The notes below the pieces were generated by a model. The model did no database searches. It was given only the letters and a program-made list of their open reading frames with translations, and was not told the origin of the DNA. This document shows positions 1-49,778 of a stretch of 49,778 nucleotides of DNA, in pieces. The stretch is taken from positions 1 to 49,778 of the forward strand of contig CAJQRK010000060.1 of assembly GCA_905612305.1 (NCBI GenBank), given 5' to 3'. The position numbers and the translations under genes are program-made. The DNA is from an uncultured Flavobacteriales bacterium. GTDB taxonomy: Bacteria > Bacteroidota > Bacteroidia > Flavobacteriales > BACL11. Each line of letters begins with the position of its first letter. The first letter of the stretch is position 1.

Positions 1-55
1 AATTTCTTTAATTTATAGTTTTATTTGTACTTTAATAATTAAAACCATTTATGAT

Positions 56-286
56 ATGTCAGATGTAGCAGAAAAAGTAAAAGCCATTATTGTTGATAAA
101 CTAGGGGTTGATGAAAGTGAAGTGACTAATGACGCAAATTTTATTAATGATTTAGGAGCAGATTCTTTAGATACTGTAGAGCTTATTATGGAGTTTGAAA
201 AAGAATTTGACATCCAAATTCCAGATGATAAGGCTGAGGCAATTGCAACGGTTGGCGATGCGGTTTCATTTATTGAAGGAGCGTAA
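56..286 (+). CDS. acpP: Acyl carrier protein
   Basis: This 76-aa acidic protein carries growing acyl chains in type II fatty acid synthesis in the cytosol. The phosphopantetheine site is seen as [11 protein letters not shown] with Ser37 as the attachment residue, and the length is normal for the family. It starts at the ATG at 56; an ATG five bases upstream is out of frame. It lies 11 nt before fabF, the usual acpP-fabF pair, so the two are probably co-transcribed. No clear TAnnTTTG element is visible in the 55 bases before it, so its promoter may lie outside the window. Confidence 0.97.
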
Positions 287-297
287 ATTAATACAAA

Positions 298-1551
298 ATG
301 AACACCAGAAGAGTGGTTGTTACCGGAATAGGAGCCCTAACCCCTATTGGCAATAACTTAAGTGATTATTGGACTGCCTTAAAAAATGGAGTAAGTGGAG
401 CTGGGCCAATTACTCATTTTAATGCAGAAAACTTTAAAACACAATTTGCTTGTGAAGTAAAACAGTTCATCCCTACTGATTATTTAGATAGAAAAGAGGC
501 AAGAAAATTAGATAAGTTTAGTCAGTATGCGCTTGTAGTTGCTGATGAGGCATTTAACGATTCTGGTTTAAATGTAAATGAGATTGATTCTGATAGAGCT
601 GGTGTTATTTGGGGTTCTGGTATTGGAGGTATGCAAACTTTCTTTAACGAATCGGTGAATTTTGAAACAGGAAACGGTATACCAAGGTTTAACCCATTCT
701 TTATTCCTAAACTAATTTCAGATATTCCCGCAGGACATATTTCAATTAAATATAATTTTAGAGGACCAAACTTCACTACAGTTGCGGCTTGCGCATCTTC
801 TACTAACGCAATAATTGATGCGTTTAATTATATTAAATGGAATAAAGCAGATATTTTTATTGCAGGAGGCTCTGAAGCCTGTGTGTTTGAACCGGGCATA
901 GGGGGGTTTAATGCAATGATGGCTCTTTCCACCAGAAATAATGACCCTAAAACCGCCTCCCGTCCTTTTGATAAAGATAGAGATGGTTTTGTAATGGGAG
1001 AAGGAGGCGGAGCTATAGTGGTTGAGGAATATGAATACGCCATAAAAAGAGGTGCCAAAATTTACGCAGAGATAGTGGGAGGAGGTCTAACAGCTGATGC
1101 TTATCACATTACAGCTCCGCACCCCGAAGGGTTAGGAGCAAAAAATGTCATGAAATTAGCAATTGAAGATGCGGGTTTAGATACTTCAGTTGTTGATTAT
1201 ATTAACGTTCACGGAACATCAACCCCTTTAGGCGATATTGCTGAAACCAAAGCAATAAAAAGTTTATTTGGAAAACATGCGTATAAATTAAATATTAGTT
1301 CAACCAAATCAATGACAGGTCATTTGTTGGGTGCTGCTGGTATAATTGAATCAATTGCTTGTATTATGGCGGTTAAAGATGATATTGTTCCCCCTACAAT
1401 TAATCACCACACAGAAGACCCAGAGATTGACCCTAAATTGAACCTAACACTTAATAAAGCACAAGAAAAAATAGTTAATTACGCATTAACTAATACCTTT
1501 GGTTTTGGAGGACATAATGCATCTGTTTTATTTAAAAAACATACATCATAG
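298..1551 (+). CDS. fabF: Beta-ketoacyl-ACP synthase II
   Basis: This 417-aa condensing enzyme elongates acyl-ACP with malonyl-ACP in type II fatty acid synthesis. The thiolase-fold catalytic set is complete: nucleophile Cys165 in TVAACASSTN, His305 in NVHGTSTPLGD, Lys337 in STKSMTGH and His342 in the same block. The C-terminal glycine-rich NTFGFGGHN is also present. Its length matches FabF. It follows acpP by 11 nt. Its stop codon overlaps the probable true start of rnc, and a terminator-like hairpin begins about 20 nt after the stop, so readthrough into rnc may be only partial. Confidence 0.97.
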   Translation: MNTRRVVVTGIGALTPIGNNLSDYWTALKNGVSGAGPITHFNAENFKTQFACEVKQFIPTDYLDRKEARKLDKFSQYALVVADEAFNDSGLNVNEIDSDRAGVIWGSGIGGMQTFFNESVNFETGNGIPRFNPFFIPKLISDIPAGHISIKYNFRGPNFTTVAACASSTNAIIDAFNYIKWNKADIFIAGGSEACVFEPGIGGFNAMMALSTRNNDPKTASRPFDKDRDGFVMGEGGGAIVVEEYEYAIKRGAKIYAEIVGGGLTADAYHITAPHPEGLGAKNVMKLAIEDAGLDTSVVDYINVHGTSTPLGDIAETKAIKSLFGKHAYKLNISSTKSMTGHLLGAAGIIESIACIMAVKDDIVPPTINHHTEDPEIDPKLNLTLNKAQEKIVNYALTNTFGFGGHNASVLFKKHTS

Positions 1552-1572
1552 ATTTTTTTAAACGGATATCTG

Positions 1573-1609
1573 AAAGACTTGCGGGGTACAATAAAAGCAA
1601 GTTTTTTTT
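1573..1609 (+). terminator. Terminator-like hairpin between fabF and rnc
   Basis: The arms ACTTGC (1577-1582) and GCAAGT (1597-1602) pair, and the stem extends outward through a G-T pair and A-T pairs to about 10 bp. The loop is 14 nt, and a run of eight T follows. This is the shape of an intrinsic terminator on the + strand. It sits where the N-terminal extension of RNase III appears to be encoded, so it may act as a partial terminator or attenuator within an operon. Confidence 0.42.
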
Positions 1610-2237
1610 GTTTAAAATATTAGCGTATAGTACTGTAAATGAAAAAATTTACTTACAGGCATTTAGGCATAAATCGTTTGATATTATTAATAATAATGAA
1701 AGGCTTGAGTTTTTAGGAGATGCTATTTTGGATTTTATTATTACCAATCAACTATATTTAGAAAACCCTGAAAAGGAAGAAGGTTTTTTATCTCAAAAAA
1801 GAGCGATAATAGTTGGGAGAAAACATTTGAATATGATTGGGGAAAATATATTTTCTGAATCAGATATTAAAAGTAAGCTTAAAATAATTCCTAAAAATGT
1901 GTATGGGAATACACTTGAATCATTGATAGGGGCAATTTATATTGACAAAGGAATTAAGCAGGTTCAAAAATTTATTATTAAACATATTTATAACTCTAAA
2001 TTTATTGAGGTATTGTCTGATACAGACTATAAAAGTAAGTTGTTAAAACAATCACAAAAAACAAAAAAAACTATAGATTACAGGGTACTAAAAAGAGAAG
2101 GGCCGGATCATAAACAAGAATTTTTAGTAGCCTTATATATAGGAATTGTTAAAAAAGCAGAGGCAAAAGGATCCTCAATTAAGGAAGCAGAACAAAAAGC
2201 AGCTAAAAAAGCATATAATAGTGTATTTTCGCCCTAA
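1608..2237 (+). CDS. rnc: Ribonuclease III
   Basis: RNase III cleaves double-stranded RNA in rRNA processing and mRNA decay. The catalytic domain has the signature NNERLEFLGDAIL with acidic residues E31, E34 and D38. The second acidic site reads YGNTLESLIGAIYID, with Glu104 kept and Asn101 where many bacteria have Asp. A dsRNA-binding domain occupies about residues 138-206 and ends in an Ala/Lys-rich helix. The start given is the TTG at 1608, the first conventional start codon in this open frame. The frame stays open and looks coding upstream (FFKRISERL, then FKILAY), matching the usual N-terminus of Bacteroidota RNase III. The true start is therefore probably a rare ATA or ATC codon at 1545-1550, overlapping the fabF stop. 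The gene overlaps the next by one base. Confidence 0.9.
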   Translation: MFKILAYSTVNEKIYLQAFRHKSFDIINNNERLEFLGDAILDFIITNQLYLENPEKEEGFLSQKRAIIVGRKHLNMIGENIFSESDIKSKLKIIPKNVYGNTLESLIGAIYIDKGIKQVQKFIIKHIYNSKFIEVLSDTDYKSKLLKQSQKTKKTIDYRVLKREGPDHKQEFLVALYIGIVKKAEAKGSSIKEAEQKAAKKAYNSVFSP

Positions 2238-2656
2238 TGAAAACAAGATTTACATTAGGGTGTGTTGAGGAAGTTGACTTTTCAGTATTAGCGATAAATA
2301 GCCATATAAAGGCTTATAAATTATGTTGGAATATCAACAAAATCTTACAGTTAAACTTTGAAAAGAAGAAGGATCATAGCATAAAAGAAGGATTGTGGTT
2401 TGCTAGATATACATCTGTTTGTGATACTGATGTTACATACACTTTATTGGCAAATCGCTCTAAAAACGGATACTTAATCCCAAGTGAAAAAAGTGTAAAT
2501 TTTTTTTTACTTATAAAAAATGATTACTGGCAACAAGAAAAAATAGAATTTATAAGCAAGCTAAGAGCCATAGAGGATGTTTTACTTGTTTTTGAAGTAA
2601 ACACAAGTGTAATTAAACATATTGATAGATTTATTTTTAATGATAAGAAAGACTAA
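2237..2656 (+). CDS. IPExxxVDY family protein
   Basis: This 139-aa protein belongs to a small Bacteroidota-specific family named for the motif IPExxxVDY, seen here in the variant form IPSEKSVNFFL near residues 81-91. Its function is unknown. No signal peptide or membrane segment is visible, so it is probably cytosolic. It is translationally coupled on both sides: its ATG overlaps the rnc stop by one base, and pyk starts 17 nt inside its 3' end. The placement between rnc and pyk fits what I know of this family in related genomes. Confidence 0.8.
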   Translation: MKTRFTLGCVEEVDFSVLAINSHIKAYKLCWNINKILQLNFEKKKDHSIKEGLWFARYTSVCDTDVTYTLLANRSKNGYLIPSEKSVNFFLLIKNDYWQQEKIEFISKLRAIEDVLLVFEVNTSVIKHIDRFIFNDKKD

Positions 2657-4055
2657 AATAATAGCAACAATAGGCCCCGCTACAGCATCTAAAAAGATGC
2701 TGAGAAAAATTATTCAAAAAGGTGTAAATGTGTGTAGGTTAAATTTTTCACACCTTGAACATGATGTAGCAAAAGAAATTATTACTAACATAAAAGAAAT
2801 AAATCAAGAATTATATGTTCATACGGCAATTTTAGCGGATTTGCAAGGGCCTAAAATTAGAGTGGGGGAATTTGATAAACCAATAGCATTAAAAAAAGGA
2901 GCAGAAGTTATTTTTTCTACAAAAAAGAAAAAAGACACAATTTATATTAATTATCAGAGTTTTGCAAAAGACGTTCAGCTTAAGGATAGGGTGTTGCTTG
3001 ATGATGGTAAGTTGGCGTTAGAGGTTGTAAGCACAAATAAGAAAGAAACAGTAGTATTAAAGGTGATTTTTGGCGGATTATTACACTCAAGAAAAGGGGT
3101 GAATTTACCAAATACTAAAATATCATTACCCTGCCTAACTCTAAAAGACAAAGAAGATCTAGCGTTTATTTTGGCGGAAAAAATTGAGTGGATAGGTTTA
3201 TCTTTTGTGAGATCAGCAAATGATATAAAAACCTTAAAAAAAATAATAGATAAACAAAAACTACACCACAAGGTAATTGCAAAAATTGAAAAACCAGAGG
3301 CAATAAAAGATATTGATGCAATAATTGACGCAACTGATGCGATTATGGTTGCAAGAGGAGATTTGGGGGTTGAGGTGCCGCCACACAAGGTACCGGTTTA
3401 TCAGAAGATGATTGTTGAAAAATGTATTACCAAGGCAAAACCTGTTGTAATAGCCACTCAAATGCTGGAAAGTATGACCAAAAATCCAATTGCAACAAGG
3501 GCGGAGGTAAATGATGTAGCTAATTCGGTAATTGATGGTGTGGATGCAGTTATGCTAAGCGGAGAAACTTCAGTGGGAAAACACCCCTTAAAGGTGGTGG
3601 ATACTATGCGAAAGATAATAAGAGATATAGAGGGGAGCGAGCATAATATTTCTAAAAATAAGATAATCAAACCACTAACTGATAATAATAGGTTATTAAC
3701 GAATGCCATATGTTCTAATGCTTGTGATATTTCAGAAAAAGCAAAAGCAAAAGCCATAATTACAGTAACGTATTCTGGATTTAATACTATAAAAACTTCA
3801 AGTTTTAGGCCTAATGCGTTTATTTATGCATTCACCAATAATCACACGATTCTTAATACCTTAAGCTTGGTTTGGGGGGTGAGAGGTTTTTATTATGACA
3901 GAGGAACAACAACCGATCAAACCATAAAAGAAACAAAAGAGATTTTAAGAGCTGGAAATTTTGTACAAAAAGGAGATGTAGTTGTAAACTTAGCGAGTAT
4001 GCCAGCTCAAGAAAAAGGCATGACAAACATGATGAAATTAAGTAAGGTTAAATAA
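2640..4055 (+). CDS. pyk: Pyruvate kinase
   Basis: Pyruvate kinase converts phosphoenolpyruvate and ADP to pyruvate and ATP, the last step of glycolysis. The 471-aa protein shows the N-terminal KTKIIATIGPA, the substrate/metal blocks LNFSH and ADLQGPKIRVG, the signature around IEKPEAI and VARGDLGVEVP, and IATQMLESM followed by DAVMLSGETSVGKHP. The ATG at 2640 is chosen over an in-frame TTG at 2622 because MIRKTKIIATIG is the family N-terminus. It overlaps the preceding gene by 17 nt. The C-terminal domain (about residues 345-471) is complete. The M42 peptidase gene follows after 8 nt. Confidence 0.97.
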   Translation: MIRKTKIIATIGPATASKKMLRKIIQKGVNVCRLNFSHLEHDVAKEIITNIKEINQELYVHTAILADLQGPKIRVGEFDKPIALKKGAEVIFSTKKKKDTIYINYQSFAKDVQLKDRVLLDDGKLALEVVSTNKKETVVLKVIFGGLLHSRKGVNLPNTKISLPCLTLKDKEDLAFILAEKIEWIGLSFVRSANDIKTLKKIIDKQKLHHKVIAKIEKPEAIKDIDAIIDATDAIMVARGDLGVEVPPHKVPVYQKMIVEKCITKAKPVVIATQMLESMTKNPIATRAEVNDVANSVIDGVDAVMLSGETSVGKHPLKVVDTMRKIIRDIEGSEHNISKNKIIKPLTDNNRLLTNAICSNACDISEKAKAKAIITVTYSGFNTIKTSSFRPNAFIYAFTNNHTILNTLSLVWGVRGFYYDRGTTTDQTIKETKEILRAGNFVQKGDVVVNLASMPAQEKGMTNMMKLSKVK

Positions 4056-4063
4056 AAAAGACA

Positions 4064-5110
4064 ATGATAAACATAGCATTATTAGCAGAAATATGTGAGG
4101 TGGCGGGAGCTCCAGGACACGAACAAAGAGTAAGGAAAATCGTACTAAGAGAAATAAAATCTTTAGTTGATGAAATTAGAATTGACAACATGGGGAATGT
4201 TGTGGCAATAAAAAAAGGAAAAGAAAGCAAAAAAGTTATGATAGCTGCTCATATGGATGAGATTGGCTTTATTGTTACTCATGTTGACGACAAGGGGTTT
4301 ATTTATTTTCATACTCTCGGGGGTTTTGACCCAAAAACACTAACTGCACAAAGAGTAATTATTCACGGAACAGAAGATGTGATAGGAGTAATGGGAAGCA
4401 AACCTATTCATTTGATGAATGTGGCAGATAGAGCTAAAGTGCCTGCAATTAAAGATTACTTTATAGACACTGGAAGGCCAAAAAAAGAGTTGGATAAAAT
4501 TATTTCAGTTGGCGATACTATTACCAGAGAAAGAGAATTGATTGAAATGGGAGATTGTTTGAATTGCAAATCATTAGATAATAGGGTTTCTGTTTTTATC
4601 CTAATTGAAATGTTCCGTGAGATGAAAAAGAAACCTCCTTACGATGTATATGGAGTATTTACAGTACAAGAAGAAATTGGAATAAGAGGAGCGAACGTAT
4701 CTTCAATGGATATAAATCCGGACTTTGGTTTTGGATTAGACACCACTATTGCTTGGGACACTCCAGGAAGCACTAAGCAAGAACAGGTTTCTGCACTGGG
4801 AGATGGAGCGTGTATTAAAGTAATGGACTCTTCCACAGTTTGTGATTATAGAATGGTAAAATACATGAAAGAATTAGCAAAAAAGAAAAAACTAAAAACA
4901 CAATTGGAGATTTTACCTGCAGGAGGAACTGATACTGCAGGTGTACAAAGAATGAACCCCGGAGGAAGTATTGCCGGAGCTGTTTCTATACCAACAAGAC
5001 ACATACATCAAGTGATAGAAATGGTGCATAAAGAAGATGTAAGGGGAGCAATTGATTTATTAAGGCACTCAGTAGAAAATCTACATACTTATAATTGGAA
5101 ATTTAAATAA
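4064..5110 (+). CDS. M42 family aminopeptidase (glutamyl aminopeptidase/endoglucanase type)
   Basis: This 348-aa protein is a cytosolic di-metal aminopeptidase of the M42 family, which forms dodecameric shells that trim peptides. Predicted metal ligands and catalytic residues are visible: His63 in AAHMDEIGF, Asp172 in KSLDNRVS, the Glu203-Glu204 pair in VQEEIGIRGA, Asp226 in GLDTT and His313 in IPTRHIHQ. GGTDTAGVQ precedes the last ligand, as usual in the family. Length and motif order are normal. It has no signal peptide. It lies 8 nt after pyk and 7 nt before the secreted protein gene, probably in one transcript. Exact substrate preference cannot be read from the sequence. Confidence 0.93.
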   Translation: MINIALLAEICEVAGAPGHEQRVRKIVLREIKSLVDEIRIDNMGNVVAIKKGKESKKVMIAAHMDEIGFIVTHVDDKGFIYFHTLGGFDPKTLTAQRVIIHGTEDVIGVMGSKPIHLMNVADRAKVPAIKDYFIDTGRPKKELDKIISVGDTITRERELIEMGDCLNCKSLDNRVSVFILIEMFREMKKKPPYDVYGVFTVQEEIGIRGANVSSMDINPDFGFGLDTTIAWDTPGSTKQEQVSALGDGACIKVMDSSTVCDYRMVKYMKELAKKKKLKTQLEILPAGGTDTAGVQRMNPGGSIAGAVSIPTRHIHQVIEMVHKEDVRGAIDLLRHSVENLHTYNWKFK

Positions 5111-5117
5111 AAAAAAG

Positions 5118-5810
5118 ATGAAAAAAAGCATATTTATTTTTGGAGCAATTATTATAGCATCAATTTTATTCTATCCACAATCAATAATTGGTAAACTTAC
5201 GGGCTCTCCAGGAGGCAAAACAGGCTCTCCAATGGATAATTCAGATTGTACATCTTGCCATTCTGTTTTAAGCACAACTGTATCAAATACAAATATTACC
5301 TCAAATATTCCTAGCGCGGGATATGTTCCAGGTAATACTTATACTATTACGGCTAATTTCGGTAATTTTGAGGAGAATGGTTTCGAAATAACTTGTGAGG
5401 AAAATACAAATAATACAAAAACGGGAACTTTTTTTAATACTAATACTATCGAGACTCAGTTGGTAAATAATGGAAATTCCATTACACATACAGCGGCCGG
5501 GAACTCTTCAAATACATGGAGTTTTGATTGGGAGGCTCCGTCCATTGGCACTGGAAATATTACTTTTTATGGAGCTTTTATTACAGCAGGATATCCTGTA
5601 GGTTCAAATCTTGGTGATTATTTGACTTTATCTACTTTAAGTGCAAGCGAGTTTTCCACTACAGATGTTACAGAAACATCACATTATCATATTAAAGAAA
5701 TCCTGAAAATAACAGACATATTAGGACGAGAAACAAAAGCCATTAAGAATGAGCCACTATTTTACATCTATAATGATGGAACGGTAGAGAAGAAGATAAC
5801 AATAGAATAA
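5118..5810 (+). CDS. Secreted choice-of-anchor V (Reeler-like) protein with CxxCH motif and T9SS type A signal
   Basis: This 230-aa protein starts with a hydrophobic signal peptide (residues 1-25). The segment GSPGGKTGSPMDNSDCTSCHS follows, with Cys44, Cys47 and His48 forming a c-type heme-binding CxxCH. A beta-rich domain (about 55-190) starts with NIPSAGYVPGNTYTITANF, which I recognise as choice-of-anchor V/Reeler-like. The C-terminal ~35 residues (ITDILGRETK, FYIYNDGTVEKKITIE) are a type A T9SS sorting domain, so the protein is probably exported by Sec, crosses the outer membrane by T9SS and is anchored or released. Heme attachment and any electron-transfer role are inference. It is the last gene of a + strand run and ends 4 nt before the convergent pheS stop. 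Confidence 0.82.
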   Translation: MKKSIFIFGAIIIASILFYPQSIIGKLTGSPGGKTGSPMDNSDCTSCHSVLSTTVSNTNITSNIPSAGYVPGNTYTITANFGNFEENGFEITCEENTNNTKTGTFFNTNTIETQLVNNGNSITHTAAGNSSNTWSFDWEAPSIGTGNITFYGAFITAGYPVGSNLGDYLTLSTLSASEFSTTDVTETSHYHIKEILKITDILGRETKAIKNEPLFYIYNDGTVEKKITIE

Positions 5811-5813
5811 ATT

Positions 5814-6827
5814 TTATAAAGCAGAAAATTGTTTTAAGAATCGAAAATCATTTTCAAAAAACAGGCGCAAATCTTTTACTCCATATTTCAGCATTGCAAT
5901 TCTTTCAATTCCCATACCAAAAGCAAAACCGGTATATTTTTTAGAGTCAATACCACAGTTTTCCAATACATTTGGGTCAACCATACCACATCCTAAAATT
6001 TCCAAATAACCAGTGTATTTACACACATTACACCCTTTGCTATTACAAATATTACAACTTACATCTACCTCGGCAGATGGTTCTGTAAAAGGGAAATAAG
6101 AAGGTCGTAATCGTATTTTAGTTTTTTCTCCAAACATTTCTTTCGCAAAATAAAGAAGTGCTTGTTTCAAATCAGCAAAGCTTACATTTTCATCAATATA
6201 AAGCCCTTCCACTTGATGGAAAATACAATGTGCTCGTGCTGAAATAGCTTCATTTCTATATACTCTTCCAGGAGAAAGAGTACGGATTGGAGGCTTATTT
6301 CCCTGCATATATCGCACCTGAACAGATGAGGTGTGAGTTCTTAAAAGTATATCTGGATTGCTTTGAATAAAAAAAGTATCCTGCATATCTCTTGCCGGGT
6401 GCTCTTCTGGTAAATTTAGTGCCGAAAAATTATGCCAATCATCTTCAATTTCTGGTCCTTCTGAAACAGTAAATCCAATACGGTTAAATATTTCAACAAT
6501 TTCATTACGAATCAATGAAATTGGGTGTCTGCTGCCTAAATTATTTAAAGATACAGGACGGCTTAAATCAATTTCACTGCTTTTTTCTTCTACTTTAAAA
6601 CTATCTTTATATTGATCAACTTTAGTTTGGGCATTTTGCTTTAGGGTATTTATTGTTTGACCAAACTCTTTTTTATTTTCGTTTGGAACATCCTTAAAAG
6701 CAGTAAATAATTCATTCATTTTCCCTTTTTTCCCTAAAAAAGAAAGGCGAAATTCTTCCAGCTCTGTTGCTGAAGTTGGAACAAACTTTTTAACCTCTAG
6801 TAGTAATTCTTTTACGGCCTCTAACAT
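5814..6827 (-). CDS. pheS: Phenylalanine--tRNA ligase alpha subunit
   Basis: This is the 337-aa catalytic alpha subunit of the class II phenylalanyl-tRNA synthetase, which works as an alpha2beta2 tetramer in the cytosol. An N-terminal coiled-coil tRNA-binding region (about 1-85) is followed by the class II core. Motif 2 appears as GRVYRNEAISARAHCIFHQ and motif 3 as GFAFGMGIERIAMLKYG. A Cys-rich insert (CNICNSKGCNVC) before GCGMVDPNVLE is typical of many bacterial PheS proteins. No pheT is next to it, so the subunits are encoded apart. Its start lies 50 nt from the divergent lipoprotein gene. Confidence 0.96.
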   Translation of the reverse strand: MLEAVKELLLEVKKFVPTSATELEEFRLSFLGKKGKMNELFTAFKDVPNENKKEFGQTINTLKQNAQTKVDQYKDSFKVEEKSSEIDLSRPVSLNNLGSRHPISLIRNEIVEIFNRIGFTVSEGPEIEDDWHNFSALNLPEEHPARDMQDTFFIQSNPDILLRTHTSSVQVRYMQGNKPPIRTLSPGRVYRNEAISARAHCIFHQVEGLYIDENVSFADLKQALLYFAKEMFGEKTKIRLRPSYFPFTEPSAEVDVSCNICNSKGCNVCKYTGYLEILGCGMVDPNVLENCGIDSKKYTGFAFGMGIERIAMLKYGVKDLRLFFENDFRFLKQFSAL

Positions 6828-6839
6828 CTTAATTATTTA

Positions 6840-6847
6840 TATATATT
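6840..6847 (+). promoter_or_regulatory. -7 promoter element TATATTTG
   Basis: This is a perfect match to the Bacteroidota -7 consensus TAnnTTTG, placed 30 nt before the start codon of the small lipoprotein gene. No clear TTG element is visible at the expected -33 distance, so the call rests on the -7 box and its position. Confidence 0.45.
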
Positions 6848-6877
6848 TGCTAATTCAATTACAAAGAAACAATAATT

Positions 6878-7255
6878 ATGCTAAATAGAATTTTTAAATC
6901 AGGATTAATCGGATTTTTTACTCTAGTAATGACGGTTGCCCTTACTTCATGTGAAAAAGAAAAAGAAACTATAGGGGTTATTATTGTAAAAGATTTTAAT
7001 AATAATACAATAAGCTCAGCTAGCGTTACATTACATCAAGATTCTTCCATAAGCGATCAGGGAGAATGGACAGAATCATTCATACGCAGAACACAACAGA
7101 CAGACGCAAATGGAAGAGTAGAGTTTACTTATGATTTGGAAGCAATTTTAAATGTTGAGGTAACAAAAACAAATGGAAATTCAACATATACAGGATATAA
7201 TATTATTCGATTACTAAAAGGGAAAACAGTAACTAAAGTAGTAGAAATTAACTAA
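6878..7255 (+). CDS. Small putative lipoprotein, function unknown
   Basis: This 125-aa protein has a lipoprotein signal peptide: charged start, hydrophobic stretch, then the lipobox ALTSC with Cys25 as the predicted lipidated residue, followed by EKEKE. The mature part (about 35-125) looks like one beta-sandwich (IGVIIVKDFNNNTISSASV, then DANGRVEFTYDLEA), similar to carboxypeptidase-regulatory or Ig-like folds in Bacteroidota surface proteins. I do not recognise a specific family and give no function. It probably sits on a membrane facing the periplasm or the outside. Its 3' end overlaps the convergent neighbour by 8 nt. Confidence 0.75.
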   Translation: MLNRIFKSGLIGFFTLVMTVALTSCEKEKETIGVIIVKDFNNNTISSASVTLHQDSSISDQGEWTESFIRRTQQTDANGRVEFTYDLEAILNVEVTKTNGNSTYTGYNIIRLLKGKTVTKVVEIN

Positions 7256-7571
7256 GGTATTTTATTATCCCCTTTTTCATAAGTAGTCCTTGCTGATTTT
7301 GATCTAGGTTTTTAAGTGCTTTTAATTCTATCCAGTGCGGCCAACCATCTTCATCAATTCTGTCAAATTTGTAAAATCCAAAAGGGGTAAGAATTTTGCA
7401 AACAGCAACATGTAGTATGTCAAGTTTTTCTTCACGACCAAAGCGTTTTATTCCCATATTTAATTCCTGTACGCCTATTAAATAAAGGATGCCTTTTAAA
7501 GTCATTTCATCATCAAATTGCTTTTCCAATTTTAATACTAAAGCATCCCATTTTTTATTCACATCTTCCAT
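7248..7571 (-). CDS. Conserved hypothetical protein, 107 aa
   Basis: This small soluble protein has no signal peptide or membrane segment. It is Lys/Glu-rich with an amphipathic N-terminal helix (DVNKKWDALVLKLEKQF) and an aromatic block (PFGFYKFDRIDEDGWPHW) near residues 66-85. It resembles uncharacterised proteins common in Flavobacteriia, but I cannot assign a function. The ATG start at 7571 lies 34 nt from the divergent cvpA start, so the two may share a bidirectional promoter region. Its stop overlaps the convergent lipoprotein gene by 8 nt. Confidence 0.72.
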   Translation of the reverse strand: MEDVNKKWDALVLKLEKQFDDEMTLKGILYLIGVQELNMGIKRFGREEKLDILHVAVCKILTPFGFYKFDRIDEDGWPHWIELKALKNLDQNQQGLLMKKGIIKYLS

Positions 7572-7605
7572 GAATGCAAAAGTAAAGTTTTAATATCTTT
7601 ACCAT

Positions 7606-8151
7606 ATGAATTATTTAGATATTATAATAGTGGTGCCTTTATTATATGGTTTGATAAAAGGATTCTCTAGTGGACTAATTAAAGAAGTAACCGCTTTGGT
7701 TGCTTTGTTGGCTGGAGTTTATGTAGCAATTAATTTTTCATTATACCTAGAGCCTAAGGTCGAAGGTGTATTGGGCGGATACAAGCAGTTTGTTTCTATT
7801 ATTGCGTTTTCAATTTTGTTTTTAGTAAGTTTTTTATGTGTTAAAGCTATAGGATTCATACTTGAAAGACTTACAAAAGCATTGGCATTAGGAATTATCA
7901 GTAGGTTTTTAGGGGGAATTTTTGGCTTGTTAAAAGTTGTAGTTATTTTTAGTTTTTTGCTCTTTGTAATAACAGATTATAATTTAGTAAACAAAAAAAC
8001 CAAGGATGATTCCGTACTGTATGAGCCCTTATCGGACATTGCATCAATCATTACCCCTCAATTAAAAAAACCTCAATTAATTTTAGAAAAGATTGATAAG
8101 AGTGTAGAAAAAGTAAAAGAAAAGATAAATCACCAGATTAAGCCTGAATAG
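7606..8151 (+). CDS. cvpA: CvpA family membrane protein
   Basis: This 181-aa protein begins MNYLDIIIVVPLLYGLIKGF, the typical CvpA start, and has about four hydrophobic membrane segments within residues 1-130, then a charged soluble tail with repeated Lys/Glu. CvpA proteins are inner-membrane proteins named for colicin V production and linked to envelope homeostasis; the molecular activity is not settled. Its 3' end overlaps the convergent pgk gene by 14 nt. A weak -7-like TATCTTTA lies just before the ATG. Confidence 0.88.
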   Translation: MNYLDIIIVVPLLYGLIKGFSSGLIKEVTALVALLAGVYVAINFSLYLEPKVEGVLGGYKQFVSIIAFSILFLVSFLCVKAIGFILERLTKALALGIISRFLGGIFGLLKVVVIFSFLLFVITDYNLVNKKTKDDSVLYEPLSDIASIITPQLKKPQLILEKIDKSVEKVKEKINHQIKPE

Positions 8152-9328
8152 CAACTACTCCAGGTAATTTTTTCCCTTCTAGGTATTCAAGCATTGCACC
8201 GCCACCAGTTGAAATGTAAGATACTTTATTATCAAATCCAAATTGATTAATAGCAGTGATAGAATCACCACCCCCTACCAATGAAAAAGCACCATTTTCA
8301 GTTGCTTGGCAAATCGCCTCACCTATTTTTTTTGTTCCATTTGAAAAATTTTCCATTTCAAAAACTCCCATTGGTCCGTTCCAAATTATTGTTTTTGAAT
8401 CAAGAATAGTTTTAGAAAACCGAGTAATACTATCAGGACCAATATCTAAACCCATAAACCCATCAGGTACATTTGTTATTTCAGAATTCTGAATGGTCGC
8501 ATCATTATTAAAAGCATTAGCATTTACCGAATCAATAGGCAATAATAGCTGAATCTTTTTTTCTTTGGCGATAGCAATGAGGTTTTTTGCTAATTCAACT
8601 TTATCTTCTTCAACCAAAGAATCACCAATATTTCCACCCATTGCTTTTACAAAGGTATAAGCCATTCCTCCGCCAACAATAAGGTTGTCTACTATATCAA
8701 ATAATGAAGTGATAACATCAATTTTCCCCGTTATTTTAGCGCCCCCAATAATAGCGGTAAAAGGTCTTTTAGGTTTTTCAAGAGCTGTTTTCAGATTATT
8801 TATCTCATTACATAATAGTAGCCCAAAATATTTCTCATTTGGGAAATAATCAGCAATAATAGTGGTAGAAGCATGCGCCCTATGGGCGGTACCAAAAGCG
8901 TCATTCACATACACATCAGCAAGTATTGCTAATTGTTTTGCAAAAGCAGAGTCACCTGATTCTTCCTCAGCATAAAATCGTAAATTTTCCAACACCAAGA
9001 CGTCACCATTTTCCATATTACTAATGTTAGCACTTGTATTTTCTCCTATACAATCGCTACTAAACCCCACCGGAGTTTCTAGCAAATCAGATAGATGTTT
9101 TGCTATATTTTCTAATGAAAATCGCTTTTCAAATCCATTTTTTGGCCTCCCAAGATGTGACATAACAATAGCCCTACCACCATCTTGCATCACTTTTTTT
9201 ATTGTAGGAAGAGCCGCTTGTATCCTACTGTCATCAGTAATATTACAATAGTCATCTAAAGGAACATTAAAATCTACACGGATTAAAACCCTTTTACCCA
9301 ACAAGGAGATGTTGTTAATATTTTTCAT
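8138..9328 (-). CDS. pgk: Phosphoglycerate kinase
   Basis: Phosphoglycerate kinase transfers the acyl phosphate of 1,3-bisphosphoglycerate to ADP in glycolysis. The 396-aa protein has the N-domain substrate block RVDFNVPLDD, SHLGRPKN and ENLRFYAEEE, the nucleotide-binding GGAKITGKIDVI, NGPMGVFE, and the C-terminal GGGDSITAI and YISTGGGAMLEYLEGK. Length is normal. It starts at ATG 9328, just downstream of a well-placed promoter, and is divergent from holB. The last 14 nt overlap the end of cvpA. Confidence 0.97.
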   Translation of the reverse strand: MKNINNISLLGKRVLIRVDFNVPLDDYCNITDDSRIQAALPTIKKVMQDGGRAIVMSHLGRPKNGFEKRFSLENIAKHLSDLLETPVGFSSDCIGENTSANISNMENGDVLVLENLRFYAEEESGDSAFAKQLAILADVYVNDAFGTAHRAHASTTIIADYFPNEKYFGLLLCNEINNLKTALEKPKRPFTAIIGGAKITGKIDVITSLFDIVDNLIVGGGMAYTFVKAMGGNIGDSLVEEDKVELAKNLIAIAKEKKIQLLLPIDSVNANAFNNDATIQNSEITNVPDGFMGLDIGPDSITRFSKTILDSKTIIWNGPMGVFEMENFSNGTKKIGEAICQATENGAFSLVGGGDSITAINQFGFDNKVSYISTGGGAMLEYLEGKKLPGVVAIQA

Positions 9329-9332
9329 ACTG

Positions 9333-9340
9333 CAAAAGTA
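9333..9340 (-). promoter_or_regulatory. pgk promoter -7 element TACTTTTG
   Basis: On the minus strand TACTTTTG matches TAnnTTTG exactly. A TTG lies 17 nt upstream at about 9358-9360, close to the expected -33 spacing, making this one of the better promoters in the window. The box ends 4 nt before the pgk ATG, implying a very short or absent 5' leader. Confidence 0.55.
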
Positions 9341-9371
9341 AAATAAATGCTAAAAATCAACACATTTTTTT

Positions 9372-9379
9372 TACATTTG
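9372..9379 (+). promoter_or_regulatory. holB promoter -7 element TACATTTG
   Basis: This is a perfect TAnnTTTG match 17 nt before the holB ATG, in the 68-nt divergent gap shared with pgk. I see no good TTG at -33. Confidence 0.5.
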
Positions 9380-9396
9380 ACATAAAGAATTTTTGA

Positions 9397-10548
9397 ATGT
9401 TATTTAAGGAGATAGTAGGTAATCTACACACCAAAAAGCAACTGCTTGAAGGGGTTAAGAGCAATAGAGTTGGCCATGCTCAGTTGTTTTCAGGAAAAAG
9501 CGGTAGTGCCAAATTGACTTTAGCGCTTGCTTATGCTCAATTTTTGAATTGTGAAAATAGAACTGTAAATGATTCTTGCGACACTTGCTCTTCCTGTTTG
9601 AAATATAATAATTTATCTCACCCTGACCTACATCTTATTATTCCGGTTTTAAAGGTGAATAACATTAAAGATCCGGTCAGTGATCATTTTATTGGGCAGT
9701 GGAGAGACTTTATATATGGCAACCACTATAGCTCACTTAACGATTGGATTGATTTATTTGTCACAGAAAATAAAATAGGACAACAAGGAACAATTTATAA
9801 GCATGAGGCGGATAATATTCATAAAAAACTGAGTCTTAAAAATTATGAAGCCGACTATAGAGTTGTGCTGATTTGGATGCCAGAAAGAATGAATTTGGAA
9901 GCGTCAAATAAATTATTAAAATTGTTTGAAGAACCTCCTAAAGGCACTATTTTTATTTTGGTGACTGAAAATGCTAATCAATTATTACCAACCACTCTTT
10001 CTAGACTTCAAACTATTAAGGTTTCTGATTTTACTACTGAGGATATTGTTAATCATTTTGGAAAAAATATACTTTCGTTTGAAAAAGCAAAAGAACTCAA
10101 AAACTTAACAGATGCCAATTTGTGTAAAATTAGCAAAATCCTTAATGACAATGAAAACAATTTGGATTTATTCAATGATTTTTCTTCTTGGATGCGTTTA
10201 TCGTACAAGATGGATATACAAGGAATTTCAAAATGGATGGATCAGCTTGCAGCAAAAGGAAGAAAACAACAAAAATTATTTTTATCCTATGTTATAAAAA
10301 TGGTTCGAGAATGTCTTATTTATAATTTTGCAAGTAATAATCTACTTAAAATAAATGAAAATGAACTCGCTTTTTTAACTAAGTTTTCACCCTTTATACA
10401 TGAGGGAAATAGTATTTTGATTGTGGAGAAATTAGAAGAATCAATAAAAGCAATTAACCGAAATGCAAATGCAAAAATCTTATTTTTTGAGCTATCGCTT
10501 CAGATGGTGAAATTCTTAAAACTTAAGCGTAAGTTTGCAATAAAATAA
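9397..10548 (+). CDS. holB: DNA polymerase III subunit delta'
   Basis: This 383-aa clamp-loader subunit opens the sliding clamp during replication. The N-terminus shows the AAA+ fold with LFSGKSGSAKLTLALAYAQFL. The P-loop is degenerate, with Leu after the Lys, consistent with the non-hydrolysing delta' role. Four cysteines follow (Cys50, and DSCDTCSSC), forming the zinc module typical of delta'. ASNKLLKLFEEPPKGTIFILVT is the diagnostic block, and LPTTLSRLQTI carries the SRC-like sensor. The C-terminal collar domain (about 220-383) is divergent, as usual. It lies 5 nt before the ricT-like gene and leads the + strand run up to the CoA-transferase. Confidence 0.92.
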   Translation: MLFKEIVGNLHTKKQLLEGVKSNRVGHAQLFSGKSGSAKLTLALAYAQFLNCENRTVNDSCDTCSSCLKYNNLSHPDLHLIIPVLKVNNIKDPVSDHFIGQWRDFIYGNHYSSLNDWIDLFVTENKIGQQGTIYKHEADNIHKKLSLKNYEADYRVVLIWMPERMNLEASNKLLKLFEEPPKGTIFILVTENANQLLPTTLSRLQTIKVSDFTTEDIVNHFGKNILSFEKAKELKNLTDANLCKISKILNDNENNLDLFNDFSSWMRLSYKMDIQGISKWMDQLAAKGRKQQKLFLSYVIKMVRECLIYNFASNNLLKINENELAFLTKFSPFIHEGNSILIVEKLEESIKAINRNANAKILFFELSLQMVKFLKLKRKFAIK

Positions 10549-10553
10549 AACAA

Positions 10554-11735
10554 ATGGGTTGTAGTAACTGTAGTACATGTGAGGTTTCAGAAAAAAGAGG
10601 GTCGGCAAATAGCACTGTCTTTGATTGGCTATACCAGATTGATGCTCCAAAAAGCGAAAACAGTAATCTTATTGAAGTGCAGTTTAAACGGGACAGAAAA
10701 GATTTTTATATAAATACTGAAAACATTGATATTAGTAGTGGTGATTGGGTAGCTGTTCAAGGAGATAGATCAGGACATGACATTGGGAAAGTTACCATGA
10801 AAGGAGAGTTAGTCGCCTTACAAATAAAGCGTAAAAATAGAGATATTGAAAAGCACCCAATAAAGAAACTGTACCGAATAGCTTCTGAAAATGATTTGGA
10901 AAAATGGAAAAATACTGTTGATAATGAGGATGAAATTTTAGTAAAAGCAAAACGAATTATTGAGGATTATAAGCTTGAAATGAAATTAACAGATGTTGAG
11001 TTTCAAGGAGACAGCTCAAAAGCTACTTTTTATTATACTGCAGATAAGCGTATTGACTTCAGAGAACTTATAAGGGAATACTCAAAAAAATTTAGAATTA
11101 GAGTAGAAATGAAACAAATTGGCGCCCGACAAGAAGCGGCTAAAATAGGAGGAATAGGATCTTGCGGTAGAGAGCTTTGTTGTTCCACTTGGATGACTGA
11201 TTTTCCCTCAGTATCAACAAATGCCGCTCGCTATCAGCAACTTTCAATTAACCCACAAAAAATTTCAGGACAATGCGGAAGACTTAAGTGTTGCTTAAAT
11301 TTTGAATTGGACGGATATACTGAAGCTTTAGGAGAATTCCCTAGTACAAAAATAAAGTTAAAATCGAAAGAAGGGGTCGCAAAATTTGTAAAATTAGATG
11401 TGTTTAAAGGGGTGTTGTTTTATTTTAACTCCGACCTTCCTGGCGACTTATTGGAGCTGTCAATTGAGCAGGTAAATAAAATTATTGCACAAAATGAAAA
11501 AGGAGAAACACCAATAAATTTTAAGAATTATCCAGCCGAGCTAAAGCAAAAAGAAATTACCTTTCAAGATACAGTAGGTCAAGATAGTATTAATCGTTTT
11601 GACAAAAAGAAGAAATCAAAATTTAAAAGAAGTTCAAATATTAAATCTAAAAAAAGAACAGTTAATTGTCATTGTGGGAAAACAAAAAATCCAAATGGAA
11701 ATTGTGATGGATCTCATGCAAACAGAAACAATTAA
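10554..11735 (+). CDS. ricT: RicT/PSP1-domain iron-sulfur protein with C-terminal CDGSH-like motif
   Basis: This 393-aa protein matches the PSP1/RicT family. In Bacillus, RicT joins RicA and RicF in an Fe-S complex that affects mRNA maturation and development; the role in Bacteroidota is not established. A Cys-rich N-terminus (GCSNCSTCE) precedes the core. The core carries the family cysteine blocks IGSCGRELCCSTWM and GQCGRLKCCLNFE, near residues 200-250. A Lys-rich linker follows. The last 22 residues read CHCGKTKNPNGNCDGSH plus a short tail, with C372, C374, C384 and H388 in a C-x-C-x9-C-x3-H arrangement like the [2Fe-2S] ligands of CDGSH proteins, which usually have x8. It abuts gldH directly. 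The CDGSH fusion is seen in the sequence; cluster binding is inferred. Confidence 0.88.
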   Translation: MGCSNCSTCEVSEKRGSANSTVFDWLYQIDAPKSENSNLIEVQFKRDRKDFYINTENIDISSGDWVAVQGDRSGHDIGKVTMKGELVALQIKRKNRDIEKHPIKKLYRIASENDLEKWKNTVDNEDEILVKAKRIIEDYKLEMKLTDVEFQGDSSKATFYYTADKRIDFRELIREYSKKFRIRVEMKQIGARQEAAKIGGIGSCGRELCCSTWMTDFPSVSTNAARYQQLSINPQKISGQCGRLKCCLNFELDGYTEALGEFPSTKIKLKSKEGVAKFVKLDVFKGVLFYFNSDLPGDLLELSIEQVNKIIAQNEKGETPINFKNYPAELKQKEITFQDTVGQDSINRFDKKKKSKFKRSSNIKSKKRTVNCHCGKTKNPNGNCDGSHANRNN

Positions 11736-12203
11736 ATGAAGCGTAATTTATTTTTAATTAGTATAATACTTACATTTTTCTCTTGTAATTCAACTACTGT
11801 CTTTGACGGAGATAAAAGTTTTAAAAACCAAGAATGGAATACCGATAGTATTGTAAGGTTTGATTATCTTATTAATGATACAATTTCAAAACATAAACTT
11901 ATTTTAAAAATAAGACATAGTGTAGATTACGAATTTCAAAACTTATTTTTATTTATATATTCTGGATCATCAAAAGATACGGTTGAGTTATTAATAGCTG
12001 ATAATAGAGGCAAATGGCTAGGAAATGGTGTTGGAGATATTAGAGAGGTAGAAATAGTTATTGAAAATGAAAAAATATATAACAAAAAAGAGAATCAAAC
12101 CATTACGATTGAACAGGCCATGCGCTATGGATCAAACGAAAAAATAAACAACCTAAAACACATAGATGCTGTAGGATTAAATATTATTAAAGAAAATGAG
12201 TAG
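11736..12203 (+). CDS. gldH: Gliding motility lipoprotein GldH
   Basis: This 155-aa lipoprotein has a short signal peptide ending in the lipobox TFFSC (Cys17). The body matches GldH: FKNQEWNTDSIVRFDYLIND, then HSVDYEFQNLFLFIYSG, and the conserved GKWLGNGVGDIREVEI. GldH is required for Bacteroidota gliding and is associated with function of the type IX secretion system, located in the envelope. The order ricT-gldH-penicillin-binding protein is one I recognise from Flavobacteriia. It starts right after the ricT stop and overlaps the next start by 8 nt, suggesting translational coupling. It fits the T9SS cargo proteins seen elsewhere in the window. Confidence 0.87.
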   Translation: MKRNLFLISIILTFFSCNSTTVFDGDKSFKNQEWNTDSIVRFDYLINDTISKHKLILKIRHSVDYEFQNLFLFIYSGSSKDTVELLIADNRGKWLGNGVGDIREVEIVIENEKIYNKKENQTITIEQAMRYGSNEKINNLKHIDAVGLNIIKENE

Positions 12204-14454
12204 ATTTAAAATTATATTGATTTGGCTGATTATTACCAGTCCTTTCTTAGTTTTATTTACACTTGTCCAGCTAACATTATTTGGTGTTTTTGGGGAGCTA
12301 CCAACATTTGAAAAATTAGAGAACCCTAAAAACAATTTATCAACAGAGATTATTTCAGAAGACGGTATAGTTTTAGGAAAATATTTTTTTGAAAATAGAA
12401 CTAGGATAAAATACAACGAACTTTCAGAAAACTTAATTAGAGCCTTAATCTCTACAGAAGACATTCGCTTTAGGAAACATTCTGGAATTGATGGAAGAGC
12501 ACTTTTACGGGCAATCGTTGGTGTAATAATAGGAAATAGAAGTTCTGGAGGAGCAAGCACGATTACACAACAGCTTGCTAAAATGGTGTTTACAGAACAA
12601 CCAAGCTCAGGAATGGAGAGGATAACGCAAAAACTAAAAGAGTGGATTATTTCAGCCCAATTAGAAAAACGATATACAAAAGATGAAATCTTAATAATGT
12701 ATTTAAATCGTTTTGATTGGGTTAATAATGCGGTTGGTATTAAATCAGCATCAAGTGTATATTTTAATAAAAAACCGATTGATTTAAATTTAGAAGAATC
12801 AGCCATGCTGGTTGGTATGTTAAAAAATCCATCCCTTTATAACCCAATTAGAAGAAAAGAGCTTACTGAATCAAGAAGAAATGTAGTGCTCTCTCAAATG
12901 AATAAATATGACTTTATAACAGATTCATTATACAACACTCTTTCAGGTCAACCAATTAAATTAGATTTTAAACAAGCAAGTCATAATGAGGGGTTAGCTC
13001 CTTATTTTAGAGAATATTTAAGGGGGGAGTTAAAAAAATGGTGTTCTGAAAACAAAAAAGGTGATGGCAGAAAGTATAATCTATATACTGATGGATTAAA
13101 GGTACAGACTACTATTAATTCTCGTTTACAACAATTTGCTGAAGAGGGTATGCGTACCCATATTTCAGATTTGCAAAAAGATTTTTACACCCACTGGAAA
13201 GGTCGTGCCAAAGCGCCTTACCCAGATGATTTTGAATGGAAACAAATTAATAAAATAATTGATCAAGGAATGAGGCGATCTGAACGATACAAAAAATTAA
13301 AAAATGCAAAAAAATCAGACAAGGAGATAAAAAGAATTTTTAAAAAGAAAGTACCAATGACTTTATTTTCTTGGGATGGAGCAATAGATACGGTTCTTTC
13401 TCCTAGAGATTCTATAAAATACAATAAGTTTTTTATCCATACAGGAATGATGAGTATGGATCCCGAAACCGGCTATGTAAAAGCTTATGTTGGTGGAATT
13501 AACTACAAGCACTTTAAGTACGATCATGTTAAGATAGGAAAACGACAAGTAGGATCAACTTTTAAACCGTTCTTATATGCTTTAGCTATGCAAGAAGGCT
13601 ACTCTCCTTGCGATGAAGTTTTGAATATACCTGTTGTTTTTGATAAAAAAAAGTGGGGACTTGAAAAAGATTGGGTGCCAAAAAATTCAGGAGATGAGTA
13701 TGATGAAATGTCATTAACATTAAAGTTTGGGTTAGCTAATTCAATTAATACAGTTACCGCTTATATTATGAAACAATTTGGACCTCATGCTGTGATTGAT
13801 TTGGCAAAAAAGATAGGGATAGAATCAGAGATTTTAGCAGTCCCGTCTTTATGTTTAGGAACTTTCGAATTATCTGTTTATGAAATGGTGGGAGCCTATT
13901 CTACATTTGTAAATAAAGGAGTCCATACAGAACCGATTTTTATTACACGAATTGAAGATAAAAACGGGAAGATATTGGAAGAATTTATACCTAAAACTCA
14001 AGAAGCAATGAGCAAAGAAACTGCAGATTTAATGGTGAGAATGTTGCAAGGAGTTGTTGACGGGGTATATAGTCCTGTTGCTAAAAAAATAGGCGGAACA
14101 GGAAGGCGTTTACGTTTCAGATATGCTTTTAACAATGAAATTGGAGGTAAAACAGGAACCACTCAAAACCAATCGGATGGTTGGTTTATGGGAATTACCC
14201 CTAATTTAGTAACTGGAGTCTGGACAGGATGCGAGGATAGAAGCGCCCATTTTAGAGATATTTATTTTGGACAAGGCGCTAACATGGCACTACCTGTTTT
14301 TGCGGAATATATGCAAAGAGTATATTCCGATACTTTGGAAACAGGAATTAAGAGTGATGATGTATTTAATATTCCAAAATCAGTAGATTTGAAACTAGAT
14401 TGCGGAGAAGCAACTAATAGTATTAGTGATGATGAGTTTGATGAAGAATTTTAA
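12196..14454 (+). CDS. mrcA: Class A penicillin-binding protein 1A (bifunctional transglycosylase/transpeptidase)
   Basis: This 752-aa protein has one N-terminal membrane anchor (about 7-31) and periplasmic catalytic domains that polymerise and cross-link peptidoglycan. The GT51 domain (about 55-235) has catalytic Glu88 in LISTEDIRFRKHSGIDG and the block GGASTITQQLAKM. The transpeptidase domain shows all three motifs: Ser454-x-x-Lys457 in GSTFKPFLYAL, Ser516-Ile-Asn518 in LANSINTV, and Lys652-Thr-Gly in GGKTGTTQNQSDGWFMG. The C-terminus is short and acidic. Its ATG overlaps the gldH stop by 8 nt and the CoA-transferase follows after 3 nt. Confidence 0.95.
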   Translation: MSRFKIILIWLIITSPFLVLFTLVQLTLFGVFGELPTFEKLENPKNNLSTEIISEDGIVLGKYFFENRTRIKYNELSENLIRALISTEDIRFRKHSGIDGRALLRAIVGVIIGNRSSGGASTITQQLAKMVFTEQPSSGMERITQKLKEWIISAQLEKRYTKDEILIMYLNRFDWVNNAVGIKSASSVYFNKKPIDLNLEESAMLVGMLKNPSLYNPIRRKELTESRRNVVLSQMNKYDFITDSLYNTLSGQPIKLDFKQASHNEGLAPYFREYLRGELKKWCSENKKGDGRKYNLYTDGLKVQTTINSRLQQFAEEGMRTHISDLQKDFYTHWKGRAKAPYPDDFEWKQINKIIDQGMRRSERYKKLKNAKKSDKEIKRIFKKKVPMTLFSWDGAIDTVLSPRDSIKYNKFFIHTGMMSMDPETGYVKAYVGGINYKHFKYDHVKIGKRQVGSTFKPFLYALAMQEGYSPCDEVLNIPVVFDKKKWGLEKDWVPKNSGDEYDEMSLTLKFGLANSINTVTAYIMKQFGPHAVIDLAKKIGIESEILAVPSLCLGTFELSVYEMVGAYSTFVNKGVHTEPIFITRIEDKNGKILEEFIPKTQEAMSKETADLMVRMLQGVVDGVYSPVAKKIGGTGRRLRFRYAFNNEIGGKTGTTQNQSDGWFMGITPNLVTGVWTGCEDRSAHFRDIYFGQGANMALPVFAEYMQRVYSDTLETGIKSDDVFNIPKSVDLKLDCGEATNSISDDEFDEEF

Positions 14455-14457
14455 ATT

Positions 14458-15159
14458 ATGATAAATAAGGCAGTAAATAATATTGAAGAGGCCTTGGAGG
14501 GGGCAGAAAGTAATATGACTTTTATGGTTGGAGGGTTTGGGCTTTCTGGTATTCCAGAAAACTGCATTACAGCATTAGCTAAAAAAGAAATTTTTGGACT
14601 TACCTGTATTTCCAATAATGCAGGAGTTGATGATTTTGGTTTAGGACTTTTACTTCAAAGAAAACAAATCAAAAAGATGATTTCATCTTATGTTGGTGAG
14701 AATGCTGAATTTGAAAGACAAATGCTTTCAGGAGAATTAGAGGTGGATTTAATTCCTCAAGGCTCTTTAGCGGAAAGATGCAGAGCGGGAGGAGCTGGTA
14801 TACCAGCTTTTTTTACTCCAGCAGGATATGGTACAGAGGTTGCAGAAGGGAAGGAGATGCGGGAGTATAATGGAAAACCACATATTTTGGAATCGGCACT
14901 TACTGCTGATTTTGCATTTGTAAAAGCATGGAAAGGTGATGCCGCTGGAAATCTAATATTTAAAGGAACTGCCAGAAACTTTAATCCGCTTATGGCAATG
15001 GCTGGTAAAATTACGGTGGCTGAAGTAGAGGTGTTAGTTCCAGCTGGCGAATTAGATCCAAATCAAATTCACACCGCAGGTATTTTTGTGCAAAGAATTT
15101 TTCAGGGTGAAAAATATGAGAAGAGAATAGAACAAAGAACCGTTAGAACAAGAGAATAA
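14458..15159 (+). CDS. scoA: 3-oxoacid CoA-transferase subunit A
   Basis: This 233-aa alpha subunit of a class I CoA-transferase moves CoA between succinyl-CoA (or acetyl-CoA) and acetoacetate. The family glycine block is [17 protein letters not shown] near residues 25-41, followed by [15 protein letters not shown] and the [27 protein letters not shown] region. Length is normal. Its stop codon overlaps the subunit B start, the standard two-subunit arrangement. Succinyl-CoA versus acetyl-CoA as donor cannot be told from the sequence, so scoA rather than atoD is a best guess. Confidence 0.93.
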
Positions 15160-15815
15160 TGGCTTTAGATAAAAATCAAATAGCCCAAAGGATTGCACAG
15201 GAGTTGCAGCATAACACTTATGTAAATTTAGGAATTGGGATTCCAACTTTGGTGGCAAACTATATACCACAAGGCATTGATATTGAGTTTCAGTCGGAAA
15301 ACGGGGTTTTAGGAATGGGACCCTTTCCTTTTGAAGGGGAGGAAGATCCAGATATGATAAATGCAGGCAAACAAACGATTACCACCATGCCTGGTGCCGC
15401 TCTTTTTGATTCTGCCACTTCCTTTGCTATGATAAGAGGACAACATGTTCAGCTTACCGTTTTAGGAGCTATGGAGGTATCTGAAAATGGAGATATTGCC
15501 AATTGGAAAATACCAGGAAAAATGGTAAAAGGGATGGGTGGTGCTATGGATTTAGTAGCTTCTGCTGACAATATTATTGTAGCAATGATGCATACGAATC
15601 GTGCTGGTGAAAGCAAAATATTAAAAGAATGCACCTTACCAATTACAGGGGTAAATTGTATAAAGAAAGTAGTAACCAATTTAGCCGTTTTGGAAGTTAC
15701 CAAAGATGGCCTTAAGCTTTTGGAAAGAGCTCCAGAAGTAAGTGTAGAAGAAATAATCGCAGCTACTGAGGTGGAATTAATTATTGAAGGAAATATTCCT
15801 ATAATGCAAATATAG
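15159..15815 (+). CDS. scoB: 3-oxoacid CoA-transferase subunit B
   Basis: This 218-aa beta subunit carries the catalytic glutamate, seen in FQSENGVLGMGP near residue 47, where the gamma-glutamyl-CoA thioester forms. NLGIGIPTLVANY at the N-terminus and GAMEVSENGDIANWKIPGK are family blocks. It begins on the last base of the scoA stop, so the two subunits are translationally coupled. It is the last gene of the + strand run that starts at holB. The 253 nt after it contain no convincing gene apart from a very small reading frame on the other strand. Confidence 0.94.
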   Translation: MALDKNQIAQRIAQELQHNTYVNLGIGIPTLVANYIPQGIDIEFQSENGVLGMGPFPFEGEEDPDMINAGKQTITTMPGAALFDSATSFAMIRGQHVQLTVLGAMEVSENGDIANWKIPGKMVKGMGGAMDLVASADNIIVAMMHTNRAGESKILKECTLPITGVNCIKKVVTNLAVLEVTKDGLKLLERAPEVSVEEIIAATEVELIIEGNIPIMQI

Positions 15816-15840
15816 AATTAGGGAAAAAAGAGATAGACTT

Positions 15841-15957
15841 TCACCCAAGTATAAAACCAAGGATTGCTACAACAAGTATCATAACATCCATAAATTTAAA
15901 ATTAGACCCTAAATTTGACAGGCCATGATCTAAATCTATTTGATTATTTGAATTCAA
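15841..15957 (-). other. Candidate small membrane peptide ORF (38 aa), uncertain
   Basis: On the minus strand, an open frame from TTG 15957 to TGA 15841 encodes 38 residues. The last 16 (MDVMILVVAILGFILG, from an ATG at 15891) form one strongly hydrophobic segment ending with the stop. It lies in the only sizeable gap of the first 16 kb, between the convergent scoB and ABC transporter ends. It could be a small membrane protein, the decayed end of a lost gene, or chance. I see no strong ribosome binding site. The rest of 15816-16068 shows A/T-rich sequence and a C6 run near 16043, but nothing I can name. Confidence 0.2.
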
Positions 15958-16068
15958 CGCTTTTTTTTAGTTCTTGCAGAAAATATATATAAAAAATTTA
16001 CTGGGGAAAAATATAAAACAGCCATAATTAAACATACAAAAGCACCCCCCAGCATATTATTTATTCAC

Positions 16069-17865
16069 CTAATTTTTTATACCCTTACCTTCTAAATGCC
16101 TTTTAATATCTTCTAGTTTTCCTTCTGGGATAGCATCAATTAATTTTTGAGTATAAGGTGTTTCTGGTTTATTATAAATTTGGTCCGCATCACCCATTTC
16201 TTCAATTTTTCCTTCTTGCATTACCACCATCCTATCGCTCATATATTTTACCACTGATAAATCGTGAGAAATAAAGATATAGGTTAAGCCAAATTCATCT
16301 TTTAATTCATTAAGTAAGTTAAGTACTTGTGCTTGCACCGAAACATCCAATGCAGAAACTGACTCATCACAAATAATGAATTTGGGATTTACGGCTAAAG
16401 CTCGGGCAATCCCAATTCTTTGTCTTTGTCCTCCAGAAAATTCGTGTGGGTAACGGTAAAAATGGGAAGGATCTAAATTCACTCGCATTAATAATTCCTC
16501 CACTTTTTTCTTTCTTTGTTCATCATTTTCCAAAAGTCCGTGCACCTGCATTGGTTCCATTATAGCATTTCCAATAGTCATTCTTGGGTTTAAGGAAGAA
16601 TACGGGTCTTGGAAAATTATTTGCACTTCTTTTCGGAATATCCTCAGATTATCTGCAGTCATTTTAGCAATATCCTTTCCTTTATAAATCATTTCTCCTT
16701 CGTTAGGTTCTTCTAATCGGATAATAGTACGCCCAATTGTTGTTTTTCCACAACCAGACTCCCCTACTAAACCTAAAGTTTCTCCAGGATAGACATCAAA
16801 AGTTACATCATCCACCGCCTTCACATTGCTTGTAATTCCTCCAAAAAATCCATTACGAATTGGGAAATAAGTTTTTAAATTTTTGATTTTCATTAAAGGT
16901 TCTTGTGCAAATAACCTTTCTTGTTTTGCTTTTCTATCGATATCCGGAACGGCTAAATCTTTAGTAAATTCCTCTACAGAAATATTATTATCAATAACCT
17001 CTCCGTTTTCATTCTCTTGCATAAAATCAGAAACGGTTGGCAAGAAAGTATAGCGCTTGTCCAATGGTGGTCTACAAGCTAAAAGCCCTTTCGTATAAGG
17101 ATGTTGAGGGTTAGTAAAAATCTCCAAAACATTACCTTGCTCCACAATCTTTCCTTTATACATCACCACAACTTTATCGGCTAATTCTGCAATTACACCC
17201 AAATCATGTGTGATAAACATAATTCCCATATCTTTCTCTTTCTGTAATTTTTGCATGAGTTGCAAAATAGTTTTCTGTACAGTTACGTCTAATGCAGTTG
17301 TTGGTTCATCTGCAATTAAAACTGAAGGCTGACAACTCATAGCCATAGCAATCATTACTCTTTGTTTTTGTCCCCCCGAAATTTGATGAGGATAAGCGCT
17401 GAAAATCCGTTCCGGATCTGGTAATTGAACTTCTTCAAAAAGACTTATGGTTAATTCTTTTGCAGCTTTTTTATTCAACTTTTGATGCAAGGTAATAGCC
17501 TCCATTACTTGGTCTCCACAAGTAAAAACAGGATTTAAGGAAGTCATAGGCTCTTGGAAAATCATAGCAATATCATTCCCTCTGAATTTTCTCATTGCCT
17601 CTTCTGAGATGCTTAATAAATCAGTAGCTGTTCCATCTTTTTGATGAAAAATAATTTCTCCACCACTAATAATGCCGGGAGGGCTTGGTATAAGACGCAT
17701 AGCTGAAAGTGAAGTAACTGATTTACCTGATCCTGACTCCCCAACAATCCCAATTGTTTCCCCTCTGTTTAAGGTAAAACTCACATCATTTACCGCTTTT
17801 ACAGTTGTTCCTTCTGTATGAAACTCGGTTACCAGATTTTTAAATTCCAACAATGTATTTTCCAT
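16069..17865 (-). CDS. Dipeptide/oligopeptide-type ABC transporter, fused two-ATPase subunit
   Basis: This 598-aa protein carries two complete ABC ATPase domains, corresponding to OppD and OppF (or DppD/DppF, YejF) joined in one chain. Domain 1 (about 1-265) has Walker A GESGSGKS, signature ISGGQKQR and Walker B VLIADEPT. Domain 2 (about 325-590) has [16 protein letters not shown] and FIICDES. The oligopeptide-binding C-terminal extension [16 protein letters not shown] follows domain 1, and [19 protein letters not shown] follows domain 2. No permease or binding-protein gene is adjacent, so its membrane partners lie elsewhere. A near-match -7 box TACTTTTA lies at 17890-17897 on the minus strand. 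It is the most downstream gene of the minus-strand run 16.0-21.5 kb. Confidence 0.93.
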
Positions 17866-17912
17866 CTTTGTGTTCTTTTTTTGTGTTGTTAAAAGTAGTT
17901 TTTAAATTCTAT

Positions 17913-18632
17913 TTATACAAACTCAATGTTATTTTCTGAAATCAAATCTTCTCCTTTGTATTTTAACAAGAGTTGTGCTACAGTGAGCGTATCTTTTTGG
18001 CAATAGATTTTAATGCGTTCCAAATCTTTTTCTTCCCAATATACTTTAGCTACTTGGCTACCATCAATATCATCTTTTGGGGTAGGGATGTCAAAAAGTG
18101 CTGCCAATAATTTGATAGAGGTATAATGTTTGTACTCCCCAAATTTCCATAATTCCATAGTGTCCAAATGATTTATTTCCCACGGTTTTTTACCCGCTAT
18201 ATCTAACAGTTTTGGGAGCCCCAATGCATTAATCAATGCCCTTCTAGCAATGAAGGGAAAGTCAAATTCCTTTCCATTATGCGCACACAATTGGTGCTGT
18301 TTTTTATTAAATTGACTATCGAGCAAAGTATTAAAGTCAGTAATAATTTGTTTTTCATCATCTCCATAAAAAGATTTGATACGGAAATGATTTTTGCTTT
18401 TTTCAGTAAATAAATAACCCACCGATATACAGATAATTTTGGCAAACTCTGCCATTACCCCTGCTTTTAACTTATAGTATTCGCTAGGACTGTATTCTTC
18501 TTTTCTTTGCCAAGTTGTTTTTTCAGACCATAATTTCTGAAAATTATCATCTAACTCTTCAAAATTTTTCGAACAAGGCACTGTTTCAATATCCAGAAAA
18601 AGAATGTTTTTTATATTAATATCTGCCAACAT
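17913..18632 (-). CDS. PolB-like 3'-5' exonuclease
   Basis: This 239-aa protein has a DEDD-type exonuclease fold like that of family B DNA polymerases but without a polymerase domain. The three exonuclease motifs are visible: LFLDIETVPC at the start (motif I, Asp and Glu), CAHNGKEFDFPFIARRAL (motif II) and YCQKDTLTVAQLLL (motif III). It would degrade DNA or RNA 3' ends in the cytosol; the substrate is unknown. It starts 3 nt after the serine hydrolase stop, so the two are probably co-transcribed. Confidence 0.85.
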   Translation of the reverse strand: MLADINIKNILFLDIETVPCSKNFEELDDNFQKLWSEKTTWQRKEEYSPSEYYKLKAGVMAEFAKIICISVGYLFTEKSKNHFRIKSFYGDDEKQIITDFNTLLDSQFNKKQHQLCAHNGKEFDFPFIARRALINALGLPKLLDIAGKKPWEINHLDTMELWKFGEYKHYTSIKLLAALFDIPTPKDDIDGSQVAKVYWEEKDLERIKIYCQKDTLTVAQLLLKYKGEDLISENNIEFV

Positions 18633-18635
18633 ATT

Positions 18636-19787
18636 TTAGTGTTTCACTTCTAAAGCGGCATCAATAAATGCATAGAAATCTTCATGATGACCATCTTCTA
18701 AATATTTTCCAAATTTTCTTCCCAACCTCACCACAATCATATTTTTTTCAGGAATACAAATTACATATTGCCCCCACAATCCTCTTGCATAATAAATAGA
18801 TAACCCTTGTCTTTCAGCTAACCAAAACTGAAACCCATAATTTGTGTTAGGATTGCCTTTTTCATCTAATAAATTGGCTGCTGAAGTGGCTGATTTCACA
18901 TAGTTACTATCTAAAATTTGCAGTCCATTCCAATTTCCTTGATGCAGGTATAGTTTTCCTAAACGGGCAAAATCTCTAGCATTGGAATTGATACAACAAA
19001 AGCCTTTTTCATCCCCTCCTTCTACATCTGTATTCCAAAGCGCAGAATGTTTAGCTCCCATTGGTTTCCATAGTTTTTCTGATGCATACTCACTTATTGT
19101 TTTACCTGTTGCGACCTCCACAATAAAAGTTAATAATTGAGTGCATGAACTGTGATACTTAAACACTTTTCCTGGAGTTTCTACTACTTTTAAGCTGTTC
19201 ATTAGCCCACTTAAATTATTACCATAATACGCTTTAGAAGTTTGTCCGATTGGATTGTAATAGTCCTCCGTCCAATTAAGCCCAGAACTCATGGTAAGTA
19301 AGTTTTTTATGGTGACTTCAGTATTTCTTCCTTCACAGAAATTTGGTAAAAAATCACAAACTTTTTGGTCTACAGATTTTATCTTTCCTTCTTTTATTGC
19401 TACTCCAATAAGGGCTGAAACCCAACTTTTGGACATGGAAAAAGAATTAGACATAGTATCGACAGAATAACCGTGCCAATATTTTTCAAATTGTATGCTA
19501 TCATTTATAATCACCATAAAAGCAACTGTTTCTAAGCTATCATTTACCGACTTAATGAAATCTGGCAATTCTGCAGTATTGTAATTATCTGAAACAGCCC
19601 ATTTTTGACGTATTCCATCTTCAATTATATTTGATGGAAAATGCACAAAATCATGAATATAAGAAGAGGGGTGACCCTTTAAATAAGTAATAGAGATAGC
19701 TTTATAAAGCCAGCTTTTACCACTTAAAACAATAAGCAAATTCAGTAAAACAAAAATGATTAACAGGTATTTTAATCCTTTTTTCAT
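18636..19787 (-). CDS. Serine hydrolase (class C beta-lactamase/penicillin-binding-like)
   Basis: This 383-aa protein (from ATG 19787) has an N-terminal membrane anchor or uncleaved signal (about 5-22), then a beta-lactamase-related domain. The active-site SxxK is FSMSKSW with Ser117 and Lys120; the tyrosine motif is KYHSSCTQLL, with Ser in place of the usual Asn. It may act on D-amino-acid peptides, esters or amides; the substrate is unknown. The start at 19787 is preferred over an upstream in-frame ATG at 19808, because the upstream one would overlap lipB and push the hydrophobic segment inward. It lies 1 nt after the lipB stop codon. Confidence 0.85.
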   Translation of the reverse strand: MKKGLKYLLIIFVLLNLLIVLSGKSWLYKAISITYLKGHPSSYIHDFVHFPSNIIEDGIRQKWAVSDNYNTAELPDFIKSVNDSLETVAFMVIINDSIQFEKYWHGYSVDTMSNSFSMSKSWVSALIGVAIKEGKIKSVDQKVCDFLPNFCEGRNTEVTIKNLLTMSSGLNWTEDYYNPIGQTSKAYYGNNLSGLMNSLKVVETPGKVFKYHSSCTQLLTFIVEVATGKTISEYASEKLWKPMGAKHSALWNTDVEGGDEKGFCCINSNARDFARLGKLYLHQGNWNGLQILDSNYVKSATSAANLLDEKGNPNTNYGFQFWLAERQGLSIYYARGLWGQYVICIPEKNMIVVRLGRKFGKYLEDGHHEDFYAFIDAALEVKH

Positions 19788-19788
19788 C

Positions 19789-20485
19789 TTAAATAATTTC
19801 CATATCAAATAAATCTATCAAATGCGATTTTACTTTATTCTTTACTTCTTCCATATTTATTTCCCCCCCTAATTCTTGTTGCAGGGAAGTTACACTTTTA
19901 TCGGTAATCCCACACGGAATAATGTTCCCAAAATAGGAAAGATCAGAATTTACATTAAAAGCAAAACCATGCATAGTTACCCAACGACTGCTTTTTACTC
20001 CAAGCGCACAGATTTTTCTGGCCTTTGTCGTACCCACATCAAACCAAACTCCAGTCTCTCCGGGTGAGCGTTCAGAAGCTAATCCGTATTCTTTCAAAGT
20101 TAGGATTACTGCCTCCTCCAAAAAGCGCAAGTATTTATGAATATCAGTAAAGAAATTATCCAAATCCAAAATTGGATAGCCTACAATTTGCCCAGGCCCA
20201 TGATAGGTAATATCCCCCCCCTCTGTTTATTTTATGAAAGGTTGCTCCTCTACTTTTTAGATAATCTTCATTTACCAAAAGATTCTTTTCATCTCCACTT
20301 TTGCCTAAAGTATAAACATGCGGGTGTTCGCATAAAATCAAATGATTTTTGGTTACCTCTGTTTTACTTTCCTTTCGGTTGGCTGATTTTACCGCTAGTA
20401 TTTCGGCAAAAAGCTCCTCTTGATAATCCCAACATTTTTTGTAATCAATCAGCCCTAAATCTTTAATTGACACTTTTTTGTTCAT
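19789..20485 (-). pseudogene. lipB: Octanoyltransferase lipB, interrupted by a frameshift
   Basis: LipB transfers octanoate from acyl carrier protein to lipoyl domains, the first step of lipoate synthesis. The N-terminal part (109 codons from ATG 20485) reads NHLILCEHPHVYTLGKSGD and HKINRGG. The rest continues in another frame as DITYHGPGQIVGYPILDLDNF through GVKSSRWVTMHGFAFNVN and the catalytic Cys in IPCGITD. The break falls in a run of eight C on the + strand (20214-20221), G8 in the gene. Seven G would restore RGGDITYHGPGQ exactly. Both halves are otherwise well conserved, so the cause is a recent one-base insertion, a phase-variable tract or a sequencing error. Its start overlaps the upstream isomerase stop by one base. 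Confidence 0.9.
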
Positions 20486-21474
20486 TATACTTTTGCTAAT
20501 TCGCCTTTTAAAAAGTTAATTACGTCAATTTCAATTGCATCGACATTATTCATTTCTGATAAGTACCAACTAACCCAATCTCCTAAATTAATATGGTATA
20601 GGGAGTTTGCTAAAACAGTATCTCCTTTACTCCAAATTTCAGTAATATTTTCTGTGTATTTTGCAATCACTTTTTTATTGATATCCATTCTTATTTGATT
20701 TCTTTTATAATCGTATTTATTGCGGAAATAAACAACTGCTAAATCATTTACATTAGTTCTCCAGCCTAACAATTCATTGTGATTCATCTCAGGAATTACA
20801 TTATGCCAAGCAAGCATTTTACTGTTTTCATTCAGTTGTTGACGAAAACGAACAGCTACCCCTTCAAATCCATTTGCAACATAAATTACAGGAGTTTTTT
20901 TGTACATTTTTTTTGCCAATTCCATAGCTTGTTTTTGGATGTCTTTTTTTTCAGTATCGAGTAAAGTAATTGTATTTTCAAAGTCATTTTTGAAAGTATC
21001 ATCAATAATACCGTAATGATTGAGCATAAAGAATAGCTCAGTAAAAGCATAGCCAAACATAGCTCTTGGCGGGTGATTTCCGGGAATTATTATATGATTA
21101 TAATTATTTTCTTCTGCTATAATTTTTAGTTTACCGCCAGAAGTAATCACTGCTATTTCAGCACCTCTTGATTGGCATTTTTCCAAAGCATAAAGGGTTT
21201 CTTCCGTATTTCCGGAATAAGAATTAGCAATAACAAGCGTATACTCATTTACAAAATTTGGGATGCTATAATCCTTAGCGGAAGCAATAGGAATAGTTAC
21301 TTTGGGAGATATAATATCAGCAACTATTGTCCCTCCAATTCCTGAGCCTCCCAAACCGCAAATCAGAATGTTTTTAATTTCTTTATTACAGGCAATTAAA
21401 TCTGTGTTATTTGCTATCTCAATGGCTTCTGTTAAATGATTGGTGAAATCATTTAGATAATCGTTTATTTTCAT
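20485..21474 (-). CDS. Bifunctional phosphoglucose/phosphomannose isomerase (SIS domain)
   Basis: This 329-aa protein has two sugar isomerase (SIS) domains. The first shows ILICGLGGSGIGGTIVADII near residue 50 and SYSGNTEETLYALE, the phosphosugar-binding serine-rich loop. The second half contains NHNELLGWR, typical of the PGI/PMI family, where the Glu acts in isomerisation. It interconverts glucose-6-P or mannose-6-P with fructose-6-P in the cytosol. It leads the minus-strand run and shares one base with the lipB start. The divergent lysS lies 139 nt away. Confidence 0.88.
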   Translation of the reverse strand: MKINDYLNDFTNHLTEAIEIANNTDLIACNKEIKNILICGLGGSGIGGTIVADIISPKVTIPIASAKDYSIPNFVNEYTLVIANSYSGNTEETLYALEKCQSRGAEIAVITSGGKLKIIAEENNYNHIIIPGNHPPRAMFGYAFTELFFMLNHYGIIDDTFKNDFENTITLLDTEKKDIQKQAMELAKKMYKKTPVIYVANGFEGVAVRFRQQLNENSKMLAWHNVIPEMNHNELLGWRTNVNDLAVVYFRNKYDYKRNQIRMDINKKVIAKYTENITEIWSKGDTVLANSLYHINLGDWVSWYLSEMNNVDAIEIDVINFLKGELAKV

Positions 21475-21591
21475 ATTAAATAGTTAAAAATTTTATTAGT
21501 TTTATGGAATGAGTAAAGTTAGCTTGTTTCACATTAAAATTGGCTTGTTAAAAGAAGTCAAAAATACGAAATAATAGGATAATAGAATTCC

Positions 21592-21599
21592 TATATTTG
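21592..21599 (+). promoter_or_regulatory. lysS promoter -7 element TATATTTG
   Basis: This is a perfect TAnnTTTG match 14 nt before the lysS ATG in the 139-nt divergent gap. The implied leader is very short. No clear -33 TTG is visible. Confidence 0.48.
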
Positions 21600-21613
21600 C
21601 AAAAAAATAAAGC

Positions 21614-23134
21614 ATGACAAGAGTACTTTCCGAGCAAGAAATCATAAGAAGAGAATCTTTACAAAAATTGAGAGATTTAGGAATTGAGCCTTATCCGGCA
21701 GCAAAGTTTGATGTGGATATTACTTCTAGGCAAATCAAGGAAAAATTCAATGAGGGAGATGCGTTAGAAGTGGTAATTGCGGGAAGATTGATGAGCAGAA
21801 GAATTATGGGAAAAGCCTCTTTTGCTGAGTTACAGGATGCTGATGGGAAAATTCAAATCTATGTAAATAGAGATGAGATTTGTGAGGGAGAGGATAAGGA
21901 GATGTACAATACGGTTTTCAAAAAATTATTGGACATTGGAGATATTGTTGGTATTAAAGGAACTGTATTTATTACTAAAGTGGGGGAAATATCTGTGAAA
22001 GTAAAGGAACTTACTGTCCTTACAAAATCTTTACGCCCATTGCCTTTGCCAAAGGTAGATGCAGACGGAACCATACATGATGCTTTTACTGACCCTGAGA
22101 AAAGATACAGACAAAGGTATGTGGATTTAGTAGTGAATCCAGAGGTAAAAGAAGCTTTTATCAAACGTACAAAACTAACGAATTCCATGCGGGAGTTTTT
22201 GAATAAGAAAGAATATTTGGAAGTAGAAACACCAATTTTACAACCGATTTATGGAGGAGCAGCAGCTCGTCCGTTCAAAACACATCACAATACTTTGGAT
22301 ATGGAATTATATCTTAGAATTGCGAACGAATTGTATTTGAAAAGATTGGTTGTAGGTGGTTTTGATGGAGTATATGAGTTCTCCAAAGATTTCAGAAATG
22401 AGGGAATGAGTCGTTTTCATAATCCTGAATTTACACAAATGGAATTGTATGTTGCCTACAAGGACCATGCTTGGATGATGGATTTGGTGGAAGAAATGGT
22501 AGAGAAAATTGCTATGGATTTACATGGAAAAACGGAAATTCATGTAGGAGATAATTTAATCAATTTCCAAAGACCTTGGAAGCGCTACACTATGTATGAG
22601 GCAATTGAGCATTTTACTGGCATTGATATTTCAAAAATGGATGAGGCTAATATGATTGAAGCTGCTAAACAATTAGGGGTTGGAGTAGATAAAAGTATGG
22701 GAAAAGGAAAATTGATTGATGAAATTTTTGGAGAAAAATGTGAAGGACAATTAATACAACCAACCTTTATAACAGACTATCCTGTTGAAATGTCACCATT
22801 GGCTAAAAAACACAGAGAGCATGAAGGTTTGGCAGAGCGTTTTGAGGGGTTTTGTAATAGTAAAGAAATCTGTAATGCCTTTTCAGAATTGAACGATCCA
22901 ATCGACCAAAGAGCAAGATTTGAAGAGCAATTAGAACTTGGGAAAAGAGGAGATGATGAAGCAATGTTACTAGATGAGGATTTTTTAAGAGCAATAGAAT
23001 ATGGTATGCCTCCAACTGCAGGTTTAGGGATTGGTATTGATAGGCTCTCTATGATTATGACAAACTCAAATTCTATTCAGGATGTATTGTTTTTTCCACA
23101 AATGAAAGCAGAGAAAGGAGCTGCTGAGGAGTAA
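21614..23134 (+). CDS. lysS: Lysine--tRNA ligase (class II)
   Basis: This 506-aa class II lysyl-tRNA synthetase charges tRNA-Lys. The N-terminal OB-fold anticodon-binding domain spans about residues 55-155 ([21 protein letters not shown]). The catalytic core follows with motif 1 around [19 protein letters not shown], motif 2 as [20 protein letters not shown] and motif 3 as [14 protein letters not shown]. Length is normal. It is a single-gene unit ending 11 nt before the convergent permease gene. Confidence 0.97.
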
Positions 23135-23145
23135 GTTTCTGTAGG

Positions 23146-23919
23146 TTAAATAATCCCAAAGCCAAGTAATATAGCCAGCACCATAATCATAATAGTTATG
23201 GTAATATTTACAAACCCAAGTGTTATTTTTTTTAATAGTTTTTTGCCAACTATTGCGCCAACAAAAGCTGAGGTTATTGCTGTTAATAATATAGGCATAT
23301 TTTCTTTTAGGCCAAAATCTGAGTACTTAGTAAAATAAACGGATATCCTAGAAATATCTACTACTGATGAAATAATTACACCCGTTGCTATAAAGCCTTC
23401 TTTCGTTAATCCGCATTTAACAAGAAAAATACTCCTTAAGGCACCTTGGTGCCCAGAAAGACCACCAAAGAAACCGCTTACAGCCCCTCCAATCAGTAAT
23501 TTATTTTCAGAAAATGCTAATCTTTTATATAAAGGAAGTAATTCCAATACAGCAAATCCAAACATTAATGAGGCAACTAATACTTTAATTGGCATGATAA
23601 CACATTTTCTCTCTGCTATGTAATAAACAAACCAATCCTCATTTCCAGAGAAAAATATAAGAATCCAAGCTCCTATAAAAGCACTAATTATTGCAGGGAT
23701 TCCGAATTTTAAAACAATATTCCAGTTTACTTTATTCCCAACAAGAGGTATTTTAAATAAGTTATTTAATAAATGAACAATACCCGTTAATGCAATTGCT
23801 ACTTCAATAGGAAAAAAGATAGCAAAAACAGGCATCAGAATTGTCCCTAAGCCAAATCCAGAAAAGAAGGTTAGTAATGATGCAAATAATGCAAATATAG
23901 AGACAATTATAAATTCCAC
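23146..23919 (-). CDS. TauE/SafE family sulfite/anion exporter
   Basis: This 257-aa membrane protein has about eight hydrophobic segments. The N-terminal repeat has FFSGFGLGTILMPVFAIFFP and a later GGAVSGFFGGLSGHQGALR is the matching second repeat; these glycine-rich pairs mark the TauE/SafE family. Members move sulfite, sulfoacetate or other organic anions, but the substrate here is unknown. It follows uvrC by 10 nt in the same direction. Nothing in the neighbourhood points to sulfonate catabolism. Confidence 0.88.
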   Translation of the reverse strand: MEFIIVSIFALFASLLTFFSGFGLGTILMPVFAIFFPIEVAIALTGIVHLLNNLFKIPLVGNKVNWNIVLKFGIPAIISAFIGAWILIFFSGNEDWFVYYIAERKCVIMPIKVLVASLMFGFAVLELLPLYKRLAFSENKLLIGGAVSGFFGGLSGHQGALRSIFLVKCGLTKEGFIATGVIISSVVDISRISVYFTKYSDFGLKENMPILLTAITSAFVGAIVGKKLLKKITLGFVNITITIMIMVLAILLGFGII

Positions 23920-23929
23920 ACTTGCTTTT

Positions 23930-25723
23930 TTATTTTTTGGCAGTTAATATTTTTTCAGTTTTACTTTTACCAATTAGTGTTATCAATTCTTCTTTTTTGG
24001 CCTCCATTACTTGTTTAACAGAGCCAAAATGAGACATAAGAAGCTCCACAGTTTTTGGACCAATACCTTCAATCATATCCAGTGAAGTCCCTAAACTTTC
24101 TTTATTTCTTTGTTTGCGGTGATGAGTAATACAAAAGCGATGAGCTTCATCCCGTAATTGCTGTATGAGTTTTAAACTTTCTGAACGTTTATCCAAATAA
24201 AGCGGTACACTATCGCCTGGGAAATAGATTTCTTCCAAGCGTTTTGCAATCCCAATTATTGAGATTTTACCTCTCAAATTAAGTTTATCTAAACTCTTGA
24301 CGGCCGAACTTAATTGTCCTTTCCCACCATCAATTACTATGAGTTCTGGCAAAGGCTGCTCTTCTCCCAAAAGGCGTTTGTATCTTCTGTAAACAACCTC
24401 CTCCATACTTGCAAAATCATCAGGTCCCACCACTGTTTTAATGTTAAAATGTCGGTAATCTTTCTTGCTAGGCTTAGCATTTTTAAAGACAACACAAGCA
24501 GCGACAGGGTTATTTCCTTGTATGTTGGAATTGTCAAAACACTCAATGTGCCTTGGGCGTTTCAAAAGACGTAAATCTTTTTGCAATTGCTCTATTACTC
24601 GCTTATTATCTACCCGTTCTTTATTATTCATTTTTTGCTTTTGATGATCTAATAGCATGTATTTAGCATTGCGCAAACTCAGGTCAATTAATTGTTTTTT
24701 ATCTCCTATTTTAGGTAGAGTAATACTCAAGTCTTTCCAAACATTTTCCAAAGAATGAGAACAGTAAATTTGCTTAGAAGTAGAATTGAATCTTTGCCTT
24801 AATTCCACCATAGCTAATTTTAATAATTCTTCCTCTGTTTCGTCCAATTTTTTTTTCAACTCCAAAGTGTGTGCTTGAATAATTGCCCCAGAATTTATTT
24901 TTAAATAGTTGATGAAAGCAGTTGTTTCATCCGAGATAATAGTAAATACATCTACATCATTTATTTTTGGATTTACTATAGTTGATTTGGCTTGATAATT
25001 ATTCAATAAATCAATTTTCTGTTTTATTGATTGGGCTTTTTCAAACTCCATCTTTTCAGAAAACCTAAGCATGGTAGTTTTCAAATGCTGAATTACCGAT
25101 TTTATATCTCCTTTTATAATCTGTTTGATATGCTCAATTCCTATTTGATAATCAGTATTTTTTTGCCCTCCAATACAAGGTCCTAAGCAATTTCCCATAT
25201 GGTATTCCAAGCACACTTTGAATTTATCAGCTTTTATATTTTCATCACTTAATTTGAGCGTACAATTTCGCAAAGGATAGAGCTGATGAAAGAAATCTAA
25301 AAGTGTTTTTACCAAACGTACAGAAGTGTAAGGACCAAAATAAGCAGAACCATCTTTTACTATTGTTCTGGTTTGAAAAATCCTAGGAAAGGGTTCGTTT
25401 TTAATGCAAATCCAAGGGTAGGTTTTCCCGTCTTTCAACATTACATTGTACTTGGGCTGGTGTTTTTTTATCAGATTATTCTCTAAGAGCAGGGCATCCA
25501 TTTCACTTACTACCACTACATATTTAATATCCTGAATTTTACTAACTAATACCCTAGTTTTCCCATGCTCTTGTGTTTTTGTAAAATAAGAAGAAACCCG
25601 TTTTTTTAGGTTTTTAGCTTTTCCTATATAAAGCAGGATTTCTTTTTTATCATAATACTGATAAATCCCAGCTTTGTTTGGGATATTTTTGATTAGTTCA
25701 GCTATATGAGTTAGAGCTGGCAT
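23930..25723 (-). CDS. uvrC: Excinuclease ABC subunit C
   Basis: UvrC makes both incisions in nucleotide excision repair together with UvrAB. The 597-aa protein opens with the GIY-YIG nuclease domain (GIYQYYD, then LLYIGKAKNLKKRVSSYFT), followed by Cys residues in CLEYHMGNCLGPCIG, a UVR motif (KMEFEKAQSIKQKIDLLNN), and the RNase H-like second nuclease (HIECFDNSNIQGNNPVA, LIVIDGGKGQLSSA). Tandem HhH motifs close it (MIEGIGPKTVELLMSHFGSV). Length is normal. Its ATG overlaps the stop of the small upstream gene. Confidence 0.97.
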   Translation of the reverse strand: MPALTHIAELIKNIPNKAGIYQYYDKKEILLYIGKAKNLKKRVSSYFTKTQEHGKTRVLVSKIQDIKYVVVVSEMDALLLENNLIKKHQPKYNVMLKDGKTYPWICIKNEPFPRIFQTRTIVKDGSAYFGPYTSVRLVKTLLDFFHQLYPLRNCTLKLSDENIKADKFKVCLEYHMGNCLGPCIGGQKNTDYQIGIEHIKQIIKGDIKSVIQHLKTTMLRFSEKMEFEKAQSIKQKIDLLNNYQAKSTIVNPKINDVDVFTIISDETTAFINYLKINSGAIIQAHTLELKKKLDETEEELLKLAMVELRQRFNSTSKQIYCSHSLENVWKDLSITLPKIGDKKQLIDLSLRNAKYMLLDHQKQKMNNKERVDNKRVIEQLQKDLRLLKRPRHIECFDNSNIQGNNPVAACVVFKNAKPSKKDYRHFNIKTVVGPDDFASMEEVVYRRYKRLLGEEQPLPELIVIDGGKGQLSSAVKSLDKLNLRGKISIIGIAKRLEEIYFPGDSVPLYLDKRSESLKLIQQLRDEAHRFCITHHRKQRNKESLGTSLDMIEGIGPKTVELLMSHFGSVKQVMEAKKEELITLIGKSKTEKILTAKK

Positions 25724-26025
25724 TATCTGCTGAGCACAATCACCTCTTTAAATCGCTCAGTATTTCCATTATCTGAAAAAACTTCCATCCAAACGATATA
25801 CATTCCTGTATTTAATTGTAACCCCTCTTCTGATGTTCCGTCCCAACTGGTGGCTACGCTATCATTTAGGTATAATTTGTAAAAAGAATCTACTTCAAAA
25901 CTTTCAATATCGCCACTACAAGCAGGATTTGTAGTGAAATTTCCATCTGAAAAATTATCAGTAAATTGCCCAAACACTAGATTTGTTTGTAGTAGAATGA
26001 TAAAAGTAAAAATGGATTTCTTCAT
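25723..26025 (-). CDS. Short secreted protein resembling the two ends of a lamin-tail-type T9SS-era surface protein
   Basis: This 100-aa frame starts at the ATG at 26025, where MKKSIFTFIILLQTNLVFGQ is a clear signal peptide; a longer upstream frame would bury it. Residues 21-60 (FTDNFSDGNFTTNPACSGD, then SFYKLYLNDSVATS) resemble the start of large lamin-tail-domain proteins common in Flavobacteriia. Residues 61-100 (WDGTSEEGLQLNTGMYIVW, then TERFKEVIVLSR) resemble their extreme C-terminus. The several hundred residues expected between are absent, yet the frame is open. I infer an in-frame internal deletion product; whether it is still functional is unknown. It heads the uvrC operon, with a near-match -7 box TATATTTA at 26032-26039 (minus). 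Confidence 0.65.
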   Translation of the reverse strand: MKKSIFTFIILLQTNLVFGQFTDNFSDGNFTTNPACSGDIESFEVDSFYKLYLNDSVATSWDGTSEEGLQLNTGMYIVWMEVFSDNGNTERFKEVIVLSR

Positions 26026-26040
26026 AGTTGGTAAATATAG

Positions 26041-26048
26041 TACTTTTG
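26041..26048 (+). promoter_or_regulatory. asd promoter -7 element TACTTTTG
   Basis: This is a perfect TAnnTTTG match 11 nt before the first asd ATG, inside the 34-nt gap to the divergent small secreted gene. Confidence 0.48.
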
Positions 26049-26059
26049 GAAAGTAAAAA

Positions 26060-27052
26060 ATGAATATGAAATTAGCAATTGTAGGTATTACCGGTATGGT
26101 TGGAAGGGTGATGTTAAAAATTCTTGCGGAAAGAAATTTCCCCATAACAGAATTAATTCTAGTAGCATCTGAAAAGTCATCCGGAAAAGCTGTCCAATAT
26201 TTAGGAAAAGAGTATACTATAATTTCTCTTAATAAATTGTTAGAAAGAGAAGTGGATTTAGCTTTATTTTCAGCCGGTGGGGAAGTTTCTAAAATATGGG
26301 CGCCAAAATTAGCTGAGAAAGGGTGTAAAGTAATTGATAACTCTTCTTATTGGAGAATGAATACAAAGCATAAATTAGTGATACCAGAGATAAATGGGAA
26401 TGTATTGACAAAAGAAGACATGATTATTGCCAATCCGAATTGCTCCACTATTCAAATGCTAATGGCTTTAACCCCTTTGCATAAGCAATTTGGAGTAAAA
26501 AGAGTGGTAGTTTCAACTTATCAATCCATTAGTGGAACAGGCGTAAAAGCCGTTCGGCAATTAGAAAATGAAGAAAAAGGAATAGAAGGAGAGATGGCCT
26601 TTCCTCATCCTATTTATCAGAATGCTTTACCGCATTGTGATATGTTTGAAGAAAATGGATATACTAAAGAGGAAATGAAACTCACAAATGAGACTAAGAA
26701 AATATTGGACAATAGCATAGAGGTTACCGCAACAGCCGTTAGGGTTCCTGTAGTTGCTGGGCATTCCGAAAGTATTAATGTGAGCTTTGAAAAAGATTTT
26801 AATTTGGATGAAGTGCACTTTGCTTTAAGTGAAATGAATGGAGTGGAGCTAGAGGACAATCCATCAACAAATACTTACCCTATGCCAATTACTGCAAAAG
26901 ATAGTGATGCCGTTTTTGTGGGAAGAATAAGAAGAGATTTCTCTCAAGAAAATACGCTAAATATGTGGGTGGTTTCTGATAACTTAAGAAAAGGAGCTGC
27001 TACCAATACCATTCAGATTGCTGAGTATTTGATAAATAATAAACTCCTATAA
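26060..27052 (+). CDS. asd: Aspartate-semialdehyde dehydrogenase
   Basis: This enzyme reduces aspartyl phosphate to aspartate semialdehyde, the branch point to lysine/diaminopimelate, threonine and methionine. The 330-aa protein has the NADP-binding GITGMVGRVML, the nucleophile Cys128 in IANPNCSTIQM, the STYQSISGTG loop, and RVPVVAGHSESINV with the catalytic-base His. A start at ATG 26066 (MKLAIVG) is equally plausible. Length is normal. The sulfotransferase-like gene begins 1 nt after its stop, so the two are probably co-transcribed. Confidence 0.96.
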   Translation: MNMKLAIVGITGMVGRVMLKILAERNFPITELILVASEKSSGKAVQYLGKEYTIISLNKLLEREVDLALFSAGGEVSKIWAPKLAEKGCKVIDNSSYWRMNTKHKLVIPEINGNVLTKEDMIIANPNCSTIQMLMALTPLHKQFGVKRVVVSTYQSISGTGVKAVRQLENEEKGIEGEMAFPHPIYQNALPHCDMFEENGYTKEEMKLTNETKKILDNSIEVTATAVRVPVVAGHSESINVSFEKDFNLDEVHFALSEMNGVELEDNPSTNTYPMPITAKDSDAVFVGRIRRDFSQENTLNMWVVSDNLRKGAATNTIQIAEYLINNKLL

Positions 27053-27053
27053 G

Positions 27054-27836
27054 ATGATAATTAGTCATATGTATAAATTTCTTTTTATTGGCTTGCCATT
27101 TTCAGCATCATCAGCAATAACTAAAGAACTTCATTCCAAATATGAAGGAAAGCCGTATTTAAGAAAACACTCATTATATCATGAGTTTATGAAAGTAGCA
27201 ACAAAAAAAGAGAGGGATTATTTTGTATTTGCAGTGTTAAGGAATCCAATGGAAATTACCGTAACTGGTTATGAAAAAATGAAGGCAAACGCGAAAGGAA
27301 ATTTTACAAACCCTGATTTATTTAAAGAAAATGGTGGTCATATCACAAAAAACCAGAGAATAAGATTTAATTATATTTTGGATAATAAAGCTACATTTCA
27401 AGAGTATTTTTTAAAATTCTATAGTAATCCTTATGATAATTATTCAAGCATGACAATTGATAATTGTGATTTTGTAATAAGATATGAAAATATAGCTGAG
27501 GATTATTTATTAGCACTAAATAAAGTAGGAGTTGAATCCCCCTTTCCTTTACCTGTAACAAATAAAACAGTAGGCAAAAAAAAATATTTATCAGAATACT
27601 ACACTGAAGAGATTAGAAAGAAAGCAATTTATGTTTTTGGACCCTTTTTGGCTAAGTATAATTATTTTTTCCCAAAAAATTGGGGTAATATAAACATCCC
27701 TCTATCAAGCACAATAAAGTTTAATATCATGAGTATTCTTAGAAAGTTTAATGAGAAATTTATTAAGAAACACTCTGGAAGGAAAAGTATGGCTGGGACT
27801 ATTTATGGCGATATACAAAGAAAAGAACCTAATTAA
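27054..27836 (+). CDS. Sulfotransferase-like protein
   Basis: This 260-aa protein looks like a P-loop sulfotransferase. The N-terminal strand-loop FLFIGLPFSASSAITKEL sits where the PAPS 5'-phosphosulfate loop lies. FVFAVLRNPMEITVTGYEKM (Arg63) fits the 3'-phosphate-binding RxPxxxxxSxY pattern, with Thr in the Ser position. The C-terminal 60 residues are basic. The typical Lys-Thr of the 5' loop is not obvious, so PAPS use is uncertain. It would transfer sulfate to a sugar or small acceptor. It has no glycan-synthesis neighbours, follows asd by 1 nt, and its end overlaps the convergent lspA by 8 nt. It may be a later insertion into a housekeeping region. Confidence 0.62.
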   Translation: MIISHMYKFLFIGLPFSASSAITKELHSKYEGKPYLRKHSLYHEFMKVATKKERDYFVFAVLRNPMEITVTGYEKMKANAKGNFTNPDLFKENGGHITKNQRIRFNYILDNKATFQEYFLKFYSNPYDNYSSMTIDNCDFVIRYENIAEDYLLALNKVGVESPFPLPVTNKTVGKKKYLSEYYTEEIRKKAIYVFGPFLAKYNYFFPKNWGNINIPLSSTIKFNIMSILRKFNEKFIKKHSGRKSMAGTIYGDIQRKEPN

Positions 27837-28422
27837 AGATTCTTCTGTAAAAAAGTAATATCATAAATATACCAACCGATATTCCTGCATCAGCGATATT
27901 AAAAACAGGACGAAAAAAGATAAAATGCTCTCCTCCCCAAATTGGGAGCCAATCAGGATAATGGCTGTTTAAAAGAGGGAAATATAACATGTCAACTACT
28001 TTCCCGTGTAATAATGAGGAATAGCCCCCTGTTGCTGGTAAAAACTGAGCCACATTATTAGAGCTATCATTAAAAAGGATGCCATAAAAAGAGCTGTCAA
28101 TAATATTGCCTATTGCGCCGCCAATAATTAACCCTAGAGCAATTAGCGCTCCATTAGGGATTTTTGTTTTGGCAATAGGAATTAGATATTTAATTCCAAT
28201 CCCAACAACTATAATTCGAAATAAAGTGAGTAGTGTTTTGCCTAAAGGCCCTCCAAACTCTAATCCAAAAGCCATCCCGTTATTTTCAACAAAAAGAATT
28301 TTGAACCAATCTATTCCTTCTATTTTGACTCCGTCATATAAAATAAAATGAGTTTTAATCCAAATTTTTAAGATTTGGTCACTTAAAACAAGAATAAAAG
28401 CGGTAAGAGATATCTTTCTCAA
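27829..28422 (-). CDS. lspA: Lipoprotein signal peptidase (signal peptidase II)
   Basis: LspA cleaves signal peptides of prolipoproteins after diacylglyceryl transfer, in the inner membrane. The 197-aa protein has four hydrophobic segments and the two catalytic aspartates in GGAIGNIIDS and FNIADAGISVG. The conserved VENNGMAFGLEFGG block is present. The loop between the catalytic motifs (about 110-165) is longer than in proteobacterial LspA, a feature I associate with Bacteroidota. It follows the DksA/TraR-like gene by 6 nt downstream of ileS; this ileS-dksA-lspA order suggests one transcript. Confidence 0.95.
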   Translation of the reverse strand: MRKISLTAFILVLSDQILKIWIKTHFILYDGVKIEGIDWFKILFVENNGMAFGLEFGGPLGKTLLTLFRIIVVGIGIKYLIPIAKTKIPNGALIALGLIIGGAIGNIIDSSFYGILFNDSSNNVAQFLPATGGYSSLLHGKVVDMLYFPLLNSHYPDWLPIWGGEHFIFFRPVFNIADAGISVGIFMILLFYRRIFN

Positions 28423-28428
28423 AGTAGA

Positions 28429-28803
28429 CTATTGTGCGTTTTTTGCCTCCATACTTAATGTAGCGTGAGGGACTAATTTTAAGCGCTCTTTAGCAATTAA
28501 TTTGCCAGTGACTCTACAAATGCCATAAGTTTTATTTTCAATTCGGATTAAAGCATCGCTTAAGTTTCTGATAAATTTAGCTTGACGTTCTGCTAGTTTA
28601 ATATTTTCTTCTTTCGACAAGGTAGACGAACCCTCTTCAAACTGCTTAAAGGTAGGAGAAGTGTCTTCTGTTCCATTGTCAGAATCATTAGCAGTTGCGG
28701 ACCGTAATACGGATAAATCTTCTTGCGCGCTTTCAATTTTAGCAAGAATGATTTTTCTGAATTCTTCTAATTCATCTTTGGCATATGTAGTTTTTTCAGT
28801 CAT
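28429..28803 (-). CDS. DksA/TraR-family regulator lacking most zinc-finger cysteines
   Basis: This 124-aa protein has a long N-terminal coiled-coil region (about 5-95; EFRKIILAKIESAQEDL, then KFIRNLSDALIRIENKTYG) and a C-terminal block GICRVTGKLIAKERLKLVPH. In classic DksA this block holds four zinc-binding cysteines; here only one Cys is seen, so zinc binding is probably lost or altered. DksA-family proteins act in the RNA polymerase secondary channel; the exact role of this version is unknown. It sits between ileS and lspA with gaps of 5 and 6 nt. Confidence 0.85.
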   Translation of the reverse strand: MTEKTTYAKDELEEFRKIILAKIESAQEDLSVLRSATANDSDNGTEDTSPTFKQFEEGSSTLSKEENIKLAERQAKFIRNLSDALIRIENKTYGICRVTGKLIAKERLKLVPHATLSMEAKNAQ

Positions 28804-28808
28804 TATAA

Positions 28809-31800
28809 TTATTGTTTTTTAACACTCACTTTAGTACTTATGCCATCAACTAGTTCAATCTTATCTTCTGCATTATTAAGTTCATCAATAAATTCTAATT
28901 GGTCTGCTAAAGTTTCATCACAAATATAAATGAAATTATTTTGAATAGCTGAGCTAAGGGCTTCATTTTTTTCAACCAAAACATTTATCTTATCAGTAAC
29001 TTCAAATCCCTTATCTTTTCTAAGGTTTTGAATTCGATTAATAAACTCTCTTGCCAAACCCTCTTCTTTTAACTCTTGAGATAAAGTAATGTCCAAAGCA
29101 ACAGTTACTCCATTATTACTACTCACAATACAACCGGGAATATCAGCTGAACTAATTTCAACATCTGTTAAATCAATACAGATATTTTCATTAATGGAAA
29201 AAGTGTTATTTTGCTCAATTGTTTTAATATCACTTGAAGTAAATTGCGCAATAGCCCCCACAATTAATTTCATATCTTTTCCGTATTTCGGTCCTAAAGT
29301 TTTAAAATTAGGCTTAATCTGTTTGGTTAACACCTCAGAATTGGCTGTTAAATAGTCTATCTTTTTTACATTAATCTCACTAAGGATAATATTTTCTACT
29401 GCCTTGATATTGGCTGCCATTTCAGAATTCAGTATAGGAATCATAATTTTTTCAAGAGGTTGGCGGACTCTTAATTTTTCCTTCTTTCTTAGAGATAAGG
29501 CAAGAGAAGTAATATTTTGAGCTAACTGCATTCTTTGTTCTAATTGAGGATCAATTTTTGTTTTTTCAGGTTTTGGAAAAACAGCAAGATGTATAGAGCT
29601 AACAGAATTTTTTTGGGTGACAGTATTTAAATCCTGAAACAAGTGATCCATAAAAAACGGAGCAATAGGAGCAGATAATATAGCTATCTTTTCAAGGCAT
29701 TCATAAAGCGTTTGATAGGCAGAGACTTTCTCAGTATTGTATTCTCCCTTCCAGAATCTTCTTCTGCTTAAACGAATATGCCAATTACTTAGTTTGTCTA
29801 TTACAAAATCCTGAATTAATCGGGCTACCTTGGTAGGTTCATATTCTTCATAATTTCCCTCAACAGCTGTAATTAAAGTATTTAATTCAGAAAGAATCCA
29901 TCTGTCAATTTCAGCTCTATTTCCTATTGCAACACTCTTTTCTTTATAAGTAAACCCGTCAATATTAGCATACAAGGCAAAGAAAGAGTATGTATTGTAA
30001 AGTGTGCCAAAGAATTTTCTTTGCACTTCTTGAATCCCTCCTTCATCAAATTTTAGATTATCCCAAGGCTGAGCATTGGAAATCATATACCACCTTGTAG
30101 CATCAGCACCATATTTATTAATGATTTGGAAAGGGTCAGCAGCATTGCCTAATCGTTTGGACATTTTGCTCCCGTTTTTATCTAAAACCAATCCGTTTGA
30201 AATTACATTTTTATAAGCAACAGAATCAAATAGTATAGTAGATATTGCGTGTAAAGTAAAAAACCAACCCCTTGTCTGGTCAACCCCTTCTGCAATAAAA
30301 TCGGCAGGATAATTTTGTTCAAATAATTCTTTGTTTTCAAATGGATAATGCAATTGAGCGTAAGGCATGGCTCCCGAATCAAACCAAACATCAATCAAAT
30401 CCAATTCTCTTTTCATTGGCTCCCCATCTTCAGAAACAAGAATTATGTCATCAACATAAGGCCTGTGCAAATCAAAAGTAGTGTAATTTTCTTCTGAAAA
30501 ATCATTAATTTTAAATGCCTCCAAAGGATTTTCTTTCATTAGCCCTGCCGCAATTGATTTTTCAATTTCAACTTTTAATTGTTCCACCGAACTAATACAA
30601 ATTTCAGTTTCACCATCTTCTGTTCTCCAAATTGGAATAGGAATTCCCCAAAAACGAGAACGTGATAAATTCCAATCAACTAAGTTTTCTAACCAATTCC
30701 CAAAACGCCCTTTACCAGTTGATTTTGGTTTCCAATTGATGGTATTATTAAGCTCCACCATTCTGGCTTTATAATTAGTTGTTTTTACAAACCAACTATC
30801 CATTGGGTAATATAAAATAGGTTTGTCAGTACGCCAACAATGAGGATATGAGTGTTCGTATTTTTCTGATTTAAAACAAAGATTTTCCCCTTTTAGCTTA
30901 ATCACAATTTGAATATCAACCGATAACTCTGGCTTGTCTTCCGTTTCAGTATAAAATTCATCTTTTACATACATACCTGCAAAATCGGTAACTTCATCAA
31001 TAAACTTACCCTGCTTGTTCACTAAAGTTAAACTACCAATACCATTTTGCTTACAAACTATATTGTCATCCGCACCAAAACTTGGTGCCAAGTGTACAAT
31101 ACCGGTTCCATCTTCAGTAGTTACAAAATTACCTAAAATTACTCTAAAAGCATCCCCATCTTTAGGCTGAACATAAGATAATAACTGCTCATATCTCAAC
31201 CCCTCCAAATCACTTCCTTTAATTTCTGAAATGATTTTATATGGCAAATTCTTTTTGCCAATTTTATATTCTTTAAATTTTAAATCAGCATTTTCAGCAC
31301 TGAAATATTTAACTGCTAAATCCTTAGCAACCACTACTGATATTTTTTTTCCTGTATATTGGTTTAAAGTTTCAACTAATAAATAATCTATCTTTTTCCC
31401 TACTGCCAATGCAGTATTTGAAGGCAAGGTCCAGGGAGTTGTTGTCCAAGCCAAAAAATAAACTTCATTATCTGTTTTGTTGAACAAAAGTTTAGCACTC
31501 TCATTATTTACAACTTTGAATTGAGCTATTGCTGAGGTGTCTTTTACATTACGATAACAACCCGGCTGATTTAGCTCGTGAGTACTTAAACCTGTTCCTG
31601 CTTTTGGTGAAAAAGGCTGAATAGTATGTCCTTTATAAAGCAAGCCTTTTTTGTGCATTTGACCTAACAACCACCAAACACTCTCAATGTATTTATTATC
31701 ATAAGTTACATACGGATTTTCCATATCTATCCAATAGCCCATCTTTTCAGTGATGTCCTCCCAACTTTCTTTGTATTTCATTACATTAGTTCGGCAAGCT

Positions 31801-32156
31801 TTATTGTAATCTTCAATTGAGATAGTAGAGCCAATATCTTCTTTTGTTATTCCAAGTTCTTTTTCGACTGCCAGCTCAACTGGTAATCCGTGTGTATCCC
31901 AGCCTGCTTTTCGGTTTACTTGAAAGCCTTGTAAAGTTTTATAGCGACAAAATAAATCCTTAATAGTACGCGCAATAACATGATGAATGCCAGGCATTCC
32001 ATTTGCTGAAGGCGGTCCTTCATAAAATGTGAAGGCAGTATTCCCTTTTCTGCTTTCAATACTTTGATTAAAAACATCAGATTTTCTCCAATTGCCTAAA
32101 ACGTCTCTGTGTGTTTTAGCTAAACTTAATTGATTGTACTGCTTGAACTTGCTCAT
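28809..32156 (-). CDS. ileS: Isoleucine--tRNA ligase
   Basis: This 1115-aa class I synthetase charges tRNA-Ile. The HIGH-type signature is PPSANGMPGIHHVIAR and the KMSKS-type loop is NGSKMSKRLGNAADP. The editing (CP1) domain with AWTTTPWTLPSNTALAVG spans about residues 190-410 and hydrolyses mischarged Val. WFDSGAMPYAQLHYPFE and GVDQTRGWFFTLHAIS are core blocks. The C-terminal anticodon-binding part runs from about 700 to 1115. The long form is typical of Bacteroidota and eukaryote-like IleS. A promoter with both -33 and -7 elements lies just upstream. Confidence 0.97.
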   Translation of the reverse strand: MSKFKQYNQLSLAKTHRDVLGNWRKSDVFNQSIESRKGNTAFTFYEGPPSANGMPGIHHVIARTIKDLFCRYKTLQGFQVNRKAGWDTHGLPVELAVEKELGITKEDIGSTISIEDYNKACRTNVMKYKESWEDITEKMGYWIDMENPYVTYDNKYIESVWWLLGQMHKKGLLYKGHTIQPFSPKAGTGLSTHELNQPGCYRNVKDTSAIAQFKVVNNESAKLLFNKTDNEVYFLAWTTTPWTLPSNTALAVGKKIDYLLVETLNQYTGKKISVVVAKDLAVKYFSAENADLKFKEYKIGKKNLPYKIISEIKGSDLEGLRYEQLLSYVQPKDGDAFRVILGNFVTTEDGTGIVHLAPSFGADDNIVCKQNGIGSLTLVNKQGKFIDEVTDFAGMYVKDEFYTETEDKPELSVDIQIVIKLKGENLCFKSEKYEHSYPHCWRTDKPILYYPMDSWFVKTTNYKARMVELNNTINWKPKSTGKGRFGNWLENLVDWNLSRSRFWGIPIPIWRTEDGETEICISSVEQLKVEIEKSIAAGLMKENPLEAFKINDFSEENYTTFDLHRPYVDDIILVSEDGEPMKRELDLIDVWFDSGAMPYAQLHYPFENKELFEQNYPADFIAEGVDQTRGWFFTLHAISTILFDSVAYKNVISNGLVLDKNGSKMSKRLGNAADPFQIINKYGADATRWYMISNAQPWDNLKFDEGGIQEVQRKFFGTLYNTYSFFALYANIDGFTYKEKSVAIGNRAEIDRWILSELNTLITAVEGNYEEYEPTKVARLIQDFVIDKLSNWHIRLSRRRFWKGEYNTEKVSAYQTLYECLEKIAILSAPIAPFFMDHLFQDLNTVTQKNSVSSIHLAVFPKPEKTKIDPQLEQRMQLAQNITSLALSLRKKEKLRVRQPLEKIMIPILNSEMAANIKAVENIILSEINVKKIDYLTANSEVLTKQIKPNFKTLGPKYGKDMKLIVGAIAQFTSSDIKTIEQNNTFSINENICIDLTDVEISSADIPGCIVSSNNGVTVALDITLSQELKEEGLAREFINRIQNLRKDKGFEVTDKINVLVEKNEALSSAIQNNFIYICDETLADQLEFIDELNNAEDKIELVDGISTKVSVKKQ

Positions 32157-32180
32157 TTTTTATACTAAATATAATGCTTG

Positions 32181-32188
32181 CAAATATA
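32181..32188 (-). promoter_or_regulatory. ileS promoter -7 element TATATTTG
   Basis: TATATTTG on the minus strand matches TAnnTTTG exactly, 24 nt before the ileS ATG. A TTG lies 20 nt upstream of the box (about 32209-32211), a good -33 spacing, so this is one of the strongest promoter calls here. Confidence 0.55.
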
Positions 32189-32249
32189 GGTGTTGAAGTT
32201 TAGATAAACAATTCTAATTTGGCGTAAAAAACAAAAGGACATAAGCATG

Positions 32250-35200
32250 CTACCTAATGATAAAGATATTGCCTCTATCCTGATGTTTCCAACCTTCAAA
32301 ATCTTGGAAATACACTTCATAGATATAAGTTCCCATCGGCAAGTCATTTCCTGTTTTGAAATGTTTTCCATCCCAACCATTTGAATTTAAAAAACATTCC
32401 AAATCAGTAATATTTTCAGTAGCATATACCAAATTGGAAAAACGGTCGTAAACATTAAAATAGAAGGTTTCTCCTCTAACACCATGATGTGTTAAGCAAA
32501 ACACATCATTTACACCATCTAAATCGGGAGTAAATGAATTAGGTATATAAATCCAATAATCATCAGTAATTGATAAGATTTTAGAAGTAGTATCTATACA
32601 TCCCATAACATCTTTCACTATTAAAGTGACTTCATAAAAACCAACAGAATCTTTGTAAGTATGAAATGGATTTGCAGAATAATCAATGCTTGTATTATCG
32701 CCAAAATACCACTCCCAATTTACAATATCTCCTATTGATTTGTCTTCCATTTGTGTTGTAGTATAGAGGATAGTCATACTGTCAGGGCGCGCTTCAAAAT
32801 CAGCAACTGGCGCATTTAAAATAGTAACTTTTGCCTCCCCGCTTGTGACTCCATTTTCATTTGCATCACGGAAATAGTTCAATATATATAATCCGTCTTC
32901 TGTAGTAGGAATGATATAAGGATTATCGCTAGTTCTTATAGAATCTTGGATTACACCATTTAACGTATAAGTAAATACGTAAGGGGGAATACCTGTAAAA
33001 TCGACATATAACTCAGCATATTTACTATCATTAGAGCACAAGGTGTCGTTTCCATAAATCCCAGCAGTAATAGTTGTTAAATGTAAAATAATTGTATCAT
33101 TATATATGCCATAAAATGAGTTATTTATTGAGTTACCGTTAATAAATATATTACTGTCAGATGACCAAGAACCAAAACCAAGTAAAGGGTCAATATTTGG
33201 AGAAAGAGTTACAATCTTATCAATAAAACATGTTTCAGAATAAGGGAATACAGAAATAATATTTCCATTAATATCAATAGTTGTTGTTGTCCCAATTGGC
33301 CTAATATCATACACTATTGTTGGCTTTAAGTATAAATGTAATTTTATAGTATCACTGTTTGTGGCATAAAAAGAATCCACTTCATTAAAAGGATTCGGCA
33401 TTAACATTACACTATCGGACCCCCATTCTTTAAAGCCATATAAAGGATCAATATTAGGAGAAATATTAATAGTGTCTCCAAGCAGGTACATTTCTGTATG
33501 TGGAAAAGTGTTTACCCCAACACCATTGATATCAATTATTGAAGTAGTTGAAGCGGGAACAATATCATACACAATATTTCTACTTTCCCCAAAAAAGGCT
33601 CTTACTGTAACATCTCCCTGAACATCAATTACTAATGTGTCTTGAAAAGGATCATAGACGTAAACACCAGCTGGTAAGATTTCCCAATAAATTAAATTAC
33701 CACTTTTAACTTCAAACGGTAAAGCCACGCCTCCAAATCTGCTATAAATCTGCGGTGTATTTGTCTCATTAATTATATTACCATCACTCATCTCAATCTC
33801 TCCTATTCCAATAATTTCAACTGTTGCATTATACGGTCCTGATAGTGCGGGATAGCAAGGAATAAAACCATTATTCATGATACTGCATCTGGCTAAAATA
33901 AAATCTTTCATATCCTGAACGTTAGATTGCCAAGTTGCATAATTCCCTCCCCATTTAGCAATTTGTCCAGGCATTTCGGGTTCAATCACGGCAACCATAC
34001 TATCCAATATATCTATCATATTTACACAAGATAAATCACCAATAGCTAAATCTTGCCATCTATTTACATAGTCCGTAAAAAAATCATCATTTGTTAGAAA
34101 TTCATTCCATATTGGAATATGCCCTTGACCACCAGGATTATTTAAACTACTAGGATCACAAGGGTCAGCATTTACTGACATAGTGGGCACTCCAGTATAA
34201 TTTGTCCCATGATCAAAAGTATTATCCATATCCCAAAGCGTATATCTCCACTTTTTTTTATCTCCATTAGGATCCAACCCTCTCCACCATCCAGTATTAT
34301 AATTTAACCAATCTCCACAAACCACATAAGAGTTCAGTAAAAAGTAATCAATTAAACTACCGGTATTAAATTGACCTTTTGCAGTATTGTAATTAGTTTG
34401 ATTTGTCATTGGGTTTGTAGTAACAAAAGTTACAAAATCATCCCAATCATCTTCAGCCAGCATACCAGAAACTCCTCCTCCATACTTAGTCCATGTTCCT
34501 GCCCAGGTTTTTAAATATTGAATATACTCGGCACTTTCTCTATATATTTCATCTTGGTCGTAATAGTAATTTAAAAAATCAGAATCATCTACCTTTTCTC
34601 TCATTTCATAAACACCCCAATACTCTCCATTTAGGTACAAAATACAAGATGATGTAGATCTTTCATCTAATCTTAGGTCAGCCAGTTGAGATAGATGATG
34701 AACATATGCATCCCTTATGTGTGCCCCTGAATTACTATAGGAAAAAGGATAATTGTCATTTGCAGCAGCTTTAACAATTATTTTTTGAAATTTATCTCTA
34801 CTCTTTGTGTCAAACAATTTATCTTGTAAAGCGTAGTTATACCCAAATTGATCTCTCATAACGTAATCAAAGCCTCTTTGATCGTAAGCCCACGAATCAT
34901 TACCATGCTTATTATACTCTCCAGTACCTTTGTCAATTAAAATTCCGTTTTTATCAAACCATTCAATTGTTCCATCAGGCTCAGCCCCCCAGTTACCATC
35001 TAATAAATCAAATAGTCCCCCCTGCCCATTATCTCCAGAGATTGACAGAATTGGTATAGTGTGAGTATCGTTAATAAAAAAGGTGTGATAATCAATAAAA
35101 CTTGAAGGAATATTAGTTGTTGAGCTATAAGCTATTGCTTTTACAACTGTTGTAATTGCAATATTTATAGGCGTAGTATATATTGTTGAGGTATTATTTG

Positions 35201-35825
35201 GTTCATCTCCATTTGTTGTATAATATATTGTGATAGTTGGATCAGGAGAACTTAATGTTAGATTAATAGCGGCAGCGTTATAACCTCCTGCTTGAGAAAA
35301 AACGGGTGTCATTGCATATTCTTGCATTGCTCCTATATTATTTGTATTAGGCGTTCCAGCGGTAAAAACACTCCAAATAGGAGAGCCGTTAGTTTCTCTA
35401 CCTCTAGTGTGGGAATTTTGATTAGGCAATACTTGTATTGAGTCTTGGAAAATACCACCCGCATCAGAAAGCATGAAGACTTCATTGCCTTTCGTTTGCG
35501 TAATTTTAAAATTTGCATGAGCATTACCACCTACTAATTCATCTCTACCAGAACAGTAAACAATCGCCGTTCCATTTGCAGGCACTATAAAAGAAGATGG
35601 GATTATCCATTTTAAAGGATTTGAAACTTTGTCAGAAAGCGCCCATCCATTTAAATCAATAGCTGTAGCAGTTGTATTATAAAGTTCTACCCAATCTTCA
35701 TACTCACCATAATTATCAGTGTAAGTGTCATAATTGGCAGCAGAATATTCATTAATTATAACTTGCCCTTTTGCAGAAAACATAGCAATACAAGAAATTA
35801 ATAGTATAGAAATCAATTTATTCAT
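32250..35825 (-). CDS. Large secreted CotH-domain protein with lamin-tail, PKD and T9SS type B sorting domains
   Basis: This 1191-aa exported protein starts with a signal peptide (1-20). The domain order is: lamin-tail domain (about 21-130; VIINEYSAANYDTYTDNYGE); a chitobiase C-terminal-like domain (about 170-245; TIYYTTNGDEPNNTS); a CotH kinase-like region (about 250-660; NGEYWGVYEMREKVDD and WRYTLWDMDNTFDHG); two tandem ~80-aa repeats beginning VYDIVPASTT and VYDIRPIGTT (about 755-917); a PKD domain (about 1005-1088; NWEWYFGDNTS); and a type B T9SS sorting domain (about 1090-1191; IYIPNSFTPDLDGVNDVF to GTYIYEVYFQDFEGW). It is probably displayed on or released from the cell surface. CotH kinases phosphorylate spore-coat proteins in Bacillus; the target here is unknown. 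It stands alone with its own promoter. Confidence 0.88.
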   Translation of the reverse strand: MNKLISILLISCIAMFSAKGQVIINEYSAANYDTYTDNYGEYEDWVELYNTTATAIDLNGWALSDKVSNPLKWIIPSSFIVPANGTAIVYCSGRDELVGGNAHANFKITQTKGNEVFMLSDAGGIFQDSIQVLPNQNSHTRGRETNGSPIWSVFTAGTPNTNNIGAMQEYAMTPVFSQAGGYNAAAINLTLSSPDPTITIYYTTNGDEPNNTSTIYTTPINIAITTVVKAIAYSSTTNIPSSFIDYHTFFINDTHTIPILSISGDNGQGGLFDLLDGNWGAEPDGTIEWFDKNGILIDKGTGEYNKHGNDSWAYDQRGFDYVMRDQFGYNYALQDKLFDTKSRDKFQKIIVKAAANDNYPFSYSNSGAHIRDAYVHHLSQLADLRLDERSTSSCILYLNGEYWGVYEMREKVDDSDFLNYYYDQDEIYRESAEYIQYLKTWAGTWTKYGGGVSGMLAEDDWDDFVTFVTTNPMTNQTNYNTAKGQFNTGSLIDYFLLNSYVVCGDWLNYNTGWWRGLDPNGDKKKWRYTLWDMDNTFDHGTNYTGVPTMSVNADPCDPSSLNNPGGQGHIPIWNEFLTNDDFFTDYVNRWQDLAIGDLSCVNMIDILDSMVAVIEPEMPGQIAKWGGNYATWQSNVQDMKDFILARCSIMNNGFIPCYPALSGPYNATVEIIGIGEIEMSDGNIINETNTPQIYSRFGGVALPFEVKSGNLIYWEILPAGVYVYDPFQDTLVIDVQGDVTVRAFFGESRNIVYDIVPASTTSIIDINGVGVNTFPHTEMYLLGDTINISPNIDPLYGFKEWGSDSVMLMPNPFNEVDSFYATNSDTIKLHLYLKPTIVYDIRPIGTTTTIDINGNIISVFPYSETCFIDKIVTLSPNIDPLLGFGSWSSDSNIFINGNSINNSFYGIYNDTIILHLTTITAGIYGNDTLCSNDSKYAELYVDFTGIPPYVFTYTLNGVIQDSIRTSDNPYIIPTTEDGLYILNYFRDANENGVTSGEAKVTILNAPVADFEARPDSMTILYTTTQMEDKSIGDIVNWEWYFGDNTSIDYSANPFHTYKDSVGFYEVTLIVKDVMGCIDTTSKILSITDDYWIYIPNSFTPDLDGVNDVFCLTHHGVRGETFYFNVYDRFSNLVYATENITDLECFLNSNGWDGKHFKTGNDLPMGTYIYEVYFQDFEGWKHQDRGNIFIIR
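33075..33575 (-). repeat. Two tandem ~80-aa repeats inside the CotH-type protein
   Basis: Two adjacent segments encode related units. Each begins VYDI-P-(S/G)TT-IDING, continues with FPH/YTE or SET, then SPNIDPL-GF-(E/S)W-SDS, and ends in NSFYA/G followed by DTI-LHL. Unit 1 is roughly 33325-33575 and unit 2 roughly 33075-33320. They have diverged at the DNA level, so this is an old domain duplication rather than an unstable repeat. Confidence 0.75.
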
Positions 35826-35829
35826 TCTA

Positions 35830-35837
35830 CAAAAATA
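35830..35837 (-). promoter_or_regulatory. -7 element TATTTTTG for the CotH-type gene
   Basis: This is a perfect TAnnTTTG on the minus strand, 4 nt before the ATG, implying an almost leaderless transcript. No well-spaced -33 TTG is visible. Confidence 0.45.
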
Positions 35838-35932
35838 CAGAAAAATTACTATATTACGAGAGTATTACAAAGGCAGAATCTTAGCCCCCCAAACTTAAGC
35901 ATCCTTAGAGGCACTTAGAAGCACATTTTTTC

Positions 35933-35940
35933 TAATTTTG
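35933..35940 (+). promoter_or_regulatory. -7 element TAATTTTG for the PLP decarboxylase gene
   Basis: This is a perfect TAnnTTTG match 22 nt before the ATG at 35963. It lies in the 137-nt divergent gap shared with the CotH-type gene. Confidence 0.48.
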
Positions 35941-35962
35941 CAGACTATTTTAATACAAATTG

Positions 35963-37351
35963 ATGTACAATAATATAAAAGAAGATTTATTTTTTTTTAA
36001 TGAGCTGATTAATGAGCTGATTAATGATGAGCTAATCAATCCTGTAGCTACGGCAATTACCCCTAATGAACTTCATTCAAAATTTGATTTGGAACTAAAA
36101 TCCAGTCCAGCTATTGCTGAAGATTTCAAAAAAGAATTAAAAAAATTAGTGCTAAATACGTCTAAATCATCTTCAAAATTATTTTTTAATCAGCTTTTTG
36201 GCGGCAGGCACAGTAAGGCAATTTTAGGTGATTTGTTGGCTGTTATGCTTAATAATAGTATGGCAACTTACAAAATTGCAGGTCCTCAAGTTGGTGTTGA
36301 AAAGGAAATAATTAAACAAGTAAATACTTTGATTGGCTACCCTAAAGGTTGTGGAGGAACTTTTCCAACAGGAGGATCAATGAGTAATTTTATGTCACTG
36401 ATAATGGCAAGGGATAAAAAAGATAAGGAGATTAGAAATAAAGGAATGCAAGGAAAATTAATTGCATATACTTCTGAAAACGCCCACTACTCTATTGCAA
36501 AAAATGCTTCATTTACAGGAATAGGGAAAGAGAATGTCCGCTATATTAAATCCAATGAAAAAGGGCAGATGGATATTACGTGTTTTAAAAAACAAGTAGA
36601 GGTGGATTTAGCTAACGGGTTATCGCCTTTTTACGTGAACGCAACAGCAGGAACTACAGTTCTTTGCGCATTTGATAAGCTTTCGGAGTTGGTCCCAATT
36701 TGCCAACGGCATAATATTTGGTTACATCTTGATGGTGCTTTTGGAGGAACAGTTGTCTTTTCAGAAAAATACAAGCATTTAGTGAGGGGAGCCGAACTTA
36801 CAGACTCATTTTGTTTTAATGCTCATAAAACTTTAGGAGCACCTTTAAGCACCTCTGTATTAGTAGTAAAAGACAAGGAAGATTTGTATAGTTCTTTTAA
36901 TAATGATGCAAATTATTTATACCAAACAGATGATGCAAATTATAACTTGGGACAAACTTCTTTTGAGTGTGGAAGAAGAAATAACGCATTAAAATTCTGG
37001 ACGCTTTGGAAAGCAATAGGGAAGGATGGTATTGCTAAGATTATAGATCATGAATTTTCTTTAGCTGATAGTGCAAGAAATTATGTAAAAGAAAATTCAG
37101 ATTACACTTTGTATAGTTTTGAGGATTCTCTTTCAGTTTGCTTTAATTATAAAGATTTTGAAGCTAAAGATTTATGCACTAAGCTATATGAAAAAAATAA
37201 GCTAATGGTAGGTTTTGGCAGTTTTCATAACAATACATTTGTAAGATTAGTCACTATAAATGGTGAAAATTTAGTAACAGACATTTTAAATTTCTTTAAA
37301 GTTTTAGAAGAATTCGCTGAGCAAAATTCAGACTTGATAAAAAGAATATAA
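35963..37351 (+). CDS. Pyridoxal-phosphate-dependent decarboxylase (group II amino acid decarboxylase family)
   Basis: This 462-aa protein belongs to the group II PLP decarboxylases (glutamate, aspartate, cysteine-sulfinate and aromatic amino acids). The fold is marked by FFNQLFGGRHSKAILGDLLA, TGGSMSNFMSLIMARD, WLHLDGAFGGTVVFS with the PLP-contacting Asp, and the Schiff-base Lys in CFNAHKTLGAPLST. The amino acid substrate cannot be read from the sequence. The ATG at 35963 is used; a TTG sits directly before it. An N-terminal 12-nt tandem repeat gives ELIN-ELIN-DELIN. The DUF6695-like gene follows after 16 nt. Confidence 0.88.
   Translation: MYNNIKEDLFFFNELINELINDELINPVATAITPNELHSKFDLELKSSPAIAEDFKKELKKLVLNTSKSSSKLFFNQLFGGRHSKAILGDLLAVMLNNSMATYKIAGPQVGVEKEIIKQVNTLIGYPKGCGGTFPTGGSMSNFMSLIMARDKKDKEIRNKGMQGKLIAYTSENAHYSIAKNASFTGIGKENVRYIKSNEKGQMDITCFKKQVEVDLANGLSPFYVNATAGTTVLCAFDKLSELVPICQRHNIWLHLDGAFGGTVVFSEKYKHLVRGAELTDSFCFNAHKTLGAPLSTSVLVVKDKEDLYSSFNNDANYLYQTDDANYNLGQTSFECGRRNNALKFWTLWKAIGKDGIAKIIDHEFSLADSARNYVKENSDYTLYSFEDSLSVCFNYKDFEAKDLCTKLYEKNKLMVGFGSFHNNTFVRLVTINGENLVTDILNFFKVLEEFAEQNSDLIKRI
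35999..36037 (+). repeat. 12-nt direct repeat in the decarboxylase N-terminus
   Basis: AATGAGCTGATT occurs twice in tandem (35999-36010 and 36011-36022), followed by a degenerate third copy (AATGATGAGCTAATC). The unit is four codons, so copy-number change would keep the reading frame and only add or remove ELIN units. Confidence 0.8.
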
Positions 37352-37367
37352 TTTTTATCTTTACCTA

Positions 37368-38018
37368 ATGAAAAATGATTTTATTATAACTTTAGCTTGG
37401 CCGGAAGGATTAGTAACGGCAGCTGGGTCTTGGTACGATTCATTACTAGCAAAAAATGGTAAATATAGAGTAGGGCATTCTGCCTTAGCACTTGTTGATT
37501 CAGCAACAAGTAAAATATATTATTTTGATTTTGGAAGATATCATACGCCAGATGGTTTTGGTAGAATAAGAGACACAGAAACCGATCCAGATGCCGGAAT
37601 AAAACAAAAGGCAATAATAATTGGAGGGAAAATTAATAATATTGAAGAAATTTTAATTGAAATTTCTAATAACAAATCTTATCATGGAGAAGGACCACTG
37701 TATTCCTCCATAATTAGGGATATTAACTTTAGCACGGCTTTTAATTATGCTAAAAAATGGCAAAAAAAAGGAGCAATTCCTTATGGACCGTTTATTCGAA
37801 ATGGAACAAATTGTTCACGCTTTGTAGCAACAATTAGCAGAAAAGCAGATCCCTCTTTTTTGAAAAAACTAAGACTGAAATTTCCTTTTACCATTTCACC
37901 ATCTCCAAAAAGAAATGTGTGTATTTCTAATCATCATTACCATGTAGTTGAAAATCATAAATGCATTGAGGTTAAAAAGAGTAAATTGAAAGCATACTTT
38001 AGTAGTATCGAAATATGA
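37368..38018 (+). CDS. DUF6695-like protein, possible permuted papain-fold hydrolase
   Basis: This 216-aa protein resembles a Flavobacteriia family I recall as DUF6695. A conserved His is in YRVGHSALALVD (His37) and a conserved Cys is in NGTNCSRFVATI (Cys149). The His-before-Cys order in such contexts is typical of circularly permuted papain-like folds (LRAT/YiiX/NlpC-like), so it may be a thiol hydrolase or acyltransferase; this is inference. YFDFGRYHTPDGFGRIRD is a further conserved-looking block. There is no signal peptide. It overlaps the next gene by 4 nt, forming a tight trio with the 91-aa and glutaredoxin-like genes. A weak -7 box TATCTTTA precedes it. Confidence 0.72.
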   Translation: MKNDFIITLAWPEGLVTAAGSWYDSLLAKNGKYRVGHSALALVDSATSKIYYFDFGRYHTPDGFGRIRDTETDPDAGIKQKAIIIGGKINNIEEILIEISNNKSYHGEGPLYSSIIRDINFSTAFNYAKKWQKKGAIPYGPFIRNGTNCSRFVATISRKADPSFLKKLRLKFPFTISPSPKRNVCISNHHYHVVENHKCIEVKKSKLKAYFSSIEI

Positions 38019-38290
38019 ATATAGAAAAACCCAAAAACATTGATTTAAACGCTCAACTGATTAAAGGTATTGGCGCAAGCTCGTGGTTTACCATAAAATC
38101 AGAAGGTAATTTGTATAGAATAGAAAGATTTTCTCCTGAGGGAGAATTAGAATGTACCAGGCTTTTCAGGGTAGAACTAAATACTTTCGACATCAATTAT
38201 GAGTATGAATTTACTTATATTTCACATTGTAAGGAGTGCACAATTTTACAAAATGACCAAACCTATAAATTTTATGCCAATGAATATTAA
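38015..38290 (+). CDS. Conserved hypothetical protein, 91 aa
   Basis: This small soluble protein has regularly spaced beta strands (SSWFTIKSEGNLYRIERFS, then ECTRLFRVE, EFTYISHCKECTILQ, TYKFYANEY). It contains a CKEC motif (C-x-x-C) near residues 74-77, which could be redox-active or metal-binding. I do not recognise a named domain. It overlaps the DUF6695-like gene by 4 nt and the glutaredoxin-like start by 11 nt, so all three are translationally coupled. A shared function is likely but unknown. Confidence 0.7.
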   Translation: MNIEKPKNIDLNAQLIKGIGASSWFTIKSEGNLYRIERFSPEGELECTRLFRVELNTFDINYEYEFTYISHCKECTILQNDQTYKFYANEY

Positions 38291-38513
38291 AGTATATGGT
38301 GCTGATTGGTGTTCTGATTGCCGTATTGCAAAAAGCTTTCTCAAATCAAAAGATGTTAAATTTGAATATATCGATATAACAGATACTAAACAAGCCATTG
38401 CTTTTGTAGAACAAGTAAATAATGGGAGAAGAGTAATCCCAACTTTAGTTATTGATGGCACAATTCATACCAATCCAGGAATTAATGGATTAATGAAAAT
38501 ATTAGCAGAATAA
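38280..38513 (+). CDS. Glutaredoxin-like thioredoxin-fold protein
   Basis: This 77-aa protein has the glutaredoxin fold: a first strand IKVYGADWCSDCRIAKSFL with the redox pair C-x-x-C near residues 10-13, then VKFEYIDITD, and the cis-Pro block RRVIPTLVIDG. It would reduce disulfides or mixed disulfides in the cytosol, using glutathione or another thiol. The ATG at 38280 (MNIKVYG) is chosen; upstream in-frame ATGs would add an unlikely extension within the previous gene. It closes the three-gene cluster before purF. Confidence 0.83.
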   Translation: MNIKVYGADWCSDCRIAKSFLKSKDVKFEYIDITDTKQAIAFVEQVNNGRRVIPTLVIDGTIHTNPGINGLMKILAE

Positions 38514-38517
38514 ACTA

Positions 38518-38525
38518 TACTTTTG
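38518..38525 (+). promoter_or_regulatory. -7 element TACTTTTG for the PurF-like gene
   Basis: This is a perfect TAnnTTTG match 19 nt before the ATG, just after the glutaredoxin-like stop codon, suggesting the PurF-like gene has its own promoter. Confidence 0.5.
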
Positions 38526-38544
38526 CAATTCCAAAAATACATCA

Positions 38545-40440
38545 ATGAGTGATTCAATAAAGCACGAATGTGGAGTAGCAATGCTCCGTTTGCTTAAGCC
38601 CTTAAAATATTATCAAGAAAAATATGGAACATCCCTGTATGGTTTAAACAAAATGTATTTGTTGATGGAAAAACAACACAACAGAGGGCAAGATGGTGTT
38701 GGTTTGGCAAATATAAAATTAGATGTTCCTGCCGGAAAAAAATATATCAGCAGAAAAAGATCAACAGAAGCAAACCCTATTCAAGATGTGTTTAGGCAAG
38801 TAAACAGAAGGTTTGTAGAATTAGAGGCGAGTAATCCGGAAAAACTAAAAAATCCGAAATGGTTGAAAGAAAACCTTCCATTTACTGGAGAGTTATTTTT
38901 GGGACATTTACGTTATGGGACTTTTGGAGAAAATACAATAGAACAATGCCATCCGTTTTTACGACAAAGTAATTGGAAAACTAGAAATTTAGCGTTAGCA
39001 GGAAATTTCAATATGACCAATGTTGATGAGCTTTTTCAGCAGTTAGTTGATTTAGGGCAACACCCAAAACAAAAAGCAGATACAGTTACCATTTTGGAAA
39101 AAATAGGTCATTTTTTGGATCAAGCAAATGATGATATTTATTATAAATACAAAGAAAATTTTTCAAAAAAAGAAATTACTGTAAAAATTGAAGATGAGTT
39201 AGATATACAAGATATTTTAACACAATCAGCTAAATATTGGGATGGAGGATATGTAATGTGCGGACTTTTTGGACATGGGGATGCATTTGCTTTAAGAGAT
39301 CCAAATGCGATAAGACCTGCCTATTATTATAAGGATGATGAAATTGTTGTAGTTGCATCCGAAAGACCTGTAATACAGACTTCTTTTAATGTAAATATTG
39401 AAGATGTAAAAGAGATAAAAGCAGGACACGCTCTTATTATAAAAAAAGATGGAAGGGTTGAAGAAAAACAAGTTCGCGAACCTTTAGAAAGAAAGGCCTG
39501 TTCTTTTGAACGAATTTATTTTTCAAGAGGAAATGATCAAGGAATTTATAATGAAAGATTAGAGCTAGGCAAGAGAGTTTTCCCAAAAGTACTCAAGTCA
39601 ATTGATTATGATGTAAAAAATACGGTATTTTCTTATATTCCAAATACAGCTGAAGTTTCTTATTTTGGACTTTTAAAAGGATGTAACACGTACTTAAATG
39701 AAGTAAAAACTAAGAAAATTCAGGCATTAGGAGAGAATCCTTGTCATGATGAAATTGCAAAAATAATGGAGATTTCTCCAAGAGCAGAAAAGATCGCAAT
39801 TAAAGATGCAAAACTAAGAACCTTTATTGCTTCTGATGATAGTAGAGATCATTTGGCGGCCCATGTGTATGATATTACTTATGGTATGGTAAGACCTACA
39901 GACAACCTAGTAATGATTGATGATAGTATTGTAAGAGGAACTACTTTGAAACAATCGATTATTCGAATTTTAGACCGACTAAACCCTAAGAAAATTATTA
40001 TAGTATCGTCTGCTCCGCAAATAAGATATCCGGATTGTTATGGGATTGATATGGCAAAAATGGGAGATTTTATTGCTTTTAATGCAGCTGTAAAGCTATT
40101 AAAGGATACTAAGCGGGAACACGTACTTACGGAAGTTTACAACAAATGTAAGCTACAAGCTGATTTATCAAAAGAAGATATGGTAAATTATGTTCAGGAT
40201 ATTTACAAGCCCTTTACTGCTGAAGAAATTTCTTTGCAAATAAGTGAACTAGTAACTCCTAAAGAAACAGAAGCAGTAGTAGAAATTATTTATCAATCTA
40301 TTTCTGATTTACATGCTTCTTGCCCTGATCATCTAGGGGATTGGTACTTTACGGGAAACTATCCAACCGCAGGAGGAGTAAAAGTAGTAAACAAAGCCTT
40401 TATTAATTATATAGAGGGTAAAAACAAAAGAGCATACTAG
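38545..40440 (+). CDS. purF: Amidophosphoribosyltransferase-like class II glutamine amidotransferase
   Basis: PurF makes phosphoribosylamine from PRPP and glutamine, the first step of purine synthesis. The N-terminal Ntn glutaminase begins MSDSIKHECGVAMLRL; Cys9 would become the catalytic N-terminus after removal of an eight-residue propeptide. EKQHNRGQDGVGLA and GHLRYGTFGENTIEQCHPF are glutaminase blocks. The PRTase domain has LVMIDDSIVRGTTLKQSI, the PRPP-binding motif. At 631 aa it is well over 100 residues longer than common PurF (about 470-510 aa), with extra segments near residues 50-110 and at the C-terminus. Bacteroidota often have a second, long PurF paralogue, so it may not be the main purine enzyme. 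Confidence 0.82.
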   Translation: MSDSIKHECGVAMLRLLKPLKYYQEKYGTSLYGLNKMYLLMEKQHNRGQDGVGLANIKLDVPAGKKYISRKRSTEANPIQDVFRQVNRRFVELEASNPEKLKNPKWLKENLPFTGELFLGHLRYGTFGENTIEQCHPFLRQSNWKTRNLALAGNFNMTNVDELFQQLVDLGQHPKQKADTVTILEKIGHFLDQANDDIYYKYKENFSKKEITVKIEDELDIQDILTQSAKYWDGGYVMCGLFGHGDAFALRDPNAIRPAYYYKDDEIVVVASERPVIQTSFNVNIEDVKEIKAGHALIIKKDGRVEEKQVREPLERKACSFERIYFSRGNDQGIYNERLELGKRVFPKVLKSIDYDVKNTVFSYIPNTAEVSYFGLLKGCNTYLNEVKTKKIQALGENPCHDEIAKIMEISPRAEKIAIKDAKLRTFIASDDSRDHLAAHVYDITYGMVRPTDNLVMIDDSIVRGTTLKQSIIRILDRLNPKKIIIVSSAPQIRYPDCYGIDMAKMGDFIAFNAAVKLLKDTKREHVLTEVYNKCKLQADLSKEDMVNYVQDIYKPFTAEEISLQISELVTPKETEAVVEIIYQSISDLHASCPDHLGDWYFTGNYPTAGGVKVVNKAFINYIEGKNKRAY

Positions 40441-40508
40441 CATCTAATAATCCAAGAAGTAATTTCTTATAGACTAGTTAATCAGAAAGAATAAAAACCC
40501 CACCTTAA

Positions 40509-42905
40509 TTATTGTTGTTCGGTAGTATAAATATTATCTTGCCACCAAAATTTTTGTTCTTTACTTACACCATATTCTGTTTTTGCTTTTTTAAATGCAA
40601 TTTCAAAAAAGTCTTCTTCAATAACAGGAATTAATTCTCCTTTAAATGCCCTTGTATTTATTTGCACAATATTTGAGTTAACATTTATTACATTCTCTAA
40701 TAGCGCCCCTTCCTCTGTTTCTTTCTCTCCTTCATCAATATGTTTAGGAGCGATAGTCATTTCATCAATTAAGTGAGTTGCACCTGCAAATTTATCAATG
40801 ATAAACATAGTGTATCTGATATCAACAGAAATTGTTCTTTGGATTTCATTTTCAAAAGCAATATCACCACTCATTGCTTCCCAGTTTCCGTCAAATGCAG
40901 TTCCTACAATTTCTCCCCAGGCATTAATAACTGGTGACCCAGAATTCCCGCCAGTAATGTCATTGTTAGAAATAAAGTTGATTCTTAAATTCCCGTCTTT
41001 ATCTGCATACCTTCCATAATCACCAATTTTGTATAATTCTTTCAGTTTTTCAGGAATAATAAATTCTTCATTTGTAGCATCTTCTTTTTCCATGATACCA
41101 TCAATAGTTGTATAATAATCATAATGCATTGCGTTACCAGGTTCATAATCCCCAACATTTCCATAAGTTGTTCTCATAGTTGAATTTGCATCAGGATAAA
41201 AGTTTTTATCAGGATTCATTTCTCTTAGCCCAGCTATAAACAACCTATTACCTTTATTTAATTTTTCCCTTACCTCACTTCTTTTCTCAGATATTTGCTC
41301 AATGTACTGATTATAAATTGACATTAATGTTTTATAAGCAGGATCTCTTTCTAGTATTGATAATGTTGGATTTTCTAAGAAGGCATAGAATTTTTCTTTA
41401 GTTGAAAAAACAGATTTGTTAAAAGTATTTGCCGCATAATAATCAAAGTCTAGTTTTTTAAATCCAAATAGTTGATTCTCTATTGTTTTAAAGATAGGAG
41501 AGTGTTGTGTTTTTGGAACATTATAATAATACATTTCCAACATTGCTCCGAACAGCTTCTGATCAACAGATGAATTATAATCTTTATAATAATCGTTTGC
41601 TTCTTTTTTTAATGCTCCTATTGCTCCTATTTTTTCTTTTTTATCAGTTGGTAATTGAGTAATTGCCCTATTCATCTTGAAAGCAAAATACATAATCTCA
41701 GACCCCCTAAAAACCGCTTCATTTAAATAAGTTCTGTTAAGAGCAATTGTTCTATTTATAGCGTAAGCACTCTTAATCAAATCTAGCGCTTCTCCATATT
41801 TTTCTATTCTTGAATCATCTTCAGCTACCCATACTCTAAAAGCATCTTCAATAGCAACTTTTTTGTCATATACCTTCATTCTTTTCAATCCTTTTGATTG
41901 TCCAATATAGTATTTCCAGTAGTTTGAAGTTTGGGCATATTTTGCAGCATACTGTAGCTTAATTTTTTTTGATGAATTCATCCCAGTTTTTATGATTGCT
42001 AGTTTTTCATCACGAATCTCTACTGTTGTTGGATTAGTAATATCTATTGCCTCTTGCACCCCATAAGATGTTAAATACCTATCTGTAGATCCTGGGAATC
42101 CAAAAATCATAGTGTAGTCACCATTTTCTACTCCATCCAATTGGATAGGTAAATGGTGTTTTGGCTTGTAAGCAACATTCTCAACAGAGTACTCAGCTGG
42201 CGTTCCATCAGGAGCACAATATACACGGAATAATGAAAAATCTCCAGTGTGTCTTGGCCACATCCAATTATCAGTATCGCCTCCAAACTTACCAATTGCT
42301 GATGGAGGAGCCCCTACTAAACGTACATCTTGGAATGTTTCGTAAGTCACAATGTAAAAATCGTTACCTCCAAAAAACGATTTGATTCTTGCATTATAAT
42401 GAGTTCCTTCAATTTTCTCATCAACAATAGTGTTAGAGATTTCACTGATTTTTGCATTTCTTTCTTTTTCAGTCATATCATCCGTAAGTTCTGCTAATAC
42501 ACGAGCAGTAACCTCCTCAATACTCACTAAGAATGAAACTGTTAATCCTTCATTTTTTAATTCTTGATCACGGCTCATTGCCCAAAAACCATCTTTTAAA
42601 TAGTTATTTGTAACACTTGAGTGGGTTTGAATTTGATCAAAACCACAATGATGATTTGTAAGCATTAATCCCTCCGGAGAGATCATCTCGCCAGTACAGC
42701 TTCCTCCGTTCAAGGAAACAATAGCATCCTTAAGTGATGAGTTGTTTACGCTGTATAAATCTTCAGCAGTAAGTTGAAGCCCATGAGCCTGCATGTCTTC
42801 TTCATTCATTGCTTGCAATAATTGCGGCAACCACATCCCTTCATCAGCAATTGCTGTTAAAGAGAAAACCCCCGCCATAACGATTGATAAAATTTTCTTT
42901 GTCAT
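40509..42905 (-). CDS. S46 family dipeptidyl peptidase (DPP7/DPP11 type)
   Basis: This 798-aa serine peptidase releases dipeptides from peptide N-termini in the periplasm. A signal peptide covers about residues 1-20 (MTKKILSIVMAGVFSLTAIA). The catalytic triad is visible: His in LTNHHCGFDQIQ, Asp in GGDTDNWMWPRHTGDFSLF and Ser in ITGGNSGSPVINAWGE. Specificity (hydrophobic DPP7 or acidic DPP11) is set by a residue I cannot place safely. The start at 42905 is preferred to an in-frame ATG at 42944, because the signal peptide begins there and a promoter -7 box lies between the two. It is monocistronic. The 68 nt after its stop hold only a weak 5-bp inverted repeat. Confidence 0.93.
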   Translation of the reverse strand: MTKKILSIVMAGVFSLTAIADEGMWLPQLLQAMNEEDMQAHGLQLTAEDLYSVNNSSLKDAIVSLNGGSCTGEMISPEGLMLTNHHCGFDQIQTHSSVTNNYLKDGFWAMSRDQELKNEGLTVSFLVSIEEVTARVLAELTDDMTEKERNAKISEISNTIVDEKIEGTHYNARIKSFFGGNDFYIVTYETFQDVRLVGAPPSAIGKFGGDTDNWMWPRHTGDFSLFRVYCAPDGTPAEYSVENVAYKPKHHLPIQLDGVENGDYTMIFGFPGSTDRYLTSYGVQEAIDITNPTTVEIRDEKLAIIKTGMNSSKKIKLQYAAKYAQTSNYWKYYIGQSKGLKRMKVYDKKVAIEDAFRVWVAEDDSRIEKYGEALDLIKSAYAINRTIALNRTYLNEAVFRGSEIMYFAFKMNRAITQLPTDKKEKIGAIGALKKEANDYYKDYNSSVDQKLFGAMLEMYYYNVPKTQHSPIFKTIENQLFGFKKLDFDYYAANTFNKSVFSTKEKFYAFLENPTLSILERDPAYKTLMSIYNQYIEQISEKRSEVREKLNKGNRLFIAGLREMNPDKNFYPDANSTMRTTYGNVGDYEPGNAMHYDYYTTIDGIMEKEDATNEEFIIPEKLKELYKIGDYGRYADKDGNLRINFISNNDITGGNSGSPVINAWGEIVGTAFDGNWEAMSGDIAFENEIQRTISVDIRYTMFIIDKFAGATHLIDEMTIAPKHIDEGEKETEEGALLENVINVNSNIVQINTRAFKGELIPVIEEDFFEIAFKKAKTEYGVSKEQKFWWQDNIYTTEQQ

Positions 42906-42927
42906 TTTTTCTTTTTTTTGTGAGATG

Positions 42928-42935
42928 CAAATGTA
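42928..42935 (-). promoter_or_regulatory. -7 element TACATTTG for the S46 peptidase gene
   Basis: This is a perfect TAnnTTTG on the minus strand, 22 nt before the ATG at 42905. Its place inside the longer upstream open frame argues for the shorter start. Confidence 0.5.
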
Positions 42936-42972
42936 ACGAAACACATATTCTTAGCTTTGAAAAATATTAACG

Positions 42973-42980
42973 TATTTTTG
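42973..42980 (+). promoter_or_regulatory. -7 element TATTTTTG for rluF
   Basis: This is a perfect TAnnTTTG match 17 nt before the rluF ATG, in the 92-nt divergent gap with the S46 peptidase gene. Confidence 0.48.
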
Positions 42981-42997
42981 TAGGAAGAAAATAAATC

Positions 42998-43738
42998 ATG
43001 AGCAGTCAAGAATTAACGCGAATAAATAAATATTTATCTGAAATAGGTTACTGTTCAAGAAGAGCGGCCGACAAATTAATTGAACAAGGCAGAGTAAGTA
43101 TAAACGGTAAGGTTTCTGAAATGGGAACTAAAATTTCAGATGAAGATGAGGTGAGGGTTAATGGAAAATTAGTTGCCCTTCTTCAGAAAAAGATGGTGTA
43201 TATCGCCTTTAATAAACCAGTAGGGATTGTTTGTACTACTGACCAAATGCGAGAGAAAAATAACATTATTGATTACATTAATTATCCAACTCGTATTTTC
43301 CCAATTGGCAGGTTAGACAAACTTTCAGAAGGGTTAATTTTTCTAACCAATGATGGTGATATTGTTAATAAAATTTTGCGTGCTCGCAATAATCATGAGA
43401 AGGAATATGAGGTAACCGTTAGTAAGCCAGTCACCAAAGAATTTATTGAAGCCATGGGAAATGGGGTTCCTATCTTAGATACAGTTACTCGAAAATGTTT
43501 TGTGAAACAGATTGATAAAAATAAATTCAAGATTATCTTAACTCAAGGTTTGAACCGACAAATCAGAAGGATGTGTGAGCACCTGGAATACAATGTGAAG
43601 AAATTAAAAAGGGTGCGTATTATGAATATCAAACTAGACATTCCTATTGGAGCTTATCGTGATTTTACTGCTAAAGAATTGAACCAAATCAATCAAGCGG
43701 TGGAGCAGTCTAATAAAACTTTTGAAGAAGGAAAATAA
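42998..43738 (+). CDS. rluF: 23S rRNA pseudouridine synthase RluF
   Basis: This 246-aa RsuA/RluF-family enzyme isomerises a uridine in 23S rRNA (position 2604 in E. coli numbering). An N-terminal S4 RNA-binding domain (about 7-60; RINKYLSEIGYCSRRAADK) precedes the catalytic domain with the active Asp in FPIGRLDKLSEGLIFLTNDGD. LRARNNHEKEYEVTV and LTQGLNRQIRRMCEHL are typical of RluF rather than RluB or RsuA. Length fits. After its stop, 44 nt separate it from the convergent DUF2480 gene. Confidence 0.93.
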   Translation: MSSQELTRINKYLSEIGYCSRRAADKLIEQGRVSINGKVSEMGTKISDEDEVRVNGKLVALLQKKMVYIAFNKPVGIVCTTDQMREKNNIIDYINYPTRIFPIGRLDKLSEGLIFLTNDGDIVNKILRARNNHEKEYEVTVSKPVTKEFIEAMGNGVPILDTVTRKCFVKQIDKNKFKIILTQGLNRQIRRMCEHLEYNVKKLKRVRIMNIKLDIPIGAYRDFTAKELNQINQAVEQSNKTFEEGK

Positions 43739-43782
43739 ATTGAAGAAGATTTTAGTAATAGGGTGTTGCGGCCCATGAAAAT

Positions 43783-44289
43783 CTATTTTTTCTTAAAAAC
43801 CGGAACAGCAGAACAAGCCTCACCAAACATCAAACTGCTAACAGTATTTTGTAGTTTTTTAGTAATGGCAATATAAAGGGGTTCTGTAAGTGGAACTTGC
43901 CCACAACCCTTTACAATTACTTTTTTATTTTCAAATTCAGTAGCGTCAATTGCATCAATATTATCAGAGAATATTTTCTGAAACACTTCTTCTTTTGTAC
44001 CAAAATGAACTTTGGAAGCAGAGCTATATAAATAAGAGGTAAGCAACATAAAAGCCCACATAGGCACAATAGCGCCCGAACTACAATAAAGAGCTACAAT
44101 ATTATCGGTATAAACAGAAAAGTCAAACTCTTTTAATGTGTTTCTAAAGTCCTTTTCTTTCAGAATAATTCCCTGAAACAGAAAATCTTTTACATCCAAA
44201 ATTGCAATAGTCTCTTTTGGGGAATAGTCCGTCAAATCAATAGTGAGTAAAGCACTATTTGCTACTCTATTTACAATTTCTTCACTCAT
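43783..44289 (-). CDS. DUF2480 family protein
   Basis: This 168-aa protein matches DUF2480, a Bacteroidota family usually found at the end of suf operons. LLTIDLTDYSPKETIAILDV and FQGIILKEKDFR lie in the N-terminal half. SSGAIVPMWAFMLLTSYL may pack against other subunits. A late Gly/Cys block KVIVKGCGQVPLTEPLYI and the ending FGEACSAVPVFKK hold conserved-looking cysteines. Its molecular role is unknown; context implies Fe-S assembly or insertion. It is 3 nt downstream of the DUF59 gene and is the last gene of the operon. Confidence 0.85.
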   Translation of the reverse strand: MSEEIVNRVANSALLTIDLTDYSPKETIAILDVKDFLFQGIILKEKDFRNTLKEFDFSVYTDNIVALYCSSGAIVPMWAFMLLTSYLYSSASKVHFGTKEEVFQKIFSDNIDAIDATEFENKKVIVKGCGQVPLTEPLYIAITKKLQNTVSSLMFGEACSAVPVFKKK

Positions 44290-44292
44290 TTT

Positions 44293-44616
44293 TTATAACA
44301 TTCCTAGTTCTAATTTGGCTTCTTCACTCATCATGTCTTTGGTCCAAGTGGGCTCGAAAACAATTTCCACTTTCACCTTTTTTACGGCAGGAATTACTTT
44401 TACTTTTTCTTCCACTTCAACAGGAAGCGTTTCTGCAACTGGGCAATTTGGAGAGGTGAGAGTCATGGTAATGTTCACATCACAATCCTCACTAACTTCA
44501 ACATCATAAATAAGACCCAAAGCGTAAATATTTACCGGAATTTCTGGATCGTAAATCTCACAGATTACCTCCACAACATCTTCTCCTATTTTTTGTAATT
44601 CTTCTTCTGTTTTCAT
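44293..44616 (-). CDS. SUF system Fe-S assembly protein, MIP18/DUF59 family (SufT-like)
   Basis: This 107-aa protein is a MIP18/DUF59 domain from end to end. The family blocks are EVICEIYDPEIPVNIYALGL and TLTSPNCPVAETLP with the conserved Cys of SPNCP, then VEIVFEPTWTKDMMSEEAKL. These proteins help mature Fe-S proteins, probably by carrying or transferring clusters. It lies 1 nt after sufE and 3 nt before the DUF2480 gene in the suf operon. Confidence 0.92.
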   Translation of the reverse strand: MKTEEELQKIGEDVVEVICEIYDPEIPVNIYALGLIYDVEVSEDCDVNITMTLTSPNCPVAETLPVEVEEKVKVIPAVKKVKVEIVFEPTWTKDMMSEEAKLELGML

Positions 44617-44617
44617 T

Positions 44618-45037
44618 TTATTTATTGTTTAGCGCTAGTGCGTAGAGTTTCATTTTTTTTATCATTGAAACTAATCCGTTTGCTCTTGTTGCTGATAATT
44701 GTTCTTTTAGGCCAATAGCATCAATAAAACTTAAATCAGCACTTACAATTTCTGCTGCTTTTTGATTAGAAAGCACATTTATTAGAATAGCAATAATTCC
44801 TTTTGTCATAATTGCATCACTATCTGCTGTATAAATTATTTTTTCATCTTGCTTTTCAGCATGTAGCCAGACTCTACTTTGGCATCCTTTTATAAGACTA
44901 TCTTCTGTTTTGTATTTCTCTTCAATAGGGGCTAATTCTTTTCCTAAGTCAATCAGATATTCGTACTTCTGTATCCAATCGTCAAACATCTCAAAATCTT
45001 CTATAATTCCCGCTTGTATGTCTTTTATAGTTCCCAT
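44618..45037 (-). CDS. sufE: SufE sulfur acceptor
   Basis: SufE accepts persulfide sulfur from SufS and passes it to the SufBCD scaffold. The 139-aa protein has the acceptor cysteine in SLIKGCQSRVWLHA and the family helix YEYLIDLGKELAPIEEKYK. Its length is typical. It directly follows the sufS stop codon with no gap, consistent with a stable SufS-SufE pair made from one transcript. Confidence 0.94.
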   Translation of the reverse strand: MGTIKDIQAGIIEDFEMFDDWIQKYEYLIDLGKELAPIEEKYKTEDSLIKGCQSRVWLHAEKQDEKIIYTADSDAIMTKGIIAILINVLSNQKAAEIVSADLSFIDAIGLKEQLSATRANGLVSMIKKMKLYALALNNK

Positions 45038-46252
45038 TTAAGATAACATTTCTTGCGCCTTTTTAATGGCGCCTATGCAAATATCTACCTCTGTTTTGGT
45101 ATTGTATACCGCAAGTGAAATTCTTACTGTACCTGGGATATTATAACGCTTCATGATCGGCTGGGTACAATGGTGTCCTGTTCGGATTGCAATTCCCATT
45201 TTATCTACAATCGTTCCAATATCATAAGGATGAATCCCTTTAATATTGAAAGAAATTATTCCTGATTTATTTTTGGATGTTCCATACAGTCTAGCTCCTT
45301 CAATTTTTAATATTTCAGATGTTGCGTATTGCAAAAGGCCATCCTCATATTTCGTAATGTTTTTAACGCCTAATTCTCTAATGAAATCAATGGAAGATTT
45401 AAAAGCAATTACTCCTCCAATATTTGGAGTCCCAGCTTCAAATTTATAGGGTAAAGACGCATAAGTAGTTTTTTCAAAACTTACTTCTTTTATCATTTCC
45501 CCTCCCCCTTGATAAGGTGGTAATGTGTTTAATATTTCCTCTTTTCCGTACAACACACCTACTCCTGTTGGACCGTACATTTTATGTGCTGAAAAGCAAT
45601 AAAAGTCAGCATCCAATTCTTGCATATTTAAACAAATATGAGAAGCGGCTTGCGCTCCATCAATTAGTACTTTTGCGCCAATCAAATGAGATTTTTCAAT
45701 AATTTCTTTAATAGGATTTATCGTTCCTAATGTATTAGACACATGAGAAACCGCTACTAGCTTTGTATTTTCAGAAAGAAGATTATTAAAATTTTCCATA
45801 TCTAAACTACCATTATCCAAAAGCGGAATTACTTTTAAAGTAGACCCGCTTATCTCACAGCACATTTGCCACGGTACAATGTTGGAATGGTGTTCCAGCT
45901 CTGAAATGATAATTTCATCTCCCTTTTTCAAAAGAGAACGAAAGCCATTCGCAACTAAATTAATTGAGTCAGTTGTCCCTTTGGTAAAGATGATTTCATG
46001 ATTATGCTTGGCGCTAATAAACTGTTGAATAGTTTTTCTTGTTGCCTCAAATTTATCAGTAGCCAAACCACTTAAAAAATGAACCCCCCTGTGCACATTA
46101 GCATTTTCTTCTTGGTAATAATTACTTACCGCATCAATAACTGATTGAGGTTTCTGAGTAGTAGCTCCATTGTCAAAATATACTAAGTCCTTATCATTTA
46201 CTTTGCGTTTAAGAATAGGGAATTGCTCGCGTATTTTGTTTACATCAAACAT
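45038..46252 (-). CDS. sufS: Cysteine desulfurase SufS
   Basis: SufS is a PLP enzyme that takes sulfur from cysteine as a persulfide. The 404-aa protein has the PLP Lys in YCFSAHKMYGPTGVGVLYG and the catalytic Cys in IRTGHHCTQPIMKR, the short-loop form typical of type II desulfurases. YFDNGATTQKPQSVIDAV and SELEHHSNIVPWQ are other family blocks. It shares one base with the end of sufD, so it is translationally coupled. SufE, encoded next, stimulates it. Confidence 0.96.
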   Translation of the reverse strand: MFDVNKIREQFPILKRKVNDKDLVYFDNGATTQKPQSVIDAVSNYYQEENANVHRGVHFLSGLATDKFEATRKTIQQFISAKHNHEIIFTKGTTDSINLVANGFRSLLKKGDEIIISELEHHSNIVPWQMCCEISGSTLKVIPLLDNGSLDMENFNNLLSENTKLVAVSHVSNTLGTINPIKEIIEKSHLIGAKVLIDGAQAASHICLNMQELDADFYCFSAHKMYGPTGVGVLYGKEEILNTLPPYQGGGEMIKEVSFEKTTYASLPYKFEAGTPNIGGVIAFKSSIDFIRELGVKNITKYEDGLLQYATSEILKIEGARLYGTSKNKSGIISFNIKGIHPYDIGTIVDKMGIAIRTGHHCTQPIMKRYNIPGTVRISLAVYNTKTEVDICIGAIKKAQEMLS

Positions 46253-47472
46253 TATACGCTAAAATCTAGATCAACATTTAGTTTTTTAGCTAATAATTTT
46301 TGTGCTAATAGTTTTACTTCCAATATGCTAATATTTTCAATTGCTTCAGATGCAAATGCATAGGTTAAAACGGCTTTTGCTTCAGTAATTCCAATCCCTC
46401 TACTTCTCATGTAAAAAAGCGCATCTTCATCTAATTGACCAATAGTACATCCATGACTACACTTTACATCATCTGCATAAATTTCTAGTTGAGGCTTACT
46501 GTCAATAGTAGAATTTTCACTTAAAAGTAAATTATTGTTGGACTGAAAAGCATCAATTTTCTGAGCATCTTGTCTTACCATAATTTTACCATTAAAAACC
46601 CCCTTGGAATTTCCTAAATATACTCCTTTGTACATTTCATTACTTGTACAATGCGGCTGTTTATGATCCACAAAAGTATGGTTGTCTGCTAGCTGATTTT
46701 TATCTAAAATAGAAACACCATTCATATTACTTTCGCAATTACTTCCATTTTGCTCAAAATTCAGATTATTACGCGTGAAACTTCCTCCAAAAATTAAGGT
46801 ATTTATATTACAAGTTGAATCTTCTTTTTGAAAGATATTCATAGTATCAATTAGCTTTGATTTTTCTGTATTATTCTGTATTTTATTATATTCTACATTT
46901 GTGTTTTTACCACAGTCTATCTGAGTAAAGTGATTAACAAAAGAAGTTGAACTTCCTAAGTTTTGTATTTTTTCCACAAACTTTACCTCAGCATTATCCT
47001 TAATAATAATTTGGTTTCTGTATTGATTAAAGCTATTTTCAGTAGTTGTAAAAAATAGAATTTCTATTACTCCATCTACTATTGTATTGCTATCTACTTT
47101 TATGGTAAATCCATTATTGGCTAATGCAGAATTTAATTGCAAAAAAGGATCAGAAGTAGAGCATTCAAAATCTGAAAAATCTGAAAAAGTTATTCCTTCA
47201 ATTTTAGGAGTAGAAATCAATTTTCCATCAGAAAAAACTATTTTATTTTTAAAACCTAAAGAATGATTTGAGATATCTAGATGAGAGAGAGGGCTCCCAT
47301 TTTTTTCAATAGAATAATCTTCTGAAATCAACTTTTTTAAAGAAGTATATTTCCACTCTTCATCTTGAATTGTTGGAAATCCTTTTTCAAAAAAAGAATT
47401 AAGTAATTGGTTTTTATTAGAAGATATTTTTATGCCTTCTGAATAAGATTTTAAATTTTCAATTAAGCTCAC
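46252..47472 (-). CDS. sufD: SufD, Fe-S scaffold complex subunit
   Basis: SufD joins SufB and SufC in the SufBC2D scaffold that builds Fe-S clusters. The 406-aa protein has the SufB/SufD core beta-helix, with DVKCSHGCTIGQLDEDALFY and the C-terminal RSRGIGITEAKAVLTYAFASE. The first half is divergent, as in other SufD proteins. QDAQKIDAFQSNNNLLLS is the typical segment before the core. It overlaps sufC by 4 nt and sufS by 1 nt. Confidence 0.95.
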   Translation of the reverse strand: MSLIENLKSYSEGIKISSNKNQLLNSFFEKGFPTIQDEEWKYTSLKKLISEDYSIEKNGSPLSHLDISNHSLGFKNKIVFSDGKLISTPKIEGITFSDFSDFECSTSDPFLQLNSALANNGFTIKVDSNTIVDGVIEILFFTTTENSFNQYRNQIIIKDNAEVKFVEKIQNLGSSTSFVNHFTQIDCGKNTNVEYNKIQNNTEKSKLIDTMNIFQKEDSTCNINTLIFGGSFTRNNLNFEQNGSNCESNMNGVSILDKNQLADNHTFVDHKQPHCTSNEMYKGVYLGNSKGVFNGKIMVRQDAQKIDAFQSNNNLLLSENSTIDSKPQLEIYADDVKCSHGCTIGQLDEDALFYMRSRGIGITEAKAVLTYAFASEAIENISILEVKLLAQKLLAKKLNVDLDFSV

Positions 47473-48224
47473 TGGTTATCTGCTTCTTTAGTTATCCAAT
47501 CGTATCCCTTTTGATCTAGTTCGTGCGCTAGTTCTTTGCCTCCAGATTTAATAATTCTTCCATTATATAATACGTGTACAAAATCAGGAACTATATAGTC
47601 TAATAATCTTTGGTAATGCGTAATGACAACAGTTGCATTATCCTTGCATTTTAGTTTGTTTACTCCATTTGCAACAATTCTAAGGGCGTCAATATCTAGT
47701 CCAGAATCAGTTTCATCCAAAATAGATAATCTTGGCTCTAACATTGCCATCTGGAAAATTTCATTTCTTTTCTTTTCTCCTCCAGAAAAACCCTCATTCA
47801 TATTTCTGGATAAGTATCCATTTTTAATATTCAATAGTTCCATTTTTTCTCGCATCATTTTCAACAAATCTTTGGTGGGCATTGGTTTCATTCCCTTTGC
47901 TTTTCTTTGTTCTGTAATTGATGTTTTAATAAAGTTTGAAACTGAGATTCCCGGAATTTCAACAGGATATTGAAAAGAAAGAAAAACGCCTTTATGTGCC
48001 CTTTCTTCAGGAGCTAATTCCAAAAGGTCTTCTCCCTCAAAATCAATACTTCCTCCCACTACCTCATATTCATCTTTTCCAGCAATAACAGCAGCCAATG
48101 TACTTTTGCCAGAGCCATTTGGACCCATAATAGCATGCACTTCTCCTGTATTTACCTCTAGGTTTATTCCGTTTAGGATTTGATTATCCTCAATTCCTGC
48201 TTTTAAATCTTTTATTTTTAACAT
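47469..48224 (-). CDS. sufC: SufC ATPase
   Basis: SufC is the ABC-type ATPase that drives conformational change in the SufBC2D scaffold. The 251-aa protein has Walker A GPNGSGKST, the family-specific signature GFSGGEKKRNEIFQM and Walker B LSILDETDSGLD, followed by VVITHYQRLLDYI. It is soluble and lacks transporter partners. It overlaps sufD by 4 nt and follows sufB by 10 nt. Confidence 0.97.
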   Translation of the reverse strand: MLKIKDLKAGIEDNQILNGINLEVNTGEVHAIMGPNGSGKSTLAAVIAGKDEYEVVGGSIDFEGEDLLELAPEERAHKGVFLSFQYPVEIPGISVSNFIKTSITEQRKAKGMKPMPTKDLLKMMREKMELLNIKNGYLSRNMNEGFSGGEKKRNEIFQMAMLEPRLSILDETDSGLDIDALRIVANGVNKLKCKDNATVVITHYQRLLDYIVPDFVHVLYNGRIIKSGGKELAHELDQKGYDWITKEADNQ

Positions 48225-48234
48225 TTTTTTATTT

Positions 48235-49692
48235 TTAACCTACTGATCCTTCAAGGCTGATTTCTAATAATTTTTGTGCTTCTACTGCAAATTCCATTGG
48301 TAATTGATTCAGCACGTCTTTACAATAACCATTTACAATTAAGGCAATTGCTTGTTCTGTCCCTATTCCTCTTTGATTGCAATAAAATAGTTGATCTTCT
48401 CCTATTTTAGAAGTGGTTGCTTCATGCTCTATTTTGGAAGAATTGTTTTTTACTTCAATATAAGGGAATGTATGCGAGCCACATTTATCTCCCATTAATA
48501 GGGAGTCACATTGAGAGAAGTTTCTTGAGTTTGTTGCCCCCTTTGCAATTCGAACCAATCCCCTGTAATTACCATTACTTTTGCCTGCTGATATTCCTTT
48601 TGCAATAATGGTACTCTTGGTGTTTTTACCCAAATGAATCATTTTTGTACCCGTATCCGCTTGTTGAAAATTGTTGGTTACCGCTACCGAGAAAAATTCT
48701 CCGATAGAGTTATCGCCTTTTAAAATACAAGAAGGATATTTCCAAGTTACTGCAGAACCAGTTTCAACTTGCGTCCAAGAAATTTTTGCATTTTTATAAC
48801 AAATCCCTCTTTTGGTCACAAAATTAAATACCCCGCCAACACCTTCAGTATTTCCAGGATACCAATTTTGAACAGTTGAATATTTAATGTCGGCATCATC
48901 CAAAGCAATTAATTCTACTACTGCAGCATGTAATTGATTTTCATCTCGCATTGGGGCAGTACATCCTTCCAAATAACTTACTTGACTGCCTTCATCTGCA
49001 ATTAATAGTGTTCTTTCAAACTGTCCTGTTCCCGCTTCGTTTATTCTGAAATAAGTAGAAAGTTCCATAGGGCATTTTATTCCTTTTGGAATGTAGCAAA
49101 AAGAACCATCAGAAAATACTGCAGAATTTAGTGCTGAGAAAAAGTTGTCTCTATGAGGGACTACAGTCCCTAAATATTTTTTTACTAATTCTGGGTGTTC
49201 TTTAATAGCATCAGATATTGAGCAGAAAATAATCCCTAAGTCACCTAATTTTTCTTTGAAAGATGTGGCAACTGAAACAGAATCCATTACAATGTCAACT
49301 GCTACATTTGCTAACTTATTTTGCTCATCAATGGAAATCCCAAGTTTATCAAACATCTTTTTCATTTCTGGATCCAAATCATCCAAACTGTCTAATACGG
49401 GTTTTTGTTTTGGTGCAGAATAATAAATTACATCTTGATAGTTAGGCTTATCATATGTGACATTTGCCCATTCTGGCTCTTCCATTTCCAGCCAAGCCTT
49501 ATAAGCTGCTAATCGGTATTCCAACATCCATTCGGGTTCGTTTTTTTTTGCTGAAATAATACGAACTACATCCTCACTTAGTCCTTTGGGAATAGTATCC
49601 GACTCAATGTCAGTAGTAAACCCGTATTTGTATTCGGTTGAAGTTACTTTTTCTAATAATTCTTCCTCCGTTTGCCTCTTCTTTTCGCTCAT
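48235..49692 (-). CDS. sufB: SufB, Fe-S scaffold complex subunit
   Basis: SufB is the main scaffold subunit on which Fe-S clusters form. The 485-aa protein shows the conserved SSVWYIPKGI-like segment as [40 protein letters not shown], the cysteine-bearing [20 protein letters not shown], and [22 protein letters not shown] near the end. Its length is normal. It begins 12 nt after the stop of the partial sufA/iscA-type gene, so the operon starts outside the window. Confidence 0.97.
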
Positions 49693-49704
49693 CTTCCTAA
49701 ATTA

Positions 49705-49778
49705 TTAAAGAGAAAAACTCTCTCCACAGCCACAGGTTCTGCCTGCATTCGGATTGTTAAATACAAATCCCTTTCCGT
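49705..49778 (-). CDS. HesB/IscA-family Fe-S carrier, C-terminal fragment (cut by window edge)
   Basis: Only the last 23 codons and part of another are in the window. They read GKGFVFNNPNAGRTCGCGES then FSL and a TAA stop. The C-G-C pair near the end is the cluster-binding signature of A-type carriers (SufA, IscA, ErpA). As the gene directly before sufB it is best read as a sufA/iscA-type gene heading or near the head of the suf operon. The N-terminal part and the promoter lie outside the window. Confidence 0.88.
   Translation of the reverse strand, partial: GKGFVFNNPNAGRTCGCGESFSL

Follow-up and report, generated by a model that had tools for sequence, protein, structure and literature searches.

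A short CDGSH-like cysteine/histidine module at the C-terminus of RicT homologues from one Flavobacteriales sub-lineage

The window analysed here, i.e. the whole stretch of 49,778 nucleotides, encodes on its forward strand a 393-residue homologue of RicT, preceded by a holB-like gene (9397-10548) and followed by gldH. The product of positions 10554-11735 largely exceeded the cut-off of the NCBIfam family RicT_YaaT_fam (NF041131; 256.4 vs 70 bits), and its residues 104-189 exceeded the Pfam cut-off for PSP1 (99.3 vs 27 bits). The features of the locus are as follows.

10554..11735, + strand: ricT homologue, 393 aa (RicT_YaaT_fam 256 bits; PSP1 1.6e-28)
10560..10580, + strand: N-terminal cysteines C3, C6 and C9 (MGCSNCSTC), found in 28/28 family RicT covering the region
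10863..11120, + strand: PSP1 domain (PF04468), profile match
11163..11183, + strand: core cysteine block 1, CGRELCC (C204, C209, C210), equivalent to B. subtilis C161, C166, C167; 29/29 family RicT
11274..11294, + strand: core cysteine block 2, CGRLKCC (C241, C246, C247), equivalent to B. subtilis C198, C203, C204; 29/29 family RicT
11604..11666, + strand: Lys-rich linker, fast evolving (6/23 residues differing, plus indels, vs 0/17 in the motif, G000 vs G049)
11667..11717, + strand: mini-CDGSH module of x9 spacing, CHCGKTKNPNGNCDGSH, residues 372-388; ligand candidates C372, C374, C384 and H388
11736..12203, + strand: gldH, the next gene, a conserved neighbour outside the module (PF14109, E=3.6e-25; TIGR03511)

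RicT was detected in 33 of the 52 genomes of the window's family. The initial annotation had credited the protein with cysteine blocks of its own in the core, and both were indeed present in every family RicT compared (29/29), none of the six core cysteines known from the B. subtilis protein being missing. Among these, the residues that hold cluster 1 in B. subtilis (C161, C166, C198 and C203; PMC6751060) correspond to C204, C209, C241 and C246 and were likewise kept in 29/29. One genome, G016, contained two RicT genes (L006 and G016:C63:6969-7226), in one of which the second core block reads GQCSKLKCC and has lost its usual Gly-Arg. A PDB search with RicT returned no usable relative, and single-sequence structure prediction reached a mean pLDDT of only 35.6, too low to inform on the fold.

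Downstream, gldH begins at position 11736 without any gap, as had been noticed, and this adjacency had been taken to link the protein to gliding and type IX secretion. For the tail, the positional argument fails: gldH was the next gene after ricT at all ten tail-less loci tested in the family, order and class, so the ricT-gldH adjacency is ancient and tells nothing of the tail. Elsewhere on the same contig, about 33 kb from ricT, sufB (48235-49692), a sufS-like class-V aminotransferase gene (45038-46252) and two further ORFs form a single run on the reverse strand (45038-49692). An ORF of 1191 aa, also on the reverse strand (32250-35825), had no NCBIfam match at E<=1e-10.

The RicT reading frame ends in ...KKRTVNCHCGKTKNPNGNCDGSHANRNN followed by its stop codon, and the last 22 residues (CHCGKTKNPNGNCDGSHANRNN) contain, as the initial annotation had described, C-H-C-GKTKNPNGN-C-D-G-S-H with the spacing C-x-C-x9-C-x3-H (11667-11717). 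The union of RicT core, Lys-rich linker and CDGSH-like tail in a single polypeptide is a genuine fusion that recurs in 8 of the 14 genomes of the genus (G000, which is the window's genome, G040, G041, G043, G044, G049, G050 and G051). An assembly artefact was rejected, as these eight genomes are independent. The remaining six RicT of the genus, as well as those read from other genera of the family, had Lys/Arg-rich ends. The initial annotation had proposed to map the taxonomic spread of PSP1 proteins with such tails: they occurred within the genus and at none of 90 RicT loci of phylum genomes (a few of whose reading frames were recovered only in part), where RicT had a basic tail or none; a phylum-wide trait was rejected on this count (0/90).

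The four ligand candidates were kept in every tailed relative, so the loss of ligands that would have discredited the motif was not seen. Over its 17 codons, G000 differed from the other tailed genomes by no amino acid, apart from two changes vs G051, both at non-ligand positions, while the core and the linker differed at 16% and 26% of their amino acids, respectively. Synonymous changes affected 2-5 of the 17 codons, compared with 41-44% in the core. The probability of zero changes in the motif was about 0.05 at the core rate and about 0.006 at the linker rate. Taken alone, this conservation is modest evidence for selection; the argument is strengthened because identical residues were kept in unrelated contexts.

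These contexts were revealed by a search of 398 genomes of the order with a 51-nt pattern for C-x-C-x9-C-D-G-x-H, the reversed pattern serving as control. The pattern occurred at 37 places in 33 genomes and the control at two. About 32 of the 37 places had one consensus in common, C-x-C-G-[KNQR]-T-x3-x-G-[NYS]-C-D-G-S-H. No variation was seen across 23 module sequences at C, C, G, T, G, C, D, G and H, and almost none at S, so that conservation extends to positions of the CDGSH consensus other than the ligands. The tail is not peculiar to RicT: the module was found (i) in free-standing ORFs of about 28-46 aa, (ii) at the N-terminus of YceI-domain proteins and (iii) as the RicT tail. The YceI-borne copies precede a hydrophobic segment and are therefore probably cytosolic; that of G048 (CQCGKTKNPNGNCDGSH) is nearly identical to the RicT tail, both having 17 residues. 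Three genomes (G004, G021 and G023) contained the module with no detected RicT, and the module is therefore not dependent on RicT. Its distribution seems to be limited to certain small-genome families of the order, and with a stricter x9 pattern (Gly after Cys 2 and before Cys 3) the window was the sole match in 395 phylum genomes.

Contexts (i) and (ii) were often divergent from a gene for an HxlR-type regulator, and pirin genes adjoined the YceI gene; profile searches supported these identities (HxlR 9e-26, YceI 2.5e-25, pirin 8e-31). The RicT tail, in contrast, belongs to the conserved ricT-gldH pair. The arrangement with an N-terminal module on YceI, a divergent HxlR gene and often a pirin gene next to it was seen at L040, L045, L051, L060, L065, L066 and L068. 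Intergenic regions between HxlR and module genes contained repeated GTTAC/GTAAC half-sites and a TAnnTTTG-like box, and the repeats lying between HxlR and YceI genes resemble a putative operator array. At L064 (1500-1551, + strand), a TAA codon interrupts the module in frame (CKCG*TKNPNGNCDGSH) ahead of YceI, with a possible YceI restart downstream; either the module is broken in this genome or the sequence contains an error. HxlR and pirin families are tied to electrophile and redox responses. In the papers searched, CDGSH domains were fused to DUF1271/Fer4_19, glutamate synthase, Rieske_2 and ferritin-like partners; none was found that joins CDGSH to YceI, or to RicT as a fusion.

The published CDGSH motif comprises 17 residues, hydrophobic-CXCXX(S/T)XXXP-hydrophobic-CDG(S/T/A)H, i.e. 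with eight residues between Cys 2 and Cys 3, and its cluster module is said to need an N-strand and a P motif within a beta-sandwich dimer (PMC3174974). The RicT tail follows the 3Cys-1His order with C-D-G-(S/T/A)-H. Its score against Pfam zf-CDGSH (PF09360) was 12.9 bits, below the cut-off of 29.5, and this profile matched 4 of the 23 module sequences at E<1 (best 2.5e-4); a profile of the module matched no NEET structure in the PDB. As far as sequence allows to judge, proteins of 28-46 aa leave no room for an N-strand and a P motif, nor does the stretch after the Lys linker of RicT. The CDGSH-type tail put forward initially is not a recognised CDGSH domain: its score is low, its spacing is x9, and the N-strand, P motif and hydrophobic positions are missing. 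It may plausibly act like a CDGSH loop, but it is not a demonstrated CISD domain. For comparison, ordinary CDGSH domains are found in two proteins of the window's genome, with three domain matches between them.

A metal site of some kind is the favoured reading because the ligands were invariant in all eight tailed RicT while linker and core diverged. This site may be structural: a 3Cys-1His zinc knuckle would dock RicT on the ribosome, on RNA or on a protein and have no redox role, like the SEC-C motif of SecA. A very short module closing a basic linker at the chain end, with no Fe-S scaffold, would suit such a role, and such small proteins (28-46 aa) are more usual for zinc knuckles than for Fe-S folds. 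Ribosomal proteins were, moreover, pulled down by B. subtilis YaaT (PMC13230545), which fits a docking function. However, the invariant T, D, G and S occupy CDGSH second-shell positions and are not needed for zinc, and no SEC-C or other zinc family was detected on the tail at E values up to 10, the weak zf-CDGSH match aside. The HxlR/YceI/pirin setting also suggests redox. We therefore regard a zinc tail as unlikely, though a serious contender.

With respect to the origin of the tail, a Lys-rich linker and a 17-residue x9 module took the place of the family's usual basic RicT C-terminus in one sub-lineage. The tree of RicT cores required two changes for the tail: RicT of G000 paired with that of tail-less G039 (support 95/95 in the larger tree and 82/93 in the smaller one), apart from the seven other tailed genomes, and a constraint uniting the tailed RicT in one group was rejected only marginally (AU p=0.04). 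The tail-less congeners keep the basic end (...RxxRRxxFKKN...) common to other genera, which is ancestral, and therefore look never-tailed rather than secondarily tail-less. Two fusions, or a single fusion spread by recombination, would both fit these sequence data. The gene junction changed as well: gldH starts 4-23 bases inside the end of ricT in most tail-less relatives, directly after the ricT stop in the window and a few bases downstream in the other tailed genomes. Such a shift fits a replaced ricT 3' end.

The same observations could also reflect a near-neutral, mobile 3' end, in which a copy of a micro-gene replaced the end of ricT and conservation records nothing other than recency. 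Synonymous differences, fewer in the motif than in the core, would agree with a recent arrival, and the scatter of tailed genomes over more than one clade, together with the ancestral end of the tail-less ones, suggests transfer or repeated fusion. Yet the adjoining linker shows 26% divergence and indels, against a motif in which no ligand was lost, and the same residues were kept across the families of the order in other contexts. Recency as the sole explanation thus seems improbable to us.

The comparison with the 4Fe-4S complex of Bacillus, drawn in the initial annotation, holds for the core cysteines and breaks down for the partners. A search for RicA and RicF (Com_YlbF, PF06133) gave no match in any of the 14 genomes of the genus; its controls were B. 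subtilis and Lactococcus, both with matches, and Bacteroides, with none. The ligands of cluster 1 in B. subtilis are C161/C166/C198/C203 of RicT, while cluster 2 is held by RicT C167, RicF C134 and C146, and RicA C141, so that RicF and RicA donate exactly three cysteines, from their C-terminal ends (PMC6751060). RNase Y was detected in 11/14 genus genomes, the three misses being incomplete genomes. Family-wide, 26 genomes had both RicT and RNase Y, 16 neither, seven RicT only and three RNase Y only (Fisher p=2e-5, a value that ignores phylogeny and includes some single absences in incomplete genomes); among 14 control genomes, the 6 with RicT were also the 6 with RNase Y. Fifteen genomes of the family genera g3, g7 and g15 had neither, which suggests a joint loss of this RNA-processing pair in small genomes. 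Because it co-occurs with RNase Y and RicA/RicF are absent, RicT of the genus is probably an RNase Y partner that acts without RicA/RicF.

The N-terminus may account for this independence. RicT of the class (L097-L186) have Cys-rich heads with 4 or more cysteines in the first 60 residues, and three are found in the window's family; B. subtilis RicT, in its six-cysteine description, is without such a head. The three conserved N-terminal cysteines equal the number of ligands given by the missing RicA and RicF. By analogy, C3/C6/C9 and C210 may build cluster 2 of RicT in place of the partner ligands, and a cluster supplied in this way would explain how RicT does without partners. That the tail itself, with no site of its own, lends ligands to the second [4Fe-4S] cluster in lieu of the C-terminal cysteine tails of RicF/RicA has the C-terminal origin of those B. 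subtilis ligands (PMC6751060) and the absence of both proteins in its favour, but it is most improbable, given that six congeners and all other family RicT read are tail-less yet need ligands, that C3/C6/C9 are always present and that the module exists in genomes without detected RicT (G004, G021 and G023).

As a whole, the observations are best explained, albeit tentatively and with more doubt than confidence, by a partner-free RicT that supplies its own cluster 2 and has acquired a labile metal site, which tunes the work of RNase Y. The module would form a compact metal site (C372, C374, C384 and H388), most likely a labile [2Fe-2S] cluster or iron, on a RicT that would partner RNase Y without RicA/RicF. 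Cluster 1 would be held by C204/C209/C241/C246, and cluster 2 completed by the protein's own C3/C6/C9 plus C210. Iron or oxidant stress would cause the tail metal to be loaded or lost, and metal occupancy of the flexible basic arm could alter the engagement of RNA, ribosomes or RNase Y by RicT. The outcome would be a condition-sensitive input to RNA processing. A redox setting is suggested because the module lies beside HxlR, YceI and pirin genes. The Fe-S reading is weakened because of the x9 spacing, the shifted lid proline, the missing scaffold, a Pfam score far below cut-off and the lack of a NEET match in the PDB, and a functional need for the tail is weakened because six congeners do without it. 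A bolder proposal goes further: a minimal, scaffold-free CDGSH-type Fe-S module of about 17 residues would exist in small-genome Flavobacteriales-like bacteria as micro-proteins and plug-in ends and, on a self-sufficient RicT with all ligands of both Ric clusters, would yield an iron/redox controller of RNase Y with three sites on one chain. We consider this distinctly unlikely.

What signal the Ric iron-sulfur clusters sense has yet to be settled for B. subtilis. On sequence grounds, a RicT with a Cys/His tail module suggests that RNA processing may be switched in response to metal or redox state, and a partner-less RicT with three N-terminal cysteines, to which some species add a Cys/His site, offers a one-protein system to test cluster 2 and its control. 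Should the mini-CDGSH module bind iron, few natural Fe-S units would be as small, and it would put to the test the amount of scaffold that a CDGSH cluster requires.

Among known systems, the RicT tail resembles CISD/NEET proteins (PF09360) in its C-x-C-x2-T ... C-D-G-S-H sequence and in the 3Cys-1His order. It differs from them by one extra residue (x9 instead of x8), by the lack of a hydrophobic residue before the first Cys, by a displaced lid proline without the Pro-hydrophobic pair and by the apparent absence of N-strand, P motif and beta-sandwich scaffold. The zinc-binding SEC-C tail of SecA is similar in that a short Cys-rich motif ends a flexible C-terminus. In SEC-C the fourth ligand directly follows the third Cys, whereas in the RicT tail the third Cys and the His that follows it are four residues apart and no adjacent Cys-[His/Cys] pair is formed. 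Finally, RicT of the genus is similar to B. subtilis RicT/YaaT in its PSP1 core, in six core cysteines at the same spacing (CGRxxCC ... CGRLxCC) and in its co-occurrence with RNase Y. Unlike the B. subtilis protein, it has no RicA/RicF and hence no ternary complex, and it carries a C-x2-C-x2-C head at its N-terminus and, in some genomes, the mini-CDGSH tail at its C-terminus.
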